Positions 1 to 60,821 of a stretch of 60,821 nt of DNA are shown here, one piece after another. Origin of the DNA: a candidate division WOR-3 bacterium (GTDB lineage: Bacteria > Hydrothermota > Tepidihabitantia > Tepidihabitantales > CAIPLT01); NCBI GenBank assembly GCA_039801505.1, contig JBDRUV010000007.1, positions 1-60,821 on the forward strand, given 5' to 3'. Each line of letters starts with the position of its first letter. Position 1 is the first letter of the stretch. A program made the position numbers and the translations under genes. Under the pieces are notes generated by a model. It searched no databases, had not been told where the DNA came from, and worked only from the letters and a program-made list of their open reading frames with translations.

Positions 1-1400
1 CTGGATTTAGCTCCGTAGCGCTTAAGGATCGAATTTTAGATGCTGATGCTAAGGTACTTATCACCTGTGATGGTGGTTATCGACGAGGTAAACTGGTGAC
101 CCTTAAGGCCAATGCTGACGAAGCCTTAAAAGATTGCCCGAGTATTAAACATGTGATTGTGTATAATCGAGCCCACACCTCGGTTAATATGGTAAGTGGT
201 CGGGATATCTGGTGGCACGAACTAGTGCAAAATGAATCTGATACTTGCCCAACTGAAGAGTTAGATAGCGAAGATATTCTATATATCCTTTATACTTCGG
301 GAACAACTGGTAAACCCAAAGGTATTGTTCATGTGCATGGTGGTTATGCAGTTGGGGTTTATACCACGATGAAATTTATCTTTGATATTAAAGACCAGGA
401 CATCTGGTGGTGCGCCGCGGATATCGGTTGGGTTACTGGTCATAGTTATATTGTGTATGGGCCGTTAATGCTTGGGGCAACCTCAATTCTCTATGAAGGT
501 GCGCCAGACTATCCAGATCCGGGTCGGTGGTGGCGGACCATTGAACGCGAGAAGGTTACGGTATTTTACACCTCACCAACTGCGATTCGAATGCATATGC
601 GCTATGGTGAAGAATGGGCCTTGAAGTCAGATCTTACTAGTTTAAGGCTTTTGGGTAGTGTTGGTGAGCCGATCAATCCTGAGGCTTGGCGCTGGTATTA
701 TAAATATATCGGTAAAGAACGTTGCCCGATTATGGACACCTGGTGGCAGACCGAGACCGGACATATTCTAATTTCGCCGCTACCGATTACACCCTTAAAA
801 CCTGGTTCAGCTACCAAGCCCTTCCCAGGTATTAAAGCCAGTGTTTATAACTCGGAAGGTAAACCAATCCGGCCGAATGAGAACGGTTTTGCGGTGCTTT
901 TAGGGCCATGGCCAGGAATGCTGCGAACGTTGTATAAAGATCCTGAACGTTATAAGGAAGTGTACTGGTCACGCTTCCCGGGCGTTTATCTAACCGGTGA
1001 TTCCTGCACGATCGATGAAGATGGTTATTTCTGGTTTAAGGGCCGAGCCGATGAGGTCTTAAATGTGGCAGGACACCGCTTAGGCACGGCTGAGGTAGAA
1101 AGCGCCTTGGTTGCCCATCCAGCGGTCGCTGAGGCTGCGGTAATCGGTATTCCGCATGAGGTTAAAGGCGATGTGCCCAAGGCCTATGTGACGCTAAAGG
1201 TTGGTTATACTCCATCTGAAGAGCTAAAACAAGAACTTAAAGACTGGGTTGCTAAAGAGATTGGTCCGATTGCGCGGCCTGAAGAGATTGAGTTCCGAGA
1301 TAAACTACCCAAGACTCGCTCCGGTAAGATTATGCGTCGGCTCCTTAAAGCTGAAGCCTTAGGAAAACCAATTGGTGATATCTCGACTCTAGAGGAATAA
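1..1400 (+). CDS. acs: Acetyl-CoA synthetase (AMP-forming), 5' end cut by window
   Basis: Activates acetate to acetyl-CoA through acetyl-adenylate in the cytoplasm. The open frame runs in from base 3 without a start, so about 465 residues of the usual 640-650 are visible and the N-terminal part lies outside the window. Seen in order: the adenylate-forming P-loop motif [11 protein letters not shown], the stretch [15 protein letters not shown], the WWQTETG motif, the TGD hinge region and, near the C-terminus, the [10 protein letters not shown] motif whose lysine is the catalytic and acetylation site of the family. WWQTETG with the long C-terminal domain favours acetyl-CoA over propionyl-CoA or longer substrates, but this is not decisive. 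A strong terminator follows. Confidence 0.93.
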
Positions 1401-1415
1401 TTTACTAAGCTAAGG

Positions 1416-1462
1416 GAGAGCACAGATGAATCATCTCAAAAATTCGTCTGTGCTCTCTTTTT
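1416..1462 (+). terminator. Rho-independent terminator after acs
   Basis: A 16-pair stem is formed by GAGAGCACAGATGAAT (1416-1431) and ATTCGTCTGTGCTCTC (1442-1457), with one T-G wobble and a 10-base loop. A run of T follows directly (1458-1462). It separates acs from the carrier gene. Confidence 0.9.
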
Positions 1463-1481
1463 ACTTTTTAGGAGGTTAGCG

Positions 1482-2687
1482 ATGGCTGAAAAAAGTTTTA
1501 ATCGTTGGTGGATTGTGGTCGGCGCCATAATCATTCAATTATGTTTAGGGGCAATCTATGCCTGGAGTGTATTTCGAAAACCATTAGAAGCTGCCTTACA
1601 AATCTCGCCAACCCAAGCCTCACTACCGTTCTCGTTTGTATTAGCTTTCTTCGCACTTGCCACAATTATTGGTGGCCGGCTGTATGATAAAATTGGGCCG
1701 CGGATCGCAATTCTTGGTGGCCTGCTATTAGGATTAGGCATGGTGCTCTCAGGTTTTGCCCAAAGTCTTACGGCTTTAGTAATCTTCTATGGGGTTATTT
1801 CCGGTATTGGTATCGGCATTGCCTATGTCTGTCCAATCTCAGCCGGGGTCAAATGGTTTCCTGATAAGCGGGGACTTATTACCGGACTTGCGGTTGCTGG
1901 TTTTGGCGCTGGCGCCTTAATTGTTGGGCCGCTGGCCCGGGCCATGATTGATAGCATGGGGGTTTTTAATACCCTAAGGATTTTAGGAGTAATCTTTGCA
2001 GTATTGGTCGTAATTGGCGCGTTAATTCTTCGTAATCCACCCGAGGGTTATAAGCCCCAAGGTTGGACTGCACCCCAAGTTTCAGCTGCCACTAAGGTTG
2101 ATTACTCACCGCAGGAGATGCTTTCATCTGGCCAATTCTATCTTATCTGGCTGATGTATTTTATTGGTTGTGCCACCGGGCTTATGGTCATTGGTCAAAC
2201 TTCGCCCATCGGCCAAGAACTCGCCCGGTATTCTAAAGAGACCGCAGCGTTTGGGGTTAGTCTTTTAGCCATCTTTAATGCCTTAGGCCGGATCTTTTGG
2301 GGGCGAGTTTCGGATTCATTGGGTCGTCTTCGTACCTTGCTCCTGATGTATCTTATCTGCGGCGTAGCAATCCTTAGTTATCTTCTGATTCCGGCACTGC
2401 CTTTTTGGTTTTGGATTGGCATCTCCTTAGTTGGTATGTGTTTTGGTGGTTATCTAGCTCTATATCCGGCAGTAACCGCCGATTTCTTTGGCACCAAGCA
2501 TGTAGGTATTAATTACGGCCTGGTATTTACGGCTTATGGTGTTGGTGGGCTTTTAAGTAATATCTTTGCCCCAAAAGTTAAAGAATTAACTGGTGGTTAT
2601 AGTTTAGCTTTTATAATTACCGGAGTTTTGTGTCTAATTAGTGTCATCTTAAGTTTACTGGTTAAAATACCAAAACCAAGTAAATAA
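1482..2687 (+). CDS. MFS transporter, OFA (oxalate/formate antiporter) family
   Basis: A 401-residue membrane carrier with about 12 hydrophobic segments. The N-terminal signature GAIYAWSVF, the loop GGRLYDKIGPR between the second and third segments and the GRVSDSLGR repeat of that loop in the second half fit the OFA branch of the major facilitator superfamily. Members move small carboxylates such as oxalate, formate, lactate or pyruvate; the substrate here is unknown. Its place between acetyl-CoA synthetase and malic enzyme makes a small organic acid likely (inference). An AGGAGG site lies 6 bases before the ATG. The gene is 11 bases from malic enzyme and is probably co-transcribed with it. 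Confidence 0.85.
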   Translation: MAEKSFNRWWIVVGAIIIQLCLGAIYAWSVFRKPLEAALQISPTQASLPFSFVLAFFALATIIGGRLYDKIGPRIAILGGLLLGLGMVLSGFAQSLTALVIFYGVISGIGIGIAYVCPISAGVKWFPDKRGLITGLAVAGFGAGALIVGPLARAMIDSMGVFNTLRILGVIFAVLVVIGALILRNPPEGYKPQGWTAPQVSAATKVDYSPQEMLSSGQFYLIWLMYFIGCATGLMVIGQTSPIGQELARYSKETAAFGVSLLAIFNALGRIFWGRVSDSLGRLRTLLLMYLICGVAILSYLLIPALPFWFWIGISLVGMCFGGYLALYPAVTADFFGTKHVGINYGLVFTAYGVGGLLSNIFAPKVKELTGGYSLAFIITGVLCLISVILSLLVKIPKPSK

Positions 2688-2698
2688 AAGGAGGTAAA

Positions 2699-4123
2699 AT
2701 GAAGCGTAAAAAAAGACCGGTAGTCAAAACAAAAAAGACTACGACGCGACGAAGGGAAAAGAAGACCAGAGAACTGACCGTTGAAGACCGATTGGCGTTA
2801 GCTAAAAAACCGGGTCAAGATGCCATGCGGCTTCATCCCTTCTATAAAGGTAAAGTCCAGGTGCTACCCAAATGTGCCATAAGAAACTTTGACGATTTCG
2901 CCATATGGTATACCCCAGGTGTAGCTGAGCCATGTAAAGATATCCGGGATCATCCCGAAAAAGTCTGGGAGCATACCAATCGCGCTAATCTCATTGCGGT
3001 ATTAACTGATGGCACGCGAGTTTTAGGACTTGGTGATATCGGTCCTGAGGCCTCATTGCCGGTCATGGAAGGCAAGGCCCTACTTTTTAAGTATCTGGGA
3101 GGGGTAGATGCTGTGGCGATTGCGGTGCGCACCAAAGATCCGGATAAATTCATTGAAGTGGCTAAATTGCTTGAACCGTCCTTTGGCGGTTATAATTTAG
3201 AAGATATCGCCCAGCCTAAATGCTTCTATATCTTAGATGTATTGCGCAAAGAGCTCAATATTCCAGTGTGGCATGATGATCAACAAGGCACCGCGGCCGT
3301 GACCTTAGCCGGACTTATTAATGCCTTAAAGATTGTGGGTAAAGAACCATCTAAGGTGCGTATTGGTATGATTGGAGCTGGTGCTGCTGGTATTGCGTGT
3401 CTTCGGGTGATGGTGACTTATGGTTTTGATCCGGCAAAAATTGTGATGTGCGACATTAAGGGCATTATTCATAAAGATCGCCCGGGATTTGAAGAGGATT
3501 TTAAATATACCAAAGAACTATTACTGAAGACCAATGCTGAAGGCCGCCGGGCTGATAATTTAGAAGAGGCGATTCCTAAGACGATGGAGGAGATGGATGT
3601 CGTAATCGGCTACTCCAAGCCTGGTCCAGATACGATTAAGAAAGAGTGGATACAACGCATGGCCAAAGATCCTATCTTATTTGTATGTGCTAACCCGATC
3701 CCTGAGATCTGGCCTTGGGAGGCCAAAGAAGCCGGCGCTCGAATTGTGGCCACGGGTCGGTCGGACTTCCCGAATCAAGTGAATAACTCTTTAGGCTTTC
3801 CGGGAATCTTTCGCGGCGCCTTAGATGTTAATGCGCGAACCATTACCGATGAGATGTGTATTGCAGCAGCGGTGGAGTTAGCTAAAGTTGCTGAAGATCG
3901 TGGTCTGCGTGAGGATTATCTAATTCCGACCATGGATGACTGGGAGGTCTTTCCCCGAGAAGCAGTGGCGGTTGGTATGAAGGCGATTGAACAAGGCGTG
4001 GCCCGTATTGTGCTGTCCCGAGATGCTTTATATAAGAAAGCCTCAGAGATTATTAAAAATGCACGTAAGGCATCGCAAGCACTCATGAAACAGGGCTTTA
4101 TTCCTAAGCCGCCAAAGATTTAG
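2699..4123 (+). CDS. Malic enzyme (malate dehydrogenase, decarboxylating)
   Basis: Oxidatively decarboxylates malate to pyruvate and CO2 with NAD(P), in the cytoplasm. The 474-residue protein has the short bacterial architecture: the YTPGVAEPC motif with the catalytic tyrosine near residue 67, the block DIGPEASLPVMEGKALLFK with the catalytic lysine, the metal ligands in LEDI and HDDQQGTAAV, and a Rossmann GAGAAG site near residue 227. There is no phosphotransacetylase tail. The first 25 residues are very rich in Lys and Arg and precede the usual family start. The start is supported by an AAAGGAGG site 5 bases upstream. Cofactor preference cannot be read with certainty. It pairs with the carrier upstream. 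Confidence 0.92.
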   Translation: MKRKKRPVVKTKKTTTRRREKKTRELTVEDRLALAKKPGQDAMRLHPFYKGKVQVLPKCAIRNFDDFAIWYTPGVAEPCKDIRDHPEKVWEHTNRANLIAVLTDGTRVLGLGDIGPEASLPVMEGKALLFKYLGGVDAVAIAVRTKDPDKFIEVAKLLEPSFGGYNLEDIAQPKCFYILDVLRKELNIPVWHDDQQGTAAVTLAGLINALKIVGKEPSKVRIGMIGAGAAGIACLRVMVTYGFDPAKIVMCDIKGIIHKDRPGFEEDFKYTKELLLKTNAEGRRADNLEEAIPKTMEEMDVVIGYSKPGPDTIKKEWIQRMAKDPILFVCANPIPEIWPWEAKEAGARIVATGRSDFPNQVNNSLGFPGIFRGALDVNARTITDEMCIAAAVELAKVAEDRGLREDYLIPTMDDWEVFPREAVAVGMKAIEQGVARIVLSRDALYKKASEIIKNARKASQALMKQGFIPKPPKI

Positions 4124-4499
4124 TATTTTAGCTGAAAGGACTAAAAATCGATTGATCGATTAGCCTAGATTAGCTAAGTGGTGCTGAGAACTTTAGATCT
4201 ATTGTAAGTTTAATACGCCCACTCGGAATGCTAAACCTAGACGCCTAAGCCGAGCCACATTAGTTGTTTCAAGAACTTAGCTGCTGAGATTTTAAAGAAA
4301 AGCGCCGACGGATTTTAATTCCACAGTCAGACCGTGGAGAGGACTGTACCATCTACTTAAATTAATATCAGATATCCTTAAGAAAATCAAGAAGATAACG
4401 CGAATTTTGTCCGATAAAAATGTTTACTTATAAGTAAACTGAAATTGTTTAAGGTTGTTGCTGGCCGTAGATGATTTTAGCCGCTTTAAAAGATAACAC
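4124..4499. other. Long intergenic stretch without a gene
   Basis: No open frame with coding character on either strand. It holds a palindrome (AATCGAT-TG-ATCGATT, 4146-4161) without a plus-strand T run and a decayed copy of the GACCGT repeat at 4330-4350. I see no RNA gene. The promoter of the next gene begins at 4500. Confidence 0.6.
4330..4350. repeat. GACCGT intergenic repeat, decayed copy
   Basis: The sequence GACCGTGGAGAGGACTGTAC closely matches the copy near 54310 (GACCGTGGGGGGACCGTACC). It belongs to a small family of GC-rich intergenic elements in this AT-rich window; the other copies are near 10268 and 33594. Confidence 0.5.
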
Positions 4500-4527
4500 T
4501 TGACAAGAAAGATTTTTAAGTTATAAT
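4500..4527 (+). promoter_or_regulatory. Sigma-70-type promoter for the secreted protein at 4634
   Basis: A perfect TTGACA (4500-4505) and a perfect TATAAT (4522-4527) are separated by 16 bases. Transcription should start near 4534, giving a leader of about 100 bases. Confidence 0.85.
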
Positions 4528-4535
4528 AGTATAAA

Positions 4536-4593
4536 TTGTGATGTAGGCACGAGAGAAATCCTGTCAGTTTATTCTCCCGGTTCCTCATCACAA
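4536..4593 (+). promoter_or_regulatory. Stem-loop at the 5' end of the mRNA leader
   Basis: TTGTGATG (4536-4543) pairs with CATCACAA (4586-4593). Inside, AGG/CCT and GAGAA (4553-4557)/TTCTC (4572-4576) extend the arm. It would sit at the very 5' end of the transcript, a position typical of mRNA-protecting hairpins. There is no T run, so it is not a simple terminator. I recognise no riboswitch class. Confidence 0.5.
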
Positions 4594-4633
4594 AACAATA
4601 AAAATATTAAACCTCGAAAGGAGGGCATTAATA

Positions 4634-7135
4634 ATGCCTAAAAAAGAGTTGGTGCTACTATTTGCCGTAATACTTTTGGTTTCAAGTTCAGTGGCTCAGA
4701 CCTATCTGCTTAATGAAAGTTTTACCAGCGCAACTTTTCCGCCAACCGGATGGCTGGTCCAGAATTTTAACGGTTTCAACACCTGGCAAAGAGTAACAAT
4801 TAATCCCAATACCCAACCAGCTTGTGCCGGGGTCGAATCTGATGGTCAATGGTCACGAAATAATGATTGGCTTATAACACCGCAAATCGGTCCAATAATT
4901 TCCGGCGATAGTCTTGTTTTTTATGCTCGCCGTGGACCATATTCATTGTCAGAGACATTGTACATAAGAATTTCCAGTGCTCCCAATCAGAACGATACCT
5001 CACAATATAGCATTGTATATAAAATTGCTATTACCTCAAGTAATTGGACGCGATTTGCTCGAAGTCTTAACAACTATGCCGGCAATAGTATTTATATCGC
5101 ATTTTGGTATCGAGAATTAAATCGGGACCGGGTACGCATTGATGATGTTCAGGTGGTAAGATACACCACTACTTACTATACCGTTACCTTTACCGCTAAT
5201 GGTTTACCAGCCGGAACATCTTGGACTGTGACCTGGAATGGCACACCGTATACTTCCACTACTAACACAATTACCATTTCGAATGTTTCTGCCGGTACCT
5301 ATAATTGGAGTGTCTCCTCGCCAATTTCTGGCGGGACTGGTGTTCAGTATGTTGGTTCGCCAACTTCTGGTTCTATGAATGTACCGACACAGACTTCTCA
5401 AACGATTACTTGGACTACGCAGTATTATTTGACTGTAAGTTCAGCACATGGTGCCACTACTGGTGAGGGTTGGTATGATGCTGGGGTATACGCTTATGCC
5501 GGTGTTGATGATTCAATAGTAACTGTTGATGATACTCAGTATGTGTTTGCTGGTTGGACTGGTAATGCTACTGGTAGCAATCTAACATCTGATCCAATAT
5601 TAATGGATGGGCCTAAAACCGCAACCGCCAGTTGGGATACCTATTACTGGGTAACTTATGCAGCCAATGTGTCTGTGACTTTGCCCGCTGATGAATGGGT
5701 AAAGAGCGGTGAGCCGGCTACTGGTATCTTTCCTTCTGACGAGATTTCTGATGGCACGAAATACGTATATGTAAGTGATGATCGCCCCGCTACGATCACC
5801 GAACCAACGACGATTACCGGTTACTATGACACCTATTATTCATTAACAATAAATATTGTTGGCAGTGGTTCAGTGGATCGGGATCCGGAAGAGGAGTGGT
5901 ATTTAAGTAGTTCCATCGTGGAGTTGACCGCCATGCCAGATTTTGATTGGGTGTTTACTGGTTGGAGCGGTGATTTAACAGGTAGCAACAATCCGGAATA
6001 TCTCTTAATGGATGGTCCGAAAAATGTGACCGCAACCTTTACGGAGGTTTACCATGATGTTGCCGTAGCTTCAATTGTGCAACCATCAGGTTTAGTTCCG
6101 ATCTGCACACCATTTGCTCCAACAATCGAGATTTATAATTACTCAACACCGTCCCAGACTGAACATTGCACCTTAGATGTTTATATCTGGCGCTATCCGA
6201 TAAAGTTTGACACTGTCTGTCGCGTTTCTCGCAATCCTTCAGAGTCAATTTTGGTTTATTCTGGTAGTATTGCGATCGATGTCGATCCCGGTTCTAACAA
6301 TATTTCACTTGCTAATTGGCATCCTTACTACGCTGACCTAATCAGCATTCCTGAGCCAACTTATCACGTAATACATGCCTCAGTGCGTATGCCACTTGAT
6401 GAGAATCCGGATAATAACCATCGCCGGGAACAGTTTAATGTTACAGGTATTGAAAACGACCTTCAAGTCAACGGTTTGACACTACTTCGCGGCCAAAGCG
6501 TTATAAGAGGCGACACCGTGTTAAAGACGATTACCTATAATACTATGTCTGCCGTGTCGAATAACTCACCAACTAAGCGGTTGACTGTACGCTCTTATTT
6601 TAAGATCACCCGCGTAAGAACCAACGCGGCAATTTATTCCCGCTATTGTGATTGCACGCTAAATCCCCAAAGCTATATTTGTATATCGTATTCCTCAGGT
6701 GTTAGCTTCCAGGATACCGGGCTATATAAAATGGAAACCTGGATTCAAACTGCCCAGGGGGTTGATGTTACTCCCAACAATAACCGCATGGAAAGATACT
6801 TCTATGTGAAATATGTTCCTACTAATACCCAGGGTGATGAAGGTGAAGTCACGCTTAGCGAATTCAATTTATTTAATGCGACACCTAATCCGTTAAGAAA
6901 CTTTACTGAGATTCGTTGGCAAATACCTAAGACCTCAAAGGTGCGAGTTGCGATCTATAACGCTACTTGCCAATTGATCAAGACCCTAGTTGATGGTTAC
7001 TATGAGGCTGGTGATTACCGGGTTTCGTGGAATCGCACCGATAATTATGGCCGGCGAGTGTCTGCCGGTATTTACTTCTATGAGTTCACGACTAATGAAT
7101 TCAGCAGCCGAAAGAAGCTTGTTCTTACCGAATAA
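4634..7135 (+). CDS. Secreted modular protein: adhesin-type J domain, repeats, sorting tail
   Basis: An 833-residue exported protein. The signal peptide ends at about residue 21 (VSSSVAQ). Residues about 22-180 resemble the cleaved-adhesin/choice-of-anchor J domain (NESFTSATFPPTGW, then NNDWLITPQI). Next comes a VTFTANGLPAGTSWTVTW domain (about 185-255), also seen in secreted archaeal and bacterial proteins. Two Listeria-Bacteroides-like repeats follow, marked by GWTGNATGSN and GWSGDLTGSNNPEYLLMDGPK. A CARDB-like region comes next, then a C-terminal FlgD-like sandwich (ATPNPLRNFTEIRW, SAGIYFYEF) ending KKLVLTE. It is probably exported by a type IX-like route and displayed or released. A strong GGAGG site precedes the ATG. 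No enzyme motif is seen. Confidence 0.8.
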   Translation: MPKKELVLLFAVILLVSSSVAQTYLLNESFTSATFPPTGWLVQNFNGFNTWQRVTINPNTQPACAGVESDGQWSRNNDWLITPQIGPIISGDSLVFYARRGPYSLSETLYIRISSAPNQNDTSQYSIVYKIAITSSNWTRFARSLNNYAGNSIYIAFWYRELNRDRVRIDDVQVVRYTTTYYTVTFTANGLPAGTSWTVTWNGTPYTSTTNTITISNVSAGTYNWSVSSPISGGTGVQYVGSPTSGSMNVPTQTSQTITWTTQYYLTVSSAHGATTGEGWYDAGVYAYAGVDDSIVTVDDTQYVFAGWTGNATGSNLTSDPILMDGPKTATASWDTYYWVTYAANVSVTLPADEWVKSGEPATGIFPSDEISDGTKYVYVSDDRPATITEPTTITGYYDTYYSLTINIVGSGSVDRDPEEEWYLSSSIVELTAMPDFDWVFTGWSGDLTGSNNPEYLLMDGPKNVTATFTEVYHDVAVASIVQPSGLVPICTPFAPTIEIYNYSTPSQTEHCTLDVYIWRYPIKFDTVCRVSRNPSESILVYSGSIAIDVDPGSNNISLANWHPYYADLISIPEPTYHVIHASVRMPLDENPDNNHRREQFNVTGIENDLQVNGLTLLRGQSVIRGDTVLKTITYNTMSAVSNNSPTKRLTVRSYFKITRVRTNAAIYSRYCDCTLNPQSYICISYSSGVSFQDTGLYKMETWIQTAQGVDVTPNNNRMERYFYVKYVPTNTQGDEGEVTLSEFNLFNATPNPLRNFTEIRWQIPKTSKVRVAIYNATCQLIKTLVDGYYEAGDYRVSWNRTDNYGRRVSAGIYFYEFTTNEFSSRKKLVLTE

Positions 7136-7155
7136 ATAACACTAATCAAAAACCA

Positions 7156-7198
7156 AAAGGCAGGGGAGAAAGTAAAGTTCTTCCCTGCCTTTATTTTT
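7156..7198. terminator. Bidirectional terminator between convergent genes
   Basis: AAAGGCAGGGGAGAA (7156-7170) pairs with TTCTTCCCTGCCTTT (7178-7192) around a 7-base loop. A T-rich tail follows on the plus side and A residues precede it. It can serve both the plus gene ending at 7135 and the minus gene ending at 7219. Confidence 0.88.
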
Positions 7199-7218
7199 TA
7201 TAGTTTTTCAGGGATAAA

Positions 7219-8400
7219 TTAATCTTCTAGTAGAGATTCAGCTAATAACTCGGTAAGGTCTTTGACGATTAATGGTAATCCTTGAGTTTTTATGCTATCT
7301 TCAAACATTATATAACAATAGGGGCAGGCCACGGCAATAATTTCAGCCCCCGCCTTATAGGCCTGTTGGACACGGATATCAGACAGTCTCTCGCCTTTTT
7401 GCCAATCAAGCCATAGACCGCCACCACCAGCACCACAGCAAAGACTATTCTGACGGTTAAAATTTGTAAACTCCAAAAGTTCCAGTTCTGGGATTGACTG
7501 TAAAATCTGACGTGGTTCGTCATAGATATTATTTTGGCGACCCAAAGTGCAGGGATCATGATAAATGACGCGCTTCGGGATTGGTCTCTGAGGTGTAATT
7601 TTTCCGCGGTCGATAAGTTCAGCTAAAAGTTCTGTAATGTGTACTACTGGCAAGTTAAAGCCAAATGCCGGATATTCATTTTTATAAGTTGTGTAGCAAT
7701 GCGGTGAGGAAACCAAAAGTTTTTTTATACCCGTTTTATTTATTACTTCAATATTGTTTCGGGCTAGTTCAGTGAAAACTTTCTCGGCCCCAATATTACG
7801 AATTGCCTCAGCACAACAAACCAGTTTAGTATCGGTCAGACCATAGGACAGTTGAGCATGATTAAGAATCTTAATCGTGGCTTCGGCAATATTTTTACAT
7901 TGGGCTTCATAGCTTAAAAAACAACAAGCAAAGAAACCATATTCTTTATCTGGTGTATATTCCGGAATTTGATACTTTTTCGCCCAGTCATTACGTTTTT
8001 CTTCGCTAGCTCCTTGGGGATTCCCTGAGCTATACACTTTGGCGACAATATCAGAAAGATTTTTAGGTAGTGATTGATATTCATATAAGATTTGGCGAAT
8101 CGCGCGTACAATATCACCAATATTTACTCCACGCGGACAATACTCATAACAATTATCACAACCAACACAACGAAAGAGTTCTTCAATCTCTTTTTCTAAA
8201 ACTTCGGGATCTTCGGTGGCTAAGATATTACCTAATTTAACATTATGGGGAATCCGGTTTACCATAAAATTTACTTTTGGAATTAAAAACCATGGGCACA
8301 AACCAGAACACATGCCACACTGATAACACTTATAGGCATCAGTCGCACCGTGCTCGATAATGCTTTTTCGGATCTCTTTGTCAATTATTTCGATTGGCAT
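7219..8400 (-). CDS. HdrD/GlpC-like iron-sulfur oxidoreductase subunit
   Basis: A 393-residue protein with two 4Fe-4S clusters (CxxCxxCxxxC near residues 25-35 and 78-88: CYQCGMCSGLCP and CVGCDNCYEYCP). Two cysteine-rich CCG domains follow: CCAEAIRNIG with a paired cysteine, and HDPCTLGRQNN...CCGAGGGG...ACPYC. This is the layout of heterodisulfide reductase subunit D, GlpC and the Fe-S partner of electron-transfer flavoproteins. It probably takes electrons from EtfAB and passes them to a quinone or thiol acceptor (inference). The frame could open at a TTG at 8406, but the ATG at 8400 is preferred. It is the third gene of etfB-etfA-this, 10 bases after etfA. Confidence 0.85.
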   Translation of the reverse strand: MPIEIIDKEIRKSIIEHGATDAYKCYQCGMCSGLCPWFLIPKVNFMVNRIPHNVKLGNILATEDPEVLEKEIEELFRCVGCDNCYEYCPRGVNIGDIVRAIRQILYEYQSLPKNLSDIVAKVYSSGNPQGASEEKRNDWAKKYQIPEYTPDKEYGFFACCFLSYEAQCKNIAEATIKILNHAQLSYGLTDTKLVCCAEAIRNIGAEKVFTELARNNIEVINKTGIKKLLVSSPHCYTTYKNEYPAFGFNLPVVHITELLAELIDRGKITPQRPIPKRVIYHDPCTLGRQNNIYDEPRQILQSIPELELLEFTNFNRQNSLCCGAGGGGLWLDWQKGERLSDIRVQQAYKAGAEIIAVACPYCYIMFEDSIKTQGLPLIVKDLTELLAESLLED

Positions 8401-8410
8401 TAGCAAATCT

Positions 8411-9400
8411 TTATCGACTTTTGAGTTCTTTTATCTTATTGGCCAAGGCTGGCAACACCTTAAATAAATCAGCGACGACGCCATAATGTGCGACCGAAAA
8501 AATCGGTGCTTCGGGGTCTTTATTGACGGCAATAATCAATTCAGAACCTTTCATGCCGCTAATATGTTGGAAAGCTCCGGAGATCCCTAAGGCGATATAC
8601 AGTTTGGGTTTAACGGTTTTACCTGAAGAACCAACTTGACGATCCTTGGGTAACCATCCGGCATCAATGATCGGACGAGTGCAGGCCAAGGTTCCGCCGA
8701 TCTCTTGAGCGAATTCTTCGACCATCTTTAAATTTTTCTCTTCTTTGATACCACGCCCAACCGCTACAATAACTTCGGCTTTGGTGATATCAATTCCTGT
8801 GGTTGGGGCCTCGGCGTATTCTAAAAACTTCGACCTGGTTAGTAAACTGGGTTCCAGGGTGACAGAAAATTTTTCAACCTCGGCTTTAATAGTTGGAAGA
8901 TTAAAAGTTCCAGAGTTAATCTTATCAAAACTACCCTGTCTTAAGGTTAAAATTACCGGCAGGCTATTGGCTAAGACTTTTGCGTTTATTTTGCCGCCAA
9001 ACATGGTGCGCCGGGCGAGCAGCTGGCCATTGGTAAATTCACTATCAAAGATATCAGTAATAATTGGCCACCCTAAGAAACTGGCTAGATAGGGGGCAAG
9101 GTCGGTTCCTTGACCGGTATGTCCGAATAAAGTCACCGCGGGTCGTAGTTCCGTAAGAAGCTTACTCAGACTGCTAAAATATAGATAGTTATTAAAGTTC
9201 CCTAAGAGCGGATCTTCGATGACTAAGATCTTATGCGCATAAGGTGCTAGCGGCTCTACGAACGGTTGAGAATTGTCTGCTAAAACTACTGCAGCCACTG
9301 GTTCGTTTTTGGTCTGGCTAAGTTTATGAGCTAAGGTCAGGAGTTCAAAACTAATATCTTTAAGTTGTCCTCTATCGTGTTCAATTACTGTAACAATCAT
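8411..9400 (-). CDS. etfA: Electron transfer flavoprotein alpha subunit
   Basis: The 329-residue FAD-binding subunit of the EtfAB heterodimer, which collects electrons from flavin dehydrogenases. The C-terminal FAD domain is clear: GRGIKEEKN, then [30 protein letters not shown] and [10 protein letters not shown]. The N-terminal half has the looser ETF fold, with [14 protein letters not shown] near residue 95. Its start overlaps the etfB stop (ATGA), which implies translational coupling. No acyl-CoA or other dehydrogenase lies beside it, so the electron donor is not visible here. Confidence 0.95.
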
Positions 9401-10185
9401 AAGCCCACCTTGTCTTTAATAATACTGGCTAATTTTTCTGAAATTTCTTCATCACTACCAGTAAGAATTTGGGCCTTCGATATAATCTCAGGATAATACA
9501 TCTCCACAAGATCAATAAGCGCCTTTAAATTGTCGGGACTAATATTTAACGCCTGGGCATTAAGCACCATTAATGTTTTAGTAGTGGCGCGTTTAATTCC
9601 TAAAATTGACGGAAAGCGCGGTTTATTAATACCAGTTTGCACGGAGAGCACCGCAGGCAGTGCCAGTTCTTTGTTCTCTAAAATACCGCCTTCAAGTTCT
9701 CGACTGACCTTGAGCCGGGAATTATCAAGGAGCTCTAAATGAGTAACATAAGCGGCTGAGGGTAATTTTAAGAACCCAGCCAAAGCCGGACCAACGCAGG
9801 AGTAACCATCATCAAGAGCGATTGCTCCAGTCAAAATTATATCATACTTGTGTTGACTTATGGCCTGGGCTAAAATATAAGCAGTGGCCAACGGATCATA
9901 ACGGAGATTCGTAAATAACTCGTCGGTTAACCGAATTGCCCGGTCCGCACCTTTGGCCAAAGCCATGCGTAACATCTCATCACTAGCTTGATCGCCAATT
10001 GTGATCACCGTTACCTGACCACCAAATTTTTCTTTAAGTTGGAGCCCGGCCTCTAAGGCGTAGTCATCAGCTTCATTAACCGTATATGAGAGCCGAACTT
10101 TTAAGATGTCCTTCTTACTACTATCAATGCGGACTTCTGTATCTTGGGTATTAGGCACTAATTTTAAACAAACAAATATCTCCAT
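9397..10185 (-). CDS. etfB: Electron transfer flavoprotein beta subunit
   Basis: The 262-residue partner of EtfA, binding AMP or a second FAD depending on the class. It starts with the typical EIFVCLKLVPNTQDTEVR. Family blocks follow: NEADDYALEAGLQLKEKFGG, GADRAIRLTD and the GAIALDDGYSCVGPALAGFL segment. The latter is DG..xxVGPxLA as in the ETF signature. It is first gene of the minus-strand unit. A weak GGGGTGA site precedes the ATG. A TATAGT box at 10220-10225 could be its -10, but no good -35 is present. Confidence 0.94.
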   Translation of the reverse strand: MEIFVCLKLVPNTQDTEVRIDSSKKDILKVRLSYTVNEADDYALEAGLQLKEKFGGQVTVITIGDQASDEMLRMALAKGADRAIRLTDELFTNLRYDPLATAYILAQAISQHKYDIILTGAIALDDGYSCVGPALAGFLKLPSAAYVTHLELLDNSRLKVSRELEGGILENKELALPAVLSVQTGINKPRFPSILGIKRATTKTLMVLNAQALNISPDNLKALIDLVEMYYPEIISKAQILTGSDEEISEKLASIIKDKVGL

Positions 10186-10267
10186 AATTCACCCCAATCA
10201 GTTAAAAGTGGCTAATTGTACTATAAAACCACCAAAAAATCAATAATTTTAATTATCGCACACCACC

Positions 10268-10300
10268 TGGGACACGGTCCCCGGACCGTCCCCGGTACTG
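10268..10300. repeat. GACCGT intergenic repeat copy
   Basis: A GC-rich stretch with ACGGTCCCCGGACCGTCCCC at its core; ACGGTCC and GGACCGT are inverted copies that can form a hairpin. It lies between the divergent etfB and TPR-protein genes. It is similar to the elements near 33594 and 54301. Confidence 0.6.
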
Positions 10301-10374
10301 AGAGCACATAGCATTTAAGATGCCGCCGGCGTAATTAAAACCCATGAATCTAAAATCCTTAGCCGGTTGCACAC

Positions 10375-10403
10375 TTGACTATTGGCCAAATTCGATATAA
10401 GAT
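10375..10403 (+). promoter_or_regulatory. Promoter of the TPR protein gene
   Basis: TTGACT (10375-10380), a 17-base spacer and TAAGAT (10398-10403); an overlapping TATAAG (10396-10401) gives a 15-base spacer. The ATG at 10415 is only 11-13 bases downstream and has no Shine-Dalgarno site, so the leader is very short or absent. Confidence 0.65.
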
Positions 10404-10414
10404 AAATAATAACC

Positions 10415-12790
10415 ATGGGGAAAAACAGATTATTGGTGTGGTTCGGTGCGATTCTGGGGTTAAGTAATTACTTATTGGGTATCACGCCGGAATTCTTTTT
10501 TAACTCCGATGCTAAAAAAGCCCAAATTCTAAAATCGTATTATTTAACTCAAAATCCTAAAGATTATTTTTCTGACGATGAAAATTTAGCGTTAGGTATT
10601 TATTACTATTTCGCAGGTAATTTTACCAAAGCCGAGCTCTACTTAAATCGAGCCCGAAGTCTTAATCCAAATTCTTTAAGTTTTTATCTGGCTAATTTTT
10701 ACTTAGCTGAATTATATCTAAAACAGAAGGCCTATCTTAAAGCCCTCAATGCCCTTAAGGCCATTGATACCAATTGTCAAGATCTGCCCAAAGATTATCT
10801 CCTGTATTCCGGGGTATGTTATTATCAGTTAGGTAACTACGATCAAGCTTTAAGATATCTGAGCAATTTTCAGCAGGTCGGTGTTGGCTCGGAGAATTAT
10901 CAAGTTGGGATTTTGTATTTAGCTTTGGCTAGTCTTAGTAATGGCGATTATAAACAAACCAATGAGATTTTAGCCCAAGATTCATTATTTCCCGATTCAA
11001 CATATCAAACGATTCGAAAGTATCTTCAGGCATTAAATTATCTCCTTCAAGGAAAACTGGTCCTCAGTAAAAATTTACTCAACGAATTAATTGTTGACAA
11101 TCCTCAAGTTACCTTCAGCCCATATATTGAGCTTTTGTTAGGCAAGATCTATTTTGAGGAACGCGATTATCACAATGCGTTAAAAAAGTTCTCCTCAGCC
11201 TACCGATTCAATGTCGACCCGATAAAAACTTATGCCGGACTTTATTTGGCCTTAAGCCACTTAAAAATCCGGGAGTATGATAAAGCCCTAACGATGTTAG
11301 ATTCGTTAGAGAATTCATTATACGAAGATGTTGCCGTATACTACAAGGCCCGCATCTTAGAACAACAAGCGAAGCGACGTAAAGCCCAAAGTGAATATAA
11401 AAAATTGGTGGCTAAATATCCAGCTAACAAGACAACCGAGTATGCCTACCTAAACCTCTTTCGTTTACTATTGGACGAAGAAAATTATCAAGAGTTTATC
11501 GCCTTGGCCCAAGAATTTATAAACAATTTTCCCGCCAGTCCCGAGATCCAGAATGTTTTATATCGGGTTATCGAGGCGAGTTATAAGCTAAATCAAGACG
11601 CTAAAGTTGAAGCGTACGCCGAAAAGTTTCTTACTGATTTTGCCCAAGCGCCTCAGGCTGACGAAGTTCGGTTTTACTTGGCGGCAATAAAGCTTAAAAA
11701 CAATAAGACTCGGGAAGCACAAAGCCACCTGGTAAAAATAACTGATCGCAAATTATATCCTTATGCTCAGAAGATCATCGGCGATCTCTACTTGAAGGCC
11801 GACAGTCTAACCCGAGCCCTCGAGTTTTATGTTCGAGCTGAACGCTCTGGGACTGATAGCATCGTGGACATTGCTCGTTTGGCTCAAAAAGAGATTTACT
11901 ATCGGATGGGGCGTTATCAGTCCAAAATCGCAATGCTCGAAGAATTTTTAACCGAGTATCCCTCAGCCTATAATGCCAGTCGCATTCAATATGAGATTGC
12001 GGAATCACTGTTTAATCGCGGCGAATTTGCCCAAGCCTTAGTTGCTTACCAAAAGGCGCGTAATTATCGAACCTCGCGCGAACTTGTTTCAGAAATTCTT
12101 TGGCGCGAAGGCAACTGCTATGAGCATTTAGATAATTTAGATAGTGCCATAATTGCCTATGAGCAACTCTTAAATTTTGATAAGAACTTTACGCATCGTG
12201 GCATGGTATTAAAAAGGTTAACTCAACTTTACGAAAACCAAGGGAATTATGAAAAAGCGATTTTTTATTATCAAGAGTTAATAAAAAGCTCATCTCATAA
12301 TGACGACCAAGAAGCTGGTTATTTGGGTTTGGCTAAAATTTATCAGAAGTTTAATCGTCTGTTAGAAGCCCGGACCATTTTAAAGCAATTTATTAGCGAG
12401 TTCTCCAATTCCGCACGAGCTTTTGAAGCTTATCTTATGCTAAGTGAAGTTAGCTTGTTATTAGGCGACTATAAAGAGTCCGAAAAATATGCCCAAACCC
12501 TTGTAAAGAAATTTAAAAAGTTTGGCGAAGGCTATTTTCAATTAGGCAAAATTTATCAGGCGCAAAATAAATATAAGGATGCGGTGTTAAATTTTGAATT
12601 GGCCAGTAAATATTATGGCCCCGAAAAAGGAGCGCTTGCTTTGTTTGAAGCAGGCAAAAGTGCTATGGCCGGAAAGCAATACCAAGAGGCTCAAAGATAT
12701 TTTACTCAAGCAATGCAGATGACTACCGATGAACGATTACGACTCGAGTGTGAACGTTTGCTGGCCGAACTTTCGACTCTTGACAAATAA
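10415..12790 (+). CDS. Large tetratricopeptide-repeat protein, probably periplasmic
   Basis: A 791-residue protein made almost wholly of TPR helices after an N-terminal hydrophobic segment (about residues 7-24) that looks like an uncleaved signal or a signal peptide. Repeats such as YDQALRYLSNFQQ, YDKALTMLDSLENS, YEKAIFYYQELI, YKESEKYAQTLVKK and YQEAQRYFTQAMQ are spread over the whole length. Such proteins act as scaffolds in envelope assembly, gliding or secretion machines; the partner is unknown. The gene has its own promoter and hardly any leader. Its last codons contain the -35 box of the RNase P RNA promoter. No catalytic domain is seen. Confidence 0.82.
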   Translation: MGKNRLLVWFGAILGLSNYLLGITPEFFFNSDAKKAQILKSYYLTQNPKDYFSDDENLALGIYYYFAGNFTKAELYLNRARSLNPNSLSFYLANFYLAELYLKQKAYLKALNALKAIDTNCQDLPKDYLLYSGVCYYQLGNYDQALRYLSNFQQVGVGSENYQVGILYLALASLSNGDYKQTNEILAQDSLFPDSTYQTIRKYLQALNYLLQGKLVLSKNLLNELIVDNPQVTFSPYIELLLGKIYFEERDYHNALKKFSSAYRFNVDPIKTYAGLYLALSHLKIREYDKALTMLDSLENSLYEDVAVYYKARILEQQAKRRKAQSEYKKLVAKYPANKTTEYAYLNLFRLLLDEENYQEFIALAQEFINNFPASPEIQNVLYRVIEASYKLNQDAKVEAYAEKFLTDFAQAPQADEVRFYLAAIKLKNNKTREAQSHLVKITDRKLYPYAQKIIGDLYLKADSLTRALEFYVRAERSGTDSIVDIARLAQKEIYYRMGRYQSKIAMLEEFLTEYPSAYNASRIQYEIAESLFNRGEFAQALVAYQKARNYRTSRELVSEILWREGNCYEHLDNLDSAIIAYEQLLNFDKNFTHRGMVLKRLTQLYENQGNYEKAIFYYQELIKSSSHNDDQEAGYLGLAKIYQKFNRLLEARTILKQFISEFSNSARAFEAYLMLSEVSLLLGDYKESEKYAQTLVKKFKKFGEGYFQLGKIYQAQNKYKDAVLNFELASKYYGPEKGALALFEAGKSAMAGKQYQEAQRYFTQAMQMTTDERLRLECERLLAELSTLDK

Positions 12791-12808
12791 TAAGTAATTT
12801 CTTAAAAT
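12780..12808 (+). promoter_or_regulatory. Promoter of rnpB
   Basis: TTGACA (12780-12785), a 17-base spacer and TAAAAT (12803-12808). The predicted start, about 7 bases on, is 12815, exactly the first base of RNase P helix P1. The -35 box lies in the last sense codons of the TPR gene. Confidence 0.85.
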
Positions 12809-12814
12809 AAGAAT

Positions 12815-13184
12815 AAGGAAGGATAGGTCGGGCGGTCGCTCCTGAAAATGATCTTTTCAGGAGAGGAAAGTCCGAACTCCTCCAGACCAAGCGCTTGCGA
12901 AATGCAAGACCTGACCGAAAGGTCAGGATGGACAGTGTCACAGAAACGTAAACAGCCTATACTAGTTCAAATAGTATAGGCAATGGTGAAACAGTGCGGT
13001 AAGAGCGCACTACTTGCATTGGTGACAATGCAAGTGGACAAACCCCGCTTGGAGCAAGGCCAAGCAGGAGCCATGAGAGTCTGGCTCAAAGGCTCCGGGT
13101 CGGCCGCAATGAGTCCTTTGGCAACAAAGGACCGAGAGAAATGACCGCTTAAACAGAATTCGGCTTACGAACCTGTCCTTCCTT
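12815..13184 (+). ncRNA. rnpB: RNase P RNA, bacterial type A
   Basis: The catalytic RNA that matures tRNA 5' ends. Helix P1 is formed by AAGGAAGGA (12815-12823) and TCCTTCCTT (13176-13184). Conserved core elements are present: GAGGAAAGTCCG near 12863, ACAGTGTCACAGAAA near 12931, GGTGAAACAGTGCGGTAAGA near 12985, and ACAGAATTCGGCTTA (13153-13167), which corresponds to the family's closing element. The length, about 370 bases, and an apparently complete set of helices fit type A. The gene sits between the TPR gene and the S10 operon. Confidence 0.95.
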
Positions 13185-13244
13185 TACAGATTTTATTTAA
13201 CTTAAACGGTGGCTAAAAAATTTTAACCAATGATAAAAAATCTC

Positions 13245-13272
13245 TTGACTAATTTTAAAATTTTGATATAAT
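13245..13272 (+). promoter_or_regulatory. Promoter of the S10-spc operon
   Basis: TTGACT (13245-13250), a 16-base spacer and TATAAT (13267-13272). The expected start near 13279 leaves a leader of about 25 bases before rpsJ. That is too short for the long L4-binding leader known in E. coli. Confidence 0.8.
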
Positions 13273-13304
13273 TTTAGTTATTATTTTGGATTTGATTAAA
13301 AATT

Positions 13305-13634
13305 ATGAATAGTGCAACAATGCGACGAGTTGATCGAATAAGAATCAAACTTAAAGCGTACGATCATCGCTTACTTGATCAGTCGGCCCGGGATATTGTT
13401 GAAGTGGCTCGACGGACCGGAGCAATTGTTTCTGGGCCGATTCCTCTGCCAACCAAGCGGAGTTTATTTACAGTGCTGCGTTCGCCGCATGTGGACAAGA
13501 AATCTCGAGAGCAGTTTGAGTTGCGAGTACATAAACGATTAATTGAAATTTCTAATGCTACCAGAGAAATGGTTGATGCTTTAATGAAATTAGAAGTGCC
13601 AGCTGGCGTTGAAGTTGAGATTAAGACATCATGA
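13305..13634 (+). CDS. rpsJ: 30S ribosomal protein S10
   Basis: A small-subunit head protein; in other bacteria it also acts as NusE in transcription antitermination with NusB. The 109-residue protein carries the family start [18 protein letters not shown] and the block [20 protein letters not shown], followed by [12 protein letters not shown]. It opens the S10-spc operon behind its own promoter. No clear Shine-Dalgarno site is seen before the ATG. The stop overlaps the rplC start (ATGA). The few N-terminal residues ahead of RVDRIRIK suggest a start a little upstream of the usual one. Confidence 0.97.
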
Positions 13635-14254
13635 TCGGTTTATTAGGCAGAAAGATTAAAATGACTCAATTATATGATGAAAAAGGCAAGGTGATTCCAG
13701 TAACTGTGGTGCGGGCTGGACCTTGTTATGTAGTGCAAAAGAAGACTTTAGAGAATGATGGTTATTGCGCTTTACAATTAGGCTTTGAGCCTAAAAAGAA
13801 AGCCAATAAGCCTGAGACCGGACACTTTAAGAAAGCTAATCTGACGCCGATGCGGGTTTTAAAAGAATTCCGGCTAAAAGATCCCGCCGTCTTGGCCAAT
13901 TATGAGATTGGTCAAGAATTAAAAGTTGATATTTTTACAATTGGTGAGAAGGTTTCGGTGACTGGCTATACCAAAGGTCGAGGTTTTGCGGGCGGTATGA
14001 AACGATGGGGTTGGAGTGGTGGTCCGGCATCACACGGTTCAATGTCACATCGGCGGATTGGTTCCTTGGGACCTGGTAGCTCTCCGGGGCATCCCTGGAA
14101 AGGCAGAACTCTACCAGGTCATTATGGTATGGAACGTGTTACTATTAAAAACTTAGAAGTGGTAAAAATCGAGCCGGCTGAAAATCTAATTTATATTAAA
14201 GGTGCTGTCCCTGGTTCGTCATATACACCGCTAATTATAAGAAAACAGGTATGA
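13631..14254 (+). CDS. rplC: 50S ribosomal protein L3
   Basis: A 207-residue large-subunit protein that reaches the peptidyl transferase centre and is needed early in assembly. It starts with [19 protein letters not shown] and contains the long-loop motif [19 protein letters not shown] followed by [20 protein letters not shown]. The glutamine methylated in many species lies in a related loop, which here reads SGGPASHG without glutamine. It is coupled by ATGA overlaps to both rpsJ and rplD. Confidence 0.97.
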
Positions 14255-14883
14255 AAGTGGATTTATTAACAGTAAACGGCACGGTTAAAGAGGCAATTGA
14301 ATTACCCGAAGAAATTTTCGGGCTTGAAGACAATCCTGGCTTAATTTGGGAAGCGGTGACTAATTATCTTGCTAACCAGAGGCAAGGAACCGCAAAAACT
14401 AAAACCCGCGGTGAAGTTAGCGGTGGTGGTCGAAAACCTTGGCCGCAAAAGCATACCGGTCGAGCCCGAGTAGGTTCTATTCGGTCACCGCTTTGGGTCG
14501 GTGGAGGCGTTGTATTCGGTCCGCAACCTCGAGACTATTCTTATAAAATACCTAAAAAGAAAAAACAGAAGGCTCTTAGAGTGGCACTGTCGATGAAACT
14601 TCGTAGGCAAGGGATCACGTTTATTGACGACTTTGAACTTGACAATCATAAGACCAAAGAGATGGTCAAGGTGTTAAAAAATTTAGGACTCGAAAATAAA
14701 AAAACTGTGTTAGTAAAAGACAGTTATCAAAAGAATATGATCTTAGCTGCGCGTAACATTCCAAATTTTTATTTAGTGCGAGCTAGTGATTTAAATGTTT
14801 ATGACTGTGTAGTTTCCGAGCAGTTGTTAGTTACTAAAAAAGGTTTAGAAAAAATTATTGAACGGTTAAGTAAGGATAATTAA
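14251..14883 (+). CDS. rplD: 50S ribosomal protein L4
   Basis: A 210-residue protein lining the exit tunnel; in E. coli it also represses its own operon. The extended loop [17 protein letters not shown] followed by [21 protein letters not shown] is intact. The C-terminal Rossmann-like half (residues about 115-205) is of normal length. The short leader upstream of rpsJ has no room for a long L4-responsive hairpin, so that control may be absent here (inference). ATGA overlap with rplC. Confidence 0.97.
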
Positions 14884-14885
14884 CA

Positions 14886-15173
14886 ATGTTCGACAAATAT
14901 AAAGTTATAATTCGGCCGATTATTACTGAAAAATCAGAAACACTCCGTAGTGCTCATAATCAATATACCTTCGAGGTAGCCCCGAAGAGCAATAAGAGTG
15001 AGATTAAAAAAGCAGTGGAACAGTTATTTAAAGTTAAGGTTGCCAAAGTGCGGGTGATGAATTACGATGGTAAACCCAAACGCATGGGCGTATTTGTTGG
15101 TCGTCGGCCACATTATAAGAAAGCGATTGTTACCTTAAAAGAAGGTGAAAAAATTGAACTACTTGAGAGGTAA
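14886..15173 (+). CDS. rplW: 50S ribosomal protein L23
   Basis: A 95-residue protein at the tunnel exit, the docking site of trigger factor and the signal recognition particle. It starts [20 protein letters not shown] and shows [20 protein letters not shown] and [17 protein letters not shown], all typical of the family. It lies 2 bases after rplD and 3 bases before rplB in the ribosomal operon. Confidence 0.97.
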
Positions 15174-15176
15174 AAC

Positions 15177-16004
15177 ATGCCGATAAAGACTTATCGACCA
15201 ATACCACTCTCGCGTAGGTATTACACAGTATCAACTTTTGAAGAAATTACCACTGAAGAACCATATAAACCATTACTGAAACCGCATCCCAAGAAGGGTG
15301 GGCGAAATAATTTAGGTCGCATCACCGCCAAATATCGCGGTGGCGGTGAAAAGCGGCATTATCGAATTATCGATTTTAAACGTGATAAACACGACATCCC
15401 AGCGGTGGTTAAGTCGATAGAATATGATCCCAATCGCTCGGCACGGATTGCCTTGGTTTGTTACCGAGACGGTGAGTATCGGTATATTATAGCGCCTGAG
15501 GGACTGCGGGTTGGTGACGAAATTATCGCTGGGACAAAAGATATTCCAATTAAGATCGGCAATGCGATGCCTTTAGAAAAAATTCCGGTCGGTGTTGAAA
15601 TTCATAATCTTCAATTATATCCGAATTACAATTCTTATCTTATCAGAAGCGCCGGCACCTCAGGGCAGATCTTAGCTAAAGAAAGCAAATATGCTGTAAT
15701 AAAATTACCGTCAGGTGAGATAAGAAAGTTTCATTTGGCATGTTTTGCCACAATTGGCCGAGTATCTAATCCGGACCATAAGGATATTTCCATTGGTAAG
15801 GCTGGTCGAATGCGGCATCGGGGTTGGCGACCAAGAACTCGAGCTGTAGCAATGAATCCGGTAGACCATCCCATGGGCGGTGGTGAAGGTAAGACGTCTG
15901 GTGGTCGACATCCTTGTAGTGAAAAAGGGTTAATTGCTAAGGGCAAGAAAACTCGAAAGCGCAATAAACATTCTTCAAAACTAATTCTACAGAGGAGAAA
16001 GTAA
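15177..16004 (+). CDS. rplB: 50S ribosomal protein L2
   Basis: A 275-residue protein close to the peptidyl transferase centre, needed for subunit joining. Family marks: [19 protein letters not shown] near residue 41, [13 protein letters not shown], and the C-terminal loop [20 protein letters not shown] followed by [17 protein letters not shown] with the conserved histidine. It has full length. The stop and the rpsS start share a base (TAATG). Confidence 0.98.
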
Positions 16005-16294
16005 TGGGGCGTTCGACTAAAAAAGGGCCATATGTCGACCAGAAATTATTAAAAAAGATTTTAAAACTAACTGAAACTGGTGAGCGAAAAGTGATCAAGA
16101 CCTGGGCTCGACGTTCTCAAATTCCTCCAGAGTTTGTTGGTCATACGATAGCGGTCCATAATGGTCATCGGTTTATTCCCGTGTATATTACCGAACAGAT
16201 GGTCGGACATCGTTTAGGTGAATTTGCTCCGACTCGGACATTTCGAGCTCATTCTGGGCAGAGAAAAGAGAAGAAAGAGGAGGCTAAGGAATAA
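16004..16294 (+). CDS. rpsS: 30S ribosomal protein S19
   Basis: A 96-residue head protein that pairs with S13 and contacts the A-site tRNA. It starts [17 protein letters not shown] and contains [20 protein letters not shown] and [18 protein letters not shown]. The charged C-terminal tail (KEKKEEAKE) is ordinary. It shares bases with both neighbours (TAATG). Confidence 0.98.
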
Positions 16295-16641
16295 TGGAAG
16301 CTGTTGCGATTGCTCGATATCAACGGGGTTCAGTTAAGAAAATGAACCGGATCTTAGAATTAATTCGTAATAAACCAGTAGTGGAGGCGCTTTCGATTCT
16401 AGAATTTCTACCGAAACCAACTAAACGGGCAATACTCAAAACTCTAAAGTCAGCCGTGGCTAATGCAATTGTTAAAGCCGGCAAGGCACGCTTAAGTGAA
16501 AAGGATTTATATGTTAAAGTTGCCAAAGTTGACAGCGGACCGATGATGAAACGCTATCAACCTGGACCACGCGGTAGTGCTTCAATGATTCGAAAACGAA
16601 CTTGTCATATCACGATTAAAGTTGCAACTCACGAGGAGTAG
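16294..16641 (+). CDS. rplV: 50S ribosomal protein L22
   Basis: A 115-residue protein whose long hairpin lines the exit tunnel. Seen: [40 protein letters not shown] and the C-terminal hairpin end [18 protein letters not shown]. In place of the usual SPRK(A/V)R near the N-terminus it has QRGSVKKMN, a modest departure. The start overlaps the rpsS stop. Confidence 0.96.
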
Positions 16642-16645
16642 TAAT

Positions 16646-17281
16646 ATGGGTCAAAAAACGCATCCAATCGGCTTCAGACTTGGCATTACGAAAACCTGGA
16701 AATCGGCGTGGTTTAGTGACAAAAATTACCGGCAGTATCTACTAGAGGACATAAAAATTCGGGATATTATCGAAAAGCGCTGTGCTGATGCAATGGTTGC
16801 CAATATTCGAATTGAGCGTGTGGTTAATAAAACTACTGTAACAATTTATACTGCGGCGCCAGGCAAGGTATTTGGGGCTGGAAGACGAAATTTAGACGCG
16901 TTACGTAACGAAATCAAAAATTTAATTAATCGAGACGTTCAATTATTAGTAGAAGTCGTAAGAATTCCAGAACTGGAAGCGAAACTTGTAGCGGAAAGTA
17001 TTGCCCAGCAACTTACGCAGCGAGTTGCGCACCGTCGTGCTATGAAGCGTGCAGTTACTCAAGCTATGCGGTTAGGGGCTAAAGGAATTAAGGTTATGGT
17101 TTCTGGGCGTTTAGCTGGTGCAGAAATTGCGCGTTCTCAGTGGTATCAAGAAGGTCGGTTACCACTTCAAACTTTAAAAGCGGACATTGACTATTATTGC
17201 AGCGTGGCCAAGACGATTTATGGAACAATTGGCGTAAAAGTATGGATATATAAGGGCGATGTAACCGAAATGAGGGTGTAA
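16646..17281 (+). CDS. rpsC: 30S ribosomal protein S3
   Basis: A 211-residue protein at the mRNA entry pore, with a KH domain and mRNA-unwinding role. It starts [20 protein letters not shown]; the frame is open from a TTG at 16622, but family alignment and the GAGGAG site at 16633-16638 fix the start at 16646. The C-terminal domain has [20 protein letters not shown] and [14 protein letters not shown]. Four bases follow before rplP. Confidence 0.98.
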
Positions 17282-17284
17282 GCT

Positions 17285-17713
17285 ATGTTGATGCCAAAAA
17301 GAGTAAAATATCGAAAACAACAGCGCGGAAGACGAAAAGGTAAAGAAAGCCGAGCTAATAAATTAGATTTCGGCGAATACGGGCTACAAGCCTTAGAACC
17401 GACATGGTTAACAGCTCGACAAATCGAAGCTGCCCGAATTGCGATTACTAAATTTCTTAAGAAAAGTGGTAAAATGTGGCTCCGAGTATTCCCAGATAAA
17501 CCGGTGACTAAAAAACCAGCTGAAACCCGAATGGGAAAGGGGAAAGGATCACCAGAATTTTGGGTGGCTGTAGTAAAACCTGGTCGGGTAATTTTTGAAC
17601 TCGAAGGTCTTGATAAAGCCGATGCTTATGAAGCACTAAGGCGAGCAGCAAGCAAACTACCATGTAAAACTCAAATTATTACTCGGGAAGAGGTAGCATA
17701 TGAAAGCTGCTGA
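17285..17713 (+). CDS. rplP: 50S ribosomal protein L16
   Basis: A 142-residue protein that helps place the A-site tRNA. It starts [20 protein letters not shown]; a second ATG at 17291 is the more usual family start. The block [20 protein letters not shown] is intact, including the arginine (in PAETRMGKG) near the site hydroxylated in some species. The last 14 bases overlap rpmC in another frame. Confidence 0.97.
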
Positions 17714-17945
17714 AATTCGAGCTATGACAAAAGAAGAGATGCTGAAGAAATTAGAGGAACTTCAGGACGAATTACTGAAGCTCAAAATTCGTCGCGAGAC
17801 TGAAGAACTGCCTAATCCTTTACGACTGCGGACTTTGCGGCGAGACATTGCTCGAATTAAAACGGTGCTACGGGAACTTGAGCTTAAGGAACTCGAGAGC
17901 AAAAAAGCACAAGAAAAAGTATCAAAAAACAAAGCAAATAACTAA
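17700..17945 (+). CDS. rpmC: 50S ribosomal protein L29
   Basis: An 81-residue helical-hairpin protein near the tunnel exit. It shows [20 protein letters not shown], an [20 protein letters not shown] core and the [13 protein letters not shown] helix. A lysine-rich tail makes it a little longer than the usual 60-70 residues. The AAGAGG site lies inside the end of rplP, and the two genes overlap by 14 bases. Confidence 0.96.
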
Positions 17946-17954
17946 AGGAAAAGT

Positions 17955-18185
17955 ATGGCTAAGACGGTTATCGGTACTGTACTCAGCAACAAAATGAATA
18001 AAACCGTTGTGGTGCAGGTTGAACGGTTAGTACTTCATCCACGTGTAAAAAAATATGTTCGGAAACGAACTAAATTATACGCTCATGATGAAAATAATGA
18101 AGCTAAAATTGGCGATAAAGTAATGTTAGTCCCAACTAGACCGTTATCTAAACTAAAACGTTGGCGGGTGATTAAGATTTTATGA
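17955..18185 (+). CDS. rpsQ: 30S ribosomal protein S17
   Basis: A 76-residue primary 16S rRNA-binding protein with an OB fold. Family blocks: [40 protein letters not shown] and [20 protein letters not shown]. It is at the short end of the family. The stop overlaps the rplN start (ATGA). An AAAGGAA site precedes the ATG. Confidence 0.97.
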
Positions 18186-18550
18186 TTCAAGATTTTACAC
18201 GATTAACAGTTGCTGATAATAGCGGTGCCCGTGTGGCTATGGTAATTAAAACATTGGGCGGGCACTATCGGCGATTTAGCCATGTTGGCGATGTTGTCGT
18301 GGTGACAATAAAAGATGCTTTACCTCATGCTCCTATTAAAAAAGGTGATATCGCAAAAGCGGTAATTGTGCGCCAGCGTAAAGAATATCGTCGAGATGAT
18401 GGTACTTATATTCGGTTCGACGATAATGCATGTGTATTAATCGACGATAAGGGAGAACCTCGAGGCACACGGGTTTTTGGGCCTGTGGCTCGCGAAGTTC
18501 GCGAAAAACATTTTACCAAAATTGTATCATTAGCGGCTGAGGTTTTATGA
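18182..18550 (+). CDS. rplN: 50S ribosomal protein L14
   Basis: A 122-residue protein that forms bridges with the 30S subunit. It starts [20 protein letters not shown] and contains the family signature region [20 protein letters not shown] and [20 protein letters not shown]. It has full, normal length. ATGA overlaps with rpsQ and rplX imply tight translational coupling. Confidence 0.98.
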
Positions 18551-18867
18551 AACTAAAAAAAGGCGATTTAGTAGAAGTTCTTACAGGCGAGGAAAAGGGA
18601 CGGCGCGGGAAAATTTTAGAAATTATAAAGGATAAAAAGCGTAATATTATCCGAGCCGTAGTTGAGGGCGTAAATCTAGTTAAAAAGCATCAGCGAACAA
18701 TCCGGGCCGACCGTCCTGGGGGTATCATTGAAATTCCCAGTCCGATTAGTGTGGCTAATTTGGGACTATTGTGTCCAAAATGCGGGAAAATAACAAAGGT
18801 GCGTCGAGAGGTTATTGAGGGGAAACGAAAAAGAGTTTGTAAACTTTGTCAGGAGATAATCGATTAA
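18547..18867 (+). CDS. rplX: 50S ribosomal protein L24, zinc-ribbon form
   Basis: A 106-residue assembly initiator with a KOW domain: [20 protein letters not shown], then [20 protein letters not shown]. The C-terminus has two CxxC pairs (CPKC near residue 78 and CKLC near residue 100), which is the zinc-binding variant. Together with the zinc form of S14 nearby, this suggests zinc-dependent ribosome variants in this organism. Confidence 0.97.
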
Positions 18868-18868
18868 T

Positions 18869-19417
18869 ATGGTACCTCGCTTAAAAGAGCTATACAAGAC
18901 CAAGGTTGTAAAAAAGTTAATGGAACGTTTTAAATATAAGAATGTTCACCAGGTGCCTCGGATTTTAAAGGTAGTAATTAATGTTGGGGCCGGCGAGGCG
19001 GTTCAAGATCCCAAAATATTAGAAGTTATCAGTGAAGATTTGGCTTTAATTACCGGTCAACGGCCCATAATTACTCGAGCGCGAAAGGCAATTTCAGCAT
19101 TTAAATTGCGGGCCGGAATGCCTATCGGAGTAAAAGTGACTTTGCGCGGTAATCGCATGTATGAGTTTTTGGATCGGTTCTTTAACTTTGCCGCACCACG
19201 GATAAGAGACTTTCGGGGGTTTTCGGTAAATTCGTTCGACGGGCGCGGTGGCTATACATTAGGAATTTCCGAACAGACAATTTTTCCAGAAATCGAGATG
19301 GCGAAAGTTAAAAAAGTCTTTGGTATGGATATCACGATTTTAACTAACGCCCGACATGATGATGAGGCAAAGGCATTGCTTGAGGAATTAGGAATGCCAT
19401 TTCAAAGAGGTAAATAA
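18869..19417 (+). CDS. rplE: 50S ribosomal protein L5
   Basis: A 182-residue 5S rRNA-binding protein of the central protuberance. Seen: [60 protein letters not shown] and [11 protein letters not shown]. The length is normal. It lies one base after rplX and three before rpsN. Confidence 0.98.
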
Positions 19418-19420
19418 AGT

Positions 19421-19606
19421 ATGGCTCGTTTAGCATTAATAATTAAATCACAACGTGAACCTAAATTTAAAGTAAGAAAGTATAATCGGTGCCAACGTTG
19501 TTTTCGTAAAAGAGCTTACTACCGAAAATTTGGATTATGTAGAATCTGTTTACGAGAACTAGCTCTAAAGGGAGAAATTCCAGGTCTTAGGAAGGCTACA
19601 TGGTAA
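19421..19606 (+). CDS. rpsN: 30S ribosomal protein S14, zinc type
   Basis: The 61-residue zinc form of S14. Two CxxC pairs (CQRC near residue 24 and CRIC near residue 39) bracket [12 protein letters not shown], the pattern of the type Z protein. The C-terminal [16 protein letters not shown] is typical. It sits in the canonical place between L5 and S8. Confidence 0.97.
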
Positions 19607-19620
19607 TTGAAGGAGGGACG

Positions 19621-20010
19621 ATGGATAATATTGCCGATATGCTCACCAGAATTCGAAATGCGCTACATGCCAAACATAAAGAAGTTCGAATTCCCTATTC
19701 AAAAATGAAATTCGAAATCACTCGAATACTTCTTGAGGAGGGTTATATTAATAATTTTATCGTAGACGGTAAAGAACCACATAAATATATTGTAATTCAA
19801 CTTAAATACACCGAAGATGGTAAACCAGCCATCTATGGCCTAAAACGAATATCTCATCAGTCACGTCGCGTCTACTGTGGTTATCGAGAAATACCCCGAG
19901 CTCTAAATGGTTTGGGTATTACAATTCTTTCAACTCCTAAAGGAATTCTTACCGACCGGGAAGCACGCAAAGAAAAAGTTGGGGGCGAAGTAATTTGCCA
20001 AATCTGGTAG
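19621..20010 (+). CDS. rpsH: 30S ribosomal protein S8
   Basis: A 129-residue central 16S rRNA binder; in E. coli it is also the spc operon repressor. It starts [20 protein letters not shown]. The frame is open from 19600, but the AAGGAGG site at 19609-19615 and the family start support 19621. The C-terminal [20 protein letters not shown] and GGEVICQIW are canonical. It is the last ribosomal gene of the operon here; L6, which normally follows, is missing. Confidence 0.98.
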
Positions 20011-20090
20011 GACCACGATTTCGATAATCAGGTTCGCCATAACCATTATTGCGTAAGGCTTAAGCGGTTTAATCTTTTTATAAGTTAAAA

Positions 20091-22187
20091 ATGAAAATTG
20101 CCAACACTCAGAAAGCAACCCTTCTGGTTGAACTAGGCACCGAAGAATTACCAGCGTCGTTTCTTAATACTACTGCCCAACAATTACAAAGAAATTTATT
20201 GGACTTCTTTTCGAAAAATCGGATCAGCTACGGGGAAAGTGTTTATTACTATACACCGAGACGGCTTAGTGTTATCATAAAAGATGTTGCATTTCGGCAA
20301 GCTATTCAGGTCGTTGAAATTCAGGGACCCCCGCGTAAATTTGCGTTTGACGAGCAAGGTAAGCCGACTCAAGTAGCGTATGGGTTTGTTCGCTCCCATA
20401 ATGCTAGTATAAAAGATTTATACTCTAAAAATACTGAAAAAGGTGAATATCTTTTCCTAAAGAAAACAGTCCCGAGTAAAAGCATTATCGAGCTTTTAAG
20501 AGAAAATTTTAAGGATATATTGTTATCGATTGAATGCCCTAAGGTGATGAAGTGGCTAACGGACAGTAATTTAATTTTTGCTCGGCCTATTAGGTGGTTA
20601 ACCCTGGTCTATGGATCACGGCTAATTCCGGTAAAGCTTGACAATATTCAAAGTATTAGATACAGTTATGGGCATAGAAATTATAAAAGCAAAAAAGTTT
20701 TAATAACGAAGGCTGATAGGTATCCTCAACTTTTAAAAAGAGCCGGTGTTATCGTATCACCACAAGAACGGCAGCGCTTAATTGTGAAACGGCTTAACGA
20801 GCTAGCCTTAAAAATAAATGGTAAAGTTGTTGACGATCAAGAGTTACTTGAGGAAGCAACAAATACTTGTGAGTTTCCCAACTTAGTAGTCTGTAAATTT
20901 GATCATAAGTATTTAAGTCTTCCCGAAGTTGTACTGACCACAACCCTTAAAAAACATCTCCGAGCATTTGCCGTAAAATCAGCTGATGATAAGTCGCTTC
21001 TTCCATACTTTATTGTTGTAACCAATAATCCGGGTTGTAATTCGAAAATCGTTCGACATTGGTATGAAGAGGCCGCCAAAGCTCGTCTTGATGATGCGAA
21101 ATTCTATTTTGAGGAAGATCTGAAAATAGAACTAGAAAAGCTTGTTGAAAATGAAAAGGATGTCATTTGGATCGAGGGTCTTGGGTCACTTTTCGATAAA
21201 ACTAAACGATTAGAAAAACTGGTATTAGTTATTGGCCAGTCAATTTCCGGAGTAAATCTTAAGGCACTCTTGCGCGCAGCCTATTTGTCCAAAGCCGATT
21301 TACTTACCAATATGGTTCGGGAAAAGGAGTATACTTCCCTTCAAGGAATGATGGGTGGAGTCTATTCCCTGAGGAGTGGAGAGGACGAACTGGTCTCTCA
21401 AATAATTGCTGAACACTATCTGCCACAATTCAGCACCGATACCGTGCCCCGGACCGTGGAGGGGGCAATTCTTAGTATCGCTGACAAAATCGATAACATA
21501 GTCGGTGTTTTTATGATTAATGAAATTCCCAGTGGTTCAGCCGACAAATTCGGTATACGACGACAGGCCAATGCGATATTTACAATATGCGTAGATAAAA
21601 AATTATTTATTGATTTTGAGCCGGTTATAGAACTTAATATATCTTATTTTAACCTCTATGAGAAACCACAAGAATTAGTTGATAAGATTATTAGCTTTTT
21701 AAAAGATCGATTAAAGAGCCTGTTCTTAGAAAAGAAAATAGGCTACGATATTATTAACGCTGTTTTAACTTTGCCAGGACTCAACCCCTATGATTTTTAT
21801 TTAAGATGTCAGGCATTGAGTCAATTACGAGCCTCAAAAGATTTCGAAAGGCTTATAATTGGGCAGAAACGCGTGAATAATATTTTAAAAGATTGCACTT
21901 CGATCTATATTGTAAATCAGGGACTTTTTAAAGAGCCTGAAGAGATTAAATTATACAACGCTGCTCAAAAAATCAAAGATGAACTTGATTTTTTAGTAAA
22001 TAAACGAGAATACGTAAGGGCGTTAGAACTTCTTTTGACATTAAGAGATTATATTGATGATTTCTTTGACAAAGTATTAGTAATGACTGATGATACTGTA
22101 ATCCGAGAGAACCGTCTGGCACTTCTACAGGATATTCGAAGCTTATTTCAAAAAGTCGCCGATTTATCAGAGATTGTAATTTCCTAA
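20091..22187 (+). CDS. glyS: Glycyl-tRNA synthetase beta subunit
   Basis: The 698-residue tRNA-binding subunit of the bacterial alpha2beta2 glycyl-tRNA synthetase. Family blocks: LLVELGTEELPASFL at the N-terminus, YYTPRRLSVII, VMKWLTDSNLIFARPIRWL, LLPYFIVVTNN, EARLDDAKFYFEEDLK-like text (KARLDDAKFYFEEDLK), MVREKEYTSLQGMMGGVYSL and SGSADKFGIRRQANAI. The DALR-like C-terminal part is present. The alpha subunit gene, usually adjacent, is not in the window. A TATAAG box at 20079-20084 lies 6 bases before the ATG, but no -35 is seen. Confidence 0.96.
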   Translation: MKIANTQKATLLVELGTEELPASFLNTTAQQLQRNLLDFFSKNRISYGESVYYYTPRRLSVIIKDVAFRQAIQVVEIQGPPRKFAFDEQGKPTQVAYGFVRSHNASIKDLYSKNTEKGEYLFLKKTVPSKSIIELLRENFKDILLSIECPKVMKWLTDSNLIFARPIRWLTLVYGSRLIPVKLDNIQSIRYSYGHRNYKSKKVLITKADRYPQLLKRAGVIVSPQERQRLIVKRLNELALKINGKVVDDQELLEEATNTCEFPNLVVCKFDHKYLSLPEVVLTTTLKKHLRAFAVKSADDKSLLPYFIVVTNNPGCNSKIVRHWYEEAAKARLDDAKFYFEEDLKIELEKLVENEKDVIWIEGLGSLFDKTKRLEKLVLVIGQSISGVNLKALLRAAYLSKADLLTNMVREKEYTSLQGMMGGVYSLRSGEDELVSQIIAEHYLPQFSTDTVPRTVEGAILSIADKIDNIVGVFMINEIPSGSADKFGIRRQANAIFTICVDKKLFIDFEPVIELNISYFNLYEKPQELVDKIISFLKDRLKSLFLEKKIGYDIINAVLTLPGLNPYDFYLRCQALSQLRASKDFERLIIGQKRVNNILKDCTSIYIVNQGLFKEPEEIKLYNAAQKIKDELDFLVNKREYVRALELLLTLRDYIDDFFDKVLVMTDDTVIRENRLALLQDIRSLFQKVADLSEIVIS

Positions 22188-22207
22188 AATATCACGATTA
22201 TCAAAAA

Positions 22208-22678
22208 ATGAGTCAATTTTGGAATTGGCTTATTGCAATAATAATTTTTCAAATAATTCTGATAATTAATTGTCAATCCCCAAAGTGTTCTTCAAAAAAT
22301 AATGTCAGATATTCTTATAAAAAAATTTCTTTAACAATAAACAACAAAGTTTTTCAAGTAGAACTTGCGGATACGCCGGAAAAAAGAATGTATGGTCTTA
22401 TGGACCGAGAATTTCTTAATGAAGATGAGGGAATGCTCTTTGTATTTGAAACTAGCGGAGTTTATCCGTTTTGGATGAAAAACACCAAAATTCCTTTAAG
22501 CATTGCGTTTATTAATGATAAAGGGGTGATTACTGAGATATTTGAAATGATCCCCTTGGAAGATAAAATCAACTATGTTCCATCAGTTCCTATTCGATAT
22601 GCATTAGAGATGAACCAGGGGTGGTTTTTTAAAAATAATATTAAAGTTGGTGACATAATTAATGGGCTACCCGAATAA
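22208..22678 (+). CDS. DUF192 family lipoprotein
   Basis: A 156-residue protein with an N-terminal hydrophobic segment ending in a lipobox-like IINC (cysteine near residue 22), so it is probably a membrane-anchored lipoprotein. Residues about 43-150 are a DUF192 domain: VELADTPEKRMYGLMDREFL, GMLFVFETSGVYPFWMKNTK and IPLSIAFINDKGVI. The family's role is unsettled. Its last 17 bases overlap ispE. The context is housekeeping and gives no specific hint. Confidence 0.85.
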   Translation: MSQFWNWLIAIIIFQIILIINCQSPKCSSKNNVRYSYKKISLTINNKVFQVELADTPEKRMYGLMDREFLNEDEGMLFVFETSGVYPFWMKNTKIPLSIAFINDKGVITEIFEMIPLEDKINYVPSVPIRYALEMNQGWFFKNNIKVGDIINGLPE

Positions 22679-23558
22679 TCGATTGCCGACTAGAAGGTCA
22701 ATTAAACTTTTAGCACCAGCTAAAATTAATATTGGACTGTTAATTACAAAAAAATTACCAAACGGTTACCATGAAATTGAAACTTTAATGGTGCCAATTA
22801 AGCTATTTGATATTTTACAAATTGAGGTTACTAAATCAGGGGTTGTTTTAGAAACGGATAGTAATCAAATTCCGCCCGGGAATGATAATTTAGTTGTGAA
22901 GGCAGCTAAGTATTTTTTAGATGCGGCGCGAATCAATCTCGGTGTAAAAGTTTTTCTTAAAAAAAGAATTCCGGTTGGTGCTGGATTAGGCGGTGGCTCA
23001 AGCGATGCCGCTTATACACTTCTTGGCCTTAATAAAATTTTTAATTCTCCATTGGGTTTTCCTGTACTAAAAGAAATTGCCAATACGGTTGGGAAAGATG
23101 TAGTTTTCTTTTTATATCAGAAACCGGCTCTTGTCATGGGTAGCGGAGAAATTGTTAAGACTGTAAATATTCCCTCAATGGATTTAGCCTTGTATGTTCC
23201 TCCTTATCAAATTTCTACAAAATGGGCCTATAATGAATTTGACCAAAAATTATTACTAATTCAAAGCTTAAATAAATTATTGACAGAGCGTGATTTTTAT
23301 TTTAAACTTATATGTAAAAAATTAAAAAGAAAAGATTTTACAGATATTTGTGCGCTAGTAATAAATAATTTTGAACCTATAGTGTTTATGCGGTATCCGG
23401 ACCTTTTGAGTATAAAATTGCAACTACTGGCGAATGGAGCGTACTGGGCTGGTCTGTCGGGAAGTGGCAGTTGTGTATATGCGATAATTAACACAAAAAT
23501 TAAACAAGAGCTTAGGAGCAAAATTAATAAAGAATTAATTTTTACAGAAACCATGTAA
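22662..23558 (+). CDS. ispE: 4-diphosphocytidyl-2-C-methyl-D-erythritol kinase
   Basis: Phosphorylates CDP-methylerythritol with ATP in the non-mevalonate isoprenoid pathway. This 298-residue GHMP kinase shows LLAPAKINIGLLITKKLPNG with the PAKIN start, the ATP loop PVGAGLGGGSSDAAYTLLGL near residue 103, and the C-terminal GLSGSGSCVYAII. The first 14 residues precede the usual start, so a slightly later start is possible. It runs into tRNA-Gln and prs, a common bacterial order. Confidence 0.95.
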   Translation: MGYPNNRLPTRRSIKLLAPAKINIGLLITKKLPNGYHEIETLMVPIKLFDILQIEVTKSGVVLETDSNQIPPGNDNLVVKAAKYFLDAARINLGVKVFLKKRIPVGAGLGGGSSDAAYTLLGLNKIFNSPLGFPVLKEIANTVGKDVVFFLYQKPALVMGSGEIVKTVNIPSMDLALYVPPYQISTKWAYNEFDQKLLLIQSLNKLLTERDFYFKLICKKLKRKDFTDICALVINNFEPIVFMRYPDLLSIKLQLLANGAYWAGLSGSGSCVYAIINTKIKQELRSKINKELIFTETM

Positions 23559-23560
23559 AT

Positions 23561-23631
23561 TGGGGCGTCGTCTAGTGGCAGGACCCAGGATTTTGGATCC
23601 TGTTGGGGAGGTTCGAATCCTCCCGCCCCAG
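23561..23631 (+). tRNA. tRNA-Gln (anticodon UUG)
   Basis: A full cloverleaf of 71 bases without an encoded CCA. Acceptor TGGGGCG/CGCCCCA (23561-23567 and 23624-23630), D stem GTCT/GGAC, anticodon stem CAGGA/TCCTG around the loop TTTTGGA with anticodon TTG (23593-23595), and T arm GGAGG-TTCGAAT-CCTCC. The discriminator is G and the first base U, as in glutamine tRNAs. Confidence 0.96.
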
Positions 23632-23645
23632 TGAAATTTAGTTAA

Positions 23646-24590
23646 ATGCCTGATTATAATTTTAAAATTTTTGCTGGACGAGCAAATATATTATTGGCAC
23701 AACGTATCGTTGATTATTTAGGTGTTCCCCTGGGTAAAATTGTCTTACAGGATTTTGCTGATAAAGAAATTCGCGTGAAAATAGAGGAAAATGTTCGCGG
23801 TGTCGATGCCTTTGTAATTCAACCGACTCATCCTCCGGCGGAAAATTTATTGGAGCTGCTTTTAATAATTGATGCGCTGCGACGAGCTTCAGCTGAACGT
23901 ATTACTGCAGTTATTCCCTATTACGGGTATGCCCGTCAAGATCGCAAAGATGAGCCTCGAGTGCCGATATCGGCAAAATTAATTGCTAATTTACTGGTCG
24001 CGAGTGGTGCTTCAAGAATTTTGACGATGGATCTTCATGCCGAACAAATTCAGGGATTTTTTGATATTCCGGTCGATCATCTATATGCAGCACCAGTTTT
24101 GATTGAATACTTTAGACAATTTGATTTAAGTAATCTGGTAGTTGTTGCCCCGGATACCGGACGGGCCAATCGGGCCCGTGGTTTCGCTAAGCGTCTAGGG
24201 GACCGTGTACCCATTGCGGTAATCGACAAAAGACGTCCTGAACCTGATCAGGCTGAGGTTTTTAGTGTTGTTGGCGAAGTTAAAGACAAAAATGCTTTAA
24301 TCTTTGATGATATTATCGATACTGGTAATACCCTATTAGCTGCAGTAAATGCATTAAAACAACGCGGTGCTCGTAAAATAATCGCATGCGCCACCCATGC
24401 GGTGTTTTCGGGAAATTGTTCTGAGAAACTAGCGACATCGGAAGTATCAGAAATTGTCGTCACTGATACTATTCAATTATCAGACGAAAAGAAAATAAAA
24501 AAATTGACAGTGTTATCAGTAGCTCGCCTTTTAGGTGAGGCAATTCGTCGAATTCATTTAGGTGAATCAGTAAGTTCACTTTTTATATAA
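23646..24590 (+). CDS. prs: Ribose-phosphate pyrophosphokinase
   Basis: Makes PRPP from ribose 5-phosphate and ATP for nucleotide, histidine and tryptophan synthesis. This 314-residue protein has all class I marks: FADKEIRVKIEENVRGVDAF, YYGYARQDRKDEPRVPISAK, MDLHAEQIQGFFDIPVDHLY (metal-binding histidine), VVAPDTGRANRARGFAKRLG and the PRPP loop IFDDIIDTGNTL. It is 14 bases after the tRNA and 18 before L25. Confidence 0.97.
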   Translation: MPDYNFKIFAGRANILLAQRIVDYLGVPLGKIVLQDFADKEIRVKIEENVRGVDAFVIQPTHPPAENLLELLLIIDALRRASAERITAVIPYYGYARQDRKDEPRVPISAKLIANLLVASGASRILTMDLHAEQIQGFFDIPVDHLYAAPVLIEYFRQFDLSNLVVVAPDTGRANRARGFAKRLGDRVPIAVIDKRRPEPDQAEVFSVVGEVKDKNALIFDDIIDTGNTLLAAVNALKQRGARKIIACATHAVFSGNCSEKLATSEVSEIVVTDTIQLSDEKKIKKLTVLSVARLLGEAIRRIHLGESVSSLFI

Positions 24591-24608
24591 AACAGAAAAG
24601 GAGCGAGT

Positions 24609-25292
24609 ATGGAAAATGTAATTAAAGCCCAAAAACGACATTGGCGAGGAACATCAGCCTGTAAAAAATTTCGACGGCAAGGAATTATTCCTGCGGTTGT
24701 ATACGGTCATGGTGATGAAGCGATTAACTTAGCTATTAACGAAAAAGAGTTTGAAAAATTTCTTAGTGAAATCAAAGGGCGAAATCCTGTAGTTGATCTG
24801 ATAATTGATGAAAACGAGACCCTAAAAGTAGTGATTAAATCACTGCAACGAGAAGCAACCACAAGAAAATTACTCGCAGTCGATTTCCAAAAGGTGCATC
24901 GTGAAGAGAAAATAGTTATGCAGATTCCAGTGATATTAAAAGGGACAGCAATCGGCATTAAAGCCGGTGGCATTTTAGATCACCATTTACGAACCATTCC
25001 GGTCCGTGGTTATGCCGAGCATTTACCAGACCACATAGAAATCGATATTTCCAATTTAAAACTTGGACAGAGTATCCACATAAAAGATTTAAAATATGAC
25101 AATATTGAATTTGTATTACCCCCAGAGACTACAATCGTTTCCGTATTAATTCCCAAGAAGATCGCAGAAACTGTGGCAGTTACTGAGGAAATAAAAGAGC
25201 CCGAAGTGATTACGGAGAAAAAACACGAAGCCAAAGCTGCCGAGAGTGAAGAAACTGAAGCAACAACTGACGAAGACAAAAAGAAGAAATAA
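24609..25292 (+). CDS. rplY: 50S ribosomal protein L25, long (CTC) form
   Basis: A 227-residue 5S rRNA-binding protein. The N-terminal L25 domain (GTSACKKFRRQGIIPAVVYG) is followed by the CTC beta domain (RTIPVRGYAEHLPDHIEIDI) and an acidic and lysine-rich tail from about residue 190. This long form is linked to stress in Gram-positive species. An AAGGAG site precedes the ATG. The order prs-rplY-pth-ychF is conserved in many bacteria. Confidence 0.95.
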   Translation: MENVIKAQKRHWRGTSACKKFRRQGIIPAVVYGHGDEAINLAINEKEFEKFLSEIKGRNPVVDLIIDENETLKVVIKSLQREATTRKLLAVDFQKVHREEKIVMQIPVILKGTAIGIKAGGILDHHLRTIPVRGYAEHLPDHIEIDISNLKLGQSIHIKDLKYDNIEFVLPPETTIVSVLIPKKIAETVAVTEEIKEPEVITEKKHEAKAAESEETEATTDEDKKKK

Positions 25293-25294
25293 TT

Positions 25295-25855
25295 TTGATT
25301 GTCTTTGGTCTTGGGAACCCTTTGCCACAGTATCACAAAACACGGCATAACATAGGATTTATGGTTCTTGACCGATTAGCCGAAAGGTTTAACACGTCAT
25401 TCCAAACAACCGATTATTATCAATATGCAACCACCGAGATAAGCTTAACATTAGTAAAGCCGATGCTTTTTATGAATAATTCAGGTTTTGTGGTCAGCTA
25501 TTATCTGGCGCGTAATCCAGCCGATAAACAATTTATCGTGGTTGTAGACGATATTGCTTTGCCGTTTGGTCAGATTAGGATTCGCGAGAAAGGTGGCGAC
25601 GGCGGACATAATGGTCTAGCTTCCATAATATCATCACTCGGTAGCGAAAATTTCCCTCGGCTGCGGATAGGTATTGGAAAACCCCCGGCTGGAGTTTCGT
25701 TAACTGAGTATGTTTTAAGTGAGTTTAGTAGCTCTGAAAAAAAAGTATTAAACCAGATTCTTGACTATGCCTGTGAAGCGATTCTGGTCGTTAAAGAACG
25801 AGGCATAAAAGTTGCGATGAGTAATTTCAATTCTTCTAAAACAGTACCTAGTTAG
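25295..25855 (+). CDS. pth: Peptidyl-tRNA hydrolase
   Basis: Frees tRNA from stalled peptidyl-tRNA. The 186-residue protein starts at TTG (MIVFGLGNPLPQYHKTRHNI), whose NP..Y..TRHNIG block carries the catalytic histidine. KPMLFMNNSG and DDIALPFGQIRIREKGGDGG followed by HNGLASII, with FPRLRIGIGKPP, are all family motifs. It lies two bases after rplY, which favours the TTG start over any later one. Confidence 0.95.
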   Translation: MIVFGLGNPLPQYHKTRHNIGFMVLDRLAERFNTSFQTTDYYQYATTEISLTLVKPMLFMNNSGFVVSYYLARNPADKQFIVVVDDIALPFGQIRIREKGGDGGHNGLASIISSLGSENFPRLRIGIGKPPAGVSLTEYVLSEFSSSEKKVLNQILDYACEAILVVKERGIKVAMSNFNSSKTVPS

Positions 25856-25860
25856 ATACC

Positions 25861-26919
25861 ATGATGAGCATAGGCTTGGTAGGATTACCTAATGTGGGAA
25901 AATCGTCGTTTTTTAATTTGCTGACGAAAGCCTGTGCTAAAGTTGATATTTATCCATTCACCACCATTGAAAAAAATGTTGCTGTGGTTACAGTACCAGA
26001 TGCACGATTAGAAAAAATTAAAGAAATTATTAAGCCAGCTAAAACGACTTATGCAACGATTGAGGTTATTGATATTGCCGGCTTGGTACGCGGTGCCCAT
26101 GACGGGGCTGGGCTGGGTAATAAATTCTTATCGTTTATTCGCGAAGTTGATTTGATTCTTCATGTGGTTCGTAACTTTGAAGAAAGCTGCGTTCCTCATA
26201 TTTATGAAACAGTCGATCCGTTACGAGATGTCGAAATTGTCGAAGCGGAGTTAGCGCTAGCTGACTTAGAAATAGTAAAGCGTGCTATAGAAAAACTCTC
26301 AAAACACCAGAAAAGTATCGATGATCAGTGTAAATTGGAATTACTAAAAAAGATCGAAGAAACGATAAGTCGAGGTGTTTTTTCTATAGAATTATCGACT
26401 GCCGAGCAAGAATTGTTAAAAGATCTTAATCTTTTTATAACTAAACCCACTATTTATGTTTTTAATTGTTCGGACAAAACTAATGTTAATTTAGAAATAC
26501 CCGAAAAACTTTCTGCTAGCCCAGTTTTTTTTGTTTCTGTAGCATTAGAAAATAATCTAAACGGATTTTCCAATGAAGACAAAATTGCAATTAGAGAAAG
26601 TTTAGGACTTTTTCCTAAAGGACCTGAAGGAATAATTGAGGAATGCTTTAACCAATTACATTTAATTCGTTTTTATACTATTAAAGGGGAGGAAAGTCGA
26701 GCGTGGGCCATACCTCAGCATACCAACATAATTGAAGCTGTTAGAAAAATTCATTCGGATATGGCCGAGGGGTTTATCAAAGCAGAAGTTTTGCCATTTG
26801 ATTATTTACAAAAATGCGGTAGCTTTGGAAAAGCGAAGGAGCTAGGTTTTGTCCGTATTGAAGGAAAGAATTATGTCGTCCAAGATGGCGATATAATTTT
26901 AGTCAAATTTACTGTATGA
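25861..26919 (+). CDS. ychF: YchF/Ola1-type P-loop ATPase
   Basis: A 352-residue Obg-related ATPase associated with ribosomes and oxidative stress. Seen: the P-loop GLPNVGKSSFFNLLT near residue 8, G2/G3 region VIDIAGLVRGAHDGAGLGNK, a coiled-coil middle, and a C-terminal TGS domain with FYTIKGEESRAWAIP and FGKAKELGFVRIEGK. The G4-like site reads NCSDK, a small departure from the usual NxxE of the family. Two ATG codons stand in tandem at 25861 and 25864, so the true start may be either. Confidence 0.94.
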   Translation: MMSIGLVGLPNVGKSSFFNLLTKACAKVDIYPFTTIEKNVAVVTVPDARLEKIKEIIKPAKTTYATIEVIDIAGLVRGAHDGAGLGNKFLSFIREVDLILHVVRNFEESCVPHIYETVDPLRDVEIVEAELALADLEIVKRAIEKLSKHQKSIDDQCKLELLKKIEETISRGVFSIELSTAEQELLKDLNLFITKPTIYVFNCSDKTNVNLEIPEKLSASPVFFVSVALENNLNGFSNEDKIAIRESLGLFPKGPEGIIEECFNQLHLIRFYTIKGEESRAWAIPQHTNIIEAVRKIHSDMAEGFIKAEVLPFDYLQKCGSFGKAKELGFVRIEGKNYVVQDGDIILVKFTV

Positions 26920-26952
26920 GAAATATTTTAAAAACTAATGATAGGAGGTAAC

Positions 26953-27240
26953 ATGCAAAGAACCTATAAGGCAATATTTATTATCAGTTCTAAACTTTCT
27001 GAAGCTGAAAGTAAGAAATTTATTGAAGAACTTAAGCAGATCATGTCGAAAAATAACAATTTAGAAATTATAGATTCTAAAACCGAGTTCAGTAATCTTC
27101 CGTATCTGATTCGCAAAGAAACCAAAGGGACTTATTTTACCGTTGAATTTAAAACCACAGCTGACGCAATAAGTAAGATAAAAGAAGAATTAAAGCATCG
27201 TGATGAAATTCTACGGCTAACGATCATTAGAAAGGAATAG
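26953..27240 (+). CDS. rpsF: 30S ribosomal protein S6
   Basis: A 95-residue central-platform protein that binds with S18. It starts MQRTYKAIFIISSKLSEAES; the frame is open from an ATG at 26938, but the AGGAGG site at 26943-26948 fixes the start at 26953. LPYLIRKETKGTYFTVEFKT and the C-terminal HRDEILRLTIIRKE are family-like. It is followed two bases on by ssb, as in most bacteria. Confidence 0.93.
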   Translation: MQRTYKAIFIISSKLSEAESKKFIEELKQIMSKNNNLEIIDSKTEFSNLPYLIRKETKGTYFTVEFKTTADAISKIKEELKHRDEILRLTIIRKE

Positions 27241-27242
27241 CG

Positions 27243-27680
27243 ATGGCAGAGTTAAGACTTGGCGCCTTGAATTATGTGTTTTTAATGGGACGGGCGGTCC
27301 GTGAAACCGAGTTAAAATATAATCCCAAGGGAATTCCGGTGTGTAACTTGGTAATTGCGGTAAATAGAAGATATCAGTTAAGAGATACTTCGGAATGGAA
27401 AGAGGAAACTAATTTTTTTAATGTTTTCGTTTTCGGGCAAGCTGCCGAGCGATGTGCAGAACGCATTAAAAGGGGAAGTGCAGTATTAATTGTGGGACGC
27501 CTACGAAGTCGTTCTTGGGTTAGCCCGAGCGGCGAAAAACGATACATTGTAGAAATTGTTTCTAATCGGATTCAGATTTTAGATAAAATTGGAACCGAAC
27601 CCGAGACTGAGGTGATACCGGAACCTGGTATTGAGGAGGCGCCTCCTCAAATTGAAGATATCGACGACCTACCCTTCTAA
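27243..27680 (+). CDS. ssb: Single-stranded DNA-binding protein
   Basis: A 145-residue OB-fold protein that coats single-stranded DNA in replication and repair. The OB core (NYVFLMGRAVRETELKYNPK, EETNFFNVFVFGQAAERCAE, GSAVLIVGRLRSRSW) is followed by a short acidic linker and the DDLPF tail that recruits partner proteins. The usual next genes rpsR and rplI are absent; 27681-27771 holds only AT-rich sequence with a weak hairpin. Confidence 0.96.
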   Translation: MAELRLGALNYVFLMGRAVRETELKYNPKGIPVCNLVIAVNRRYQLRDTSEWKEETNFFNVFVFGQAAERCAERIKRGSAVLIVGRLRSRSWVSPSGEKRYIVEIVSNRIQILDKIGTEPETEVIPEPGIEEAPPQIEDIDDLPF

Positions 27681-27771
27681 AATTTTATTTCGAAAATAAA
27701 CCAATTAAGTTTTCTAATGAATTAAAAAATCGTGGTGGTTCTTAAATATTTTATCTTTGTTTTATATTATG

Positions 27772-27799
27772 TTGACATTGATAATATCTTAGGTAAAAT
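27772..27799 (+). promoter_or_regulatory. Promoter, leaderless geometry, for the lipoprotein at 27808
   Basis: TTGACA (27772-27777), a 16-base spacer and TAAAAT (27794-27799). The ATG follows after 8 bases, about where transcription should start, and there is no Shine-Dalgarno site. Confidence 0.85.
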
Positions 27800-27807
27800 C
27801 TTTAATT

Positions 27808-29067
27808 ATGAAAAAAATAACAACAATTGTATTGCTCATTTTGATTATTTTTTCGTGTAAAAAAAAGTATTCCAAAACTGAAATAACCTTTTGGCATGCG
27901 ATGGGAGGACCTTTGGGGAAAACCCTAGAAACAATGGTTCGGCAATTTGAACGAGAAAATCCCGATATTAAAATTGTATTAGTAGGGATGGGTGATTATG
28001 GGGCATTGGCCCAAAAATTGATGGGAGCTATTGCGGTAAATAGTCCACCGACGATTGCTCAGGTTTATGAAACCTGGACTACGCAATTTTTGCAACAAAA
28101 CCAACTTTTTCCTTTAGATAGTTTTATTTACAGTCCTGATGGTTTAACACTGGACGAAATTAGAGATATTTACCCGGTGTTTATAGAAAACAACCAATGG
28201 GGCGGAAAATTTATTAGTTTTCCGTTTAACAAGAGTGTTCCGGTATATTTTTACAATAAAAAATTATTCGATTCTTTAGGAATTAATGCATTTCCTATGA
28301 CCTGGGATGAATTTCGCGCTGTTCTTAAAAAACTTACAATTGATAATAATAACGATAACAAACCAGAAATTTGGGGTACTGGTGGTGGTGTGAATGTGTG
28401 GCAATTCGGATGTATGCTGTACCAACAGAGCGTGAGATTTCTAGATGAAGAACACCGAAAAGCAAAGTTTAATTCTGAAGCTGGGATAAAGATTATAAAA
28501 TATATGCTTGATATAATCTATAAAGATTCTACTTTTAATTTTCTTACTGGTTATGAACCACAAAACGATTTTCTAGCTGGTAAATTAGGATTAATATGGG
28601 GCACAATTGTTTCTTGGGCATTTATGCGCGATAAGATGACTTTTCCAGTTGGTATTGCACCTATCCCTACATGGAACGGGAAGCCAGCTGTTCTAGTATA
28701 TGGTACTAATATTGCTATGTTTAGAAATTCCACTGATAAACAAAAGGCCGCGGCTTGGCGTTTTATTAAATGGTTTACAAGGCCTAAACAGCAAGCTTTC
28801 TGGGCAAAAAATACTTTTTATGTTCCGATTTGTCGTAGTGCACTTAACGAACCAGAATATGCTCAACTCTTACATGAAGTTGATGGACTTAAAGAGGCAA
28901 TTGCTCAATTAGAATACGCTTACTTTGAACCTCGAGGTGAGGAATGGTTTTCAGGACGCCGTTATTTGGGTGAAGCGTTGGAAGAAGCTTTGCGACTTAA
29001 AAATAGTCCCCAGGAGGCATTAGATAACGCTGCTCAAAAAATTGAAAAAGAATGGAGAATGCGCTAA
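27808..29067 (+). CDS. Extracellular solute-binding lipoprotein (ABC family 1)
   Basis: A 419-residue binding protein of the sugar or glycerol-phosphate importer type. The signal peptide ends in a lipobox (IFSC, cysteine near residue 17). ITFWHAMGGPLGKTLETMVR near residue 26, NPDIKIVLVGMGDYGALAQK and PFNKSVPVYFYNKKLFDSLG are typical of UgpB/MalE-like proteins. No permease or ATPase genes lie next to it, which is unusual; they may be elsewhere, or the protein may work with the two envelope genes behind it. Its stop lies two bases before the next ATG. The promoter predicts a leaderless mRNA. Confidence 0.85.
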   Translation: MKKITTIVLLILIIFSCKKKYSKTEITFWHAMGGPLGKTLETMVRQFERENPDIKIVLVGMGDYGALAQKLMGAIAVNSPPTIAQVYETWTTQFLQQNQLFPLDSFIYSPDGLTLDEIRDIYPVFIENNQWGGKFISFPFNKSVPVYFYNKKLFDSLGINAFPMTWDEFRAVLKKLTIDNNNDNKPEIWGTGGGVNVWQFGCMLYQQSVRFLDEEHRKAKFNSEAGIKIIKYMLDIIYKDSTFNFLTGYEPQNDFLAGKLGLIWGTIVSWAFMRDKMTFPVGIAPIPTWNGKPAVLVYGTNIAMFRNSTDKQKAAAWRFIKWFTRPKQQAFWAKNTFYVPICRSALNEPEYAQLLHEVDGLKEAIAQLEYAYFEPRGEEWFSGRRYLGEALEEALRLKNSPQEALDNAAQKIEKEWRMR

Positions 29068-29069
29068 AA

Positions 29070-31340
29070 ATGAGACATAAGATTTTTTTATTAATTGATG
29101 TATTATTAGGAATTATTTTGATAAACTCTCTTGAAGCTCGACCAATTCGGGATCTTAGGCAAAATAACAGTTTCGGCGTACCTTTATTATTAGATTCGGT
29201 GGTTACAATTAGTGGAATTGTTTCAGTAGCAACTGAATTTGGAAGTTACGGGCCAGCCTATGTGTTTGATAACACCGGAGGGGTAGCAATTTATGGCCCA
29301 CCGGTTTCGCAACTACGCATTGGAGACAGTGTTACGGTAACCGGGACCGTCACTCTCTTTTATGGTTTAACCGAACTAACAAATCTTACGATAACTAATC
29401 ATACCAGCGGTCATCCTGTTGTTCCTCAAATAATGACAATTCCGGAGGTGTTAAGAATTGACACTATAGGGGGGTATATCGAAAATGAAGGTACTTTGAT
29501 TAAGCTTAGAAATGTTCGGTTTGTTTTCCCCGGCGGTATTTTTGCAGGTAATACCAATTATATTATTCAAGATACTTGGGGCAATACAGTTCAGATTCGG
29601 ATCGATAATGATGTTACAAGTATTATTGGTCAACCTATTCCTTCGGATTATTTTGACTTAGTTGGAATTATCGCGCAATATGACAATACTCCACCATACT
29701 TTGAGGGCTACCAGATAATGCCTCGCTTTATCGCTGATTTACAATTGCCAATACAAACTATTCCAATTGCTCAGGCAATAATTGATGCTGATAGTAACGG
29801 CATTCCAGATTTAAGAGGGGCCAATGTTAACATTACTGGTGTTGTTACGGTGCCGAGCGGGATTTTTTCTAAAACTCAAACCGATATTTATGTCCAAGAT
29901 AATACCGCCGGCGTTAATGTTTTTAGTTTTAATTATCAGCCAGTAAAATTAGGGGATAGCGTTATTGTTAGTGGCGTGGTTCATTTTTATCGAGGGAAAA
30001 CAGAAATTTACAATGCATCCATAATTGTTATTGATAGTAATCGACCACTGCCCGAACCAATAGTATTAAATTGTCGAGAAATGAATCGTGAACCATATGA
30101 AGGATCTTTAGTTGCCTTAAAGGGTATCTTTACCAGCGGGCTTTTATTGGCTGGAGAACAAAATTATCTGCTTATCGATTCTACTGGTACAGTTACGTTA
30201 AGAATTGACGGTGATACCGATATTCCTGGTTTATTAGTAGTTCAAGATACTTTTACAGTGATCGGAATTAAAAGTCAGTACACAACTGATACAATACCAC
30301 CGGTTAACAAGGGTTATCAATTCTTACCAAGATTTCGAACGGATTTTTCCAGAAATCTTAATGATCAATTACCGCTTCTGACAATTGATGAAGTTCAACG
30401 ACCAGGTAATGACGGTTATTCATCGTATTATGAAGGACAATATGTGAAAGTGCGTGGTCGAATCACTGGTCCGGCCAATATTTTCACGAGTGGTTCTTCG
30501 TATAGTTTATATATTCAAGACCCAACCAATGGTGTAAATATTTACGCCCCGCAGGTACTTTCGCAACATACAAGATTCTTAAATGTTTTAGGAACTGAAT
30601 GGGAATGTATTGGCCGAGTTACTGAGTACAACGGCCTTACCGAAATTGCTAATGGTGCGATGGTGCTCTTAGACTCAATTCCCCAAGAAATTTTGCCAAG
30701 AATACTTCCTTATAACACAGCCCTTACTGAAGGGCTTGAAAGTCAACTGATACAAGTTACGGGTGTTGTTAGTGAGGAACCAACGACCTCCGGGGCTGGA
30801 CAGAATTTTGTTATAAGAAACGGTATTCCGGGTATTACAATTCGAGTCGTAAATCAGGCGGGAGTTCTACTTAACTGGGTTAAGAAAAATCGCAGAGTTA
30901 GAATTACAGGAATTGTGGGCCAATATGATAATTCATTTCCGTTTAGTAGCGGCTATCAGGTATTGCCACGATTTACAAGTGATTTGGTAGATATAACCGA
31001 ATCTTTGCCAGCACCACGAACCGAGGTAGCAATTGATACGATATTCCCTAATCCTTTTTCTCTTAACGATCCAGATCCAGCCCGTCAGGCGGCACTAATT
31101 AGAGTTAATGTCCCTCTGGATTGTACATTTTATTTGGAAATTTTTGATCTTGAAGGTCGGTTAATAAAACGAGTTCTCACTAATTATCCTGGCGGTGTTT
31201 ATGAAGTATATTGGGATGGGAGAAACGAAAAAGCAGAGCCGTGTCCAATTGGAATTTATCTTGTGAATCTTAAAGCAATTGATACATCGGGTAAAGCTCA
31301 ATTCGTCCGAAAGCCGCTTGTTTTAGGAACTCGTCTGTAA
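29070..31340 (+). CDS. Secreted protein with six OB-like repeats and a sorting tail
   Basis: A 756-residue exported protein. The signal peptide is at residues about 1-22. Six OB-fold-like units follow in three A-B pairs. A units resemble VTISGIVSVATEFGSYG with a later YGLTELTNLT. B units end in QYDNTPPYFEGYQIMPR-like text, seen three times (GYQIMPR, GYQFLPR, GYQVLPR). The last 90 residues are a FlgD-like domain (FPNPFSLNDP, YWDGRNEKAEPCPIGIYLVN) ending KPLVLGTRL. The frame is open from 29052, but this ATG, just after the preceding stop, leads to the signal peptide. Similar OB units occur in secreted nucleases; no nuclease domain is seen. Confidence 0.75.
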   Translation: MRHKIFLLIDVLLGIILINSLEARPIRDLRQNNSFGVPLLLDSVVTISGIVSVATEFGSYGPAYVFDNTGGVAIYGPPVSQLRIGDSVTVTGTVTLFYGLTELTNLTITNHTSGHPVVPQIMTIPEVLRIDTIGGYIENEGTLIKLRNVRFVFPGGIFAGNTNYIIQDTWGNTVQIRIDNDVTSIIGQPIPSDYFDLVGIIAQYDNTPPYFEGYQIMPRFIADLQLPIQTIPIAQAIIDADSNGIPDLRGANVNITGVVTVPSGIFSKTQTDIYVQDNTAGVNVFSFNYQPVKLGDSVIVSGVVHFYRGKTEIYNASIIVIDSNRPLPEPIVLNCREMNREPYEGSLVALKGIFTSGLLLAGEQNYLLIDSTGTVTLRIDGDTDIPGLLVVQDTFTVIGIKSQYTTDTIPPVNKGYQFLPRFRTDFSRNLNDQLPLLTIDEVQRPGNDGYSSYYEGQYVKVRGRITGPANIFTSGSSYSLYIQDPTNGVNIYAPQVLSQHTRFLNVLGTEWECIGRVTEYNGLTEIANGAMVLLDSIPQEILPRILPYNTALTEGLESQLIQVTGVVSEEPTTSGAGQNFVIRNGIPGITIRVVNQAGVLLNWVKKNRRVRITGIVGQYDNSFPFSSGYQVLPRFTSDLVDITESLPAPRTEVAIDTIFPNPFSLNDPDPARQAALIRVNVPLDCTFYLEIFDLEGRLIKRVLTNYPGGVYEVYWDGRNEKAEPCPIGIYLVNLKAIDTSGKAQFVRKPLVLGTRL

Positions 31341-31361
31341 TGATTGCGCTTGGAGAAAACC

Positions 31362-32039
31362 ATGAAAACTATTAGGTTTTTCTGCACAGTTATTTTAATA
31401 ACTTCGGGATTTTTCAACGCATATGGAATTTGGGCCTTTTTACAAGAACCAGAAACTCAAGGTGCTGGTAATGTAAACTATAGTGGGTTCATTACTTTAC
31501 CCTTATATTTGACTACCGAAGCTCGCAATGATGCCCTTCAGGTTGATGGAGATCGAAAATATAAAGTGTACGGCGGCTCAATTCGTTATGGCATCAGTAA
31601 GGATCTGGATTTTATTGTATGGGGCAATTATTCGGTAAATTCTTCAATCGGTATCGGTTTAAAATATCGATTCGCAAAACATTTGGCTTCTTCTCTTGGG
31701 CTTGATTATATTTTAGATAGAATGGTGTTAGCGCCATCGGGAACGATAGTTACTGGGATACCGCTCAGTAAAAATTTTTCATTTTATAGTGGGTTTAAGG
31801 GATTTTACTGGCAGGAATTTTATATAAATAATGGGCGCCAAGAAAATCATTTTGATGTTGTCCTGTTAAGCGGTATTCATATTTTTCGCCATGGGGGTTT
31901 TCGAGACCTTCGGTTTTTATCTTTTCTCCCTCTGGGGATTTATTTAGAATTGGGATATCCGGTAAATCTAAACGAAAAGGCCTTTACTATAAGTCTCGGC
32001 TTAGATGGCTTTTTAGGTTTTTCTTTACCCAGACCCTAA
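31362..32039 (+). CDS. Probable outer-membrane beta-barrel protein
   Basis: A 225-residue protein with a signal peptide (residues about 1-20) and alternating strands (VYGGSIRYGISKDLDFIVWG, SSIGIGLKYRFAKHLASSLG, FYLELGY-like text) that suggest an 8- to 10-stranded barrel. I recognise no named family. The start at ATG 31362 follows a TGGAGAAAA site; the frame is open from 31344. It follows the OB-repeat gene by 21 bases and likely forms one unit with it and the solute-binding lipoprotein. Confidence 0.65.
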   Translation: MKTIRFFCTVILITSGFFNAYGIWAFLQEPETQGAGNVNYSGFITLPLYLTTEARNDALQVDGDRKYKVYGGSIRYGISKDLDFIVWGNYSVNSSIGIGLKYRFAKHLASSLGLDYILDRMVLAPSGTIVTGIPLSKNFSFYSGFKGFYWQEFYINNGRQENHFDVVLLSGIHIFRHGGFRDLRFLSFLPLGIYLELGYPVNLNEKAFTISLGLDGFLGFSLPRP

Positions 32040-32049
32040 AGTTATTTTA

Positions 32050-32892
32050 CTACTCTACGATTGAAGCAATTTGTATTCTACTATTTTCTTCGACAAGATA
32101 AGCCATAGCGATTTTTGGGTCGTGCTCAAAAAACGACACCCAATTTTCGGCCACAGCCTGCTTTAGTAATTTCTCCTTATGTTCCATGGTTTCTAACGGA
32201 AACAAGTCATAACTCATAATGTAGGGCAGACTGAGATGGGAACTGGTTGGGATTAGATCACCCCAATAAATCAGAGTTTTACCATCATCGTTTATAATTA
32301 CCACTTGGTGGCCAAAAGTATGACCGGCAGTTTTAATGACCTTTATGCCTGAGCTGATTTCTGTCTCACCAGATATTAACACAATCTGGTTATGTTCGGA
32401 TAGGGGCAGAAAGTTTTCTTTTAGATAACTGGCTCGGGAACGCCGGTCCGGGTTATTAGCCGCATTCCATTCGTCCCTTTGGATATAATAACGAGCATTG
32501 GGAAAAGTCGGGACAATTTCACCAGATTCATTGTAGCGGGTATTACCTCCACAGTGGTCGAAGTGAAGATGGGTGTTAATGACCAGGCGTACCTCCTCGG
32601 GATTAAATCCTAAATCCTTAAGCACTTCATCAGGGCTTTTTGGAGCTTGCACTTGGTAGATATGATTAAACTTTTCTGTCCCTTTATTACCGATTCCAGT
32701 ATCAATGAGAACGAGACCCTCTGGTGTTTTTATAAGAGCCGACCGTAATGCCAAAGTGATACGGTTATTTTCATCCGGGGGATTGGTTTTTTCCCAGAGC
32801 ACCCTGGGTACCACCCCAAACATTGCCCCGCCATCCAGTTTGAAAAAACCATAAGTCACCGGATAAACTTCAAAGCGACCCAACTTAAACAT
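32050..32892 (-). CDS. MBL-fold metallo-hydrolase
   Basis: A 280-residue metallo-beta-lactamase-fold enzyme. The metal motif HLHFDHCGGN (HxHxDH) near residue 111, the third-ligand histidine in KTAGHTFGHQ near 190 and YWGDLIPTSSHL near 212 are all present, so it should be active. It resembles the lactonase/quinoprotein-hydrolase-like branch; the substrate is unknown. There is no signal peptide, so it acts in the cytoplasm. It lies 21 bases after rplF and is probably co-transcribed with it, an odd pairing. Confidence 0.85.
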   Translation of the reverse strand: MFKLGRFEVYPVTYGFFKLDGGAMFGVVPRVLWEKTNPPDENNRITLALRSALIKTPEGLVLIDTGIGNKGTEKFNHIYQVQAPKSPDEVLKDLGFNPEEVRLVINTHLHFDHCGGNTRYNESGEIVPTFPNARYYIQRDEWNAANNPDRRSRASYLKENFLPLSEHNQIVLISGETEISSGIKVIKTAGHTFGHQVVIINDDGKTLIYWGDLIPTSSHLSLPYIMSYDLFPLETMEHKEKLLKQAVAENWVSFFEHDPKIAMAYLVEENSRIQIASIVE

Positions 32893-32913
32893 TGGCTAGG
32901 AAAAATCTAGGGA

Positions 32914-33483
32914 TTAAGCTTGAGCAGCAATCGCCCGTTTACCGGCCTTCTTACGGACATACTCGCCTTGATAACGAATACCCTTACCATGATAAACATC
33001 TGGTGGCTTGACCGCCCGAATCATTGCCGCCACTTGCCCTACTAATTGTTTATCAATGCCTTTAATGGTAATCTGAAACATCTGTTCTTTAGGTTCATCA
33101 GGATTAGGCACCTGGGCTACTTCGGCCGTAATACCCTCCGGAATTGCGATATCAACGGGATGAATAAAACCGACAAAAAGTTGGATACCATCTTTGGTCT
33201 TTTGGGCTCGGTAACCCATACCGCGAACTTCAAGTACCTTGGTAAATCCCTCGGTGACACCAGTAATCATATTTTTTACGAGCGCTTGCATCGTGCCCAA
33301 AAACATGCGCGAGTTCGGTTTTTTCTCTTCTAACACAATCTGATTATTTTCCAGCCGTGCCGATATCGTGGGGTGTAGCGTTAGTTTTAATTCGCCTAAC
33401 TTGCCTTTTACGGTCACTAGATCATTATTAATATTAACCGTTACTCCATCCGGAATTGGTATCGGTCTAAATCGCTTAGCCAT
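32914..33483 (-). CDS. rplF: 50S ribosomal protein L6, away from the spc operon
   Basis: A 189-residue protein near the factor-binding site. Seen: KRFRPIPIPDGVTVNINNDL, LVKNMITGVTEGFTKVLEVR, GMGYRAQ and the C-terminal KPPDVYHGKGIRYQGEYVRK. It is complete, so it is a real L6 displaced from its usual place after S8. The frame has an ATG at 33489, but that lies just 2 bases past the -10 box, upstream of the expected RNA start. The second ATG at 33483 lies 8 bases past it, matching the leaderless geometry of three other genes here. Confidence 0.96.
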   Translation of the reverse strand: MAKRFRPIPIPDGVTVNINNDLVTVKGKLGELKLTLHPTISARLENNQIVLEEKKPNSRMFLGTMQALVKNMITGVTEGFTKVLEVRGMGYRAQKTKDGIQLFVGFIHPVDIAIPEGITAEVAQVPNPDEPKEQMFQITIKGIDKQLVGQVAAMIRAVKPPDVYHGKGIRYQGEYVRKKAGKRAIAAQA

Positions 33484-33491
33484 AGGCATAT

Positions 33492-33519
33492 ATTATACCG
33501 AAAAATTTAATTTCGTCAA
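33492..33519 (-). promoter_or_regulatory. Promoter, leaderless geometry, for rplF
   Basis: On the minus strand, TTGACG (33519-33514), a 16-base spacer and TATAAT (33497-33492); the rplF ATG at 33483 follows after 8 bases. Confidence 0.85.
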
Positions 33520-33593
33520 GGGCTACTTACAACTAAATTGCGCCTATTATTCGCCAAGCCGACTAGTAAGTTTCTTGTCGTGCCTAGAACCCG

Positions 33594-33625
33594 GCCACCG
33601 TCCCCATACCGTACCCCCTACGGAG
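33594..33625. repeat. GACCGT-family intergenic repeat copy
   Basis: CCACCGTCCCCATACCGTAC followed by a C run. It shares the paired ACCGT and the closing GTACCCC with the copies near 10268 and 54301. It lies between the divergent rplF and EIIA-carrier promoters. Confidence 0.5.
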
Positions 33626-33673
33626 AGTTTTATGGTCTAGTTATTACAAGTTAGCCTGGGGTGCTAAAATAAA

Positions 33674-33701
33674 TTGACAATTTAGGCCAGATAAGTAAAA
33701 T
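33674..33701 (+). promoter_or_regulatory. Promoter, leaderless geometry, for the EIIA-carrier fusion
   Basis: TTGACA (33674-33679), a 16-base spacer and TAAAAT (33696-33701); the ATG at 33710 follows after 8 bases. Confidence 0.82.
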
Positions 33702-33709
33702 TATATGAT

Positions 33710-35662
33710 ATGTCATTATCGCTAAAAAACCTTTTCCGGCCTGAGCTGGTTTTTATTAACGACAATCTTAAAACGATTGATGAGGTTTTCAGCTTTGTTG
33801 TATCTCAGTTAAAAGCTCAGGGTATAATTCAGTCGATAAAAGAAGAGGAGCTAAAAGAACTATTTTTAACCCGGGAGGCCCTGAGTTCTACCGGAATTGG
33901 TAACGGCATTGCCTTACCGCATATTCTGGTCCCCGAACTAAAAGAACCGATTGGGGTCGTAATACGAGTTAAATCAGGAATTGAATGGGAAGCAATTGAC
34001 GATCAGCCGGTCCGATTAGTTGTGGTTTTACTCTCACCACCGACAATGCGGGATATTTATTTAAAATATTTAGGAGAAATTGCCGGCAATTTAGAAAATC
34101 CTGAGGTTTTAAAAAAAATTATTAGAGCCCAGAAAGCAAGAGAAATTTACCAGCTAATAACCGAAGGCATTACGGTAAGTTTTTTTAGTCGTTATGCGCA
34201 GCTTTTTTATTTTGTCTTAGGAATTTTATTTTTTTTAGGCTTTAGTATTTTTCTTTTTCATCGGCTTAATTTGCCGAATACTGAACTTTATAGTCGACTT
34301 GGTTATTTGCGTTTTAATGAACCCATTTGGATCCAACGGGAAATCTTATCGACAGTGCTTTTCTTTAGTATGGTGTTGGGCACTTTATTGTTTTTTCGAT
34401 ATCGGGTAGCTTTTGCCTGCGGTGCCTTAAGTATATTGCTATTAACCGGAGTTTTAGATATAAGGACCACAATTGAGTTTATGTCGATCCCTACGATTCT
34501 TTTTATTATTTCCGTGATGATTCTAGTAAAATGGTTTGAAAATAAAGGGCTATTTAAATATTTTGTGATCAAAGTCTTAAAAAATTTTTTCACCTCGCCG
34601 TTAGTGTTATACGGGGTTTTAATGTTTCTTTCGGCAATTCTGGCTGGGTTTGTTGATGAAGTGTCAGCAATCTTAATTACCTTCGGGATCGCCTTAGAGA
34701 TTAATCGATATATAAAACTTAATATTACCGCATTACTTTTAGGATTAGTAATGGCCACAAATCTTGGTAGTGCTTTGACCCTTATTGGTAATCCAATCGG
34801 CATTTATGTTGCCTTTGCTGGCAATTTGACCTTTTTCGATTTCTTACGGAATGCGACGCTAGTTGCGTTATTGTCGGTGGTTGTAGTGATTCTGATTGTC
34901 TTAGGAATCCATCGTAGTGAATTTCAGCTTCAGAAAAGCATTCCTCATGAAGAATTTGAGAAAAGTTTAGAAAATTTAGACCGTCGAGAGCTTCTTTTAG
35001 CCGCACTAGTTTTTATTATTTTTGTTGGGGCCGTAATCTCTCACTCCTTTATTGAAAAGTTATTAAAAGTTGAAGATAAAACAACTCTTTTGGCATCAGT
35101 GCTTATACTAGTGGGATTTATTGTACTGTATGAAGAAGAGCGCGGGCGATACTTTATTGAAAAAGGTCCGGACTGGTGGACAATCCTTTACTTTATGTTT
35201 CTATTTGCCAATGCTGCCTGTTTAGAATATACTGGCGTTACCGCAAAAATTGCCTATTTTTTAAGCAAATTAGCCCAACACCTCCCGTTAGACTTTTTGG
35301 GACCCGCTAAAGAAAGTGTTGGCATTGCGACCCTTCTGCTATGGGGATCGGCTGGGCTTTCCGGCTTTGTTGACAACTTACCAATCGTTGCCGCCTTAGT
35401 GCCGGTAGTACGAGATTTAGGCACTCAAGGCATAAACGGTGCCCAACTTTTCTGGTGGGCACTGCTTTTAGGTGGTTGTTTTGGCGGCAATCTGACCATG
35501 ATCGGTTCGACGGCTAATTTAGTAGCAATTGGGATGTATGAGAAGACGGCACGGAAAAAATTTTCTTTCCGCGAATGGCTTAAATTGGGTATAGTTGTAT
35601 TTTTTGTTTCTTTAGTCATTGCTAATATCTTTTTATTGATTAAGTTATTAATAAGGAGCTAG
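33710..35662 (+). CDS. Fusion: PTS EIIA-like domain plus NhaD/ArsB-type ion carrier
   Basis: A 650-residue two-part protein. Residues about 1-155 are a PTS EIIA type 2 (PtsN/fructose) domain with the phosphorylatable histidine in GNGIALPHILVPEL (His71). From about residue 163 on come some 12 hydrophobic segments of the ion transporter superfamily. Two inverted halves are marked by GFVDEVSAIL with NLGSALTLIGNP, and GFVDNLPIVAALVPV with GGNLTMIGSTANLVAI. This is the NhaD/ArsB layout, so Na+/H+ exchange or anion export is likely. I infer that phosphorylation of the EIIA part gates transport. No other PTS gene is in the window. A small USP-like gene follows 2 bases on. Confidence 0.85.
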   Translation: MSLSLKNLFRPELVFINDNLKTIDEVFSFVVSQLKAQGIIQSIKEEELKELFLTREALSSTGIGNGIALPHILVPELKEPIGVVIRVKSGIEWEAIDDQPVRLVVVLLSPPTMRDIYLKYLGEIAGNLENPEVLKKIIRAQKAREIYQLITEGITVSFFSRYAQLFYFVLGILFFLGFSIFLFHRLNLPNTELYSRLGYLRFNEPIWIQREILSTVLFFSMVLGTLLFFRYRVAFACGALSILLLTGVLDIRTTIEFMSIPTILFIISVMILVKWFENKGLFKYFVIKVLKNFFTSPLVLYGVLMFLSAILAGFVDEVSAILITFGIALEINRYIKLNITALLLGLVMATNLGSALTLIGNPIGIYVAFAGNLTFFDFLRNATLVALLSVVVVILIVLGIHRSEFQLQKSIPHEEFEKSLENLDRRELLLAALVFIIFVGAVISHSFIEKLLKVEDKTTLLASVLILVGFIVLYEEERGRYFIEKGPDWWTILYFMFLFANAACLEYTGVTAKIAYFLSKLAQHLPLDFLGPAKESVGIATLLLWGSAGLSGFVDNLPIVAALVPVVRDLGTQGINGAQLFWWALLLGGCFGGNLTMIGSTANLVAIGMYEKTARKKFSFREWLKLGIVVFFVSLVIANIFLLIKLLIRS

Positions 35663-35664
35663 GT

Positions 35665-36015
35665 ATGGCGAAAATTGTTGTAATTGTTATTGACCGCGCA
35701 AGCGATTTTAATCTTCTGGCTCGACTTTTTATTCCAACTGAAGACAAGATTGTTCTTGCTGCTGTTTTATCGGATAGTCAAAAAAATCATAAAGACTGTT
35801 GGTGCGAACTATTTAGAGCTCAGGTACGATTTCAAGAATTGGGATACAAGGTTTCGGTAGCCACAGAACGAGGTTCATTGTTTAATATTATAGCTTTACA
35901 AGATAAATTACAAGCTAATGTTTTAGCTGTGCCTAAGGAGCTTTTTTTGAGCTTACCAACCGACGAATATAGTGATTTCTTAGAACAAATTAGAGTGCCA
36001 TTAATTTTATATTAA
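35665..36015 (+). CDS. Small protein, possibly universal-stress-like
   Basis: A 116-residue protein without a signal peptide. The start (KIVVIVIDRASDFNLLARLF) and the later NIIALQDKLQANVLAVPK have the alternating beta-alpha pattern of the UspA fold, but it is shorter than the usual 140 residues and lacks the GxxG(9x)GS nucleotide motif. It lies 2 bases after the EIIA-carrier fusion with an AAGGAG site, so it may be a regulatory partner of that carrier. The family call is tentative. Confidence 0.55.
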   Translation: MAKIVVIVIDRASDFNLLARLFIPTEDKIVLAAVLSDSQKNHKDCWCELFRAQVRFQELGYKVSVATERGSLFNIIALQDKLQANVLAVPKELFLSLPTDEYSDFLEQIRVPLILY

Positions 36016-36028
36016 GAAAGGAGTAATT

Positions 36029-37222
36029 ATGACCAAAAGCCATAAATTAATTTCCGTAGAACTTAAATATAGTGCCCATAATTATCATCCTTTACCGGTG
36101 GTTCTAACTAAAGGTCGAGGCGTCTGGGTATGGGACACCGAAGGACGAAAATATTTAGACATGCTTTCAGCTTATTCGGCACTTAATCAAGGACACTGTC
36201 ACCCGAAGATTAAAAAAGCTGCAATCTCGCAACTTCAGAAGCTTACTTTGACTTCCCGAGCATTTCACAATGATCAATTTGGACCATTCTGTCAGTACCT
36301 GGCCCGAATTACCAAAAAAGATAAGGTGCTATTAATGAACTCTGGAGCCGAAGCCGTAGAGACCGCAATTAAGGCGGCACGAAAATGGGGTTATCTAAAA
36401 AAGAAAGTTAAAGAAAATGCTGCTGAGATTATTGTTTGTGAGAATAATTTTCATGGTCGAACAACAACTATTATCAGTTTTTCATCCGAACCCCAATATC
36501 GTTATGGTTTTGGTCCATATACACCGGGTTTTAAAATTATTCCCTACAACGATTTGCAAGCTTTACGGGCGGCAATTAATGAAAATACCGTAGGATTTCT
36601 TTTAGAACCAATTCAAGGTGAAGGCGGGGTGGTTATTCCCTCTGACGGTTACCTTAAAGAAGCTCAGGCGATTTGTAAGGCTAATAATGTTTTATTTATT
36701 TTAGATGAGATCCAGACCGGTCTGGGTCGAACCGGGAAACTTTTTGCCTACGAGCATGAAAATACTACGCCAGATATTTTAATTATTGGCAAAGCTCTGA
36801 GTGGTGGATATTATCCGATATCAGCAATTTGTGCCGATGATGAAATTATGGAGGTGTTTACCCCCGGTGATCACGGTTCAACCTTTGGCGGAAACCCCCT
36901 GGCCTGTGCAATTGGGTATGCGGCACTAGAGGTAATAATTAACGAGAAATTACCTAAAAATGCCCAAAAACAAGGTGACTATTTTCTTGGAGAACTTAAA
37001 AAGATTGATTCTCCTTATATCAAAGAAGTTCGAGGGAAAGGTTTGTTAATCGGGGTTGAATTAAACGCGTTAGCTAGACCATTTTGCGAGGCGCTAATGA
37101 ATGAAGGTATATTAGCTAAAGAAACCCATAGTTATGTAATTCGCTTTGCGCCACCTCTGGTAATTACAAGAAAAGAAATCGATTGGGCGCTACCTAGAAT
37201 AAGAAAGGTTTTAACTTCGTAA
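36029..37222 (+). CDS. rocD: Ornithine--oxo-acid aminotransferase
   Basis: A 397-residue class III PLP enzyme that moves the delta-amino group of ornithine to 2-oxoglutarate, linking arginine and proline metabolism. The N-terminal SAHNYHPLPVVLTKGRGVWV is typical of ornithine aminotransferases. NSGAEAVETAIKAARKW, EPIQGEGGVVIPSDGYL, FILDEIQTGLGRTGKLFAYE and IIGKALSGGYYPISA with the PLP lysine follow. A strong AAAGGAG site precedes the ATG. N-acetylornithine or 4-aminobutyrate enzymes are close relatives, but the first motif favours RocD. Confidence 0.9.
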   Translation: MTKSHKLISVELKYSAHNYHPLPVVLTKGRGVWVWDTEGRKYLDMLSAYSALNQGHCHPKIKKAAISQLQKLTLTSRAFHNDQFGPFCQYLARITKKDKVLLMNSGAEAVETAIKAARKWGYLKKKVKENAAEIIVCENNFHGRTTTIISFSSEPQYRYGFGPYTPGFKIIPYNDLQALRAAINENTVGFLLEPIQGEGGVVIPSDGYLKEAQAICKANNVLFILDEIQTGLGRTGKLFAYEHENTTPDILIIGKALSGGYYPISAICADDEIMEVFTPGDHGSTFGGNPLACAIGYAALEVIINEKLPKNAQKQGDYFLGELKKIDSPYIKEVRGKGLLIGVELNALARPFCEALMNEGILAKETHSYVIRFAPPLVITRKEIDWALPRIRKVLTS

Positions 37223-37231
37223 ATTATTTTT

Positions 37232-38107
37232 ATGAAAATCCTAGTCACCGGAGCTTATGGAATGCTAGGCCGGGACTTTTGTTCTTTGCTAAAAGCTAAC
37301 GGATTTTCTATATGGGAGTGGGACTTACCTGAACATGATATAACTAATATCAATAAAACTATTGAAGAAATATTAGAACTCAAACCAGATGTTGTATGTC
37401 ATTTAGCGGCTTACACCAATGTTGATAATGCGGAAAAAGAACCTGGACGAGCATTTATGGTTAATGTTCAGGGAACTTGGGCTATTGCTGATGCTTGTTT
37501 GCAATTAGATATACCACTTTTATACATAAGCACTGACTATGTTTTTGATGGTACTAAGAACACGCCCTATGAAGAAAATGATCCGCCTAATCCAATTAAT
37601 TACTATGGTAAAACTAAATATCTTGGTGAAGAAGTAATTAAATCGCACCTCAAGAAATATTTTATTGTTCGCACGTCGTGGTTATTCGGAACACATGGGC
37701 GAAATTTTGTTACAACAATTATTGAGCTCGCTCGAAAAAACAAAGAAATTACTGTAGTCAACGATCAGATAGGTTCGCCAACTTATACTTATGATCTATC
37801 AGAGGCATTACTTAAAGTTATTACTAGTAAGTATTATGGCACTTATCATATTACTAATAGTGGATTTTGTTCGTGGTATGAATTTGCCTTGGAAATAAAA
37901 AAACTTACCGGGTTTACTAGTAGCATTATACCAATTACTTCCGACAAGCTAAAACGGTTAGCCATTAGGCCTTTATATTCAGTGTTGAATAATAAAAAAT
38001 ACCGTAAACGATTCGGTGAAGTCTTAAGGCCCTGGCAGAAGGGGCTAAAGGCTTTTCTAGAAGGGGTGGGCTATGAAGGAGATAAAATATCCAAAACTAG
38101 CCGTTGA
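37232..38107 (+). CDS. rfbD: dTDP-4-dehydrorhamnose reductase
   Basis: A 291-residue short-chain-type reductase that completes dTDP-L-rhamnose synthesis for surface polysaccharide. Seen: the nucleotide loop GAYGMLGRDF, DVVCHLAAYTNVDNAEKEPG, YISTDYVFDGTKNTPYEEND and the catalytic YGKTKYLGE (YxxxK). VRTSWLFGTHGRNFV is also a family block. The other rml genes are not in the window. It ends inside the start of the NUDIX gene. Confidence 0.88.
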   Translation: MKILVTGAYGMLGRDFCSLLKANGFSIWEWDLPEHDITNINKTIEEILELKPDVVCHLAAYTNVDNAEKEPGRAFMVNVQGTWAIADACLQLDIPLLYISTDYVFDGTKNTPYEENDPPNPINYYGKTKYLGEEVIKSHLKKYFIVRTSWLFGTHGRNFVTTIIELARKNKEITVVNDQIGSPTYTYDLSEALLKVITSKYYGTYHITNSGFCSWYEFALEIKKLTGFTSSIIPITSDKLKRLAIRPLYSVLNNKKYRKRFGEVLRPWQKGLKAFLEGVGYEGDKISKTSR

Positions 38108-38477
38108 TGTAATTATCAACTATCAGGGACGCGTCGTGCTTGTTAAAAGGAAAAATCCGCCGTACGGTTGGGCTTTACCTGGCGGATATGTCGAATACGG
38201 AGAAACTGTTGAAGAGGCGGCAAGGAGAGAAGTTAAAGAAGAAACTGGACTTACCTTAACATCGCTTCAGCAGTTTCATGTTTATTCTCGTCCATCGCGC
38301 GATCCTCGGGGCCACACAGTTTCAGTAGTTTTTACCGCCGATGGATTTGGAAAGCTTATAGCTCGGGATGACGCTCAAGAGATTGGGCTTTTTGAACTTA
38401 ATAATTTACCATTAGATTTAGCTTTCGACCATCGAGAAATATTAGAAGACTACAAGAAACATATTGGAATCATCTAG
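38073..38477 (+). CDS. NUDIX hydrolase
   Basis: A 134-residue pyrophosphohydrolase. The Nudix box is complete: GGYVEYGETVEEAARREVKE followed by ETGL (GX5EX7REUXEEXGU), near residues 37-60. The small size and KRKNPPYGWALPGG lead resemble ADP-ribose or 8-oxo-dGTP type hydrolases. It overlaps rfbD by 35 bases, with a GGAG site at its start, and its last 8 bases overlap the end of the convergent M14 gene. Confidence 0.88.
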   Translation: MKEIKYPKLAVDVIINYQGRVVLVKRKNPPYGWALPGGYVEYGETVEEAARREVKEETGLTLTSLQQFHVYSRPSRDPRGHTVSVVFTADGFGKLIARDDAQEIGLFELNNLPLDLAFDHREILEDYKKHIGII

Positions 38478-39996
38478 TAAAGACAATCTTTTCTACCTGA
38501 GTGGTGCCATATTGTTTCACAACACGAACAAAATAAACACCGGGTTTATTATCTATTGGAACAATAAGATCGCCAGTCGGAACGAAAGAATTAAAAATTG
38601 TTTTTATATGGCGTCCGGTTGGGGAATAAAGTTCTATTTTAATTCTTTGGGGTTTTTCGGAATACAATTCAATCTTTTTTATCCTATTTATAATCGAGGG
38701 AATTTTCGTTGCTTTTTTTATTGTAGCGAGATCTTTATCGCATATGCCCGAATTAGGTGTTAGTAAGACCTCTAAATAAGTGGTATTGTTTAAATTAACG
38801 GGAATGTTATAGAACGTTTTGGTATGGTACCCCGATTTAATTACTTGTACTGTATAATTACCTGGAACTAATAAGCGATAAAAACGTCCATAAATAGAAT
38901 CACTAATTCGATACCAAATCGTCTCAGGTGGCGCATAAGCTTCTAAGACCCTAATTTCTGCTTGAAGGGGTTCTAAAGTAAATGAATCTCGTACATGGCC
39001 GGTTATTTTATTGCCAAATATTCTTCGATAAAGGTAATATACGCCACGTAAATTACGGACACATAGGGTATCAATAAGGTTACCGGCAGGAAAATAACCA
39101 CGGCTTACTTCAATTGTATAGGGGAAACATCCTATTGCGTAATAAAACCAATTACGAGCAAGGCCACCTTCAGTAGCACGGCCATAAATTGGCGAATAAG
39201 TATAGCCACCCCCTAATTCGCTAGGAATATTCACTGCGATACTTTCAGCGATTGGTCTAATGTGATTATAGTCTGGGCACCACGAATTTCCCCAACGCCA
39301 TGGATAATATACTGCCTCTCCATAACTCCAATCACGATGACTGTGATAGCATATTTCAGCAACAAAGCGCTCTCGATATGCTAAGTCTCGAATTGCTCGG
39401 GTTTCGTTTTCAGAAAATGGGTAGGGGCCTCGATATTCTCGATCTGCTGGATTAGAAGAACCACCCAAGTGCCATAAAAAATCGTAATTACGATTTAGGT
39501 CAACACCGTCTTCTGGATCCCAAACACCGTTGTTATTATTGTCACGGCAATTTTTTCTCCATAAAGTATCAATTCCGTTTATAACAATAGAGTGTCCATC
39601 AGGGTTTACCATTGGAACAACCCAAGTTTCACTGTTGTTAACAATACAGGTTACAAAAGAATCTGTTCCATATTTTGTTGTAAGATCCCACAACAATTTT
39701 AAGCAAATTTCAACACCAATTATTTCGCACGCATGATGAACGCCGGTAAATAATATCCGCGGTTCATCTTCCTGTACTTCAACATTATCAGAAATTTTTA
39801 TCGCAGGAATTGGCAAATTGAAACCTGTGGTATAACCAATTGTTTCCATACGAGCAATACTGGAATAGGTTGTAGCAATTGTATTGAGCTCCGCAAACAT
39901 TTCTTCATATGTATGATACCGGGGATCGATTGAATAACTTAAATTGGCTATTCCAAACGTAAGGAGAATCGAGACACATTTAATCAAACTTTTCAT
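38470..39996 (-). CDS. Secreted M14 zinc carboxypeptidase with sorting tail
   Basis: A 508-residue exported peptidase. Signal peptide at residues 1-22. The M14 catalytic set is present: HxxE (HHACE, His88 and Glu91), NPDGH near 131, DGVDLNRNYDF near 163, the histidine in CYHSHRDW near 218, and the acid in YTIEVSRGY. A carboxypeptidase regulatory-like domain (ITGHVRDSFTLEP to about residue 420) follows, then a FlgD-like sandwich ending KIVFTR. It is last in the ten-gene unit that begins with pgsB. Phage PGA hydrolases also have an M14-like fold, so gamma-glutamyl chains are a possible substrate (inference). Confidence 0.88.
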   Translation of the reverse strand: MKSLIKCVSILLTFGIANLSYSIDPRYHTYEEMFAELNTIATTYSSIARMETIGYTTGFNLPIPAIKISDNVEVQEDEPRILFTGVHHACEIIGVEICLKLLWDLTTKYGTDSFVTCIVNNSETWVVPMVNPDGHSIVINGIDTLWRKNCRDNNNNGVWDPEDGVDLNRNYDFLWHLGGSSNPADREYRGPYPFSENETRAIRDLAYRERFVAEICYHSHRDWSYGEAVYYPWRWGNSWCPDYNHIRPIAESIAVNIPSELGGGYTYSPIYGRATEGGLARNWFYYAIGCFPYTIEVSRGYFPAGNLIDTLCVRNLRGVYYLYRRIFGNKITGHVRDSFTLEPLQAEIRVLEAYAPPETIWYRISDSIYGRFYRLLVPGNYTVQVIKSGYHTKTFYNIPVNLNNTTYLEVLLTPNSGICDKDLATIKKATKIPSIINRIKKIELYSEKPQRIKIELYSPTGRHIKTIFNSFVPTGDLIVPIDNKPGVYFVRVVKQYGTTQVEKIVFTR

Positions 39997-40005
39997 AGAC
40001 TTTAA

Positions 40006-43000
40006 TTAATATAAGATAAGTTTCTTGGTGGCTTTTTTGTTCTGATAGTGAAAGGTGCAGAAATAAATTCCTGGAGCGACATAATTGCCGATGCGGTCAG
40101 TTCTATTCCAAATAATTTGATAGCTACCGGATTGCAGGTTATTGCTAACCAGGGTATTAACGATTTGACCAACGGAATTATAGATTTTTATATCGACATA
40201 TCCATCTGTTGGAACGTTATATTTAATAGTTACAATACTGCGAGATGGGTTGGGCCAAAGTATTAAGTATTTGTCAGGTATATTATTTTTTATCGGGGTC
40301 ATTTCGCTAATTGCCGGATAACTACGAATGGGAATATTAAAATATTGAATACTTCTGTAATTTGCTGCGTTGATTTCTAACATAAAATTTAATAACGAAT
40401 CCTGAGGAATGTTCGATACTTGAAATATAAAAGGATCAGCAATATTGCTACTGGTATCATTAGGGGAGATGTTGCCTAAATAAGCAGCAGAATCGATTAA
40501 AAGCGTCGTCCCGTCTGCTGAACGGAGTTTTATATTAACATTTTGAGCAGGATTACTACTATTGTTATGTAATTTTACTGCGAGGTAAATAATCTCATTT
40601 AGATTAGGTGTGCCATTATTATTGCCGCCGATTGAGTCATTAAGATATGTTCGTACCAAACATAACCATGGGTACTGAGCATTTGAAGGAGGGAGGGTAG
40701 TAAACTTCACTGCTCGCTGAGACATTAATATCGCTGCTGTAGGGGCATAGTTGTTATTTCGCATATATTGGATCCCAACCGTTTGCGATTGATTTTCAAT
40801 ACCTACTGTTACTTGCGATGGAGGGTTAACCGTTTGATAGTTAAACTGAATTTCTCCATCACCAGTAATTGTAGGGTAATAATTTGGATCATACAGAATT
40901 ACCTGGAATGTTTGTCGATTATTGATTTGATTGTATAATGCTACATCATGAAACTCAACTATAAAACGGTGATTTTGAGGGTCATAATATTTATAGATGT
41001 CGCCAGCGAGCGATGGGTCTAAATCACACCAAAGAGGAGCGATCATTGCTGCTGGGCCTGATGTGTCAGGAATAGGGGTGGTGTTATTACCAAAACGATA
41101 AGTTGTTCGTCCCATTGCCAAGAAACCGTTGGAACAAACCGAAATTGTATCGTAGTTTTGGCCATAATATCGGAAAGTAAAAGGTATCGCGAATGTAGTT
41201 ACCGCAGCATCCTGGTTAGTAATTTCTTCAATTAACGAACCCGGTCCGCCTGGGCCTATTTCGTACCAGTTGTAGATTGGTGCTCGTCCTGAAAGAGTGT
41301 CCGTATCATCATAACACCAATATCCGTAATTATCTGGGCCAGTTGGATCAGACTGACCTCCGGCCTCGCTACTGAAGAATAGTGTTAATGTATCATTATA
41401 TGTATAGGTTCCGCCATCAGCAGTAATTAAAAGCTTTATTTGTAGTTGATAATTTCGAGGCATACTAGGATTCGCTGTAATATAAAACGGATCCGATGAA
41501 TTATTAGCAGAACCTCCAGATGGTAAACTACCAAAATAGCTCAGAGAATCAGTGATCAATAAATATGGAGTTTCTGAACGTAGAATTCCAAATACATTGT
41601 TAATATCTTCTCCGATATTGTTAAAACCGACTATAATTCTTCCAGCCTCGTTGGGACCAATAAAGCCATTATTGTTTCCCCCTGGATGGGGATCAAAAAT
41701 ATTTAACGTAGCATTACTAATTTGACCAGCAAATACTGGTAAATTAAATTCCCGATTCCAGAAGTGATTCTGATTGTCATAAATATATAGAGTGAAAAAT
41801 ATTATTTGACCATTTCGTACGGTGTTTGAAACTATGAACTGATAATTATCAATAGATGTTACGTTTTGACCGGCTCCGATTGTACCAAAGTAAGCGATAC
41901 TGTCAGTAATGGAGATATTATTCGAGGAAGTTCGCAAAATCGCGTAAACTTCTTGTGCTGGTAGTGTTCCATCATTTCTTAAAGTAACATTCAGATTAAT
42001 TATTTCTCCCGGATTTATTCGGTTATTATTATTGCCCGTTTGATCGTTAATTATCGATGATAGATAGCAAAGATTAGGCATATTGGTAGGGGTTAATCTA
42101 ATTGTTCCTTCATATGGCAGGTAGTTTGGCGCACTGACTGTTATATCCATAGTACCAGGAGTGGAGGTTTGAAATGATAGCGTTACCTGGCCTTGAGTGT
42201 TTGTGTAGCCCCAATTATAGATAATTGTATCCATTTTAATACAGACAACAGCATTCGATACTCGGCTACTATCGAATCCCAATACAGTCACGGTTAGTGA
42301 ATTTTGGGTGTAAGGGATAACTGAATCATATATCACAGTTAATCTTGCTGGAGATGTTGTCCAAAGTTGTAAAGAAGGGTCACCAAATAGCTGCCATTCT
42401 TGATAACGGACTTGAGAAAAACCTGGTGGTTGTATTGAGTCTAGCAAATATTTAGCCCGTTTTGCAGCATCACCCATTGCGTAGATTTTTTCTAAAAATA
42501 GTGCCTGGAAGAACCCTATTGCTACGGTACCTCTTTGCATAGCCAGGCCACCGCCACTAGCCACTACCGTTGTTCCAAAAAATCCGATTGCGCCCTTAGG
42601 TTGCGGCGCGCTTCCAGCATTAATAAATAAATCACCGAGATAGCCGGTACTTGAAAGACTCATTGTGGCACAGGTTCCCGAAACAACTACCGGTTGTTTA
42701 TATCCATTATTGCACTGGCTGGGTTCAATAGCAAATGGACTCCACCAATTATTTGTCGATTGACCTCGAAATATAATATAAGCCCGTCCGTCATTAATTC
42801 CGTTCATTACATTAGTTGATGAATGTCCCAAATTTTTTGACAGTGAATCTATAAGAGCATAGCCATTTTGTCGCCATAAGTTATGGCAATATCGAGCATT
42901 AGCCCAATAATAAGTATCCGGGTATGCAGTTGGTGGGTAACTACTGTAATCCTCTCGCACAATGGTCATGCCTTTTCTTAACCATAAGGTATCACCAGCT

Positions 43001-43431
43001 AAATAGGGGTTTCGTTCATACGCTATTGTTTTATTTACAATATTTTGTACCTGAGCTACTGATGTTACCGGGAACCGTCCGACACTCAATTCAATTCGAT
43101 AATTACCGGTGATATCGGCATAGTAGTCATCAGAATTGCCTGAATAAGGAATTAAACTTCCATGTCCAGCCAGTAAGATATATTCAGGTCTAATGTCCCA
43201 GTTATTATATGCATTGACGATATAGCTTTTTATCTGAGATGCACTATTGCCAGTTGTTGATAATGGCACTATCATTGTTTTGATGCCTTTCTTAGTTTTC
43301 CATTCAGCTAGTGGTTGGAGCGCCGAAACAAATTGATCAGGTGCTATTATAAGAAGTCGAGCGCCATAACGAGCTAATGCTAAATTTGACATACCAACTA
43401 TAAGGAGAAATACAAAAAATAACTTTTTCAT
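40006..43431 (-). CDS. C25 (gingipain-like) secreted protein, catalytic His replaced
   Basis: A 1141-residue exported protein. Signal peptide at 1-20. Residues about 25-360 have the C25 fold: LLIIAPDQFV, PLAEWKTKKGIKTMIVPLS and the nucleophile region VVSGTCATM (Cys254). Where active gingipains have a GHG with the catalytic histidine, this one reads FRGQSTNNWW (222-231), so activity is doubtful. Ig-like domains follow, then a NIDO-like domain (TGPDNYGYWCYDDTD, FTFRYYGQNYDTISVCSNGF) and a sorting sandwich ending KKLILY. It is a paralogue of the protein at 44806-48414. AGGAAG lies before the ATG. Confidence 0.82.
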   Translation of the reverse strand: MKKLFFVFLLIVGMSNLALARYGARLLIIAPDQFVSALQPLAEWKTKKGIKTMIVPLSTTGNSASQIKSYIVNAYNNWDIRPEYILLAGHGSLIPYSGNSDDYYADITGNYRIELSVGRFPVTSVAQVQNIVNKTIAYERNPYLAGDTLWLRKGMTIVREDYSSYPPTAYPDTYYWANARYCHNLWRQNGYALIDSLSKNLGHSSTNVMNGINDGRAYIIFRGQSTNNWWSPFAIEPSQCNNGYKQPVVVSGTCATMSLSSTGYLGDLFINAGSAPQPKGAIGFFGTTVVASGGGLAMQRGTVAIGFFQALFLEKIYAMGDAAKRAKYLLDSIQPPGFSQVRYQEWQLFGDPSLQLWTTSPARLTVIYDSVIPYTQNSLTVTVLGFDSSRVSNAVVCIKMDTIIYNWGYTNTQGQVTLSFQTSTPGTMDITVSAPNYLPYEGTIRLTPTNMPNLCYLSSIINDQTGNNNNRINPGEIINLNVTLRNDGTLPAQEVYAILRTSSNNISITDSIAYFGTIGAGQNVTSIDNYQFIVSNTVRNGQIIFFTLYIYDNQNHFWNREFNLPVFAGQISNATLNIFDPHPGGNNNGFIGPNEAGRIIVGFNNIGEDINNVFGILRSETPYLLITDSLSYFGSLPSGGSANNSSDPFYITANPSMPRNYQLQIKLLITADGGTYTYNDTLTLFFSSEAGGQSDPTGPDNYGYWCYDDTDTLSGRAPIYNWYEIGPGGPGSLIEEITNQDAAVTTFAIPFTFRYYGQNYDTISVCSNGFLAMGRTTYRFGNNTTPIPDTSGPAAMIAPLWCDLDPSLAGDIYKYYDPQNHRFIVEFHDVALYNQINNRQTFQVILYDPNYYPTITGDGEIQFNYQTVNPPSQVTVGIENQSQTVGIQYMRNNNYAPTAAILMSQRAVKFTTLPPSNAQYPWLCLVRTYLNDSIGGNNNGTPNLNEIIYLAVKLHNNSSNPAQNVNIKLRSADGTTLLIDSAAYLGNISPNDTSSNIADPFIFQVSNIPQDSLLNFMLEINAANYRSIQYFNIPIRSYPAISEMTPIKNNIPDKYLILWPNPSRSIVTIKYNVPTDGYVDIKIYNSVGQIVNTLVSNNLQSGSYQIIWNRTDRIGNYVAPGIYFCTFHYQNKKATKKLILY

Positions 43432-43451
43432 ACCTTACTTCCTTTTTCTCT

Positions 43452-44789
43452 CTATCTTATATAGATAATCCGTTTTATTGTCATGCTATTATTGACCGTT
43501 AGTCGGGCAAAATAGATTCCCGGTGCTACTTTATTATTTAATTTATCTTTACCATTCCAAATCACAATATTATTGTTAACCGATAATTTGTTAATTAAGT
43601 TCCCACCGATATCGTAAATTTCCAGAGCTGCAGATATTGACTGCGGATGATTAACCTTAAAGATAATAGTCTCATGAAATGGGTTGGGGAAGACTTCAAA
43701 CAAGGATTTCGAGCACTGTGCATTTTGAAAAGTATTTTCTTTTATTCCCGTAAGGTTTGCAATGTGCCATGTACTTCCACCATTGTGGGTGTATAGTACA
43801 CAACCGTTTCCGGCTATTAATCCGTGGAGTGTGTCAGCAAAAGAGACATCGAATAGTGTGGTATCAACTCCGCTTTGTTGAATTATCCAGGTATTGCCAC
43901 CGTCATTGGTATGTAAAATTGTTCCATTTCTCCCTACGGCCCAAGCGTGGCGTCTACCGACAAAATCTAATGCTCTTAAATATTTTGCTTGGTTAGGAAC
44001 TGGTATTTCCTGCCAGGTTAATCCGCCATTTTGGGTCCTTAATATTACTGCTTGGTTGGTTCGGTCATTGCCACCAACCACAAACCCAGATAATGAATCA
44101 AGAAATCTTATGTCAAAGAAATCATAGATAGTGTCACGCCGTAGAAGTTGCCAGCTAGTAGGGTTCCCCCCACCGTCTAGGGTACGGCCAATATATCCTT
44201 GTCCTTTAACATAAAGCGTCTCACCATTAACAGCATCGTATTCGGGATATCGTCCAGCACAAAACCAGCCACGATTTTCGTCAATAAAGTATATTCCGTA
44301 AATATCGCACGAATCAGCTGAGTATGGAGGATTGGGAAGACAAATTTGTTGCCAATTAAAAAAATTGTAAGTCGTTTCATTCCCGCAAGTTGTTTTGCCA
44401 ATAATGGCCTCGCCGCATGCTGCCCACCCCAAAGTTTCATTTATAAAAAATATTCGCGCGGTCCACTTAGACAAACCTGCTGCTTGGCGATACCACCGTT
44501 CACCGCCATTATTGGAATAAAAGATTGTCGCTTCATAGGAACCAATCCAAAGTCGATGTTCATTGAGGGCAAAAATATCTAAGAAAAACCTTGGCGCTAA
44601 AAAACTTTGATCATACCAACTTAGACCACAATCTGGAGTATAGAAAACATGGCAAGTGTCACTAGTTACAACCCAACCTTTTAATGTACCGCGGGCCATG
44701 GCTGATCCATGATAGATATAGCCCGAAGCATTAGTTAAAACAGATGTTATAACTATCAAACTAATCAGAAGTGTTTTTTGATTACGCAT
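43452..44789 (-). CDS. Secreted YCF48/BNR-type propeller protein with sorting tail
   Basis: A 445-residue exported protein with a signal peptide (1-23). Repeats of the form YSNNGGERW, LRTQNGGLTWQEI, LHTNDGGNTWIIQ and YTHNGGSTWHIA mark a seven-bladed YCF48-like or sialidase-type propeller. No Asp-box catalytic set is evident, so binding rather than hydrolysis is likely. The C-terminal 85 residues are a FlgD-like sandwich (VFPNPFHETIIFKV, NNKVAPGIYFARL) ending KRIIYIR. It lies between the two C25 paralogues in the PGA-linked unit, with an AAGGAAG site before the ATG. Confidence 0.8.
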   Translation of the reverse strand: MRNQKTLLISLIVITSVLTNASGYIYHGSAMARGTLKGWVVTSDTCHVFYTPDCGLSWYDQSFLAPRFFLDIFALNEHRLWIGSYEATIFYSNNGGERWYRQAAGLSKWTARIFFINETLGWAACGEAIIGKTTCGNETTYNFFNWQQICLPNPPYSADSCDIYGIYFIDENRGWFCAGRYPEYDAVNGETLYVKGQGYIGRTLDGGGNPTSWQLLRRDTIYDFFDIRFLDSLSGFVVGGNDRTNQAVILRTQNGGLTWQEIPVPNQAKYLRALDFVGRRHAWAVGRNGTILHTNDGGNTWIIQQSGVDTTLFDVSFADTLHGLIAGNGCVLYTHNGGSTWHIANLTGIKENTFQNAQCSKSLFEVFPNPFHETIIFKVNHPQSISAALEIYDIGGNLINKLSVNNNIVIWNGKDKLNNKVAPGIYFARLTVNNSMTIKRIIYIR

Positions 44790-44805
44790 GTTCTTTGCTT
44801 CCTTT

Positions 44806-47800
44806 CTATTTACTAAGAATCAGTTTTTTCTTAAAAATATTTACTTTAGTTTGAGTGTCAATAGTTAAAACTGCAAAGTAAATACCCGATGAAATTTTGG
44901 GATTTACGTGCCAGACTGTTTTATAAACACCAGCATTTTGTTGAACGTGATTTATAATCGGAGCTATTAAATTGCCTTGTATATCATAAATTCGTAGCGA
45001 GACCTTACTATGTTTTTCTAATGAATAAGTAAATTCTACGTCTCTTAACAAAGTCATAGAGCGAGCCTGGAAAGTGTTTGAATGAACAGTTACCCGCGAT
45101 TCTAGTTCCTTAATACTAGTAAAAGTATCAGGAGGATTTGTTGTAAACTTTATAGCTCGTCCGGCTTCAATGACCGCAGCTGACTGAGGATACCGGTTGG
45201 CAAAAGTATATTCAATCCCTGTGGAATGGTCGGGACTTTCAATGCCGACCGTGGCATAATTGTGACAATCAACTGATGCTGAATCATCATTAAATACGGT
45301 ATGATATTGGAAAATTATCGGACCATCGCCGGTAACAGTTTGATAATATTGAGGATTACAAAGGATTACTTGAAATGTCTGTTGTTCAGCCGGATATGGA
45401 TTTCTAAATCCATGGATGTGGTGGATTCTTGACCACTGGACAATAAACCGATGGTTCATTTGATCGTGGTAATAATATATTCCTGACGAATTAAGAGTTT
45501 CTGGATGAAAATCATCCCAAAATGTTGCAACAATTGCCGGCGGTCCTAATGGTGCTGGAATATGCCAGTTGTAGGGTTCTACAATCGCGGTTGAATCCAT
45601 GGTGATATAACCCATGCTTGTAACACTGAGTCTATTGTAGTTTCTTCCGTAATATCTAAACGTGAAAGGTAAATTGAGTGTTCTAATTCCGTAATGGGAG
45701 ATATTTAACCGTGTTCCAGGGCCTCCGTAGTTAGGATCAATTTCAATCCAGTTATAAATCGGTGCCTCAGGATATTGAGTGTCGGTATTGTCATATGCCC
45801 AATAACCATATCGATCCGGACCGGTTGGGGCCGTATTGGAAACTAGCCCAATGACAACTGGAAATTCAATGGTTTGTTGAAATCCAGAGCCGACAAGTGT
45901 AAGTGAAAGATAGAATTGGTGCCCGATGGCAATGTTGGGAGCAGCAAAAACAGTAAATGTTTCTTGAGAATTCTCCACGGTATCTCCAACGTTAATTGTG
46001 CCATAGTAACCAATAGAGTCGGAAATGATGATTGCGTAGGGATTTGCGCTCCGCAGATACCCTATTATGTTATTCAGATTTTTTCTGCCCCGGTTATAAA
46101 TTTTTACTATAAGTTGGGCAGATTCATTTGGCTCTAAAATGTTATTGCCATTATCATTTACCAAATGACTATGATAAACTAGTTCTCCTGAAGAAATCAG
46201 TTCACTAAAACCGGCAGTACCTTGGTACTGATCAGAAGAAATAGCAAGTTCAAAATTAACACGATAATTGTTGGGTGCGTTCGGGCTTACATAAACTTGA
46301 AAGGGCGTAGAATTTGCTTGTTGACCTGGAGCTATGGAGCCATATGATCTAACTGAATCGGTGATTGTGACATAATTACAGTTACACCGGAGCACAGCAT
46401 AGGTGTTCGTCGCAGTTATTGTTGCGCCGTAATTCTTAAGCGTTATGGAAAGGTTATTATTTTCTCCGGTATTCATAGTCCCGCTATGACCATAGTAGTC
46501 GATATTCACTGTAGGATTTATAATTAAAATATAACCCTGATGAGGGATAAAATTATGCTTTGTAACTGTGACAAACAATGTATCTTGAGTTTGAGCCGAG
46601 AAATTTAGTGTTACTACCCCATTTTCGTTAGTATATCCTGATACTTGCACTTCGCTTTCCTTGTATAACGAGACTAATGCGCCACTTACTGGGGCTGATA
46701 AATTATCATATACCGTAATTGTTAGTTGCGAACTTCCGGTTGGGAGTTGGTTGGGATAATTTACTATAAGCGGTTTGGGAACCTCGCCGGTATACATTTC
46801 GAGGGATGGATCACCTAGTAAGTTATAAGTAATTACATGAGTGACAAGCATCAATGAATCACAGGGCAATGGAAAATTCTGAAGTAAAGCTACTTTACCC
46901 AAAAACATCGCTGGGCCACAACGGTATACTCCCTGTCTAAATATACCCCAATATATAGAAAAATCCTGACAATTATTAAATCGAGTTGAAGTGGTGGCAT
47001 AAACTGGTCCATAAAATGCTACAGCGCCCTTGGGATTTACCGGCGTACCTGCCGAAAGCCAGGCGGTTCCAAAATTTGTGCTCGCTGTATAGTTTCCAGT
47101 AGCACAGTAAAAACTTGTAACAATTGGTAGTTTCCAGCCATTATTAAGGTTATATACTTCATTGATTTTAAAATAAGGATATGTCCAACCTTCCCGATTA
47201 CCCCATCCTCGACCATTAACGAACGCAACGCCGCGATTAATAATTGTATCAATTATTCCAACCCCACTGGTGGTTGGTGGGTAAAAACAGGTATCGACTC
47301 GAATGAAACCAGAACCCTGGAGTATTTCTCTAATATAGCGCTTAATCGCCAATGCCGTCCATACTGGAACACCAGATTGTTGATAACTGGTTGCAACCAT
47401 TAGCGCCTGTCGGTACCATAAAGTATCGGTAATAATTGGATTTCTTTCATACCCAATTGTTTTATTTACCATGATCGAAAGCGTAGTTGCATCTGAAGCT
47501 GGCAATCGTCCAAGAAATACCTCAGGATATAGGTCATCGCCATCTAAACACGCATACAAATGATCGCCAACACTTTGTCCGGCCGGAATTGCCGGAATTG
47601 CGTTGGAATTTCCCACAAGCAAAACATATTCTGGTTTAGGATTTTGGGTGTTATAAGTTTGAATTAAATAGTTTTTTATTGCCGTAGCCCCTGAGCCAAT
47701 TTCAGATATTCGTTTAATTGTTACTTTAAACCCTTTTTGGGCTTTCCAACGAGCTAGTGGCAGAATTGTGTTATAAAGGTCATCAGCGACAATAATAATA

Positions 47801-48414
47801 TATCCCGAAGAGGAAATAAAGTTAGGGGGGTCTTCATAATTTATGATTAAATTTTTATAGAAAGTTGCCCAGGTTTTAGATATTGCGTTTGTGGAAAATA
47901 AATTGTCAAAAGATCTGTTAGTAGTAATTTCAAATTCAATATTTCGATAACACACAAGAATATTTTCTTCAGGGGTATAGCGATATTGTCTTATATGTAC
48001 CGGGATAACTTTTAGATCGCGAAAGATCCCAGTTTTGCCTAAAAAAACAAGGGGTAGCTGTTTTTGAGGATTAGAAATATTTTGAGATAGAATACTTGCG
48101 TGTTTTAAATCAATAACGGTTGAGTCAACATTTAATATCTTTACCTGTAGTTGTGCATTGTCAGCGACGGCAAGTAATTTCGAATAATATATCATATTAC
48201 CCTGGGATTCATTAATCTCAGAGATAATTCGCGATAGAAATTCTTCATTACACGAATATTCTTCAGGTAAATATACTGTAATTTTCAAATTATCTCCAGC
48301 TTTCTTTTCGCAATGCGTTTCGATAAAATAACCAAGAGGAATATTGGCTAGTGTATAAGGCAAGGCACCTAATTTAATTATAGTTACAAAGATAACAAGC
48401 AAAAGTTTTTTCAT
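44806..48414 (-). CDS. C25 (gingipain-like) secreted protein with propeptide and NIDO-like domain
   Basis: A 1202-residue exported protein. Signal peptide, then a gingipain-type propeptide (to about residue 195). The C25 domain (about 200-570) has SSGYIIIVADDLYNTILPLA, EYVLLVGNSNAIPAIPAG, NGRGWGNREGWTYPYF in the place of the His motif, and TSFYCATGNYTAS with the nucleophile cysteine near 437. The GHG histidine is absent. Ig-like domains, a NIDO-like domain (TGPDRYGYWAYDNTDTQ, FTFRYYGRNYNRLSVTSMGY) and a sorting tail ending KKKLILSK follow. A GTG at 48423, sharing a base with the upstream stop, is an alternative start. It is a paralogue of 40006-43431. Confidence 0.82.
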   Translation of the reverse strand: MKKLLLVIFVTIIKLGALPYTLANIPLGYFIETHCEKKAGDNLKITVYLPEEYSCNEEFLSRIISEINESQGNMIYYSKLLAVADNAQLQVKILNVDSTVIDLKHASILSQNISNPQKQLPLVFLGKTGIFRDLKVIPVHIRQYRYTPEENILVCYRNIEFEITTNRSFDNLFSTNAISKTWATFYKNLIINYEDPPNFISSSGYIIIVADDLYNTILPLARWKAQKGFKVTIKRISEIGSGATAIKNYLIQTYNTQNPKPEYVLLVGNSNAIPAIPAGQSVGDHLYACLDGDDLYPEVFLGRLPASDATTLSIMVNKTIGYERNPIITDTLWYRQALMVATSYQQSGVPVWTALAIKRYIREILQGSGFIRVDTCFYPPTTSGVGIIDTIINRGVAFVNGRGWGNREGWTYPYFKINEVYNLNNGWKLPIVTSFYCATGNYTASTNFGTAWLSAGTPVNPKGAVAFYGPVYATTSTRFNNCQDFSIYWGIFRQGVYRCGPAMFLGKVALLQNFPLPCDSLMLVTHVITYNLLGDPSLEMYTGEVPKPLIVNYPNQLPTGSSQLTITVYDNLSAPVSGALVSLYKESEVQVSGYTNENGVVTLNFSAQTQDTLFVTVTKHNFIPHQGYILIINPTVNIDYYGHSGTMNTGENNNLSITLKNYGATITATNTYAVLRCNCNYVTITDSVRSYGSIAPGQQANSTPFQVYVSPNAPNNYRVNFELAISSDQYQGTAGFSELISSGELVYHSHLVNDNGNNILEPNESAQLIVKIYNRGRKNLNNIIGYLRSANPYAIIISDSIGYYGTINVGDTVENSQETFTVFAAPNIAIGHQFYLSLTLVGSGFQQTIEFPVVIGLVSNTAPTGPDRYGYWAYDNTDTQYPEAPIYNWIEIDPNYGGPGTRLNISHYGIRTLNLPFTFRYYGRNYNRLSVTSMGYITMDSTAIVEPYNWHIPAPLGPPAIVATFWDDFHPETLNSSGIYYYHDQMNHRFIVQWSRIHHIHGFRNPYPAEQQTFQVILCNPQYYQTVTGDGPIIFQYHTVFNDDSASVDCHNYATVGIESPDHSTGIEYTFANRYPQSAAVIEAGRAIKFTTNPPDTFTSIKELESRVTVHSNTFQARSMTLLRDVEFTYSLEKHSKVSLRIYDIQGNLIAPIINHVQQNAGVYKTVWHVNPKISSGIYFAVLTIDTQTKVNIFKKKLILSK

Positions 48415-48422
48415 GAATTTCA

Positions 48423-49406
48423 CTAGCGTTGATTAGATTTAATAATTACTAAACCTAAATCGCGGTCGGCGACATAAATATTATCTTGTTGATCAACCCA
48501 TACGCCTTTAGCGTATGATGTTGGGACGAATTCTACCAACTGTGGCGCCATGGGGATTTTTACGTTAACAATTGCTAGCCCAGCATCACCACATGCCAAG
48601 TAAGCCAAGGTATCTTTAACAAATACTTTTTGAGCATACCCGGATAATTTAAGAGTTGCAACCGGCAATATATTTCGTGGGTTTTTAATGTTTATAATTA
48701 TCAGGCCACCCCGCCCATCGGCAACATAACATAAAGTGTCTAAGACAAATAAATGGCGGGCATTCGATGGAGTATCACATCCCCCAACCACGACACGCGG
48801 GTTTGTTTTAACGTTCATTACATACACACCTAATTGTTCTAAAGCCAGATAGGCAAATGAGTCCTTGACAACTACACTACGAACATTTGATGGGAAAAGG
48901 GCATGGGGGGAAAGGACTTCAGGATAAACAGGATTTGAGACATCAGCAATGAGGAATTTTTCGCGTGCTGCAATATACAGATAATTGGTATCAGTCGTAA
49001 AGACATCATAGCCGTAAGCCGCAATCCAAGCAAAATTTATTTCGTTTACCAATTTAATGCTATCAAGATTACTGATATTAAGAATATTAAAAATCGTTTT
49101 ACCGGATGCTAAATAAGCATAATTGTTTCGAATTGTCACACCAAAAACCGGATAAAGCGTATCTAGCCACTGAGCCCTAAAAACTGGTACTGAGCAGTTG
49201 CTTACATCATAAACTACTAGTCCAGCTTGCCCGGAAGCCACATATGCATAGTTAGCATTAATGGTTAAGGATTGCGGATAACCGGGATTGGAGACTTGCG
49301 CAATAATTTTGTATAAAGGCTCTGTCTCCCGGGGTTGTCCACAAGTAATAATTAATGTTATTAGTGTTAAAATCCAATAGATTCTCGTGTATTTATTACT
49401 CTTCAT
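48423..49406 (-). CDS. LVIVD-repeat lipoprotein
   Basis: A 327-residue protein. The start at 49406, one base after the preceding stop and behind GAGGAA, leads to a signal peptide with a lipobox-like IITC (cysteine near residue 22); the frame is open from 49445. The rest is made of LVIVD-type propeller blades of about 42 residues: YAYVASGQAGLVVYDVSN, YLYIAAREKFLIADVSNP, FAYLALEQLGVYVMNVK, LCYVADGRGGLIIINIKNP, LAYLACGDAGLAIVNVK. Such propellers bind surface partners; the ligand is unknown. It is the sixth gene of the pgs unit. Confidence 0.85.
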   Translation of the reverse strand: MKSNKYTRIYWILTLITLIITCGQPRETEPLYKIIAQVSNPGYPQSLTINANYAYVASGQAGLVVYDVSNCSVPVFRAQWLDTLYPVFGVTIRNNYAYLASGKTIFNILNISNLDSIKLVNEINFAWIAAYGYDVFTTDTNYLYIAAREKFLIADVSNPVYPEVLSPHALFPSNVRSVVVKDSFAYLALEQLGVYVMNVKTNPRVVVGGCDTPSNARHLFVLDTLCYVADGRGGLIIINIKNPRNILPVATLKLSGYAQKVFVKDTLAYLACGDAGLAIVNVKIPMAPQLVEFVPTSYAKGVWVDQQDNIYVADRDLGLVIIKSNQR

Positions 49407-49407
49407 T

Positions 49408-50469
49408 TTATTCCTCATCTGCTTTACGAGTTTGTACAGATACATTAAAATTAACGCCTAACGTTATCTTGTAATTATTATAATTCTTAATTTCGGTAAT
49501 GTCAATTAAACTCGGCGCGGTAACGCGACGAAACGTATAAAGATAATCCCCAACTAGTCGCCAGTTGTGTTTAAATTGGTATGAGCAATTAAAGTTTATG
49601 GAATAAGTGCGATCTTTTCGTTGATAATGATAAGGATCTATTGTGATTGGATTAGTAGTGGTATATTGCCGATAAGCATATTCCAAGCCCGTGCTCATAA
49701 AAACTTTTTTTGAAATTGTTATTTGCCACTCACAAGCAATTTTGTCTTCCAGATAAGAAATATCGGGTACCGGTCCCACGGCATTATTATGCTTACGTTC
49801 CCAATTAGTTTGGAGTGTAGTATTTTTAGTAATGGGAAAAGCCATTTGCATTCCGTAACGCCAGGCAGTTCCGTCATAAAAATTAAAATTTTTAATATAA
49901 TCGTCAAGTTGGTAACGAATAAAAGAATTTATCCAAAACGAAGAAAATTTATAGCGGAAGCTTAGAGTAAATAGCTGTTCAGTAAATTGACAAGGTATAT
50001 ACTGAGTACGACTACTTAGGGGGTCTTTGTAATACCGGATAAGATAATTAGGGATTAAGAGGTAAGAAAACCTGAATACCAAGTCAGGAAGCATTTGAAC
50101 TTGTAGGTAGGGATTAATTATTTGGTAGCTCTTAATAGTATTCACAGTATAAGTTTTAGCCGTATAATTTACCGTAAAATCTGTTCGTTTAACTAAAATT
50201 CGTAGAGGAAAATTAAAGCTAATTTTATAATTAGCGATTAGATCATCGTGGGTTCTAAAGGGAAAACGATAGGCACGGATTTGATTTCTGAATTCTTCTA
50301 GGGCCTCAGGCGAATATAAAAAAATATTATTGTCATATTCAAGATGGTATTCGAAGGCAAGCTGGGGAGTGCGGCGTAACTTTATAATTTGGTTGGCCAA
50401 AAGGACGCCAGGTATAATAAAACCCAAAATGGTAATGATTGGAATTTGTTTTGACCGGAGATTATTCAT
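49408..50469 (-). CDS. Probable outer-membrane beta-barrel in the pgs locus
   Basis: A 353-residue protein with a signal peptide (about 1-26) and many aromatic-flanked alternating strands: LAFEYHLEYDNNIFLYSPEA, DLIANYKISFNFPLRILVKR, LTFSFRYKF-like text (LFTLSFRYKFSSFWINSFIR) and CSYQFKHNWRLVGDYLYTFR. There is no TonB box or plug. The LEYDNNIF start resembles surface-porin and capsule-export type barrels, but no named family is certain. It overlaps the upstream gene by 8 bases and likely spans the outer membrane. I infer a role in taking PGA across it. Confidence 0.65.
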   Translation of the reverse strand: MNNLRSKQIPIITILGFIIPGVLLANQIIKLRRTPQLAFEYHLEYDNNIFLYSPEALEEFRNQIRAYRFPFRTHDDLIANYKISFNFPLRILVKRTDFTVNYTAKTYTVNTIKSYQIINPYLQVQMLPDLVFRFSYLLIPNYLIRYYKDPLSSRTQYIPCQFTEQLFTLSFRYKFSSFWINSFIRYQLDDYIKNFNFYDGTAWRYGMQMAFPITKNTTLQTNWERKHNNAVGPVPDISYLEDKIACEWQITISKKVFMSTGLEYAYRQYTTTNPITIDPYHYQRKDRTYSINFNCSYQFKHNWRLVGDYLYTFRRVTAPSLIDITEIKNYNNYKITLGVNFNVSVQTRKADEE

Positions 50470-51343
50470 ATTGTTCTTTAGGTTTGTAGTGAAAATTTAG
50501 TGCACCGGATTTAGCTAAAGTGGCTTTTAAGACAAACTCAATAATGTAAGTCCCTGGCGGAATGTGTAAGTACATATTTGATGGTAAAGACGGTACAAGC
50601 TCTGGGGCATTTTTATAAAGGCCCGTCTCAGATTTTGTGGTTCGGAAAGTTTTCGCCTGCCATTCCTTACCACCAACATTGGCCGAGATCGAATAACTTT
50701 GTTTTCCTTCCATCGTATAATCGTAATTAAGTCGGCAAGTAACCCTAAGGATTGCCGGACCATCGACCTTAACTCTTACTGGATTTTTACCGGATACCTC
50801 ATAATAATTAGTAACGCGTTCTCGTTCCACAAATTGTAACTCTCGATAGGGTTTTTCGGGAATAATTTTTCGGTACTCTGTAGGCCGTTCCGAACTAATT
50901 CGCACCGCAACCGTTTCGGATTTAGCTTCTAACAAAGTCAGCTTGTAGTTGTGTTTTCCTTTGGGCACTTCTAAATAGAAAGAACGCCATTTAGCATACT
51001 GGGTTTTATTAGCACCACGGGCGGTGTTTGAAAGTTCGCTGGTAAACGATAAAATTTTTTCAGATTCCTGCTCTTCACTGACTATGATTTTGTAGTTCTC
51101 TTGTTTCGCCATTGTTGGTTGCCAGAGCAGCCGGCTATAGATTCTTAAGTAAGTTGGACCCTCAACGCTAAATTCAAGCGGTTTATCTTTAGTTAGTAAA
51201 TAATATTCTTGTTCAACGCGTTTAATAACACTAATTGTTGTTCGTGGGGAGTGTTTTTTAATTTCGATGTTTGGCTCTTGAGCCGCTACGGGTAGAATGC
51301 TTAAGAGTATTACCAGGAAAATAATTCTTAAAATTTTCCTCAT
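50462..51343 (-). CDS. Periplasmic protein with a duplicated domain in the pgs locus
   Basis: A 293-residue exported protein of unrecognised family. Signal peptide at 1-21 (LPVAAQ). Two similar halves follow (about 40-155 and 165-285): each has a VExEYY-type start (VEQEYYLLTKDKPLEFSVEG and VERERVTNYYEVSGKNPVRV), then GPTYLRIYSRL or GPAILRVTCRL, then a tyrosine-rich strand and a basic C-terminal strand (PKGKHNYKLTLLEA and PPGTYIIEFVLKA). This suggests a tandem duplication of a beta-sandwich. Many basic residues could bind a polyanion such as PGA (inference). It lies between pgsW and the barrel gene. Confidence 0.7.
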   Translation of the reverse strand: MRKILRIIFLVILLSILPVAAQEPNIEIKKHSPRTTISVIKRVEQEYYLLTKDKPLEFSVEGPTYLRIYSRLLWQPTMAKQENYKIIVSEEQESEKILSFTSELSNTARGANKTQYAKWRSFYLEVPKGKHNYKLTLLEAKSETVAVRISSERPTEYRKIIPEKPYRELQFVERERVTNYYEVSGKNPVRVKVDGPAILRVTCRLNYDYTMEGKQSYSISANVGGKEWQAKTFRTTKSETGLYKNAPELVPSLPSNMYLHIPPGTYIIEFVLKATLAKSGALNFHYKPKEQYE

Positions 51344-51355
51344 ACTTTGACTCCT

Positions 51356-52438
51356 TTATGAGTTTATCTTTTTCTTAAAGAGATAAAATTCTAAGTCATA
51401 CTTGATGACTAAGAATAAAATTATTATGATCACAATTGTAAACACCGTAGCCAAAGTTACGGAAAATCTCTTTTCGATAAAAAGCTTGCCTTTGCCAATT
51501 GGTGGCAAAGGAACTGGTGCGTGGGGCAAGTCATATTTTGCCGCCAGGCGGTTGATATCTAACACATTAATTACTGGGATTTTTCGATCCAGCATGCGGG
51601 TGATTAACACGTCATCAGTAAACTTACTCGGCTTACGCCGGATAATTCCAGTAGGTAAATAATGGTAAGATGGACCGATACTGCTAACCGACTTACCAAT
51701 ATTTATAAAATATTTAATTGACCGAGCCTGTTGATAAATTTTTAGGCGTTCATCTAGGTTAGTAATAAAATTATCGGTGTGTAAGAAGCTAACATTATTC
51801 CGCTGGATCGCTTTTTCGAGGAGCACTCGGGCTTCAGGACTAAATCCTCGGCCGTTATCATCTTCACCGCCTAAGGTTGCAGCTAGGGATTTAAAGGGGA
51901 AAATATTATTTTCATATAATATCCGCTCCATGTCTAACCAAGTAAACTCGGCTAAATTGGCTCCCCACATTGCAGAACTTACACTGGTAATAATTATTGG
52001 TTTAATCCCCAGGACCCGACATGCCGAATAAAAAGCAATGTTTAATGCTGGATAGGAACCATCTAATGCAACGGCCACGGTATCATTAAGCTTGAGTGAG
52101 CTTAAAAGTTCCACAAATACCGCAGCAAAATTAGGATTAGTGCTGGTCAGAATCGATGACAGATCACTGCGCTCCTGGGTAATCAGCGAATACTGCACAC
52201 CAACTAAGCCGGTTTCGTTGGGGTCGTTGATAATGTCGATTACTAGACCCCGTTTTAGGCGTTCGGCTTTAATAACTTTAAAGGCTTCAGCGCAGATTTG
52301 GGATGCTTTAAGTTTGTTTTCGTAATTGCGGGTTTTAACATTATGAATACTTTTAACCTCTAAGATAAAGAAGATTATGCTAAGAAAGGCGAAAACAATT
52401 AGAATTCGATTGTCAACCTTACCAATCCGTTTTTGCAT
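51356..52438 (-). CDS. pgsW: Poly-gamma-glutamate system protein PgsW
   Basis: A 360-residue membrane protein with a hydrophobic segment near each end (about 10-27 and 330-350). The core matches the poly-gamma-glutamate system family: EAFKVIKAERLKRGLVIDII, TSTNPNFAAVFVELLSSLKL, VAVALDGSYPALNIAFYSAC, ITSVSSAMWGANLAEFTWLD and AATLGGEDDNGRGFSPEARV. The family is defined by linkage to PgsB and PgsC; its biochemical task is not settled. Here it follows pgsC by 12 bases, as expected. Confidence 0.9.
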   Translation of the reverse strand: MQKRIGKVDNRILIVFAFLSIIFFILEVKSIHNVKTRNYENKLKASQICAEAFKVIKAERLKRGLVIDIINDPNETGLVGVQYSLITQERSDLSSILTSTNPNFAAVFVELLSSLKLNDTVAVALDGSYPALNIAFYSACRVLGIKPIIITSVSSAMWGANLAEFTWLDMERILYENNIFPFKSLAATLGGEDDNGRGFSPEARVLLEKAIQRNNVSFLHTDNFITNLDERLKIYQQARSIKYFINIGKSVSSIGPSYHYLPTGIIRRKPSKFTDDVLITRMLDRKIPVINVLDINRLAAKYDLPHAPVPLPPIGKGKLFIEKRFSVTLATVFTIVIIIILFLVIKYDLEFYLFKKKINS

Positions 52439-52450
52439 CCTTTACTCCTT

Positions 52451-52903
52451 TTAGATAATGGCTATCGAGCCATTAGAGATTATAATAATTAAAAGTCGGG
52501 TCAAAATTGCAGCCACGGTCATGGTAGTTAGGGTTTCAATAATTCCTTGTCGGAACATCCAATAAGCAATAAGCCCGGGTATTACATAACCAATGGTTGT
52601 AAGATCGAGTTTTAACTCGTGAAAATAAATCGGCGGAAAGACCCGAAACAGAAATCCGATTAGATATCCTAAAAGAATCGTAATCACTAAAAGCCGTCGG
52701 CCAAAAAGCAGCATGAAATTACTCAAGAGTTTACTGAGTAAAAAGGTGACTAAAGCAATAGCTACCGTGGCGAAGATTCTTACCGGCTCTAAAAGAAACA
52801 AGGCGATATAGCCAGGCACCACAATGCCGCCGGCAGCCAGGCCGATTGTTTCGGTCAAAAATAGACTCATTAACATTCCCAAGCCAATTGTTTCGATGAT
52901 CAT
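52451..52903 (-). CDS. pgsC: Poly-gamma-glutamate synthase subunit PgsC/CapC
   Basis: A 150-residue integral membrane protein with about five hydrophobic segments, the membrane partner of PgsB. GLGMLMSLFLTETIGLAAGG followed by IVVPGYIALFL, then LLGYLIGFLF and TTIGYVIPGLIAYWMFRQGI, are the PgsC pattern; its length is usual. It lies 3 bases after pgsB. Together they form the core of the PGA polymerase and export complex in the inner membrane. Confidence 0.93.
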   Translation of the reverse strand: MIIETIGLGMLMSLFLTETIGLAAGGIVVPGYIALFLLEPVRIFATVAIALVTFLLSKLLSNFMLLFGRRLLVITILLGYLIGFLFRVFPPIYFHELKLDLTTIGYVIPGLIAYWMFRQGIIETLTTMTVAAILTRLLIIIISNGSIAII

Positions 52904-52906
52904 GTG

Positions 52907-54082
52907 TTACCCCTTTTGATACTCAATTTCGCCGCCTTTACGGGCAAAATACTGAATTAAGGTCTCGCCAAATCCTACGGTATTACCCGTAGCAAAAACT
53001 AAAGCTTCTTCTTTTATTAATGATAGAACTTTATCATAAATTTCGGCTGGGCTCTTATTACCCATATCAACTAATTTTTCTTTGGCTAATCCCAGACTAA
53101 TAGCTTTCTTAATATAAGCGAGGGTAAATGAGCCAGTGGCCACAAACCAATTGGCATCGAACTTTTGCGCTGTGAGTTCCGCTAATTGTAATGAGCGGTC
53201 GACGCGGTCATCGCGGCAGTTCACTAGGACAATTCGTTCCTCGGAGAAATTTTTAACCTTTTCCCAAAGCAGACAGATTGAGTCCGGGTCATTGGCGGCT
53301 AAGGTATTTACCACCTTAAATGTTTTCCCTTGGTCAGTTATTGTATAAATCCGCATGACCCCCGGATCCGGAGTTTGACGATACATCCCCGAAAGTGCCG
53401 TCTGTTTATCAATGCCTAAACTTTGACATACCGCCAAGGCCAAGGCCACATTTTCTTTATGTTCCACATAACTAAAACCTTTCATATCCTCATCGGTGAC
53501 AATCGAGGGGTCGGCCACGATAACCTCAGTGCCTAAGGCTAAGGCGCGTTCCTTAAAAATATCTAAATGAACCTGCTCGGCGGTAAAAAATTTTGCCTTC
53601 CGGGCAATAGTATTGGAAAGGGCGCGAGCCACATCCCGCACCGTTGGTCCCATAACATCCAGATGGTCAGCCCGGGCATTGGTAATTACACTATGGGTTG
53701 GTTTTAAGAGTCGGTGGGTGTGAAGCCATTGATAATAGGGGACAAGGGCCATACATTCAATGACAATCACATCTGGTTGGTATTTTACGGCCTCGCGAAA
53801 AATTTTTTGTTCTTCAGCAATATTTGGTTTGCCCAATCTTTTAATCGGTACCTCTTCTGTATCCGAGATAATAAACCGGGGTTTGGTGCCTGTAGTTTTG
53901 GCAATGACCCTTCGGCCACTGGCCCGAATTCCTCCGGCAATCAACCGGGTGACCGACGATTTGCCGCGGGTGCCGTTGACTTCAATTCGGATGGGAATTT
54001 TTTTGACATTTTGGAGATGTCTTTGGTAGGAGTAGATACCCCAGGCGATAAAGATAGCCGTGATTAAAAACAAAAAAATCAT
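52907..54082 (-). CDS. pgsB: Poly-gamma-glutamate synthase subunit PgsB/CapB
   Basis: A 391-residue ATP-dependent amide ligase related to Mur ligases, which adds glutamate by gamma-amide bonds. An N-terminal membrane anchor (about 1-17) precedes RIEVNGTRGKSSVTRLIAGG with the ATP loop GTRGKSS. KTTGTKPRFI, VIECMALVPYYQW, ITNARADHLDVMGPTVRDVA and NCRDDRVDRSLQLAELTA are all family blocks. It opens a ten-gene minus-strand unit, and its ATG is 9 bases from the -10 box (leaderless). Confidence 0.95.
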   Translation of the reverse strand: MIFLFLITAIFIAWGIYSYQRHLQNVKKIPIRIEVNGTRGKSSVTRLIAGGIRASGRRVIAKTTGTKPRFIISDTEEVPIKRLGKPNIAEEQKIFREAVKYQPDVIVIECMALVPYYQWLHTHRLLKPTHSVITNARADHLDVMGPTVRDVARALSNTIARKAKFFTAEQVHLDIFKERALALGTEVIVADPSIVTDEDMKGFSYVEHKENVALALAVCQSLGIDKQTALSGMYRQTPDPGVMRIYTITDQGKTFKVVNTLAANDPDSICLLWEKVKNFSEERIVLVNCRDDRVDRSLQLAELTAQKFDANWFVATGSFTLAYIKKAISLGLAKEKLVDMGNKSPAEIYDKVLSLIKEEALVFATGNTVGFGETLIQYFARKGGEIEYQKG

Positions 54083-54091
54083 TATCTTAAG

Positions 54092-54119
54092 ATTATATTT
54101 TATCTGTGGTAAATGTCAA
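54092..54119 (-). promoter_or_regulatory. Promoter, leaderless geometry, for pgsB
   Basis: On the minus strand, TTGACA (54119-54114), a 16-base spacer and TATAAT (54097-54092), both perfect; the pgsB ATG at 54082 follows after 9 bases. Confidence 0.88.
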
Positions 54120-54300
54120 GAAAATTTTCAATCACCTAGGAACAGCAATTTGACGAGCATGGGAGTTAGCATTTGAGTACTTTGTTGACCTAGCACAAAG
54201 CTATTAGCAAGTTTTTAAGTTGATTAGAGATCCCAGCTCATAAACCAGCTAATAACGCCCACAATACCGTGCTTGGTAATTACCAGTCGATTTTGCCGGA

Positions 54301-54333
54301 TATCCCCTGGACCGTGGGGGGACCGTACCCCTT
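54301..54333. repeat. GACCGT intergenic repeat copy
   Basis: CCCCTGGACCGTGGGGGGAC followed by CGTACCCC. The best-kept member of the family, with two GGACCGT-like halves, between pgsB and the gene ending at 54375. Confidence 0.6.
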
Positions 54334-54374
54334 ACTATAGGTGTCAGCTAACTGCCAGCTTAGTAAACTTTATA

Positions 54375-54914
54375 TTAGTTCGTGATTATGAGTTTTTTAG
54401 TTTCACGGTAATTTTCAGTCCTTAAGGTATAAAAATAGAGACCTGAGCTGAGCTTCTGACGCTGACTTGTGGTTTTATGCCAATTGATTGTATAAATACC
54501 CTGAGCTTGATAGGCATTAACCAGCGTAGAGATTAATCGGCCCGAGACATCATAAATTTCTAAAGTTACTTGTTGAGGAAAGGCGAGTGAATACTTAATT
54601 GTAGTCTGGTTAGTCATCGGATTAGGATAGGCAGGGTATAGCTTGGTCGGAAGCAGTTGAGTTGTTGAATTATTTTGGTGCTTATCGTCGGTAAGGGCTG
54701 AGATTAGAGAAGGATACCAGAATCCAATAGAACTTAGATATGATTGCGAGGTTAATTTACCAATGGCACTTTGCGCCACAGTTCCTTGAGCGCGAAAATT
54801 ATTTGTTTCGAGATTATTACTACCGGCATTAAAGCTATACCAGGGGCATTGGAACTGAGCTAGACTGAGCTTTATTGCGATTAATAATAATGTAGCAATT
54901 TTTAGAGCTTTCAT
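54375..54914 (-). CDS. Short secreted protein with sorting tail
   Basis: A 179-residue exported protein. The start at 54914, five bases after the stop of the upstream gene, leads straight into a signal peptide (MKALKIATLLLIAIKLSLAQ); the frame is open further upstream but inside that gene. Residues about 22-75 resemble the YSFNAGSNN...TVAQSAIGKLTSQSYLSSIGF pattern of small surface proteins. The last 85 residues are a FlgD-like sandwich (YPAYPNPMTNQTTIKYSL, KLSSGLYFYTL) ending KKLIITN. It probably works with the large surface protein made just upstream. Confidence 0.78.
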   Translation of the reverse strand: MKALKIATLLLIAIKLSLAQFQCPWYSFNAGSNNLETNNFRAQGTVAQSAIGKLTSQSYLSSIGFWYPSLISALTDDKHQNNSTTQLLPTKLYPAYPNPMTNQTTIKYSLAFPQQVTLEIYDVSGRLISTLVNAYQAQGIYTINWHKTTSQRQKLSSGLYFYTLRTENYRETKKLIITN

Positions 54915-54919
54915 GGCGC

Positions 54920-57421
54920 TTATCTTCCGGCTCGGATTTTCTTTTTGACTTCCCGATCTTTGATCAGCTTTTGCCATTTTACAGCGTAATCGGCTTTTGG
55001 AGCTTTTAGATATCCCAAGGCTATCCAGTCAAACCGAACTGGTTCGGTGCTTCGGTTAAGCCCTGGGATTTCTTCTACGGCTACCTTAAAACTAGCCTTT
55101 TTGACTTCGGCGATATATAAAAAAGCACCAACTCGGCCGTGGGGCGTGAGCACTATCCGGATAGGTATATCCTCTCGGATATTCTCAACAAAGTCTATTG
55201 GCAAGGTGATTTCCGCTTCGTTGCCACTGAGCATACCAGTGCCGCTGGTGATGATACTTAATTCCGGACTGATGACACATGGGGCTGATTTCTTATTAGC
55301 TAAACCACTTGTATACCAACCCCCAGTAGCATAGCCCTGACCATAAACCACCAGCGCGGTATCAGTTGGATTGGCCTCATACGAATAAACCTCTAACCCA
55401 TAGGCACTGGGACCAGCCGCGACAAAATTACCGCCGGCCATATTACCATGAGCATAAACTCCATAACCTTCAGCCGAGTCAATTTGGACACCATTATCAC
55501 CGATATGCATTGCATAAAGACCAGCAAAGCCGGCATCATCAATTCCAATACCATCAAAAGTCGGGCTGATAATTCGAATCGCACTACCGCCCACGGTGTC
55601 AATTGCTAAGCCGGTTTGTGCGGCATAACCGATATTAATACCATCGCCAAAAGTATAATTGATTCTCACCCCACCAAAACCAGCGGAATCAATTGTTAGT
55701 CCGCTACCGACCCCAGAGTTTTTAATCTGCAAAACGCCGTTAGGCCAATTGACAGTGCCAGTAAGATTAAGCGGGACACTGATGTCTTGGCCCAAAATCG
55801 TATGATCCTGAATCTTATTTGAAGTTATGGCATTATCTTGAATTTCTGAGTTGTCGACTCCGGGAACGAGAGGTCGGGTTGCCGGCTGGAATGCTAAATC
55901 GACAGCTTGAATTGTGCCATCTTGGATCTTCTCAGAAGTTATGGCATTGTTTTGGATTTTATCGGTGCTGACTGAATTATCGGCCAGTTTGGGATTGGTA
56001 ACGGCACCATCTTGGATTTTCTCTGAGGTCACGGCATTATTGCTAATCATTGAATTGGTAATAGCTGCGGTTTGACCTTCATTAACATAGCGGTAATCAA
56101 AATCAACTGTGTCTTTGCCTTGCAATTTATAGGCATTATAAGCTATTGCGGCAACTCGGGCTGAATCAATTGAACCAGGAAGATAACGCACATAATCAGC
56201 CGTATCTGAGTAAGGCGCCTTAAAGTTTGGAGTCACATCGCTACGGCTTATTGTACCATCAATAATCATCACTGAACTGATTGAATTCGGTTGATTCTCA
56301 TCAACAAATTTAGCACTTAAGGCTAGGGTGTCTTTACCTTGGAGCTGATGCGCGTTACTAGAAACACGTGCGCTATCAACATAAATTACATTAACATTAC
56401 GAGCATAATCTGAAGTATCAGCATACGGTGCCTTAAATATTGGTGCCACATCTTGCCTTAGAATTGTGCCGTCTTGGATTTTATCCGAAGTTACAGCATT
56501 ACTAGAGAGTTTGGTATTCGTGACTGCACCATCTTGGATTTTTAACTGGGTAATTGCATTATTAGCAATCATGATTGTGGTAATAGCGTCGGGTTGTCCT
56601 TCGTCAACAAATTTAGCACTTAGGGCTAGGGTGTCTTTACCTTGAAGCCGGTGAGCATTACTAGAAACGCGGGCGCTATCAACATAGCTAACATTTAGGT
56701 ATCGGACATAATCGGCGGTATCAGCATAGGGCGCCTTAAAGGAACTACCGACATCACTCCGGGTAATTGTGCCATCTTGGATCTTCTCAGAAGTTATGGC
56801 ATCGTTTTGAATTTTATCGGTACTGACTGAATTACTGGCCAGCTTGGGATTGGTAACGGCACCATCGATAAGCATCGTAGTGCTAATTGCATTAGCTTCT
56901 CCTTCATCCACAAATTTATTACTTAGGTCCAGCGTATCTTTACCCTGGAGCTTATGAGCATCGCTAGATACTCGAGCGCTATCAACATACAGGATATTGG
57001 CACTTAGGGCATAATTAGCCGTATCTGACTTTTTACTTAAATAGGTATAGGGAGCACTTGTAAGTCTTATTCTGGGAGTCATTGCGGGATAAGGATTGAC
57101 CTGCATTTCTAAGTAGCAGTTACCAGCACTGGGAATCGATTCAATCGGAACTACCGCACCTAAATACACATTAAACAAGCCCTGATTAGTTTGGACATTT
57201 TGGGTTTCACTCCAAAATGCCACGCCACCTGTGGGAACTGTAAACAACCGAAATGTTATTGAATAGATACTATCAACTACTGGAGCACCAGCCAGATTAG
57301 TAAGCCGGCCTTGATAGTTAATTAACTGGGGAATACTAATAACGCGAGCCGGGTAATCGAGGACTTTTCCTTTAAGGATCGAGATAAATAGTAAAATTAC
57401 AAGAGCCTTTGTGTAACGCAT
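54920..57421 (-). CDS. Large repetitive surface protein, tail-fibre/adhesin-like
   Basis: An 833-residue exported protein. The start at 57421 behind AAAGGAGG gives the signal peptide MRYTKALVILLFISILKG; the frame is open from 57457. Residues about 25-120 (INYQGRLTNLAGAPVVDSIY, FRLFTVPTGGVAFWSETQNV, PRIRLTSAPYTYL) are a common N-terminal module of such proteins. Then come four or more repeats with VDSARVSSNAHRLQGKDTLA and NAITSEKIQDGTI motifs, a beta-helix-like stretch (GIGIDDAGFAGLYAMHIGD), and a C-terminal domain from about 690. No sorting sandwich is seen. I infer a fibrous surface adhesin. Confidence 0.75.
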   Translation of the reverse strand: MRYTKALVILLFISILKGKVLDYPARVISIPQLINYQGRLTNLAGAPVVDSIYSITFRLFTVPTGGVAFWSETQNVQTNQGLFNVYLGAVVPIESIPSAGNCYLEMQVNPYPAMTPRIRLTSAPYTYLSKKSDTANYALSANILYVDSARVSSDAHKLQGKDTLDLSNKFVDEGEANAISTTMLIDGAVTNPKLASNSVSTDKIQNDAITSEKIQDGTITRSDVGSSFKAPYADTADYVRYLNVSYVDSARVSSNAHRLQGKDTLALSAKFVDEGQPDAITTIMIANNAITQLKIQDGAVTNTKLSSNAVTSDKIQDGTILRQDVAPIFKAPYADTSDYARNVNVIYVDSARVSSNAHQLQGKDTLALSAKFVDENQPNSISSVMIIDGTISRSDVTPNFKAPYSDTADYVRYLPGSIDSARVAAIAYNAYKLQGKDTVDFDYRYVNEGQTAAITNSMISNNAVTSEKIQDGAVTNPKLADNSVSTDKIQNNAITSEKIQDGTIQAVDLAFQPATRPLVPGVDNSEIQDNAITSNKIQDHTILGQDISVPLNLTGTVNWPNGVLQIKNSGVGSGLTIDSAGFGGVRINYTFGDGINIGYAAQTGLAIDTVGGSAIRIISPTFDGIGIDDAGFAGLYAMHIGDNGVQIDSAEGYGVYAHGNMAGGNFVAAGPSAYGLEVYSYEANPTDTALVVYGQGYATGGWYTSGLANKKSAPCVISPELSIITSGTGMLSGNEAEITLPIDFVENIREDIPIRIVLTPHGRVGAFLYIAEVKKASFKVAVEEIPGLNRSTEPVRFDWIALGYLKAPKADYAVKWQKLIKDREVKKKIRAGR
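56090..57010 (-). repeat. Direct coding repeats, period about 297 bases
   Basis: The block encoding LQGKDT and the preceding VDSARV recurs near 56320, 56617 and 56915, about 297 bases apart, with a shorter-spaced copy near 56100. Copies are clearly similar at DNA level but not identical. Confidence 0.75.
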
Positions 57422-57462
57422 AACGCCTCCTTTAGGATTCAGTTTTTTATATCGCATTATAG

Positions 57463-57491
57463 TTTATAACTTAACTTTTCGGGCTTGTCAA
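57463..57491 (-). promoter_or_regulatory. Promoter of the repetitive surface protein gene
   Basis: On the minus strand, TTGACA (57491-57486), a 17-base spacer and TATAAA (57468-57463). A leader of about 35 bases with AAAGGAGG precedes the ATG at 57421. Confidence 0.8.
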
Positions 57492-57545
57492 TGTTTACTT
57501 AAAATTTAGCCAGCGTTAGACAATAAACTTAGTTTTATAAAAGTC

Positions 57546-57574
57546 TTGACATAACTATAAAATTTTGCTATATT
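57546..57574 (+). promoter_or_regulatory. Promoter of the beta-helix/Kelch protein gene
   Basis: TTGACA (57546-57551), a 17-base spacer and TATATT (57569-57574). It is divergent from the promoter at 57463-57491. Confidence 0.8.
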
Positions 57575-57606
57575 TTTTAAGAATATCCTTAAAAGAAAGG
57601 AGGTGT

Positions 57607-57756
57607 ATGAGTATCGCAACGCGTCACCTCAAAGTAATAGATAAGCTAAAAACACCAAAAAGGAGGATAGATGAAATCAAACAAATCCCTAATTGGGATA
57701 GCCGTTCTGATCGTAATAAATTTTGGCTTAGCAACAATTATCAATGTACCCGATGA
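57607..57756 (+). CDS. Possible leader peptide overlapping the next gene
   Basis: A 49-codon frame (start MSIATRHLKVIDKLKTPKRR) with a strong AAAGGAGG site 3 bases before its ATG. It lies in the leader of the large secreted gene and runs 86 bases into it in another frame. The peptide is basic and shows no domain. It may be a regulatory upstream frame or a chance frame behind a duplicated ribosome site. Confidence 0.35.
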   Translation: MSIATRHLKVIDKLKTPKRRIDEIKQIPNWDSRSDRNKFWLSNNYQCTR

Positions 57757-60592
57757 TTATCCAACAATTCAAGAGGCGATTAATGCTGCCTCTAATGGTG
57801 ATACGATTCAAATTGCTGCTGGTACTTACGCGGAACAAGTAGCCTTAACTGGCACAAATCGTAAATCGTTAACATTTATTGGTGCTGGACCAACAACCGT
57901 AATATGTCCAACTTCTATCCCACAACTTTTCCCAAGGTATAATAGTTTAACGCCTAATACCGCGGCAATTTTTGTGGCTGATTCAGTGGCTGGCGCCGGT
58001 CCGGTAGTTATTAAGAATCTCAAAATTGACGCTTCAGGAATTACAACAATGCCTTCCGGGGCTAATGCTTTTCATGGTATTCATTTTCGTGAGACCGGTG
58101 GTTTGATTGATAATGTAATTGTGGAGGGTTTTGTCTCAACAATTTATCCTTCTGTGGCATTTTATTTTTCTGATGTCTGGGAAGAACCATCAGCAGTTGA
58201 AGTATCTTATTCGGTATTTAAAGACTTTACCAAAGGTGGACTTGCTTGTAATGGCAGTTATGCAACCGTCAACTTTCATCACGATTCTGTTTTTGGGATA
58301 GCCGGTACCGTACCTAATCAGTCGCCTAATGGCATTCAAATTGGATTTGGTGCAAGCGGTTCTATAACTAATAATTATATTGAAGACCTGGTGAGCAGTC
58401 ATCCTGATTGGATCGGTTGTGGAATTTTAGTTTATTTTGCCGGCGATGAGGTTCACTCCACTGGTAATACTTTGGTTCAAAATGAATACCACATTGTCTA
58501 TGATAACAGTGAAGGTGAAATTACGGGTAATATAATGATTGAGCCGGTCGTTGCCGGATATGGTTGGACCGGGGGGATTGGCATACAGGTTTATCCACTC
58601 GATAAAAAAAGCCACAAAAGATTTTCGGCCGAGCCTTATGATTATGATGGCAAGTATGGTTTAAACGCAAAGACAACATTTACATATACAATAGCTAATA
58701 ACAATCTAACCGGTGACGATGGAGAAACATCTGAGGGTATCTATGTGTGGCAAGAATCGCCGCATAGTGTTAATCTAACAATTGGTAATAATAATAAAAT
58801 TAAAGATTGGACTTATGGTATTTCGATCTATGGTGCGGCAGTAAATGTTACCGGACATTACAATAACATAATGAGCAATCGATTCGGATATTATGTTTGG
58901 GAAGATTATGGCAATCCACCTCAGGCTAATATGGAGAACAACTGGTGGGGGCATTCCTCTGGACCTTACCATGCAACCTTAAATCTAACTGGGCAAGGCG
59001 ATACGATAGTAGGCGATGTTGATTTCGAGCCGTGGCTTCTGACTGAATATGGACCAAAAACAATTATTGCCACTGCTTATGGGCCGGGCACAATTACACC
59101 ATCAGGTACGGTGGTGGTTAACTATGGTGAAGATAAAACCTTCGAAATTACCCCGAACACCGGCTGCGGCCTTGATAGTGTTTTAGTCGACGGCACAAAT
59201 GTTGGCACCCCATTAAGCTACACCTTCCAGAATGTAATTACTGATCATACAATCACGGCATACTTCTCAAGTGCTCCGGGCTATTCTTCGTTACCACAGG
59301 TACCTCAAGCCGGGGATGTCAAACCCGGTAAACATGTGAAAGATGGTGGGGCACTGGTTGCGGCTGGCAATGTGTTATACGCCTTCCATGGTAATAAGTC
59401 CTGGCAGTTCTATAAGTATTATCCGAATAGAGACTCGTGGGCCATTATGGAAAGTATTCCCTATGGTTATAAGTATAAAATAACTACCGGGGTTGATAGC
59501 AATAATTTTAATCGTAAAAAAGTCAGTAAGGGTGCGGCACTCTGCTATGATGGTTCGCGGTATATCTATGCCACTAAGGGTAATGGCACCTATGAGTTCT
59601 GGAAGTACGATACCCAGAATGATACCTGGTATCTGGTAAGTTATGTGCCGACCGCTAAGGCTCTTAAAGGCGGCACCTCGCTGGCTTATCTTGATGGTTA
59701 TGTCTATCTCTTAGCCGGTGGTCAGGACTGGCCAGTAAAGCAAGATTCAATGTTCTTTAGATATAATATCGCAAGCGGTGCCTGGGAAAAATTAGATAAC
59801 CCACCTGACGAAAATCCCCAGAAGCCTAAAAAATGGAAAGATGGTAGTGCAATTGTGGCGTATGGTGATAAAATTTATGCGATGAAGGGCGGCGATAAAC
59901 CTAACTGGTTCCATATTTATACCCCGGGTCAGGGTTGGCTGGCAATTCCTGAAACCTTGACGACTTTTGATAGTATCTGGAAGGGTAATAATTGGAAGAG
60001 AAATCAAAAGATCTATGTGAAAGACGGCGGAGCGATTACTGCGGGCGATGACTATCTGTATGCAATTAAAGGCGGTGGGATTCCGCTGCTTTATCGATAT
60101 ACCCCTGGAGTGCCGTATAGCTGGGTGCAACTTGACACCATTCCGCCAACTCTTGATAAGAAACGGACGCCGAAAACCGGTGCCGCAATGGCATATATTT
60201 ATCCGTTTATCTATCTTATGAAGGGCAATAACACTGATGAGTTCTGGAAGTATAATGTCACCACCGGCGTAGTAGTTGAGAAGATCAGTTCTGCGACAAT
60301 AACCACAGCTGCCCTAAGTTATCCCGGACCTAAGCAACTAGATCTTTTGGATGTGACGCCGAATCCGCTGACGAAGCTGGCCACGGTGCGTTACAATGTA
60401 CCGCAGACTGGTCGGGTGAGTCTGAAGCTTTACGATGCTTCTGGTCGGGTTGTGAGCACGCTGTATGAGGGCACGCTTGAGGCTGGTACTTATACCATGA
60501 CTGTTGATGCCACGCGGTTAGCTCGTGGTGTCTACTTCTTAAAGTGTGAGCAAGGCACTGAGAAGGCTGAAGTCAAGCTTCTGGTGCGCTAA
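57671..60592 (+). CDS. Secreted beta-helix plus Kelch-like propeller protein with sorting tail
   Basis: A 973-residue exported protein. Signal peptide at 1-22. Residues about 23-455 form a right-handed beta-helix of the pectate-lyase type: VPDDYPTIQEAINAASNGDT, IQIAAGTYAEQVAL, later ENNWWGHSSGPYHATLN. About 460-540 is a small repeat domain (GPGTITPSGTVVVNYGEDKT). About 545-875 is a Kelch-like propeller with KDGGALVAAGNVLYAFHGNK, KGAALCYDGSRYIYATKGNG and KDGSAIVAYGDKIYAMKGGD. The last 90 residues are a FlgD-like sandwich (VTPNPLTKLATVRYNV, RLARGVYFLKC) ending KLLVR. GGAGGATAG precedes the ATG. Confidence 0.82.
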   Translation: MKSNKSLIGIAVLIVINFGLATIINVPDDYPTIQEAINAASNGDTIQIAAGTYAEQVALTGTNRKSLTFIGAGPTTVICPTSIPQLFPRYNSLTPNTAAIFVADSVAGAGPVVIKNLKIDASGITTMPSGANAFHGIHFRETGGLIDNVIVEGFVSTIYPSVAFYFSDVWEEPSAVEVSYSVFKDFTKGGLACNGSYATVNFHHDSVFGIAGTVPNQSPNGIQIGFGASGSITNNYIEDLVSSHPDWIGCGILVYFAGDEVHSTGNTLVQNEYHIVYDNSEGEITGNIMIEPVVAGYGWTGGIGIQVYPLDKKSHKRFSAEPYDYDGKYGLNAKTTFTYTIANNNLTGDDGETSEGIYVWQESPHSVNLTIGNNNKIKDWTYGISIYGAAVNVTGHYNNIMSNRFGYYVWEDYGNPPQANMENNWWGHSSGPYHATLNLTGQGDTIVGDVDFEPWLLTEYGPKTIIATAYGPGTITPSGTVVVNYGEDKTFEITPNTGCGLDSVLVDGTNVGTPLSYTFQNVITDHTITAYFSSAPGYSSLPQVPQAGDVKPGKHVKDGGALVAAGNVLYAFHGNKSWQFYKYYPNRDSWAIMESIPYGYKYKITTGVDSNNFNRKKVSKGAALCYDGSRYIYATKGNGTYEFWKYDTQNDTWYLVSYVPTAKALKGGTSLAYLDGYVYLLAGGQDWPVKQDSMFFRYNIASGAWEKLDNPPDENPQKPKKWKDGSAIVAYGDKIYAMKGGDKPNWFHIYTPGQGWLAIPETLTTFDSIWKGNNWKRNQKIYVKDGGAITAGDDYLYAIKGGGIPLLYRYTPGVPYSWVQLDTIPPTLDKKRTPKTGAAMAYIYPFIYLMKGNNTDEFWKYNVTTGVVVEKISSATITTAALSYPGPKQLDLLDVTPNPLTKLATVRYNVPQTGRVSLKLYDASGRVVSTLYEGTLEAGTYTMTVDATRLARGVYFLKCEQGTEKAEVKLLVR

Positions 60593-60606
60593 CGAATGAG
60601 TGTCCC

Positions 60607-60636
60607 TTGCGGGAAGGACTAACCTCCTTCCCGCAA
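60607..60636 (+). terminator. GC-rich hairpin after the secreted protein gene
   Basis: TTGCGGGAAGGA (60607-60618) pairs with TCCTTCCCGCAA (60625-60636) around a 6-base loop. A T run is missing, so alone it is a weak terminator or an RNA-protecting stem. Confidence 0.55.
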
Positions 60637-60653
60637 AGGTGAGAAGTATCAAG

Positions 60654-60682
60654 ACGGGGCTCATTTGAGCCCCGTTTTCTTT
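60654..60682 (+). terminator. Rho-independent terminator
   Basis: ACGGGGCTCA (60654-60663) and TGAGCCCCGT (60666-60675) form a GC-rich stem, followed by TTTCTTTT. Confidence 0.85.
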
Positions 60683-60692
60683 TATATACCCA

Positions 60693-60821
60693 CCCAGGGA
60701 GCTACTCCCAGAGCCATTCCCTAAGCCACTCCCAGAACTACTCCCAGAGCCTATCCCAGAGCCACCCCCGAAGCCAGCCTCATAGTCAGTCCCAGAGCCA
60801 TACCCAAAGCTAATCCCATAG
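60693..60821. repeat. Degenerate 12-base tandem repeat at the window edge
   Basis: About ten units of CTCCCAGAGCCA with substitutions but no insertions or deletions, running out of the window. On the minus strand one frame stays open through the whole array and reads as Gly-Ser-rich tetrapeptides (GSGS, GFGY, GSGT, GLGN). On the plus strand the Pro-Glu-Pro frame is broken by two TAG codons. Confidence 0.75.

Follow-up and report, generated by a model that had tools for sequence, protein, structure and literature searches.

The stretch of DNA analysed here (the window; 60,821 nt from a candidate division WOR-3 bacterium whose assembled genome measures 1.94 Mb) carries on its (−) strand a cluster that begins with genes for the synthesis of poly-γ-glutamate (PGA). 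The synthase itself, a Mur-ligase-like amide ligase, is encoded by pgsB (52907..54082), which scores 425.5 bits with TIGR04012 (cut-off 222.7) and whose translation contains the P-loop GTRGKSS; pgsC (52451..52903) specifies the synthase membrane subunit (TIGR04011, 121 bits against a cut-off of 96; Pfam Caps_synth_CapC). With these two genes adjacent and both above curated NCBIfam cut-offs, the source genome possesses a recognizable synthase operon, and the polymer made by these organisms is presumably PGA. The product of pgsW (51356..52438; TIGR04332, 288 bits against a cut-off of 100) is a PGA-system protein with a hydrophobic segment near both ends, probably anchored in the inner membrane and exposing a periplasmic domain. 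It stands in the place of PgsA/CapA, for which the source genome gave no match (PF09587); CapA is accessory only in a published model of the PGA synthase (PMC5542703).

The first-pass annotation of this DNA had placed two genes directly after pgsW with an overlap of 8 bases, and both open reading frames are confirmed. The first, here called X (50462..51343, (−) strand, 293 aa), starts 12 bases after pgsW behind a Shine–Dalgarno-like AAAGGAG, and its TAA stop codon lies together with the ATG start codon of the second, Y (49408..50469, (−) strand, 353 aa), within the shared bases 50462..50469. An overlap of this kind suggests translational coupling, and in 93% of 43 loci of the WOR-3 phylum the two genes either overlap or directly adjoin each other. 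Further downstream on the same strand are Z (48423..49445), encoding an LVIVD-repeat lipoprotein of the beta-propeller type (Pfam LVIVD, 9.2e-28; lipobox LIITC in the translation), and a gene for a C25 peptidase of the gingipain/PorU type (44806..48423; Peptidase_C25, 1.1e-56) with a weak T9SS sorting tail (TIGR04183, 20.9 bits, below the cut-off of 23). The region 48423-40006 encodes two large C25-type proteins in all (1205 and 1141 aa), and relatives of the first often adjoin the PGA cluster in several phyla.

Neither X nor Y of the window matched a Pfam or NCBIfam family, so that their description as genes of no recognized family stands, and both proteins begin with what by eye is a Sec-type signal sequence. 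X had also been described as an exported protein built from two similar basic beta domains. Its halves (residues ~34-151 and 168-288) align as profiles with a probability of 99.9 and an E-value of 1.2e-32, which indicates tandem duplication of one beta domain. The mature protein has a pI of 9.4 and a net charge of +12, also the median among X homologues, and the X parts of fusion proteins carry +29 to +52. The AlphaFold model (59 sequences) is all-beta with two domains and a pLDDT of 93.7. Its top match in Foldseek is a tandem CBM22-CBM22 protein (4xup, E 1e-5, global TM 0.24), a pair of binding-type sandwiches; the likeness is one of fold only, the low TM value possibly stemming from the angle between the domains. 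None of the 59 X proteins gave a Pfam match to CBM22 or a match to TPR repeats, the polysaccharide export domain (OPX/Wza) was found by Pfam in neither the X nor the Y family, and a plasmid search with X returned no match. A sequence search of the PDB with the X and Y profiles yielded nothing significant. Two faint matches, Sec-ASP3 (Pfam) for X (E 0.028, under the cut-off) and GgpR (NCBIfam) for Y (0.065), were judged to be due to chance.

Y, previously said to look like a beta-barrel, is indeed modelled by AlphaFold as a barrel of 14 strands (pLDDT 93.0, pTM 0.86, 49 sequences), and in all 14 strands a more hydrophobic face alternates with a less hydrophobic one. The nearest solved structures in Foldseek are OmpG (2.4e-10) and CymA (3.7e-9), followed by the barrel of BcsC (4.4e-8). 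Like OmpG and CymA, Y is predicted to fold as a monomeric 14-stranded barrel; unlike these uptake porins, with which it shares ~10% identity, it has its most conserved part in the outer loops. Pfam matches of Y homologues are almost all to barrel families, with BBP2 and OMP_b-brl foremost and PelB_C once. Three to four of 49 homologues matched EpsL (TIGR03014; three homologues) or BBP2 (PF10082), barrels of exopolysaccharide loci, with best E-values of 1.1e-7 and 1.8e-8, and so in the range of 1e-7 to 1e-8. The window Y has no such match, and neither X nor a PGA synthase is part of the EpsL systems.

When lumen and loops are assigned by strand parity, with both termini taken as periplasmic, the Y lumen has a mean net charge of +6.3 and is positive in 92% of the homologues, values obtained without a control set of barrels. 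With the same inferred topology the periplasmic turns carry on average +4.9 and the outer loops −9.2, and the presumed extracellular loops are the most conserved part of the protein (2.33 bits versus 1.76 in the strands), pointing to a gate or to a specific site of exit. A cationic lumen behind a basic periplasmic protein fits a carrier of polyanionic PGA.

Within the WOR-3 phylum the three genes travel together. Among 147 genomes PgsW was detected in 70, X in 70 and Y in 72; PgsW and X coincide in 66 genomes and X and Y in 69 (Fisher 1e-31 and 5e-37, respectively, values that overstate independence because the genomes are kin). Three exceptions (G038, G039 and G083) are contig starts. X and Y lie together downstream of pgsW in 51 of 60 loci of the phylum and in 46 of 58 loci elsewhere, and the conserved order in other phyla is not affected by kinship in the same way. 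Co-occurrence and gene order taken together, the association of X-Y with the pgs genes exceeds chance. In three genomes (G017, G018 and G086) the pair is unlinked from pgsW, yet X and Y are still adjacent. At L036, L047 and L048, from G017-G019, no pgsB or pgsC was detected beside pgsW and the X-Y pair is on a separate contig. One further genome (G010), without PgsW or X, has a distant Y-like barrel (L186, 4983-6095) next to a repeat protein that resembles a beta-propeller.

Outside the phylum, X-Y follows pgsW in Bacteroidota, Ignavibacteria, KSB1, Krumholzibacteriota, Eisenbacteria, Zixibacteria, Latescibacterota, Fibrobacter and Cloacimonadota, so that the pair adjoins pgsBCW in many other diderm phyla. 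A MAG labelled Melioribacter roseus (L145) likewise bears the cluster. The scan of the collection was made with a PgsW alignment of 10 rows, a version of 24 rows being too diverse, and covers the best 80 of 318 loci, which favour relatives of the query and leave Fusobacteriota, Synergistota and Planctomycetota outside its coverage. Among 247 Bacteroidota genomes, PgsW was found in 9 and X in 4. Strong Y matches are limited to the four genomes with X, each of which also has PgsW and carries the genes adjacent. One of these phylum members (G147) has two pgsBCW loci, and its sole X and Y matches adjoin one of them. Its other locus belongs to a second class of Bacteroidota pgsB/pgsW loci (L177-L182; G254, G309, G377, G389, G404 and G147), which contain a γ-glutamyltransferase-like gene and other exported genes; neither X nor Y was found with this class, that is, in the five PgsW genomes and at the second PgsW of G147. 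At three proteobacterial PgsW loci (L127, L150 and L169) pgsW lacks an adjacent X, no Y was found anywhere in the three genomes, and the group to which they belong gave weak X-domain matches only. The absence from these loci and from the second Bacteroidota class implies that X-Y is not a universal diderm solution. In two Ignavibacteria (L136, 7526-10069; L118, 7748-9898) a barrel of the TonB-receptor type replaces Y after X, and no Y was detected in either genome.

X-like domains also occur singly. Exported proteins at four deltaproteobacterial loci (L196, L200, L201 and L205) consist of one such domain, a Lys/Pro-rich linker and a C-terminal part resembling a small outer-membrane barrel; one of the proteins examined has a weak Pfam match to an outer-membrane barrel, and the rest are alike by eye. 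No recognized PGA genes lie near them, and since single domains of the X type thus exist outside visible PGA loci the domain is not specific to PGA.

In eight WOR-3 phylum genomes a single open reading frame after pgsW comprises X at its N-terminal and Y at its C-terminal end. An explanation of these frames as sequencing errors was rejected, because most of the fused proteins lack a Y signal sequence (by eye) and the eight genomes agree. PgsW and X form a single frame at L172, L174 and L211 (Krumholzibacteriota and a related bacterium), and open frames of 671-692 aa cover the X match in >10 Krumholzibacteriota genomes. Some Y proteins have an extra X-like domain at the N-terminus. Between them the PgsW-X and X-Y fusions trace a path from the inner to the outer membrane and, along with the charge pattern, provide evidence beyond the position and fold on which the first-pass annotation had relied.

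That annotation had proposed the pair as the missing outer-membrane part of PGA export in diderm cells, a proposal now supported by folds, synteny, fusions and charge, with the qualification that the pair is not universal. It withstood both of the refuting checks named in the annotation, one on predicted structure and one on homology. We consider it probable, though well short of assured, that X and Y are the periplasmic bridge and the outer-membrane pore of a PGA exporter. The observations behind this are the order and co-occurrence of the genes, their fusions, the charge pattern and folds predicted with confidence; binding of PGA by X, passage through Y and gating are inferred. According to the model, PgsB-PgsC would synthesize the PGA chain and move it over the inner membrane, where anchored PgsW would hold X. 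In the periplasm the basic tandem beta-sandwich of X would bind the anionic chain and dock onto Y, whose cationic periplasmic mouth and lumen would pull the polymer through, the conserved outer loops serving as gate or exit site. The Z lipoprotein propeller would probably act with Y at the outer membrane. Downstream of Y, a homologue of Z is encoded at 41 of 60 loci of the WOR-3 phylum and at 36 of 58 loci elsewhere; in several phyla this lipoprotein recurs as the sixth gene of the PGA cluster.

One point against an exporter is that the synthase-dependent translocons known so far combine 16-18 strands with a TPR scaffold (PMC9601211), while Y has 14 strands and X no TPR. The window proteins have no detectable sequence homology to PgaA, BcsC, AlgE-AlgK or PelB-PelC, nor did they turn out to be homologous to some unrelated system. 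As in these systems, an inner-membrane synthase shares its operon with a periplasmic partner and an outer-membrane barrel, and the two parts are sometimes one polypeptide, as in PgaA and BcsC. The differences are that the polymer would be a polyamide, that synthesis relies on PgsC and a PgsB of the Mur-ligase-like type, and that the periplasmic part is a duplicated beta-sandwich. PelB provides a mirror-image precedent, with an anionic interior for the cationic Pel polymer and loops that seal the exit; the inferred Y lumen would likewise be opposite in charge to its polymer (PMC12141448). EpsX-EpsY of Myxococcus is also a two-part translocon, composed of a short periplasmic protein and a barrel from a separate gene and found by synteny (PMC9601211), but X is not an OPX protein, and the EpsX-type barrel has 18 strands and serves a Wzx/Wzy pathway. 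The Bacillus systems PgsBCA(E) and CapBCA(D,E) share with the WOR-3 locus the homologues of PgsB and PgsC and the synthesis of the polymer. Bacillus, however, is monoderm and lacks an outer membrane as well as X, Y and Z, whereas the WOR-3 bacterium has PgsW and no PgsA/CapA. A literature search, with most subscription journals outside its reach, yielded nothing published on PgsW, on TIGR04332 or on an exporter of PGA in the outer membrane. The conserved, sometimes fused and charge-matched X-Y pair offers concrete proteins for the gap in diderm PGA export. If the model is correct, it describes a polyamide translocon that uses a 14-stranded barrel and a bridge without TPR, and the genes X and Y could serve as markers of PGA export among uncultured bacteria.

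The chief rival of the exporter model is that Y, together with Z, keeps PGA attached to the cell surface while another pore exports it, much as the 18-stranded barrel Wzi does with group 1 capsule (PMC9601211). Strong conservation of the presumed extracellular loops is unusual for a plain pore and would suit such an anchor, as would the lipoprotein propeller that is often encoded next. The positive charge, however, is on the lumen and the periplasmic mouth, and outer loops of net −9.2 would hold a polyanion poorly without divalent cations. The PgsW-X and X-Y fusions moreover indicate a route across the periplasm, and no further candidate for an outer-membrane pore was recognized among the window genes adjoining pgsBCW. 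We regard an anchor as rather unlikely.

We give still less credit to a view in which X binds peptidoglycan, Y is a general porin and their position reflects a shared envelope regulon and not PGA transport. The deltaproteobacterial proteins with one X-like domain and a seeming barrel at the end point in this direction, and so does the resemblance of Y to the general porins OmpG and CymA. Yet X and strong Y are nearly confined to PgsW genomes in both WOR-3 and Bacteroidota, and the Bacteroidota genome with two pgsBCW loci keeps its single X and Y beside one of them.

Equally doubtful is a role in surface conjugation, in which X, Y, Z and a C25 transpeptidase would link PGA to T9SS-secreted proteins, as PorV, PorZ and PorU do with anionic LPS; PorZ is described as handing A-LPS to the PorU sortase (PMC8545088). 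In many loci of the WOR-3 phylum, and at L128, L155, L164 and L175, Z is indeed followed by a C25 homologue, a C25 peptidase is found after Z in loci of KSB1, Eisenbacteria and Chlorobi, some of these neighbours weakly match PorU models, and one Bacteroidota Z has a faint match to the PorZ propeller (0.0027, below the cut-off). The window enzyme, on the other hand, has no PorU match, every PorU-model score is far under the cut-off (420 for the related neighbours), and C25 is absent from most of the Bacteroidota loci examined. SprA is present in the source genome, but we rejected it as a T9SS link of the system because 137 of 147 genomes carry it, so that it does not track PGA. The C25 peptidase is at most a possible member of the PGA system, and the full scheme, with pgsBCW-X-Y-Z-C25 making PGA and exporting it via X-Y before Z and the transpeptidase attach it by a covalent bond to surface proteins secreted by the T9SS, PGA replacing anionic LPS as protein anchor, strikes us as very improbable. 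Z itself varies in size, with versions of ~800-1175 aa in the loci of Krumholzibacteriota, Latescibacterota and Fibrobacter.
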